From positions 1-5,505 of the forward strand of contig JAUUYD010000184.1 of NCBI GenBank assembly GCA_030590585.1: a stretch of DNA of 5,505 bases, in the 5' to 3' direction. Shown one piece after another: positions 1-5,505 of the stretch; positions within the stretch are counted from its first letter, which is position 1; every line of letters begins with the position of its first letter. The stretch comes from Spirochaeta sp. GTDB lineage: Bacteria > Spirochaetota > Spirochaetia > Spirochaetales_E > Spirochaetaceae_B. A program made the translations under genes and the position numbers. The notes under the pieces are model-generated. The model saw only the letters and a list, made by a program, of their open reading frames with translations. It ran no database searches and was not told the DNA's origin.

Positions 1-635
1 TGGTGGTTAACATTCTGCTCACAAGCATCGGCGCGTATGTCCTGATAAAACGGAATCTTGTAGGCCGCAGTTTTTTCATGATCATGATAGTCATTACCAT
101 GATTTTCGAAGGCGGTTTGATTCCGGACTACTTTCTGATGAGAGACCTGCATCTGCTGAACACATATGCCTCTGTAATCCTGTTCAAGGCGGTTAATCCT
201 TACTATCTCATCATCATGATGCGTTTCTTCGATATGGTTCCGAAATCGATGCTGGAAGCCGCCCGATTGGATGGATACGGGAATGTCCAGATACTCTTCA
301 AGATTGTGATGCCCGTCAGTGTCGCGGGAATCGCCACCATCAGTCTTTTCTATGGCGTATTCCACTGGAACGAATACTTCCGGGCCATGATTTATCTGTC
401 CAGCGAAAGCAAGTGGCCGCTGCAGGTGATCTTAAGAGAGCTGATCATCTCCATGGAGAAAGCATCCTTTATCGGGGCCACAAACTACCTTCAGTCTACG
501 GGTGCGGCATTTATCGAATTCAAGGCATTAAAGGCATCCCTGATTATATTGGCAATTGTTCCGATCCTTCTGTTCTATCCCTTTGTACTCCGTTATTTCG
601 TGAAGGGCAGGCTACAGGGATCGGTTAAAGAGTAG
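1..635 (+). CDS. Sugar ABC transporter permease, LplC/YtcP-like (MalG superfamily), 5'-truncated by the window edge
   Basis: This is the inner-membrane permease subunit of a CUT1-type carbohydrate importer. About 211 codons are visible of a family length near 290-300, and the frame is open to the left edge, so the GTG at position 3 is an internal valine and not a start. Counting from that codon, hydrophobic segments lie at about 1-16, 22-45, 53-75, 103-120 and 175-198. The cytoplasmic EAA loop that docks on the ATPase is at residues 85-100 (EAARLDGYGN, then ILFKIVMP), with the conserved Gly91. The GGLIPDYFL and GVFHWNEYF stretches and the C-terminal PFVLRYFVKG are typical of the LplC/YtcP subgroup, which usually pairs with an LplB permease and an LplA binding protein. 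The gene stops with TAG 57 bp before the binding-protein start, so the two are probably co-transcribed. The substrate cannot be read from sequence. No ATPase gene is visible; CUT1 systems often share one encoded elsewhere. Confidence 0.93.
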   Translation, partial: VVNILLTSIGAYVLIKRNLVGRSFFMIMIVITMIFEGGLIPDYFLMRDLHLLNTYASVILFKAVNPYYLIIMMRFFDMVPKSMLEAARLDGYGNVQILFKIVMPVSVAGIATISLFYGVFHWNEYFRAMIYLSSESKWPLQVILRELIISMEKASFIGATNYLQSTGAAFIEFKALKASLIILAIVPILLFYPFVLRYFVKGRLQGSVKE

Positions 636-645
636 GTTTTTATTT

Positions 646-662
646 CCGCCCAGGTGGGGCGG
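646..662 (+). other. Short GC-only hairpin in the permease to binding-protein gap
   Basis: CCGCCC (646-651) can pair perfectly with GGGCGG (657-662) around a 5-nt loop. It is followed by a mixed T-rich stretch and not by an uninterrupted T run, so it is a poor terminator. It lies 11 bp after the permease stop and 18 bp before the ribosome binding site of the next gene. It could act as an RNA processing or stability element that favours the binding-protein part of the message, or it may be incidental. The pairing is seen; the function is inferred. Confidence 0.35.
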
Positions 663-679
663 TGGGTTTCTATTTTCAT

Positions 680-686
680 AGGAGGT
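680..686 (+). promoter_or_regulatory. Strong ribosome binding site that fixes the binding-protein start
   Basis: AGGAGGT lies 6 nt before the ATG at 693, an almost ideal Shine-Dalgarno sequence and spacing. It decides against the upstream in-frame codon at 654, which would add 13 residues (MGRWVSIFIGGLI) in front of a complete signal peptide and lies inside the 646-662 hairpin. Confidence 0.9.
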
Positions 687-692
687 TTAATT

Positions 693-2102
693 ATGAAAAA
701 GATTCTTCTTTCTTGTCTGATTCTGGCAATGTCGGTTTCAGGTCTTTTCGCCGCGGGTAATCAGGATGAAGCTGCCGCGGTAAGCAGTGATGTGACGACC
801 ATTCGGATCGTCGGTAAGGACTTCTCTCCGGATGATGAAATGAATGTTCTGCATCTACAGAATATTGAGGCGGGGTTTGAAGCCGCCACCGGTAAAAAAG
901 TAAAACTGGAACTGGTATCTGTTCCAGAAGGTGCCTATGGTGAGAAACTGAACCTGATGCTCATGGCCGGTGACATCCCCGATCTCATCTACTTCCAGGG
1001 AGGCGATGAAGTCATGGCCAAACAGGGTCTGCTTATGGATATGACCGACTACATTGCCGGTTCCGATGTGATGCGGGATGTTCTGATGGACTTCAATAAA
1101 GAGCGCCTTGCCAACTACCCCTACCTGCTTTGGCTCGCGCCCCCCCGTGCCAGGACTCTGGTAATCCGGGAAGACTGGTTCAATCAAGCGGGTGGTAAAA
1201 TCCCCGTTTCGGTGGACGATTACTACCAACTGTTCAGCTCCATCAAGAAAAATCATCCCGATGCGGCGGTTATTACCGATACCGGGAATACGGGCCGGAT
1301 GGACTTTACCTTCAATCAGGCTTTCGGTGTTACGGCCACCTGGGTAAAAGAGAAAGGCAAGTACGTTTCCAGCAAGGTTTCTCAGGCGGAAAAAGATAAA
1401 CTGGCGTTCTATCAGAAACTCTATGCCGAAGGCATTCTGGATAACGAATACATCACTACCAAATGGGACACCATGGAGGACAAGCTCTACACTGAAAAGG
1501 TAGCCGGAGTCTTCGGTACCGCAGGTATTGTTCTGGATATCTATGAAAACAAACTGATGGATAGACATGGTGTCGGACTTGTGGCACTTCCCCCTGCAGA
1601 CGGTGTAGGCCGGGGATACGCGGTTTCATCCGCAAAAGAAACCCGTGGCTGGGCGATCAGTACCACCTCTGAAATCCCTGATCTGGTGTTTGAACTTCTG
1701 GAATTCCTGGCAAGCGATGAGGGGCAGTTCATGGAACGTTATGGAATCGAAGGCGTTCACTACAACATGGAAGGGAACACCGTGGTGTTGACCGATAAAA
1801 AAGGCGACTGGTGGCCCAGGTTTCATGAAGTGATGAGCTGGGATGCTCCGACTCCTCTATTGGGACCTGCCGGCATGAAGGGTTGGGATTTTATCCTTGA
1901 CTATGCAGTCAGCGATCCTGACTTCCCCATTCCCGAAGAACTGTCGCCGACTTGGGATGCCCTGGGCAATCTCTACAAGGAGTACAGCTTCAAAATTATC
2001 AGCGGTGAGTACTCCATCGACAAGTTTGACGACTATGTTGCCGAGTGGTATAAACTCGGAGGCGACAAGGTGACCGAATACGCGAATTCGGTTCTGAATT
2101 AA
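693..2102 (+). CDS. Extracellular solute-binding protein of the sugar ABC importer (family 1, LplA-like)
   Basis: This 469-residue periplasmic protein captures the substrate and delivers it to the permeases. The leader is MKKILLSCLILAMSVSGLFA, a positively charged N-terminus plus a hydrophobic core, with likely signal peptidase I cleavage near residue 20 before AGNQDE. The only leader cysteine (Cys8) is inside the hydrophobic core and not in a lipobox, so this should be a soluble periplasmic protein and not a lipoprotein. The mature part has the class layout: an early beta-alpha unit with GYEKLNLMLMAGDIPDL-like features, YGIEGVHY at 350-357, and near the C-terminus KIISGE at 434-439 followed by a WYKLGG element at 452-457. 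These are characteristic of LplA-type proteins that partner LplB/LplC permeases. Length is slightly below the usual LplA range of about 500. A hairpin directly downstream would let this gene be expressed above the genes that follow. Substrate is unknown; oligosaccharides or sugar-acid glycosides are typical for the class. Confidence 0.93.
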   Translation: MKKILLSCLILAMSVSGLFAAGNQDEAAAVSSDVTTIRIVGKDFSPDDEMNVLHLQNIEAGFEAATGKKVKLELVSVPEGAYGEKLNLMLMAGDIPDLIYFQGGDEVMAKQGLLMDMTDYIAGSDVMRDVLMDFNKERLANYPYLLWLAPPRARTLVIREDWFNQAGGKIPVSVDDYYQLFSSIKKNHPDAAVITDTGNTGRMDFTFNQAFGVTATWVKEKGKYVSSKVSQAEKDKLAFYQKLYAEGILDNEYITTKWDTMEDKLYTEKVAGVFGTAGIVLDIYENKLMDRHGVGLVALPPADGVGRGYAVSSAKETRGWAISTTSEIPDLVFELLEFLASDEGQFMERYGIEGVHYNMEGNTVVLTDKKGDWWPRFHEVMSWDAPTPLLGPAGMKGWDFILDYAVSDPDFPIPEELSPTWDALGNLYKEYSFKIISGEYSIDKFDDYVAEWYKLGGDKVTEYANSVLN

Positions 2103-2123
2103 CGCTCATATTTGTAGTATCAT

Positions 2124-2163
2124 GGAGCCCGGGGGTTGTACAAATTTCCGGGCTCCTCTTTTT
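2124..2163 (+). terminator. Rho-independent terminator or attenuator after the binding-protein gene
   Basis: GGAGCCCGG (2124-2132) pairs perfectly with CCGGGCTCC (2148-2156). The stem can extend through three G-T wobble pairs and two A-T pairs to a GTACA loop at 2138-2142, giving about 14 bp in total. It is followed at once by TCTTTTT (2157-2163). This is a classic intrinsic terminator. It starts 21 bp after the binding-protein stop and ends 29 bp before the next start. No convincing promoter fits in the short remaining gap, so it more likely works as a partial stop, giving abundant binding-protein message and less message for the enzymes downstream. Confidence 0.85.
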
Positions 2164-2179
2164 GTATTGAGATAAGAGC

Positions 2180-2185
2180 AGAGGT
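2180..2185 (+). promoter_or_regulatory. Ribosome binding site supporting a TTG start at 2193
   Basis: AGAGGT lies 7 nt before TTG 2193, in a purine-rich stretch. This is the best start signal for the ADP-ribosylglycohydrolase gene. The other upstream in-frame TTG at 2136 lies inside the terminator stem and has no Shine-Dalgarno sequence. Confidence 0.65.
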
Positions 2186-2192
2186 AAGAGAA

Positions 2193-4277
2193 TTGGATAA
2201 GAAACGATATCTGGAACAGGTATACGGCGGGCTTCTGGGCAAGTGTGTTGGAGTCCGCCTGGGCGCACCGGTGGAACCGACGATATGGACATACAAGCGT
2301 ATCAGAGATACTTATGGTGAAATCACAGATTATGTGAAGAATTATAAGAATTTCGCCGCCGATGATGACGTGAACGGACCGTTGTTTTTTATCCGTGCTC
2401 TTATGGATTATGAGGGACCGATAACGGAAAAAGAGATCGGGCGGACCTGGTTGAACTACACTCGGGAAGGCATCGGTTTCTATTGGTGGGGCGGTTACGG
2501 TCGAAGCACGGAACACACCGCCTACCTGAACTTGAAATCCGGTATGGATGCCCCGGCCTCAGGCAGTGCCGAGGTGAACGGTTATTCCATCGCGGAGCAG
2601 ATAGGCGGACAGATTTTCATCGATTCCTGGGGTTGGGTATTTCCGGATAATCCGGAGAAAGCCGCTCATTATGCCGGGATGGCCGCCAGCGTCAGTCACG
2701 ACCAAAACGGCATTTATGGCGGAATCTTCATTGCCGTATGTATCTCCCTGGCTTTTACTCACCGGGAAATTCCTCTCATTATTGATGAAGCGCTGAAGTG
2801 GATTCCAGAAGATTCCGAATATACCCGGGTGGTTACCGGGGTCCGTGATTTTCATCGGAAACATCCCGAAGACTGGCGGCTCTGCAGGGATTTTCTGGAA
2901 AGCGATTTCGGTTACGATCGCTATCCCGGTGTTTGCCATATGATACCGAATGCCGGTGTATGTGCCCTTGCCCTGTATTACGGTGTGGGGGATTTTGCCC
3001 GGACTATTGAGATTGCCACAATGTGCGGTTGGGACACAGACTGCAACGCCGGGAACGTCGGTGCTATTCTTGGGGTTATGAACGGTCCGGAAGAAATTCC
3101 GCTGAGGTATCGCCGGCCCATAAATGATTTTCATGCAGCCAGCAGTATTTCCGGAGCCTTGAATATCATCGATTTACCTACAGCGGCCAGGGAGATGGCG
3201 ATTCTTGGACTTGAGCAAATATCTGAATCCGTTCCGGATGAATGGAGAAATGGTGCGTTTTCCGACGATCTATATTTTGATTTCTCCCTGCCTGGTGCAA
3301 CATCCGGATTGCGAACTTCATCTGATTACCTTGCCCCTATAGGGGTGGGAGAGGATTTTCAGAAACAAGGATGTGTTTCGATTCTGTTGGATCGGCTGGT
3401 ACGGGGGGATACAGCCCGAATCTTCTATAAACCCTATTACCGGCAGGCTGATTTTGACGACCAGCGATATTCTCCGACTTTCACAGCTCTGGTATACCCG
3501 GGGCAAACTCTGCGGATAAAAGCGGAAGTGGAAAAAATGAGCGGTCAGAGGATAGCAGTTGCTCCCTATGTCAGAGACAGTGAAAGCAAGGAAATTTTTA
3601 ACGGTGCTTATATTTTCCCCGAGCCCGGGACTGAATTTGAACTTACATGGACAATACCTCAAGTTCCATTTGCCGTCGATGAAGCAGGGCTGCTGATTAC
3701 CAATTTTGACAGCGAGAAATATCTTGGGCATTTATATTTCCATGAGTTTGAAGTTACAGGAAAAAAGGAATTCTCCATCGAATTCGAGTTTGAAAAAAAG
3801 GAGTTCGGAGGATTAAGCCGCTGTTCCTGTGTAGGAGGATTCTGGGAGTTAGAGCAGAAAAGCCTGCATGTACTGACTCAGGATGGTTTTTATCTTTGTT
3901 CCGGTTCTTATTACCAGAAAGACTGCCTGGTAAAGGCTCTACTGGTTCCGGAATATGGAGACAGCCATCTCATTATGATTCGTTCCGGAGGAATGGAAAC
4001 CGGTTACTTCTTCGGTCTGTCAGGAGAAAACATGGTGAAACTCTATAAGAAAGACCATGATTTGAAGCTGTTGGCAGAGATTGAATATCCCTGGGAAATG
4101 GGTAAAGAATACTGCCTTTCAGCTGAAGTACGAGGAGGTGTAATGCTCTGTTCTATCAATGATGTTGAAGTACTGAGTTATACAGATGAGACCCCCCTGA
4201 TTTCCGGCATGGCAGGTTTAGCCAAGTTGGATGGAGGACGAACCCGTTTTCTCTCACTGAACTGCAGGGAACTTTAG
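2193..4277 (+). CDS. ADP-ribosylglycohydrolase-family protein with a two-module beta-rich C-terminal extension
   Basis: From the TTG start this is a 694-residue protein with no signal peptide or membrane segment, so it is probably cytoplasmic. Residues 6-345 match the ADP-ribosylglycohydrolase (DraG/ARH) fold: GGLLGKCVGVRLGAPVE at 12-28, the metal-site acidic motif ADDD at 56-59, VSHDQNGIYGG at 167-177, and the second metal motif GWDTDCNAGNVGAILG at 279-294 with Asp281 and Asp283. Known members remove ADP-ribose from proteins or hydrolyse related glycosidic bonds with a dinuclear Mg2+ site. Many bacterial homologues near sugar genes have no defined substrate. The second motif has Trp280 in place of the usual second glycine of GGDTD. 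Residues about 360-525 and 526-694 are beta-strand-rich; the last resembles a LamG/concanavalin-like sandwich (GYFFGLSG, then alternating strands). This makes the protein about twice the length of simple DraG proteins. The stop is only 5 bp before citD, so it is in the same operon. The family call is firm; the substrate is unknown. Confidence 0.88.
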   Translation: MDKKRYLEQVYGGLLGKCVGVRLGAPVEPTIWTYKRIRDTYGEITDYVKNYKNFAADDDVNGPLFFIRALMDYEGPITEKEIGRTWLNYTREGIGFYWWGGYGRSTEHTAYLNLKSGMDAPASGSAEVNGYSIAEQIGGQIFIDSWGWVFPDNPEKAAHYAGMAASVSHDQNGIYGGIFIAVCISLAFTHREIPLIIDEALKWIPEDSEYTRVVTGVRDFHRKHPEDWRLCRDFLESDFGYDRYPGVCHMIPNAGVCALALYYGVGDFARTIEIATMCGWDTDCNAGNVGAILGVMNGPEEIPLRYRRPINDFHAASSISGALNIIDLPTAAREMAILGLEQISESVPDEWRNGAFSDDLYFDFSLPGATSGLRTSSDYLAPIGVGEDFQKQGCVSILLDRLVRGDTARIFYKPYYRQADFDDQRYSPTFTALVYPGQTLRIKAEVEKMSGQRIAVAPYVRDSESKEIFNGAYIFPEPGTEFELTWTIPQVPFAVDEAGLLITNFDSEKYLGHLYFHEFEVTGKKEFSIEFEFEKKEFGGLSRCSCVGGFWELEQKSLHVLTQDGFYLCSGSYYQKDCLVKALLVPEYGDSHLIMIRSGGMETGYFFGLSGENMVKLYKKDHDLKLLAEIEYPWEMGKEYCLSAEVRGGVMLCSINDVEVLSYTDETPLISGMAGLAKLDGGRTRFLSLNCREL

Positions 4278-4282
4278 AATAA

Positions 4283-4549
4283 GTGGAACATACCGCGGGG
4301 TATTTAACCAAACAGGATGTGCTTGTACGGATAATTGATGAGCCTGGTCCGTTGAGTGTAGAGATCAGTTCTTCGGTTTCGGGGCTTTACGGCCGTGCTC
4401 TTAATCTGGCCGCCGAGGAGGAACTTTCCAGGTTGAAAGTAACTAAGGGCCTGGTTCATATCGAGGATAATCAAGCTCTGGATTTTGTCCTTCGTGCCAG
4501 GGTTCGTTCAGCTGTTACAGCATTGAGAGAAGCGGGATCTGACATATGA
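4283..4549 (+). CDS. citD: CitD-like acyl carrier subunit of a citrate-lyase-type complex, lacking the expected serine
   Basis: This 88-residue protein has the CitD length and pattern: AGYLTKQDVLVRI at 5-17 matches the N-terminal AGTLES-x-DV-x-x-RI motif, EISSSV matches the INSSV block, and ALDFVLRARV near 65-74 matches the conserved ALDCILRAR block. In citrate lyase the gamma subunit CitD carries 2'-(5''-phosphoribosyl)-3'-dephospho-CoA on a serine (Ser14 in E. coli) and shuttles acyl groups between CitF and CitE. Here the aligned residue is Lys10, with Thr9 before and Gln11 after, so the usual attachment site is missing. The start is GTG, the first codon after an in-frame TAA; a weak AGGGA lies 12 nt upstream. 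A later GTG start (4319) would lose the conserved N-terminal motif. The gene begins 5 bp after the glycohydrolase stop and overlaps citE by 4 bp. Family identity is clear from sequence and context; normal carrier function is doubtful. Confidence 0.87.
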   Translation: MEHTAGYLTKQDVLVRIIDEPGPLSVEISSSVSGLYGRALNLAAEEELSRLKVTKGLVHIEDNQALDFVLRARVRSAVTALREAGSDI

Positions 4550-5418
4550 GAAGCTATCTATACTGTCCCGGAAATAACCCGAAAATGATTATCAATGCCG
4601 GTCTGTATGGAGCTGATGGTCTGGTCTTCGACCTGGAGGATGCAGTAGCCCCGGACAGGAAGCAGGAAGCACGATTATTACTGGCCCAGGCCTTTATGGA
4701 ACAGATTGTACCTGTTGGAATATCAGCTGTTCGTATCAATGGTCCGGACACTGATGACTGGATGAAGGATCTGGAAGAAATGATTCCCGCTGGAGCTCGA
4801 ATTGTACGAATTCCCAAAGTGGAACATCCGGATCAAATTCGTAAAATTTGCGATCTGATAGGTATAATTGAAGAAAAAAACGGCATCGCTTCTGGTGATG
4901 TTGTGCTTCAATGCATTCTGGAGACACCGTCAGGTGTGGAAAATGCATTTATAATAGGCAACAGCTCACCGCGAATCCGCTCGTATTCATTCGGCGCTGA
5001 AGATTACTGCACCTCTGTCGGGATACAAAGGGGCCCGGATTTATTTTCTCTTGATTATCCGCGCAGCCGTATAGCCTCTGCAGCAGCCGCTTTCGGATAT
5101 AGTGCAATTGATACGGTCTGGGGTTTTCTTGATGATGAAGCCGGACTTGAAGCTGATACTCTCAGGGCAAAGAGCTTTGGATTTAATGGAAAATCATGTA
5201 TCCATCCGGATCAGATTGATCTTGTTAACAAACTGTTCACTCATAGTCCTGAAGAAGTAACCGCTGCCCGTCAAATACTTGAGAAGGCATCTACTATGAG
5301 TAGTGGTGCCACCGCTGATCGAGGCCGTATGATTGACCGGCCGGTGATTCTCCGAGCTGAGAAAATTCTACGTTCGGCCGAAGAATACGGGATTCGGAAA
5401 CAGACAGATGCAGAATGA
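4546..5418 (+). CDS. citE: CitE-type citrate lyase beta subunit (HpcH/HpaI aldolase family)
   Basis: This 290-residue cytoplasmic lyase subunit has normal CitE length. In citrate lyase it splits citryl-ACP into oxaloacetate and acetyl-ACP in a Mg2+-dependent retro-aldol-type step. Motifs in order: RSYLYCPGN at 2-10, FDLEDAV at 28-34, substrate-binding Arg63 in VRING, metal-ligand Glu126 in LETPSG, metal-ligand Asp153 in GAEDY, GFNGKSCIHP at 212-221, and the CitE-type tail from RMIDRPVI to AEEYGI at 261-283. The tail and the neighbours favour a complex-bound CitE over the free-standing CoA-dependent CitE-like lyases. All expected catalytic residues are present. The E. coli CitE region after GAEDY reads RNLRTERSPEG, whereas here it is CTSVGIQRGPD, so substrate preference may differ (a citramalate-type acid is one alternative). 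The ATG overlaps the citD stop as ATGA, indicating translational coupling. Confidence 0.93.
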   Translation: MRSYLYCPGNNPKMIINAGLYGADGLVFDLEDAVAPDRKQEARLLLAQAFMEQIVPVGISAVRINGPDTDDWMKDLEEMIPAGARIVRIPKVEHPDQIRKICDLIGIIEEKNGIASGDVVLQCILETPSGVENAFIIGNSSPRIRSYSFGAEDYCTSVGIQRGPDLFSLDYPRSRIASAAAAFGYSAIDTVWGFLDDEAGLEADTLRAKSFGFNGKSCIHPDQIDLVNKLFTHSPEEVTAARQILEKASTMSSGATADRGRMIDRPVILRAEKILRSAEEYGIRKQTDAE

Positions 5419-5505
5419 CGCTGGAAGAGAAATCCCGGATTCTATTGAAGGACTGGGCTCTGTTCGGCCGTACAGAATCCTTATCGAGACAGGATCAGTT
5501 CAGAA
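5408..5505 (+). CDS. citF: CitF, citrate lyase alpha subunit (acyl-ACP transferase), N-terminus only, cut by the right edge
   Basis: Only 32 codons are visible, out of a family length near 500. The translation from ATG 5408 contains GREIPDSIEGLGSVRPYR (residues 6-23), which resembles the N-terminal block of CitF proteins, for example NREIPEYI followed by KPFAG in lactic acid bacteria as I recall it. CitF exchanges the acetyl group on the carrier for citrate, making citryl-ACP and acetate. The gene overlaps citE by 11 bp; a GGA lies 9 nt before the start. The D-E-F order is the standard one and supports the call. A competing ATG at 5415 in another frame also stays open to the edge but gives a sequence unlike CitF. 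The catalytic regions lie outside the window. Confidence 0.75.
   Translation, partial: MQNDAGREIPDSIEGLGSVRPYRILIETGSVQ

Follow-up and report, generated by a model that had tools for sequence, protein, structure and literature searches.

The ATP-independent citrate lyase, which splits citrate into oxaloacetate and acetate, is formed by the subunits CitD, CitE and CitF and goes together with the enzymes CitC, CitX and CitG; its carrier, CitD, bears a phosphoribosyl-dephospho-CoA arm on a serine residue (Ser14 in E. coli). In malonate decarboxylase (MdcACDE) the carrier MdcC holds a prosthetic group at Ser25, and MdcD-MdcE takes free malonyl-CoA as substrate, according to an excerpt of PMC5534430. 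Stand-alone CitE-like enzymes (malyl-CoA lyase, CLYBL) have neither a CitD nor a CitF partner. In the available part of PMC3832036, the characterised members use free acyl-CoA, and malyl-CoA lyases hold the CoA phosphates by Arg, Lys or His. The pair of citryl-CoA synthetase and citryl-CoA lyase (split ATP-citrate lyase) needs ATP. A literature search that had few subscription papers within reach turned up no report of a CitD lacking the serine.

We analyzed a 5,505-nt stretch of a Spirochaeta sp. genome (GCA_030590585.1, contig JAUUYD010000184.1, forward strand; hereafter the window). Its locus resembles citrate lyase in having three subunits in the same gene order, with CitD in PF06857, CitE in PF03328 and the CitF of relatives above the TIGR01584 cut-off. 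It differs from citrate lyase in that the prosthetic serine is absent, that relatives with only this system are without CitX, CitG and full-length CitC, and that the window's CitD and CitE fall below curated cut-offs. Because the carrier lacks its defining feature and both proteins score below these cut-offs, we class the system as a variant of citrate lyase rather than as a full member.

The other systems share single features with the locus. MdcC has its Ser25 where Lys10 of the window's CitD sits, but MdcC carries a prosthetic group, and here MdcD and MdcE are not seen and the neighbors are CitE and CitF; the window's CitD did not match TIGR03130 (MdcC) at E 0.01. The stand-alone enzymes belong to the lyase family of the window's CitE. 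Citryl-CoA synthetase and lyase occupy the same operon slot in other spirochaetes, but they are unrelated proteins, and CitDEF would need no ATP.

Results

Lysine occupies the prosthetic-group serine column of the window's CitD

All genes of the window lie on the forward strand. An ABC transporter permease (3–635; PF00528, 31.8 bits vs. a cut-off of 26.4), whose start is outside the window or near its edge, is followed by the extracellular solute-binding protein of an ABC transporter (693–2102; PF01547, E 8.9e-22) and by DraG1, a protein of ∼694 residues of the ADP-ribosylglycohydrolase family (2193–4277; PF03747, E 4.3e-56), which adjoins citD in relatives. The TTG start of DraG1 at 2193 was chosen by comparison with relatives, the longest frame beginning at 2136; its C-terminal half (about residues 304–693) had no Pfam match. 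Next come the 88-residue CitD homologue (4283–4549; PF06857) and, overlapping it by 4 bases, the CitE homologue, a C-C lyase subunit (4546–5418; PF03328, E 5.1e-46). The first 30 codons of the last gene (5415–5505) had no Pfam match and are too short for family assignment; the gene is called a CitF homologue from its position and from relatives, with CitF at this place in L001, L002, L003 and L005. A CitE query retrieved 15 loci, and the nearest five (49–71% identical) are from spirochaete draft genomes.

Codon 10 of citD (4310–4312) is AAA, which places lysine at the column of Ser14 of E. coli CitD and Ser25 of MdcC. The protein has the PF06857 sequence family and fold, and the phosphoribosyl-dephospho-CoA serine is absent from it. 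The sequence-only reading had claimed that the serine is truly replaced and that one base error cannot account for the lysine. Both claims held, and sequencing error was rejected as the source. An alignment with CitD homologues of the same neighborhood gave Lys or Arg in 14/14 DraG1-linked CitDs and Ser in none. Twelve of them have Lys (the window, G002–G005, G407, G399, G414, G419, G426, G367 and G463) and two have Arg (G474 and G250).

With the curated model TIGR01608 (cut-off 63.5 bits), the window's CitD scored 41.8 bits, Ser-type CitDs 115.1 (L073) and 105.3 (L076), and a Lys-type CitD from other hosts, P0083, 74.5. Residue counts were taken from a set of 177 CitD rows, in which 7 locus rows duplicate protein rows. 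The residue before the prosthetic-serine column is Glu in 78/86 Ser-type rows vs. 29/83 Lys/Arg-type rows, and the Asp two residues past the column is invariant in both types.

Lys- and Arg-type CitD beyond the window

DraG1 matches were found in 50 of 394 genomes. Thirty matches were fetched, and CitD was present in 11 of them, nine with Lys and two with Arg. The CitD of G416 also has Lys, on a contig that starts at citD. Two profile searches yielded 137 proteins with K (64), S (60), R (6), N (3) or T (1) at the column, or with the residue missing (3), counts that are biased and do not give frequencies because the searches were seeded with Lys-type sequences. Four CitD relatives, P0080, P0096, P0111 and P0050, account for the Asn (three) and Thr (one).

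Many Lys types lie outside the clade of the window, including a group marked by the motif AGSENKSDVLV as well as P0117, whose source label is uncultured Oscillibacter. A search of plasmid records with P0083 gave 76 matches of <60% identity. In a sample of the spirochaete phylum as a whole, 43 of 392 genomes had a CitD match, and the 30 loci fetched comprised 26 Ser, 3 Lys and 1 Ala; in Pseudomonadota all nine CitD matches, from 8 of 398 genomes, had Ser. Lysine at the serine column is thus not universal in CitD.

An in-frame TAG in some CitD matches was considered as a recoded codon and rejected, since it is an ordinary stop at the gene end in the frames read. Natural CitD-CitE fusions in one reading frame occur in DraG1 operons for both the Lys type (L080:6946–8166) and the Arg type (L140:10468–11682).

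Genomes with only Lys-type CitD show no CitX, CitG or full-length CitC

CitX, CitG and CitC were searched in 33 spirochaete genomes, mostly drafts, with three genomes of other phyla added for CitC. In the nine Lys-only genomes (G001–G005, G414, G416, G419 and G104), CitX, CitG and full-length CitC were each found in 0/9; in G001 citD falls in a contig gap, with DraG1 and CitE at two contig ends. In Ser-only genomes CitX was found in 15/16, CitG in 15/16 and CitC in 16/16, with all three in 15/16. The exception, G403, is without CitX and CitG, and its contig ends inside citF. Because many genomes are drafts, single absences mean little and it is the overall pattern that counts. For CitX, 0/9 Lys-only vs. 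18/19 Ser-bearing genomes (G426 and four Brachyspira-like genomes excluded) gives p 1.4e-6, a value that overstates the evidence because the compared genomes are related and kinship was not corrected for. Frames of 160–173 residues in G002, G003, G004 and G419 matched CitC weakly, above the family cut-off; they are probably a related phosphopantetheine adenylyltransferase, a kinship with CitC that we presume.

Among relatives, a Lys-type CitD either is the only one found or stands apart from a Ser-type citD. G399, G407 and G367 have both CitD types, the second with Ser, and all three enzymes are present. There the Ser-type genes are flanked by citC, citG and citX (G399), citC and citG (G407) or citG and citX (G367), and no citC, citG or citX was seen beside the Lys-type operon. 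G426, with a Lys-type CitD, carries CitX and CitG in a second cluster that is truncated by a contig end; a strong CitC match was not found in this genome. We considered this case as a contradiction and rejected it, since the cluster occupies a different contig, next to TctABC-like genes and a terminal CitF fragment; we infer that it has a Ser-type citD.

A separate citDEF group has a CitD without the AGxLE motif, reading KKISDDAIIE in most members (L085:1418–4107, L086:6878–9624, L087:7286–10027, L097:1218–3968 and L098:6007–8754). In the Brachyspira-like genomes G048, G156, G083 and G283, whose CitD has a KKISDDAIIE-like motif with Ser or Ala at or near the serine column, neither CitX nor CitG was found, so that loss of the maturation enzymes alone does not demand Lys. 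This group is possibly another prosthetic-group-free form, one that kept a serine.

The absence of the known enzymes leaves room for unknown ones, and the usual prosthetic group might be attached to another CitD residue by enzymes unrelated to CitX and CitG. The Lys/Arg type has no newly invariant Ser, Thr, Tyr or Cys in 83 rows, and we regard such a displaced attachment as very improbable. Thr9, offered by the sequence-only reading as a cofactor site, fares no better: its column is Thr in only 5/83 Lys/Arg-type rows.

The exchange to a basic residue is recurrent

A tree of 177 CitDs, built with the serine column left out, has few columns and many weak forks. It implies at least six changes between Ser and Lys/Arg; the well-supported branches alone force three for Ser. 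The six Arg rows, among the 83 of the Lys/Arg type, are six separate changes, five of them forced. In quick CitE and CitF trees, with SH-aLRT support only, the DraG-linked Lys rows except L080 form one group (support 99 and 100, respectively), and Lys-type L082 falls within the CitX-less group (97 and 99). The Lys-type fusion L080 lies among the Ser type in the CitF tree (95) and on a long branch outside the main Lys group in the CitE tree.

Recurrent Lys/Arg exchange speaks against a covalently modified lysine and fits a charge. Lysine is the usual attachment residue of lipoate and biotin, and another covalent cofactor of this kind could be joined to Lys10 by an amide. Arg, however, stands at this position after six separate changes and also in G474 and G250, and in 5 of the 6 Arg rows no Lys is adjacent. 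There is thus only a slim chance that Lys10 carries such a cofactor, and the modification of lysine by a different chemistry, proposed from the sequence, is disfavored.

CitE and CitF retain invariant positions

The window's CitE scored 214.7 bits against TIGR01588, below the cut-off of 443.4, and Ser-type L076 scored 463.3. The CitF of relatives L001, L002 and L072 reached 510–526 bits, above the TIGR01584 cut-off of 501; the window holds only 30 codons of this gene. Across the Lys, Ser and CitX-less types, 24 CitE and 54 CitF positions are invariant. A weak PF13336 match was seen in Lys-type CitF.

The operon might instead be decaying, with a CitD that has lost its role. CitD changes fast, that of L002 scoring only 16.1 bits, below the PF06857 cut-off, and DraG1 is broken in G419. 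Against this stand the invariant positions of CitE and CitF, the gene order kept in divergent genomes, and Gly6, Asp12 and Arg73 of CitD, conserved in 83/83 Lys/Arg-type rows. Decay is accordingly hard to credit, and the earlier impression of an intact operon is borne out by the invariant positions and the conserved gene order.

By its best PDB matches, the window's CitE falls in the family of the stand-alone CitE-like lyases (malyl-CoA lyase, CLYBL), and best PDB matches did not separate Lys-type from Ser-type CitE. Nor did the CitE and CitF sequences show any mark by which free-CoA use could be told from carrier-bound use. At CitE position 159, Gly stands in 12/12 Lys-type and 6/6 CitX-less-clade rows, and Lys in 12/14 Ser-type rows. 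This position was considered as a free-CoA switch and dropped, since lyases of known structure vary there: by our reading, 4l9y, 5vxc and 1sgj have Gly and 5ugr has Arg.

In the model, Lys10 is exposed at the position of the MdcC prosthetic serine

The predicted structure of the window's CitD is a confident model, and its best structural match is MdcC. The aligned ranges set Lys10 on the prosthetic Ser25. By Foldseek alone, MdcC came fifth, after four ribosomal chains, and sequence searches of the PDB with two CitD profiles gave no relative. In the model Lys10 is exposed in the loop between strands 2–5 and 12–23. A structure of a CitDEF complex was searched for, and none was found. In the excerpt of PMC5534430, the ribose 2′-hydroxyl of CoA modeled in the MdcA site lies ∼10 Å from MdcC Ser25, and the 3′-phosphate of CoA bound in the MdcD-MdcE site is exposed. 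By analogy, a long basic side chain at the Ser25-equivalent point could reach a CoA phosphate.

The complex may use free CoA with a Lys/Arg that is purely structural, forming a salt bridge to CitE, to CitF or within the loop, and with CitD as a scaffold that does not touch CoA. A scaffold role would be enough to retain CitD, and the basic residue is exposed in the model loop. A generic scaffold contact, however, predicts neither that the change to Lys/Arg falls exactly at the former attachment point nor that it occurs more than once. We consider a purely structural residue unlikely, although less so than a displaced prosthetic group, another covalent cofactor or decay.

Citryl-CoA modules take the place of citDEF in some DraG operons

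The common order of the operon is a LacI regulator, DraG2 (a second ADP-ribosylglycohydrolase), two permeases, a binding protein, DraG1, citD, citE and citF. In L131 (G507) and L134 (G513), three genes other than citDEF follow DraG1; they encode an ATP-grasp protein that matches a citrate-binding domain, a CoA-ligase alpha-type protein (identified by a scan of L131 alone) and a short protein resembling citrate synthase. In L132 (G501), the same kind of three-gene set lies behind a gene of the nitrilase family.

The citrate-synthase-like protein of L131 scored 243.5 bits with the citryl-CoA lyase model, above the cut-off of 212, and among PDB entries it matched citryl-CoA lyase 6hxp best (E 2.4e-53). 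The ATP-grasp protein matched succinyl-CoA synthetase 3ufx (E 4.5e-52) before citryl-CoA synthetase 6hxq (E 6e-38), so that the latter name is putative. L138 (G381) and L139 (G310) have acetate-CoA-ligase-like proteins and a citryl-CoA-lyase-like protein (above the cut-off in L139, below it in L138) between DraG2 and the permeases. DraG1 is also found where no citrate module is visible, as across the 19 kb of L141.

Judged by these gene contents, the DraG operon seems to carry one of several routes for activating and splitting a citrate-like acid. Because a citryl-CoA module sits in the citDEF slot of three genomes, it probably performs the same step. The operon alternatives to Lys-type CitDEF are enzymes of free CoA. 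Among the options that the sequence-only reading had listed, the use of free CoA is the best supported, by the absence of CitX and CitG from the Lys-only genomes and by the citryl-CoA modules found in the same operon elsewhere.

Four further arrangements were observed. The G419 copy of DraG1 (L078:9994–12128) is broken into several frames with stops, through real decay or draft errors, and the adjoining citD, citE and citF are open. In L132, the nitrilase-family gene (PF00795, 5682–6506) separates DraG1 from the citryl-CoA-synthetase-like genes. In a Lys-type cluster that has no DraG, citF is followed by a PF00698 acyl transferase domain gene (L082:12709–13608), which recalls MdcH, the enzyme that uses malonyl-CoA to load the carrier of malonate decarboxylase. 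In L137:3620–10088, a DraG1 relative is found with a glycoside hydrolase of family 4, an oxidoreductase of the MocA type and a zinc dehydrogenase; this cluster may hint at a sugar-like substrate.

Discussion

We think it probable that Lys-type CitDEF is a citrate-lyase-type complex that has no covalent prosthetic group and acts on free thioesters of CoA, the Lys/Arg being probably in contact with one of the CoA phosphates. The conserved basic residue, the absence of the prosthetic-group enzymes in relatives and the free-CoA modules of the operon are read from sequence, the co-occurrence and operon evidence coming from spirochaete genomes; from them we infer the use of free CoA, the phosphate contact and the substrate.

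In the proposed mechanism, the phosphoribosyl-dephospho-CoA arm would have been lost from the CitD/CitE/CitF complex. CitF would transfer CoA between an acyl-CoA and an acid resembling citrate, and the CoA thioester so formed would be cleaved by CitE; the two subunits would work with freely diffusing CoA. CitD would be retained as a small docking subunit, whose Lys/Arg stands at the loop tip, the site of the serine-phosphate bond. There it would most likely bind a phosphate of CoA through a salt bridge, the 3′-phosphate being the natural candidate, so that an electrostatic hold would take the place of the covalent tether. The substrate would be citrate or a relative, perhaps freed from an imported compound by the enzymes of the ADP-ribosylglycohydrolase family.

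It is an evenly balanced question whether these CitDs represent a widespread and unrecognized class of citrate lyases, in which the arm was given up, serine was exchanged for Lys/Arg more than once and the carrier was kept as an electrostatic dock for free CoA, turning a tethered enzyme back into a free-cofactor enzyme.

One modified serine defines CitD and MdcC, yet in databases the name citrate lyase acyl carrier protein is given on sequence similarity alone; P0083, for example, which is of the Lys type, lies above the curated cut-off. The natural and recurrent replacement by Lys/Arg, together with the missing CitX, CitG and CitC, would illustrate how a carrier can lose its tether, and would mean that there is an enzyme of the citrate-lyase type that does without maturation genes. 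What the prosthetic arm does becomes testable by single substitutions. For the spirochaetes, the gene content points to an uncharacterized pathway that may link enzymes of the ADP-ribosylglycohydrolase family and an ABC importer with the splitting of an acid like citrate.
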